NCBI GenBank assembly: GCA_003554665.1
Contig: PWGY01000003.1
Span: forward strand, 1 to 9,924
Origin: Bacteroidales bacterium
GTDB taxonomy: Bacteria; Bacteroidota; Bacteroidia; Bacteroidales; UBA7960
Length of the DNA: 9,924 nt
Direction of reading: 5' to 3'
A model generated the notes under the pieces. That model was not told the DNA's origin. It ran no database searches and saw only the letters and a program-made list of their open reading frames with translations. The position numbers were made by a program, and so were the translations under genes. Of the stretch, positions 1 through 9,924 are shown in pieces. Every line of letters starts with the position of its first letter. The first letter of the stretch is position 1.

Positions 1-274
1 CCACAAAGGTATTCAGCAGGCCCTCAGGGCTGGCTTTTTCCATATGCCGGGCCGAGTGAGCAAGCACCTCATTCATTTCCGTTTCAAGCTCACTGCGGTA
101 GATACCGATGATTGAATCCACAACAGGATCTTTTTGTGGAGCAAGGTTGCTGTCCACAGCCAAAACAGTCCCGGAAATTTCCCCGGAAAATTCAGGAGAA
201 GACTGACAGCCCCACAACAGGCAGAGTAATAGAATACTGCTACCGATTGAAATAATTCGGTACTTTAACGTCAT
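1..274 (-). CDS. Lipoprotein, probable 5'-nucleotidase C-terminal-domain protein (partial, N-terminal 91 residues)
   Basis: The gene starts at an ATG read leftward from 274 and is cut by the left edge after 91 codons. An in-frame TAA lies a short way upstream, with no other ATG between. Residues 1-22 form a basic then hydrophobic signal segment, followed by a lipobox-like LWGC, so Cys23 is probably lipidated and the protein anchored to an envelope membrane. After a short linker come DSIIGIYRSELETEMNEV and later SPEGLLNTFV. These resemble the start of the UshA/5'-nucleotidase C-terminal domain, where a PES-x-LGN-x-x-AD motif follows a helix with ExxMNxxIG-like residues. Bacteroidota often encode this domain as a separate lipoprotein beside a metallophosphatase, which would lie outside the window. 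The family call rests on pattern memory over a short stretch. It probably has no link to the hydrogenase genes. Confidence 0.55.
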   Translation of the reverse strand, partial: MTLKYRIISIGSSILLLCLLWGCQSSPEFSGEISGTVLAVDSNLAPQKDPVVDSIIGIYRSELETEMNEVLAHSARHMEKASPEGLLNTFV

Positions 275-305
275 ATTTATAAGTTTCGAGGAAACGATTC
301 GTTAG

Positions 306-336
306 CAATATTAAGGTATATTCCCTTAAAAAACAA
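306..336 (-). promoter_or_regulatory. Candidate Bacteroidota-type promoter for the lipoprotein gene
   Basis: Read leftward, TTG (336-334) is followed after 20 bases by TAATATTG (313-306). This matches the TTTG-N19-21-TAnnTTTG pattern of the Bacteroidota primary sigma factor with one mismatch in the -7 box. Transcription would start near 300 and leave a leader of about 25 bases before the ATG at 274. The 275-388 gap otherwise holds only short palindromes. A single match in AT-rich DNA is weak evidence. Confidence 0.3.
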
Positions 337-388
337 CCACTGGTGATGGATTATTATTAATTGTATTTGGTCTTATTATGCATGGATC

Positions 389-1003
389 TTACAGGGAATA
401 AAGGAACTCCATTGTCACATTTCCCAACTTCCCGAACTGTGCTTCAATGCTCTTAGCCTCACTGAGCCGGACAGAAAAATCCAGGGTGCAGCTTAGCTGA
501 AAGTTATGATCGTGTTGCGGAAGATTGTGCTCCTTAAGTATGCGCATCACGTCATTCATGGCAGGGTAACCGAATGACAGGCGATAATAACTGCGGATGG
601 TTTTTTTCAGGATCTGGCCATTGTCAATGGCTTCTTTGGCAGCCCCCCTGTAAGCATCGATCAGCCCCCTTACGCCAAGTTTGGTTCCACCAAAATAACG
701 CACTACAATGATCAGAATATTTGTCAGTCCTGCGGACAGAATCTGTCCGTAAATTGGTTTCCCTGCGGTACCGGAGGGCTCTCCGTCGTCATTGATCCGG
801 TAATTTTCCTGTTGGTAACCAAGAACCCATGCATAACAGTGGTGTCGGGCATCGTGGTAGGTCTTTTTAGCTTCAGCCAAACGTTCTTTGGCTTCATTTT
901 CACTACCGACGGGCCAGGCAAGCGCGATAAACTTGCTTCCCCTGTCTTTGTACAACCCTTCTGACAGGGTTTTAATGGTTTTGTAAGAGTCCTGGTTTTG
1001 CAT
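389..1003 (-). CDS. yigZ: YigZ/IMPACT family protein (UPF0029)
   Basis: This 204-residue protein is the usual size for bacterial YigZ. The IMPACT (UPF0029) N-terminal domain spans about residues 17-125. It carries the family signature: DARHHCYAW near 51, then DDGEPSGTAGKPI (72-84), and VVRYFGGTKLGVRGL (100-114). The ferredoxin-like C-terminal domain (DUF1949 type) follows at roughly 140-195. Eukaryotic IMPACT modulates GCN2 signalling. The bacterial role is poorly defined, though nucleic-acid or ribosome binding has been suggested for the fold. The gene lies 12 bases after the ribD stop and is probably cotranscribed with it. It ends in TAA at 389-391, and no clear terminator follows. Family assignment is secure; function is not. 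Confidence 0.92.
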   Translation of the reverse strand: MQNQDSYKTIKTLSEGLYKDRGSKFIALAWPVGSENEAKERLAEAKKTYHDARHHCYAWVLGYQQENYRINDDGEPSGTAGKPIYGQILSAGLTNILIIVVRYFGGTKLGVRGLIDAYRGAAKEAIDNGQILKKTIRSYYRLSFGYPAMNDVMRILKEHNLPQHDHNFQLSCTLDFSVRLSEAKSIEAQFGKLGNVTMEFLYSL

Positions 1004-1015
1004 GCCCTCTGATGC

Positions 1016-2062
1016 TTATGGATTATAAATCAGGTGCAGGCTTTCCGTGGCAACTGGAATATAAGAAACGGTTCGTGATGGAGTGATCTCCGGTGCACGG
1101 ATGCCCTTGCCAAAAAACTGCTTTCCGGTAAAGACCCTGGCTTCGTCCCATTGTCCCTCATCAATAAAGGTTTGCAGTAACTGACGGCCGCCTTCCACCA
1201 GCAGGGACTGGATCCCCTTGTGATAAAGGAAATTCATGACCTGACCGGTAAGCTTTTCCAAAAAATTGATTTTGACATACTGTAAATTACCTTCCCGCTC
1301 TTCTTTTACTTCATTAAAAATGACGGTGGGTTGACTTTGATCCATCAGGTGCAGTGTATGGGGTAACTTCAGGGATCTGTCTGTGACCAGACGAAGGGGA
1401 GAGGGGCCGTGCCAGTCACGCACATTCAGCATGGGATCATCTTTCAATGCTGTTTGTGTGCCGACCATAATGGAGCCTTCTTCGGTGCGCCATTTGTGAA
1501 CCAGCATACGAAGCTTCTCACTGGTAATCCAGGTTGGACGGTTTACAGAACCCGGGGTTCTTTCCGTATCGATGTACCCATCTGCCGTTTCTGCCCATTT
1601 CAGAATCACATAAGGCCGTTTTTTTTCGTAGAAGGTGAAAAACCGTTTGTTGAGGATCCTGCAGTTGTCTTTCAGCACCCCCACTTTGACATCGCATCCG
1701 TTACTGCGCAGCCTGGCAATTCCTTTACCGGCCACTTCATCAAAAGGGTCGGTCGTTCCGATCACCACCTGTGGGATGCCGGATTGCAGAATCAGGTCGG
1801 TACAGGGGGGGGTTTTACCATGATGACAGCATGGTTCAAGATTGACATACAAGGTGGAATTTTTCAGCAGTTCTTTGTTTTTGACCGATGCAATGGCCCG
1901 GACCTCGGCATGATGGTCGCCATGCCTGTGATGATACCCTTCACCGATGATCCGGTTTTTGTTAACAATGACTGATCCCACCAGGGGGTTGGGCGCTGTT
2001 TTCCCAAGACCGGTCCTTGCCAGCTCTATGCATCGCTGCATATATATTGAATCATATTCCAT
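1016..2062 (-). CDS. ribD: Bifunctional riboflavin biosynthesis deaminase/reductase RibD
   Basis: RibD catalyses two consecutive steps of riboflavin synthesis in the cytoplasm: deamination of the diaminopyrimidine product of GTP cyclohydrolase II, then NADPH-dependent reduction of the ribosyl side chain. The N-terminal cytidine-deaminase-like domain (about 1-145) shows APNPLVGSVIV, the zinc/catalytic HAE (His51, Glu53) and EPCCHHGKTPPC with zinc ligands Cys78 and Cys87. The reductase domain (about 150-348) shows LKWAETADGYI, GTQTALKDDPMLNVR and VEGGRQL. I start it at the ATG at 2062 (348 residues). The longer frame begins with TTG at 2089 and adds nine residues not expected before the family's usual N-terminus. 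The gene follows the SpoIIE-type phosphatase by 49 bases, on the same strand. Its product feeds FMN synthesis, which HydB needs, although the adjacency could be incidental. Confidence 0.95.
   Translation of the reverse strand: MEYDSIYMQRCIELARTGLGKTAPNPLVGSVIVNKNRIIGEGYHHRHGDHHAEVRAIASVKNKELLKNSTLYVNLEPCCHHGKTPPCTDLILQSGIPQVVIGTTDPFDEVAGKGIARLRSNGCDVKVGVLKDNCRILNKRFFTFYEKKRPYVILKWAETADGYIDTERTPGSVNRPTWITSEKLRMLVHKWRTEEGSIMVGTQTALKDDPMLNVRDWHGPSPLRLVTDRSLKLPHTLHLMDQSQPTVIFNEVKEEREGNLQYVKINFLEKLTGQVMNFLYHKGIQSLLVEGGRQLLQTFIDEGQWDEARVFTGKQFFGKGIRAPEITPSRTVSYIPVATESLHLIYNP
1805..1812. repeat. Eight-base G/C homopolymer inside ribD
   Basis: A run of eight G on the + strand (eight C in the coding sense) encodes part of Thr84-Pro85-Pro86 in the zinc motif of RibD. 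It is a possible slippage site. The reading frame is intact here. Confidence 0.6.
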
Positions 2063-2086
2063 AGCCGGGAAAGCTTCGTTGTAAAG

Positions 2087-2094
2087 CAAAGATA
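2087..2094 (-). promoter_or_regulatory. Candidate internal promoter -7 box for ribD-yigZ
   Basis: Read leftward this is TATCTTTG, a full match to the Bacteroidota -7 consensus TAnnTTTG and the same octamer as the candidate box upstream of hydC. The -33 region is poor: CTG at 2115-2113, 18 bases away, instead of TTTG. Transcription would begin near 2082, about 20 bases before the ribD ATG. It could let ribD-yigZ be expressed independently of the hydrogenase-associated genes. Confidence 0.33.
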
Positions 2095-2111
2095 CTGTTT
2101 TGGGATAACTG

Positions 2112-3296
2112 TCAGATGTATCTCAGGCTAACTTCTTTCAGGAATTTTTCCTCAAGAATGCGGGCAATTTTTTTAATGACTGACCGCCTGATCTCCAGTT
2201 CAACCGGAAGGTTGGGATCCTGATGGGCCACATTGATTGCAGTACCGGCAAGCATGTGAATTTCGTCACTTTCCAGGATCTCCCTGACAATTTTATCTGC
2301 CGGGCCCTTTCCCAGTTCAGTCCGGGGGGTGTAGTTTTCAAGGATGCCCGCGGTTTTGCTCAGGGTGAGGATCCCTTCTGTAACCAGGTCAATACCCTCC
2401 ATATAAGAGATGGGGGGCAGGTCAGGATCATCAAACTCCAGGGTGTCTTCTATGGGTATGCTGAGCTCCCTCGACACAATATCTGCTGTTGTTCCGCCGC
2501 AAATGATCTTTTTACCGTTGAACTTTTCGACAACTCTGGCCAGTTCCGTGTCTTTTTTCTTTTCGAAAGGAGGGCCCGAAGACAATAAAAGGCGACGCGG
2601 CTCGCGACAGTAAACCACCACAACACTACTGTCGTCTTTGGCCTGATAACCGTCATTTGCGTGCGCCCTGTTGGTAATTACAGAGGCGAGTTTTACAGCA
2701 GAAATATCGGGTTGTTCATTGATCTGGTCGTAAACGGCCTGTTCCACGTTTTCCTGTCCCCATCCCAGAAGATACTTTCCCCTGCCAAGGCCTGACTGGG
2801 TGATGCCATCGCTCATCAGCAATATCCGGTCTTCCTTCCGGGCTTTGAAAGTACAGGCTCTGATCTCTTTATCTTTGTGCTGCTGGTCTTCCAGTGTGAT
2901 GTTTTGCCATTCCGGATAAAAATGCTCCTTATCGCGCATAATGATGGTTTCCGGGTTGTCGTAATTCAGTATGGTGGTTTGTCCGTCTTCTTCAATATCC
3001 ACAATGGTAAAGGTCGCATAACTGATTTTGCGCTCACTGCACACAGGGAGGGTGTTCATGATTATTTCCGCGATCTTGTGTGCGTCTTTGTGTTCTTTGG
3101 TGAAGTTCAATGCCATGGTGGCAGTCAGGGTAGCCAGCAGATTGGCTTTTACACCGTGGCCCATCCCGTCTGAAAGTACAATGACCGTACGCCCTTCCTC
3201 TTTAATCTTTTCAGAGAGAAAGGTGTCGCCGCAAATCCTTTCTCCAACATGGTTTCTCTGGGCAGAACCCACTTCTATGTAAAACCTGTCTGTCAT
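2112..3296 (-). CDS. SpoIIE-type PP2C serine/threonine phosphatase with extra C-terminal domain
   Basis: This 394-residue cytoplasmic protein has no signal or membrane segment. Residues 1-230 form a PPM/PP2C SpoIIE-like phosphatase domain. The metal-binding acidic residues are visible: GDT at 23-25 (Asp24), SDGMGHG at 42-48 (Asp43), MSDGITQ at 161-167 (Asp163) and KDDSSVVVV at 220-228 (Asp221/222). Such enzymes usually dephosphorylate anti-sigma-factor antagonists or similar phosphoproteins. Residues 233-394 are a second region, with IICGGTTADIVSREL (265-279) and a helical C-terminus, which I cannot assign to a known domain. The gene starts 23 bases after the stop of the hydrogenase-like PAS protein. 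As far as I recall, SpoIIE-type phosphatases recur beside hydABC in Thermotoga and Clostridia. That suggests the phosphatase is the output of the sensor, but no substrate gene is visible here. Confidence 0.85.
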   Translation of the reverse strand: MTDRFYIEVGSAQRNHVGERICGDTFLSEKIKEEGRTVIVLSDGMGHGVKANLLATLTATMALNFTKEHKDAHKIAEIIMNTLPVCSERKISYATFTIVDIEEDGQTTILNYDNPETIIMRDKEHFYPEWQNITLEDQQHKDKEIRACTFKARKEDRILLMSDGITQSGLGRGKYLLGWGQENVEQAVYDQINEQPDISAVKLASVITNRAHANDGYQAKDDSSVVVVYCREPRRLLLSSGPPFEKKKDTELARVVEKFNGKKIICGGTTADIVSRELSIPIEDTLEFDDPDLPPISYMEGIDLVTEGILTLSKTAGILENYTPRTELGKGPADKIVREILESDEIHMLAGTAINVAHQDPNLPVELEIRRSVIKKIARILEEKFLKEVSLRYI

Positions 3297-3319
3297 CTGT
3301 TTTTCAGGGGATGAAACAA

Positions 3320-5173
3320 TTATTCTTTTTTGGTTTTCCTGAATGTTTCAATGATTGAATTCAGCATTTTTTCTGTGGTACTTGCTCCCTCGCCGAGAGA
3401 GAAGGCAATTTGCTGCACCATTTTCAGGTTTTCATCAATCACTTCACTAACCCGGTTGATGATCTCTTCCTGTCGGACCTCTGCCACATACATATCACGG
3501 AATACGGCTCCGACTACTTTATTGGGCTTCAGGGAATAGATGCTGATATTCAGCAACCTCTCATCGTGAAACACGTCTTTTCCCACGATATTTTCATCGT
3601 TTTCCAACACATAATCAAACAAATGATAAATGTTATAGGGTAGCAGGGTTTTCAGGTCTGCACCCGATAAGCCCGGAATCACTTCATTGATCATCTGGGC
3701 ATCTTCTCCAAGTACCTTGATGAAACTCTGATTTGATTCGATCACCTTCAGCTTGTCATCCACAATCACCGCAGCCGATGGCAGGTTCTGCATCAGGGCC
3801 GAGGTTGTATCTGAACGCTGCCGGATTTTTTGATTCTCTTCCTGAAGGTTCTTTTCGGTTTCAAGCAGGTTTTCTTGTTTCTTTTTCAGCTTTTCATTGT
3901 TGGTCTTCAGGGTTTTAATGTATTCCTGTTTTTTCTTCAGGGAATAATTCAGGCAGGTTTCAGGCCCTGAGAGCCCCTGGCTGATGGATGCCGCAAAATC
4001 TTTGCAACTTCTGAATCCGCAGGCGCTGCAGGAAATATTTTCTTCCATGCTTTTTCCAAGGCTTTTCAGGATCTCCTCCAATTGATCCTGGCCGGGTTCA
4101 GGCAATCGCTGGTCATCCTTGCTGAAGCTTCTGTCAAGATCCAGTTCCTTAAAACGGTCCATTGCTTCGTTCCATTTTCTGTTGTCGAAATCCTTCAGCC
4201 GTTTGTGTACATAGTCCACAACCATTGTCCTGCGAAGATATTTATTGGATCGGTCAGTGGTTCCCGGCCCCATGAGGCATCCGGCATGATAAAAAATATT
4301 GAAGTTCTTTTTCAGAGATTCGGGATGATCATTGAACTCATCCACCACATCCAGCATATTGGTCTTTTCCTCTACCGTTACCACAGACCCCGAAAGGGGC
4401 GATGTCTCCAGCCCGGCTGCATGTATAATGCCCTGGCTCATGGGATAAAGAGATCCGAGATTGCCGATGGGTTTGTCAAAATCGGAGTATTCTACCTTGG
4501 CTTCTTTAATTTTGTATTTTTCAAATAATTCCCGCAGTTCCCTGAAGGTAAGCACTGCATTGACCTGCCCGTCTCCCTTGTGAAGACGGGCTTCATGTTT
4601 GGCCGATAAACAGGGGCCGATAAACACCACCTTCAGTTTTTCCCCGAAGGTTTTTCTGACCACCTTTGCGGTGGCTGTCATCGGGGTGACAATGGGAGCC
4701 AGGTTATCGGTAAGTTCCGGAACAAACTTTTCCACGTATGAAACCAGTGAAGGGCAATTGGCAAGCAAATAATACTTCCCTTTGAAATCTGACAAGAGCT
4801 CCCTGTATTCCCTGGCCACCAGATCCACTCCGAAAGATACTTCATTGACATAGTCAAACCCCAGGGTGCGGATCATCTCCACAAATTTGCGGTAGTCGGT
4901 AATGTCAGGAAACTCTCCGCTGATGGTCGGATCCACAATGGCAGCCACTTTATCACCTGAATCAAGGAGTTCAATCGTGGTATCGACTTCACTGTAGTGG
5001 GAAACTGCGTTGACTGCACATACTGACAAACAACTGCCGCAACCGATGCATCGATCGTGGTTTACAACCGGCATGCCGTTCTGGCTTCGGGCGGTAATTG
5101 CTTTGACCGGACAGGCCCTGATGCAGGCATATGACTTTGTACAGCGTTTATGATCTATCTGAATGATTTTCAT
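3320..5173 (-). CDS. HydS-like sensory [FeFe]-hydrogenase-like protein with ferredoxin, 4Fe-4S and PAS domains
   Basis: This 617-residue soluble protein is a probable redox or H2 sensor. Residues 1-60 are a two-cluster ferredoxin. The second motif is complete (Cys42, 45, 48, 52); the first has Cys11, 17 and 21 but Ser14 where the second Cys is expected. Residues about 75-330 resemble the hydrogenase large-subunit domain with degenerate motifs: L1 NCPSLV (Cys140), L2 GPCLSAKHE (Cys188) and L3 AGCLMGPG (Cys299). The first L3 cysteine is replaced by Tyr295 and the proton-relay cysteine by Asn139. A [4Fe-4S] domain follows (Cys382, 385, 390, 407), then a likely coiled coil (411-455), a PAS domain (about 458-565) and a helical tail to 617. 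There is no kinase, cyclase or DNA-binding domain, so output must pass to a partner, perhaps the phosphatase encoded next. H2-evolving activity is unlikely. Confidence 0.85.
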   Translation of the reverse strand: MKIIQIDHKRCTKSYACIRACPVKAITARSQNGMPVVNHDRCIGCGSCLSVCAVNAVSHYSEVDTTIELLDSGDKVAAIVDPTISGEFPDITDYRKFVEMIRTLGFDYVNEVSFGVDLVAREYRELLSDFKGKYYLLANCPSLVSYVEKFVPELTDNLAPIVTPMTATAKVVRKTFGEKLKVVFIGPCLSAKHEARLHKGDGQVNAVLTFRELRELFEKYKIKEAKVEYSDFDKPIGNLGSLYPMSQGIIHAAGLETSPLSGSVVTVEEKTNMLDVVDEFNDHPESLKKNFNIFYHAGCLMGPGTTDRSNKYLRRTMVVDYVHKRLKDFDNRKWNEAMDRFKELDLDRSFSKDDQRLPEPGQDQLEEILKSLGKSMEENISCSACGFRSCKDFAASISQGLSGPETCLNYSLKKKQEYIKTLKTNNEKLKKKQENLLETEKNLQEENQKIRQRSDTTSALMQNLPSAAVIVDDKLKVIESNQSFIKVLGEDAQMINEVIPGLSGADLKTLLPYNIYHLFDYVLENDENIVGKDVFHDERLLNISIYSLKPNKVVGAVFRDMYVAEVRQEEIINRVSEVIDENLKMVQQIAFSLGEGASTTEKMLNSIIETFRKTKKE

Positions 5174-5188
5174 GTCTGTCCGCTTTGG

Positions 5189-5452
5189 TTACTCCACGGG
5201 ATTGTTGAAATAGCGATCAAGCAAGTCAGTTACCTGGTCAGAACTGACCCGGGTATGTTTGTCAGACCCGATGATGATCACCGGGCCGTTTTCACATTCT
5301 CCGAAACAGTGTGATCCCCGGAAAACTACCTGGTCCGCGAGTTCCTTTTCTTTGAGGTATTGTTTGACGAGTCCGAGGGTTTTCTTGTTGCCTCTGGAGA
5401 AACAGCTGCTTCCCATGCAAATGATGATCTCTTCAGGGATTTCCCGACCCAT
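5189..5452 (-). CDS. Thioredoxin-like [2Fe-2S] ferredoxin
   Basis: This 87-residue protein has the thioredoxin-like [2Fe-2S] ferredoxin fold seen in NuoE and HydC C-terminal domains. Four probable cluster ligands appear as CMGSSC (Cys12, Cys17) and CFGEC (Cys49, Cys53), the normal Cx4C...Cx3C arrangement, followed by GPVIIIG and a C-terminal helix. Similar small ferredoxins are associated with hydABC loci, for instance TM1420 of Thermotoga maritima as I remember it. It is the first gene of the leftward unit and ends 15 bases before the hydrogenase-like sensor gene. It may pass electrons between the hydrogenase and that sensor, or act as a redox partner. This role is inferred from position only. 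The ATG at 5452 follows the candidate promoter closely and has no Shine-Dalgarno sequence. Confidence 0.88.
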   Translation of the reverse strand: MGREIPEEIIICMGSSCFSRGNKKTLGLVKQYLKEKELADQVVFRGSHCFGECENGPVIIIGSDKHTRVSSDQVTDLLDRYFNNPVE

Positions 5453-5490
5453 AGTCTGATCGTTTTCTGTGATACAAAATTGCTGAATAA

Positions 5491-5522
5491 CAAAAATACG
5501 GAAACCTTTTCAGATATACAGT
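5491..5522 (-). promoter_or_regulatory. Candidate promoter for the leftward ferredoxin-sensor-phosphatase unit
   Basis: Read leftward, TATTTTTG at 5498-5491 matches the Bacteroidota -7 consensus TAnnTTTG exactly. The -33 position, 20 bases away, reads ACTG (5522-5519) instead of TTTG. Transcription would begin near 5486 with a leader of about 34 bases. The -33 area overlaps a Rex-like operator candidate, so a bound repressor would block this promoter. Confidence 0.4.
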
Positions 5523-5536
5523 TAATTCCTTCACAA
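5519..5536. promoter_or_regulatory. Rex-like operator candidate (left)
   Basis: The 18-mer cagttaattccttcacaa contains a perfect right half-site TTCACAA and a left half matching TTGTTAA at five of seven positions, with the standard 4-base spacer. Rex is an NADH/NAD+-sensing repressor that often controls fermentative and hydrogenase genes. The site lies over the -33 region of the leftward promoter candidate. No rex gene is in the window. Confidence 0.3.
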
Positions 5537-5572
5537 CTTATTGAATAAATCCCTGTCTTACATTTTTTTGAT

Positions 5573-5580
5573 TATCTTTG
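5573..5580 (+). promoter_or_regulatory. Candidate -7 box for hydCBA
   Basis: TATCTTTG matches the Bacteroidota TAnnTTTG box exactly. The -33 region around 5550-5555 has no good TTTG (only CTG at 5553-5555), so this is half a promoter. Transcription would begin near 5586 and give a leader of roughly 95 bases before the hydC ATG, in AT-rich sequence with no strong stem-loop that I can see. Confidence 0.35.
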
Positions 5581-5653
5581 TTATGGGAGATTTTTGGCAA
5601 AATAACCCCTGCATATGATTATATTTTATACTTTTAACCTGTTTGTTCAAGGG

Positions 5654-5671
5654 TTGTGAATAAAATATCAA
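5654..5671. promoter_or_regulatory. Rex-like operator candidate (right), just upstream of hydC
   Basis: TTGTGAA at 5654-5660 is a perfect Rex left half-site. After the 4-base spacer TAAA, the right half ATATCAA matches TTCACAA at four of seven positions. The site ends ten bases before the hydC ATG, inside the expected leader. Its ATCAA could instead be half of an FNR/CRP-type site. Weak taken alone; it gains some interest from the matching TTCACAA 117 bases to the left. Confidence 0.25.
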
Positions 5672-5681
5672 CATTGACTTT

Positions 5682-6155
5682 ATGGAAGAAGACCTGGGGC
5701 ATTTTTTTGAACAGTTTCCAAACAAAAAACGGGAAGATCTCATCCCCCTTTTACAGGCCATTCAGGATGAGGAGGGATATCTTTCCGAAAAGATTATTTC
5801 CGCAGTAGGTCGCTACCTTGATATCAGTACCAACAAGATTTACGGGGTAGCCACTTTTTATGACAACTTTCGTTTCACCCCGGCCGGCAGGTATCATTTT
5901 CGTGTTTGTCACGGTTCTGCCTGCCATGTGGCAGGTACCGGCATGCTGATCAGGGAGCTGGAAAAGCAGTTGAAGGTGAAAGACGGAGAAACCGACAAGG
6001 AAGGCTTATTCAGTCTGGAACTTGTCAGCTGTATCGGAGCCTGCGGGCTGGCCCCTGTGATCGAAGTCAATGATCAATACTATACCAATGTGACCCTGGA
6101 TTCTCTGAAAGTGCTCATTGAATCGTTCAGGGAAAAAGAAAATTCCGCCATATGA
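5682..6155 (+). CDS. hydC: Hydrogenase subunit HydC, NuoE-like [2Fe-2S] protein
   Basis: This 157-residue protein is the normal size for HydC/NuoE. An N-terminal helical part (about 1-65, including the family-typical IYGVATFYDNF at 53-63) precedes a thioredoxin-like fold. Its [2Fe-2S] ligands are Cys76 and Cys81 (CHGSAC) and Cys117 and Cys121 (CIGAC), followed by GLAPVIEV. In trimeric HydABC enzymes HydC packs on HydB and carries an electron-transfer cluster next to the flavin site. It is the first rightward gene, and its stop overlaps the hydB start as ATGA, which implies translational coupling. No Shine-Dalgarno sequence precedes the ATG. The HydC call over NuoE rests on the adjacent hydB and hydA. 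Confidence 0.93.
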   Translation: MEEDLGHFFEQFPNKKREDLIPLLQAIQDEEGYLSEKIISAVGRYLDISTNKIYGVATFYDNFRFTPAGRYHFRVCHGSACHVAGTGMLIRELEKQLKVKDGETDKEGLFSLELVSCIGACGLAPVIEVNDQYYTNVTLDSLKVLIESFREKENSAI

Positions 6156-8101
6156 CCTGGAGTAACCTGAATGATACACGTGATTTTCTAATCAGCAAGG
6201 TTTTATTGAACCCTGACAGAGATGCAGACACTGAGCTGAAAAAGCCTTTGTCTTATATTGCCGGGGAGCGGATCGAGAAGACGTTGATTTATGTGGGGAT
6301 GGCCACATGCGGCCGTATTGCCGGTGCCGAAAAGACCTACCAGAGTATCCGGACATATCTTGCAGAGCATGACATTGATGCAGAACTGATCGAAGGGGGG
6401 TGCATGGGGCTTTGCCAGGCAGAACCTGTGGTGGATATTCAGGTGCCGGGTAAAACCCGGTTGTCTTTTGCTTCAGTTACAGAAGACAAAGTGCAGCTTT
6501 TACTTGATGATGTACTGAACCATACCCTTCCGGACCTGCCTCTTACCGGTCAGTATAAAAGCCCGATACTACGGGAATGGGAGCAGGTGCCGTATATGGA
6601 AGAGCATCCCTTTTTTGCCGGACAACAAAAACTTCTCACTTCAAATTGTGGCAGGATCGACCCCGTTTCCGTGTCCGCCTATATTGCCAGGGGCGGTTAT
6701 GCGGCATTTGCCGACTGCATTTCCCGGTTCACCCCTTTACATGTCTGTGAGAAGATCGAAGCCAGCGGACTGACAGGAAGGGGAGGAGGAGCCTTCTCAA
6801 CCGGCAGAAAATGGCTGGCTGCATCCCGGGCCACCAGTGACCAGAAATATTTTGTCTGCAATGCGGTGGAGAGTGATCCGGGCAGTTACATGAACAGGGC
6901 CATTATCGAAAGCAATCCGCACAGACTCATTGAAGCCGCCCTTATTGGTGCTTATGCCACCGGTGCCAATAAAGCATACATTTTTGTGCGCAAGGAATCT
7001 GTCCTGGCCGGGGAGCGTCTTGAAAAAGCTTTGGAGGAAGCCCGCTCGTTTGGCCTGACAGGTCATGACATACTCGGCTCAGGTGTAAATATCGATATTG
7101 TATTGAAAAGGGGAGCAAGGGCCTTTATCTGTGGTGAGGAAACCGCTCTGAATAAAAGTCTGGAGGGGAAAAGGGCCATTCCAGCTTTCAAGCCCCCATA
7201 CCCGCCTGAGCGTGGATTATGGAATAAACCCACTGTGGTCAACAATGTGGAGACCTTATTTAATATTCCGCTGATCATTCAGCATGGACCTGAATGGTTT
7301 CGCAAAACCGGATCCGAAAGCAGTAAAGGTACCAAGGTTTTCACCCTCTCAGGCAAGATTAATCGCTATGGAACTGTTGAAGTTCCCATGGGAACCACTT
7401 TTGATGATATTGTGCACAAAATTGGGGGCGGGGTAAAAAATGAAAAAGCATTTAAAGGGATTGTACTGGGGATTAACAGCGGCAGCTTCATTACCAGTGA
7501 CAACCTTGATACCAGGGTTGATTATGAAGATCTGAACCGTATCGGGGGCGTATTGGGCAGTGGGGCCTGTGTTGTTCTTGATGAAACCGTTTGCATGGTT
7601 GATCTGGCCAAGTTCTTTACCGCCTTTTTTAAAAAGGAGAGCTGTGGGCAGTGTATTCCCTGCAGAGAGGGAACCGCAAGAATGCTGGAAGTGATGGAAA
7701 ATGCGACAAGTCGTCCTTCAGAAAACAACTCTTTTCAAACGCTTGAACGTTTCAAGGGAGTGATGCAACTCAAGGGCCTTGCGGCCGTGATCAAAGATAC
7801 CTCTCTTTGTTCTCTGGGAAAATCTTCGCCCAATGCCGTGCTGAATACCCTGAAATTTTTCAGGGATGAATTTGAAGCGCATATTTTTGAGCGGAAATGC
7901 CATGCAAGTGTTTGTACGGATCTGCAGTTTTATTATATCGACGTGGATGCCTGTACCGGTTGTACGGCTTGCTTCAAGAAATGCCCGATGGATGCCATAA
8001 TTGGGTCTCCAAGGTATCCGCATTTCATTGTGCAGGAAAAATGTATTGCCTGCGGCACCTGTTACGACGTTTGCAAATTCAATGCAGTCGTTATTAAATA
8101 A
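6152..8101 (+). CDS. hydB: Hydrogenase subunit HydB, NuoF-like flavoprotein, divergent
   Basis: This 649-residue flavin subunit should bind FMN and NAD(H) or NADP(H) and exchange electrons with HydA. Residues 45-110 are a thioredoxin-like domain with only three visible cluster cysteines (Cys53, 84, 88). The NuoF core (about 170-490) has GRGGGAFSTGRKW (209-221), CNAVESDPGSYMNR (236-249), ICGEETALNKSLEGKR (326-341) and VVNNVET (362-368). The [4Fe-4S] site is CGQCIPC plus Cys553 (ligands 498, 501, 504, 553). Cys583 and Cys588 match the CPAxxC element typical of HydB. A two-cluster ferredoxin ends the protein (Cys601, 604, 607, 611 and 631, 634, 637, 641), which separates HydB from respiratory NuoF. 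Off-consensus points include Val239 where NuoF/HydB usually have Asp, Ser216 for Pro, and GINSGS (440-445) for GGPSGG. Whether these alter cofactor preference is unknown. Confidence 0.93.
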   Translation: MTWSNLNDTRDFLISKVLLNPDRDADTELKKPLSYIAGERIEKTLIYVGMATCGRIAGAEKTYQSIRTYLAEHDIDAELIEGGCMGLCQAEPVVDIQVPGKTRLSFASVTEDKVQLLLDDVLNHTLPDLPLTGQYKSPILREWEQVPYMEEHPFFAGQQKLLTSNCGRIDPVSVSAYIARGGYAAFADCISRFTPLHVCEKIEASGLTGRGGGAFSTGRKWLAASRATSDQKYFVCNAVESDPGSYMNRAIIESNPHRLIEAALIGAYATGANKAYIFVRKESVLAGERLEKALEEARSFGLTGHDILGSGVNIDIVLKRGARAFICGEETALNKSLEGKRAIPAFKPPYPPERGLWNKPTVVNNVETLFNIPLIIQHGPEWFRKTGSESSKGTKVFTLSGKINRYGTVEVPMGTTFDDIVHKIGGGVKNEKAFKGIVLGINSGSFITSDNLDTRVDYEDLNRIGGVLGSGACVVLDETVCMVDLAKFFTAFFKKESCGQCIPCREGTARMLEVMENATSRPSENNSFQTLERFKGVMQLKGLAAVIKDTSLCSLGKSSPNAVLNTLKFFRDEFEAHIFERKCHASVCTDLQFYYIDVDACTGCTACFKKCPMDAIIGSPRYPHFIVQEKCIACGTCYDVCKFNAVVIK

Positions 8102-8117
8102 TGTCAGCAATCATTTT

Positions 8118-9845
8118 ATGGATTATCAGATAGAAGTCAATAGAAACCAGATAGATGTCAGGGAAGGAGAAAGCCTGCTGACTGCACTGACCAGGAACGG
8201 AATCAAAGTGCCCACACTTTGTCATATGAACCGTTTTTCACCCACGGGAGCCTGTCGCTTGTGTGTTGTTGAGGTGGAAGGCCGGAAAGATCTGGTAACC
8301 TCCTGTTCTTCCCAGGTGGAAAAAGGGATGAAAGTCAGTACCAATTCACAACGGGTGCTTCGTGCAAGAAAATCCCTTGTGGAACTATTGCTTTCCAACC
8401 ATCCGGATGATTGCCTGTACTGTGTTCGCAACGGACATTGTGAATTACAGTCGCTGGCAGAGGAAATGAACATCAAGGAAAGAAAATATTACGGAGAAAA
8501 AAATACCCTTTATCCGGACTACTCAAGTCCGAGTGTGGCACGCGATCCTGCCAAATGTGTTTTGTGCAGCCGTTGCGTGAGGATGTGCGAAGAAGTTCAG
8601 GTGGTGACCGCCCTTGATTTTATCTCCCGCGGCAATCAGACCACTGTGAACAGTGCATTCAATAAGGGGCTGAATGTTTCTACCTGTATTCATTGCGGTC
8701 AGTGCATCCAGGTTTGTCCAACGGCTGCACTGATCGATATATCCCACATTGAAAAAGTGCAAACTGCCCTTGGCAACAAGGATAAAATGGTGGTGTTTCA
8801 TCTCAGTCCATCAGTCGGTGCTTCCGTAGCTGCGGAACTGAAAATGAAATCGCGCCACCTTGTCATGCAACGAATTACCTATGCGTTGAAACGATGCGGA
8901 GCTTCCAGGATATTCAATCTGGGGTTCGCCAGTGATGTCAATATTCTGGAGGAAGCCAATATCTTGAAAGACAGACTCGAAAATGAAGGGAGCGCCGTTC
9001 CCCTGATATCTTCCTGTTGTCCGGCATGGGTGCGTTATGCGGAGGATCATCACCCGGAAATTCTCGATCAGTTATCTCCGGTGAAATCTCCCCAGCAGAT
9101 CATGGGAACCATGGCAAAGATTTTCTGTGCTGAAAAGCATGAACTGGACAGGGAAAACATTTTCAGTGTATCGGTGACACCTTGCGCAGGAAACAAATAT
9201 GAATCATCCAGGGAGGAAAATACCCATAAGGGTGTTTCGGAAATTGATGCAGTACTGACAGTCCGCGAACTGTTTCAGCTGTTACGCAGTTTTGGCCTGG
9301 ATCTTGCACAAATGAATGAGGATGATCTGGACGAACCTTATAACGAAGCTTCAGCTGTTGCCTGGAAACACGGGTATTCCGGAGGAAAAGCAGAAGCAGT
9401 TGCAGAGCAGCTTTTTTACCTGATGAGCAATGGCAAGAAGGAAAAATTCAAATTCAATCCGCCCAAAAATATGACGGGCAGACGTGAAACGAAACTGAAC
9501 ATCGGCGGTAAGCAACTGGGTTTCGCCTGGGTGAGCAGCATCTCGGAAGCAGAACATTATTTGCAGCATTTGAAGCAGGAGGGCAGGGATGATATTCACT
9601 ATCTGGAGGTGATGGCCTGCCTTGACGGATGTGTTGGTGGAGGAGGACAGCCGGTCAGCCGGGGTTTTGAAATGTCCAGATCCAGAAAAAAAATATGCCT
9701 TGAAATGGAAAAGTTGTCGGAGACAAAGTATGCCAGGGATAACTCCGGGGCCAATGCTTTGTTTAAAGAAGGGAGACTGGAGCCGGGCAATGAATTGGCG
9801 GAAGCCTGGCTTAAACCTGTCTTTACCGACAGATCGTCTGATTGA
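8118..9845 (+). CDS. hydA: [FeFe]-hydrogenase catalytic subunit HydA with unusual L2 motif
   Basis: This is the H-cluster subunit, which interconverts H2 with protons and electrons. I choose the ATG at 8118 (575 residues, 16 bases after hydB). The open frame runs back to an ATG at 8001, but those 39 residues lie within the hydB coding region and match no family N-terminus. Domains: plant-type [2Fe-2S] (Cys35, 46, 49, 63), His-Cys [4Fe-4S] (His95, Cys99, 102, 108), two [4Fe-4S] sites (Cys147, 150, 153, 157 and 190, 193, 196, 200), then the H-domain. L1 is SSCCPAW (298-304) and L3 is EVMACLDGCVGGGGQP (497-512), both functional-looking. L2 reads TPCAGNKYE (354-362) where MPCxxKxxE is expected, so the Met and the Lys that contact the H-cluster are Thr354 and Asn359. 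All four cluster cysteines (301, 356, 501, 505) remain. It lacks the C-terminal extra domain of Thermotoga HydA. Confidence 0.92.
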   Translation: MDYQIEVNRNQIDVREGESLLTALTRNGIKVPTLCHMNRFSPTGACRLCVVEVEGRKDLVTSCSSQVEKGMKVSTNSQRVLRARKSLVELLLSNHPDDCLYCVRNGHCELQSLAEEMNIKERKYYGEKNTLYPDYSSPSVARDPAKCVLCSRCVRMCEEVQVVTALDFISRGNQTTVNSAFNKGLNVSTCIHCGQCIQVCPTAALIDISHIEKVQTALGNKDKMVVFHLSPSVGASVAAELKMKSRHLVMQRITYALKRCGASRIFNLGFASDVNILEEANILKDRLENEGSAVPLISSCCPAWVRYAEDHHPEILDQLSPVKSPQQIMGTMAKIFCAEKHELDRENIFSVSVTPCAGNKYESSREENTHKGVSEIDAVLTVRELFQLLRSFGLDLAQMNEDDLDEPYNEASAVAWKHGYSGGKAEAVAEQLFYLMSNGKKEKFKFNPPKNMTGRRETKLNIGGKQLGFAWVSSISEAEHYLQHLKQEGRDDIHYLEVMACLDGCVGGGGQPVSRGFEMSRSRKKICLEMEKLSETKYARDNSGANALFKEGRLEPGNELAEAWLKPVFTDRSSD

Positions 9846-9853
9846 TTAAATTT

Positions 9854-9860
9854 AAGGAGG
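9854..9860 (+). promoter_or_regulatory. Strong Shine-Dalgarno sequence before the last gene
   Basis: AAGGAGG ends four bases before the ATG at 9865. None of the other genes in the window has a comparable site. It supports the start of the truncated gene and suggests a separately tuned translation rate after hydA. Confidence 0.7.
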
Positions 9861-9864
9861 GCCT

Positions 9865-9924
9865 ATGCCTGAAAAAGAACCATCAAATATTATATATACG
9901 GTCAAGGATCGTTGCAGGGTATGC
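9865..9924 (+). CDS. Start of a further iron-sulfur protein gene (partial, 20 codons)
   Basis: Only the N-terminus MPEKEPSNIIYTVKDRCRVC is present before the right edge. The segment YTVKDRCRVC resembles the beginning of a CxxCxxCxxxC ferredoxin motif in large ferredoxin/hydrogenase-like regulatory proteins, where DRCRVC is normally followed by YTCVRECP-like residues. If so, this would be a second hydrogenase-like or ferredoxin-type sensor at the end of the hydCBA operon. The gene begins 20 bases after the hydA stop with no terminator between, so it is probably cotranscribed. The family idea rests on about ten residues and pattern memory. Confidence 0.5.
   Translation, partial: MPEKEPSNIIYTVKDRCRVC

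Follow-up and report, generated by a model that had tools for sequence, protein, structure and literature searches.

Sequence comparisons suggest a rewired HydABC-type [FeFe]-hydrogenase, perhaps part of a sensing system, in Bacteroidota

The window analysed here, a 9,924-nt stretch of a Bacteroidales genome (contig PWGY01000003.1), encodes a divergent HydA whose L2 motif, TPCAGNKYE, lacks the Met and Lys conserved around the H-cluster of [FeFe]-hydrogenases. The question raised by this locus is whether the change reflects altered tuning of the enzyme or a different job, the options put forward by an earlier note on the same DNA. That reading is a sensible one, but its focus on L2 is too narrow: the substitutions are real, whereas the stronger signals are a broken proton wire, the changes A230S and V423K, and a co-occurring signalling module. 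The evidence set out below suggests a hydrogenase that was rewired, and is perhaps part of a sensing system, rather than one that simply decayed. Positions compared between proteins follow CpI of Clostridium pasteurianum, and the features of the window are collected in Table 1.

The codons at 9177-9203 (aca cct tgc gca gga aac aaa tat gaa) encode T354, P, C356, A, G, N359, K360, Y and E362. In an ungapped alignment with CpI, K358 is matched by Asn and M353 by Thr, as the earlier note had claimed, and the DNA and its translation agree with it that the cubane-linking Cys356 and Glu362 are retained. The proviso that Lys360 might occupy the K358 place finds no support: since the stretch from L1 to L2 aligns without gaps to the CpI chains of the PDB, N359 takes the place of K358 and K360 falls on residue 359. 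A Lys at the 360 place is common anyway, being present in 121/121 proteins of the window's clade, X (the window and the best 120 of 6448 matches), in 90/90 I-type and 30/30 Ala230 proteins of a second search (best 120 of 8000), and in 28 of 29 clade X loci, with Arg in L028. A sequencing error is unlikely, because a relative of 95% identity (P0002, locus L001) has the identical motif, with Asn and Thr, and the next relatives (P0003, 87%; P0004, 85%) also have Asn, but with Met instead of Thr. No characterised homologue with the window's residues was found among the PDB matches or in the openly licensed literature searched.

Substitution of the L2 Lys reportedly impairs characterised enzymes, and we take Lys237 of DdHydAB to be the equivalent of CpI K358. 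QM/MM calculations place Lys237 in a salt bridge with a terminal cyanide (PMC13321311). M353 varies naturally, with Thr in CpII and Gly in CpIII (PMC5506873, PMC10055695).

Beyond L2, and missed by the earlier note, the pocket of the window HydA carries A230S, F417H and V423K, and E282 is lost. Among the proton-wire residues C299, E279, S319, E282 and R286, only E282 is replaced, by Ile. Since in CpI V423 lines the [2Fe] cavity and F417 contacts the cluster (PMC5954619), Lys424 is well placed to matter. The further claims that L1, L3 and the accessory-cluster ligands are intact, and that the gene is not decayed, both stand: the reading frame is open, and the cluster cysteines are present in the window HydA and kept in 30/30 clade X rows, including the four H-cluster cysteines C301, C356, C501 and C505 (L1, L2, L3). 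Altogether, 20 of the 23 cysteine positions of the window are Cys in all 30 rows, and the other three (260, 337 and 527) are absent from canonical enzymes. The protein misses both curated NCBIfam group A models, with 347 bits against TIGR02512 (406 needed) and 565 against NF040763 (765 needed). The small-subunit domain PF02256 was not reported for the window HydA (P0001) at E-values up to 10, and none of four scanned clade X proteins reaches its cut-off (P0007, 13.9 of 24 bits); the I-type protein P0122 is also short of it (21.5 bits), and precomputed annotation gives the domain to the clade X proteins P0050 and P0088. An AF2 model of HydA (19 sequences, mean pLDDT 70.1) is good in the H-domain and poor in the Fe-S domain.

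Table 1. Features of the 9,924-nt window (X counts: the window and the best 120 of 6448 matches)
Feature	Position	Strand	Basis
SpoIIE-type protein phosphatase, 394 aa	2112..3296	-	Profile, Pfam, BLAST
Sensor-type [FeFe]-hydrogenase homologue, 617 aa	3320..5173	-	L2 (4592-4618) carries Ala where CpI has K358; L3 (4262-4291) is without its first Cys
Stand-alone NuoE-like [2Fe-2S] protein, 87 aa	5189..5452	-	
hydC, NuoE-like [2Fe-2S] subunit, four Cys kept	5682..6155	+	
hydB, NuoF-like flavin subunit, 649 aa	6152..8101	+	
Rewritten HydB flavin/NADH loop FVCNAVESDPGSYMNR (canonical CNADEGDPGAFMDR)	6851..6898	+	Loop comparison
hydA, divergent group A-like HydA, 575 aa	8118..9845	+	Pfam Fe_hyd_lg_C and Fe-S domains; NCBIfam TIGR02512
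Ser230 (CpI A230)	8805..8807	+	S in 119/121 X proteins; 80-locus count
Glu279 (inner residue of the proton wire; present in the window, lost from sister group I)	8952..8954	+	Alignment
Ile282 (CpI E282, proton-wire entrance, lost)	8961..8963	+	Aligns with the altered residue of the E282A chain 6gm1
Cys300-Cys301 (CpI C299 relay, C300 cubane ligand), kept	9015..9020	+	Alignment
L2 motif TPCAGNKYE (T354 = CpI M353, N359 = K358)	9177..9203	+	DNA, translation, CpI alignment
His418 (CpI F417, touching the [2Fe] cluster in CpI)	9369..9371	+	Alignment; PMC5954619
Lys424, new Lys (CpI V423, lining the [2Fe] cavity)	9387..9389	+	Alignment; PMC5954619
L3 Cys501 to Cys505 (CpI C499, C503), kept	9618..9632	+	Alignment
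Start of downstream sensor, cut by window end	9865..9924	+	L003 counterpart: Fer4, Fe_hyd_lg_C, FeS, HisKA, HATPase_c

Clade X was taken as 121 proteins, the window HydA and the best 120 of 6448 matches, at 53% identity or more. Among them, position 358 is Lys in 76, Asn in 42, Glu in two and Ser in one, so that K358 alone does not define this enzyme, and position 353 is Met in 95, Thr in 13, Leu in six, Val in four, Ser in two and Ile in one. Position 230 is Ser in 119 (Asn and Ala once each), position 423 is Lys in all 121 (Val in 59/59 canonical locus rows), and F417 is always replaced. E282 is lost in 116 and both glutamates are kept in five, position 279 being Glu in 118 and Asp in three. 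C299 is Cys in 113, Asp in seven and Asn in one, M497 is kept in 116, and the two are kept jointly in 113. By these counts the L2 changes are the smaller part of a clade-wide rewiring and not the oddity of a single gene. Five of the proteins with Asp at C299 (P0074, P0080, P0081, P0086 and P0088) also replace M497 (Ala in three, Glu in two), a paired change that sits near the amine bridge of the cluster.

A sister group, I, was taken from a second search, whose best 120 of 8000 matches comprise 90 proteins without Ala230 (I-type) and 30 with it; the 121 X and the 90 I proteins are grouped by their rank in similarity and by residue 230, rather than by a place on a tree for each. Among the 90 I-type proteins, E279 is lost in 87 (Gln in 72) and E282 kept in all, K358 is lost in ten (Asn in seven, Met, Ala and Arg once each), V423 is never Lys, and position 299 is Cys in 73, Asp in nine, Ser and Asn in three each, and Tyr and Phe once each. 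The 30 Ala230 proteins have K358 throughout and both glutamates in all but one, and the canonical locus rows, chosen by Ala230, show E279, E282, K358, M353, F417 and V423 in 59/59. Thus one wire is cut at two sites, at E282 in X (116/121; best 120 of 6448 with the window) and at E279 in I (87/90; best 120 of 8000). In CpI, H2 evolution falls below 1% with E279A or E279Q and C299A or C299S and to 8.2% with E282Q, and stays at 30-90% with E282A, E282D, C299D and R286A, Asp being a tolerated substitute at C299 (PMC6226526).

A careful tree of 53 rows unites the 30 module-type rows, named for the signalling module described below, in a single clade (support 99/97); support is 100/100 for X and 96/92 for I, and K358 changes at least four times on this tree. 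Given the single origin of that clade, we rejected the idea that the module and the broken wire arose together in many independent events. Groups were set by residue 230 (X and I being told apart by locus number) in the comparisons of canonical rows, cysteines, divergence, HydB loop, group I, tree and sensors, which therefore do not test residue 230 itself; the count of module against broken wire over 80 loci and its cross-count are independent of that residue. On the side of the canonical enzymes, 13 of 35 same-operon HydA proteins have Ser (TSCSPGW) instead of Cys at the place of CpI C300, which we take to be a cubane ligand, as has A. woodii HydA1 in the PDB.

Could the substitutions be the drift of a redundant paralogue under relaxed selection? 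The H-domain has diverged strongly in X, the ratio of mean pairwise difference between H-domain and Fe-S domain being 2.07, against 1.44 in I, 1.01 in canonical same-operon and 0.73 in other canonical proteins, and many different residues occur at 282 and 358. Drift is nonetheless highly improbable in view of the open frame of the window, cluster cysteines kept in every one of the 30 clade X rows, new residues that are nearly fixed (Lys424 in 121/121 and Ser230 in 119/121 of the window and the best 120 of 6448 matches) and an operon order conserved across loci.

An alkaline habitat was considered and rejected as the cause. The closest named loci are the Bacteroidales MAGs CSSed10_126 (L001) and T1Sed10_123 (L002), and CSSed10 and T1Sed denote soda-lake sediment datasets from the Kulunda Steppe (PMC6146748). 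Soda-lake labels are carried by 23/29 X loci and by 0/16 I loci, though I breaks the same wire, and 21 canonical HydA rows (L085-L097, L101-L108) from 13/16 X genomes, not all of them from soda lakes, keep E279, E282, R286 and MPCxAKK.

An ordinary working bifurcating hydrogenase with altered bias is possible, if on the doubtful side: protons would take another exit, and Ser230 and Thr353 would tune the enzyme towards H2 uptake, as proposed for CpII. CpII shares Ser at A230 and Thr at M353 with the window HydA, has a proposed role in recapturing reducing equivalents (PMC5506873) and is an active enzyme whose bias is strongly altered (PMC10055695); for TamHydS, an enzyme of group D in which most of the wire residues are missing, a different pathway has been proposed (PMC11803613). 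The joint retention of C299 and M497 in 113/121 X proteins (the window and the best 120 of 6448) also suits a working enzyme. However, the pocket triad at A230, I268 and M353 is Ser, Thr, Thr in CpII (PMC5506873) and Ser, Leu, Thr in the window, Thr353 is found in only 13/121 X proteins of the same set, and the HydB flavin loop is changed as well. Unlike CpII, the window HydA is encoded with HydB and HydC and lacks E282. In group I, moreover, the Gln found at E279 in 72/90 proteins (best 120 of 8000) is a replacement that leaves less than 1% activity in CpI (PMC6226526).

The HydB change concerns a loop that presumably binds FMN and NADH, as in complex I, and that reads CNADEGDPGAFMDR in canonical proteins and CNAVESDPGSYMNR in the window (NADEGDPG to NAVESDPG). 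EGD is found in 32/32 canonical HydB rows, and ESD in 30/30 X and 15/15 I rows and in 0/32 canonical rows; the Asp preceding this tripeptide is replaced in X by Val (29 rows) or Phe (one row, NAFESDPG). Cysteines are largely maintained in both partner subunits: of the 24 cysteine positions in the window HydB, 22 are shared with canonical enzymes and hold Cys in 29/30 or 30/30 X rows, and the four of HydC are kept in 26/26. C189 and C473 of the window HydB are Cys in 0/32 canonical rows, and one column that is Cys in 32/32 canonical rows is Phe in the window. In group I, N-terminal HydB cysteines are missing in up to 9/15 rows.

The genes around hydABC are arranged in a recurrent way. Where X loci have room, one strand carries yigZ, ribD, spoIIE, the 617-aa sensor and the small NuoE-like gene, and the other strand hydC, hydB, hydA, a kinase-linked sensor, a receiver, a receiver-kinase, Rex and hydG; I loci are similar in order, but ribD and yigZ are not nearby. 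We searched 80 loci for the module (spoIIE, sensor and NuoE-like gene) by BLAST with the window's own proteins. Among loci with at least 6.5 kb upstream of hydA (53/80), it is present in 27/27 with a broken wire and in 0/26 with an intact one; the 27 loci with less upstream sequence comprise 17 with a broken wire (six with part of the module, 11 with none) and ten with an intact wire (none). Over all 80 loci, Ala230 is absent from 44/44 broken-wire rows and present in 35/36 intact-wire rows; L020 keeps both glutamates and is counted as intact, yet it has Ser230 and falls in clade X, and its upstream part is too short to show the module. Because the tree gives one origin, the tie between module and broken wire is an association rather than proof. 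In L071, which has an intact wire, weak matches to SpoIIE (26%) and the sensor (28%) lie at 17514-20407 (plus strand), about 6-7 kb downstream of hydA on the other side, and possibly belong to an unrelated phosphatase-linked sensor. Two flavin-synthesis genes, ribD (1016-2089, minus strand) in the window and an FAD synthetase gene at L003:15967-16890, flank the flavoenzyme operon.

The two sensors differ in their motifs. The minus-strand sensor has lost the L2 Lys of the 358 place in 30/30 rows (19 X, 11 I), with a Lys one residue on in all of them, and the first L3 Cys in 19/19 X and 0/11 I rows; the kinase-linked sensor of the plus strand keeps the L2 Lys in 71/71 rows. Since a histidine-kinase sensor adjoins intact-wire HydABC too, sensor neighbours alone do not make HydABC regulatory.

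An H-domain without the [2Fe] part, with Lys424 filling the empty cavity and HydA acting as no more than an Fe-S conduit in a redox device that does not depend on H2, strikes us as unlikely. It would explain why V423, which lines the cavity in CpI (PMC5954619), has become Lys and F417 is replaced in 121/121 X proteins (the window and the best 120 of 6448), why the module's minus-strand sensor has dispensed with its first L3 Cys in all 19 X rows, and why 8/90 I-type proteins (best 120 of 8000) have neither Cys nor Asp at C299; the four cubane cysteines are expected to be kept either way. C299, though, is not a cubane ligand, yet it is Cys or Asp in 120/121 X proteins, and M497 is kept in 116/121 (same set, best 120 of 6448). 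In addition, hydG remains near hydA in X, on the same contig and 4-7 kb away in 13/16 X genomes. Among loci with at least 8 kb downstream, hydG is near hydA in 17/18 X, 4/14 I and 20/26 intact-wire cases, the last of which means that a nearby hydG is not special to the module. In profile searches HydG is over the cut-off in 25/30 genomes, and within the 16 X genomes HydE, HydF and a canonical HydA are so in 13 each. Two X genomes (G006 and G016) have HydE, HydF and HydG over the cut-off and no canonical HydA over it, which counts only slightly against a conduit, since genome completeness is not stated and the kinase-linked sensor may also need maturation. In three others (G001, G002 and G004, two of them the nearest to the window) HydG is present and HydE and HydF are below the cut-off; these genomes may be incomplete.

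Among known systems, bifurcating HydABC (Bfu) of group A3, with solved structures from T. kivui (HydA1, 8a6t), A. woodii (7q4v) and T. maritima (7p5h), is close to the window HydA, which shares with it the subunits, the order hydC-hydB-hydA, the HydA Fe-S cysteines and the fold; the window HydA differs in the L2 Lys and Met, E282, A230, F417, V423 and the HydB NADEGDPG loop, and in falling below the NCBIfam group A cut-offs. The BfuABC of Hydrogenedentota, with an adjacent group C3 T gene, resembles the window in having a group C homologue with PAS or kinase beside HydABC, but its motif P2 is given as MPCxAKK, unlike the L2 of the window; motif differences between sub-types are reported, and the part of that paper available makes no mention of proton-wire loss (PMC11406978). 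Like the "phosphatase-linked" group C3 of HydDB, the minus-strand homologue adjoins a SpoIIE phosphatase gene, and, judged by this neighbour and the HydDB table (PMC5037454), it may belong to group C3, from which it differs in that the Lys of L2 and the first Cys of L3 are missing. TmHydS and TamHydS, which are sensory HydS enzymes (PMC10055695, PMC11803613), likewise depart from the CpI wire and M353, with F417 replaced in TmHydS. In contrast to them, C299 and M497 are kept in the window HydA, and Pfam scans found no PAS, kinase or similar signalling domain fused to its H-domain; the fused kinase sits in the neighbour. A description of clade X was not found in the openly licensed literature, and with most subscription papers outside that scope its novelty is unproven.

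The reading we favour, at about even chances, is an assembled but retuned HydABC of low turnover, probably with a regulatory function. Ordinary fast catalysis and drift are both argued against by the cut wire, the changed flavin loop and the nearly fixed new residues, and an assembled H-cluster in X is argued for by the kept cysteines, Cys or Asp at C299 in 120/121 proteins (the window and the best 120 of 6448) and a nearby hydG. For group I, "assembled and wired" is the weaker statement because of the C299 losses, the missing N-terminal HydB cysteines and the presence of hydG near only 4/14 loci. The module-type HydABC of Bacteroidota would thus be a trimer resembling bifurcating hydrogenases that retains the HydA Fe-S chain and most likely an H-cluster, with an active site no longer tuned to fast H2 turnover. 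The H-cluster would still receive electrons from NAD(H)/ferredoxin, and proton entry, because the E279-S319-E282 wire is cut, would be slow or re-routed, although the loss of E282 alone need not cripple the X enzymes, since E282A keeps about half of the activity in CpI (PMC6226526). The redox or H2 state of HydABC may be read jointly with the hydrogenase-like sensors nearby, of which one adjoins the SpoIIE gene and another is fused to a histidine kinase, and bulk H2 flux would be carried by the canonical HydA paralogues.

The L2 change would be one late part of this retuning. It is possible, from the residue pattern, that a Lys moved from 358 to 423. The strict form of this idea, that Lys358 is lost only together with Lys423, held in a smaller sample, in which 59 canonical and 16 I rows all had Lys358; it was rejected when 10/90 I-type proteins (best 120 of 8000) were found to have lost Lys358, none of them with Lys423, and the proposed move is weakened by the same losses. 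We put forward only tentatively, and hold to be rather doubtful, the wider proposal that a whole bifurcating HydABC was converted in Bacteroidota to a signalling complex, in which the HydA Fe-S wiring would be kept, both catalytic ends (the H-cluster pocket and proton wire of HydA and the flavin loop of HydB) rewritten, and the NAD(H)/ferredoxin/H2 poise reported to phosphatase-linked and kinase-linked sensors; in clade X the distal-cyanide anchor may have moved from the L2 Lys358 to the new Lys423.

These naturally occurring enzymes have the accepted proton wire interrupted, at E282 or at E279, with the cluster ligands still in place, and the residue changes are tied to one gene module. They make it possible to test what H2 chemistry needs at the least, and what Lys358 does, in proteins shaped by evolution instead of by mutagenesis. 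If a regulatory HydABC is real, it would add a new level to the control of H2 and redox state in anaerobic Bacteroidota.
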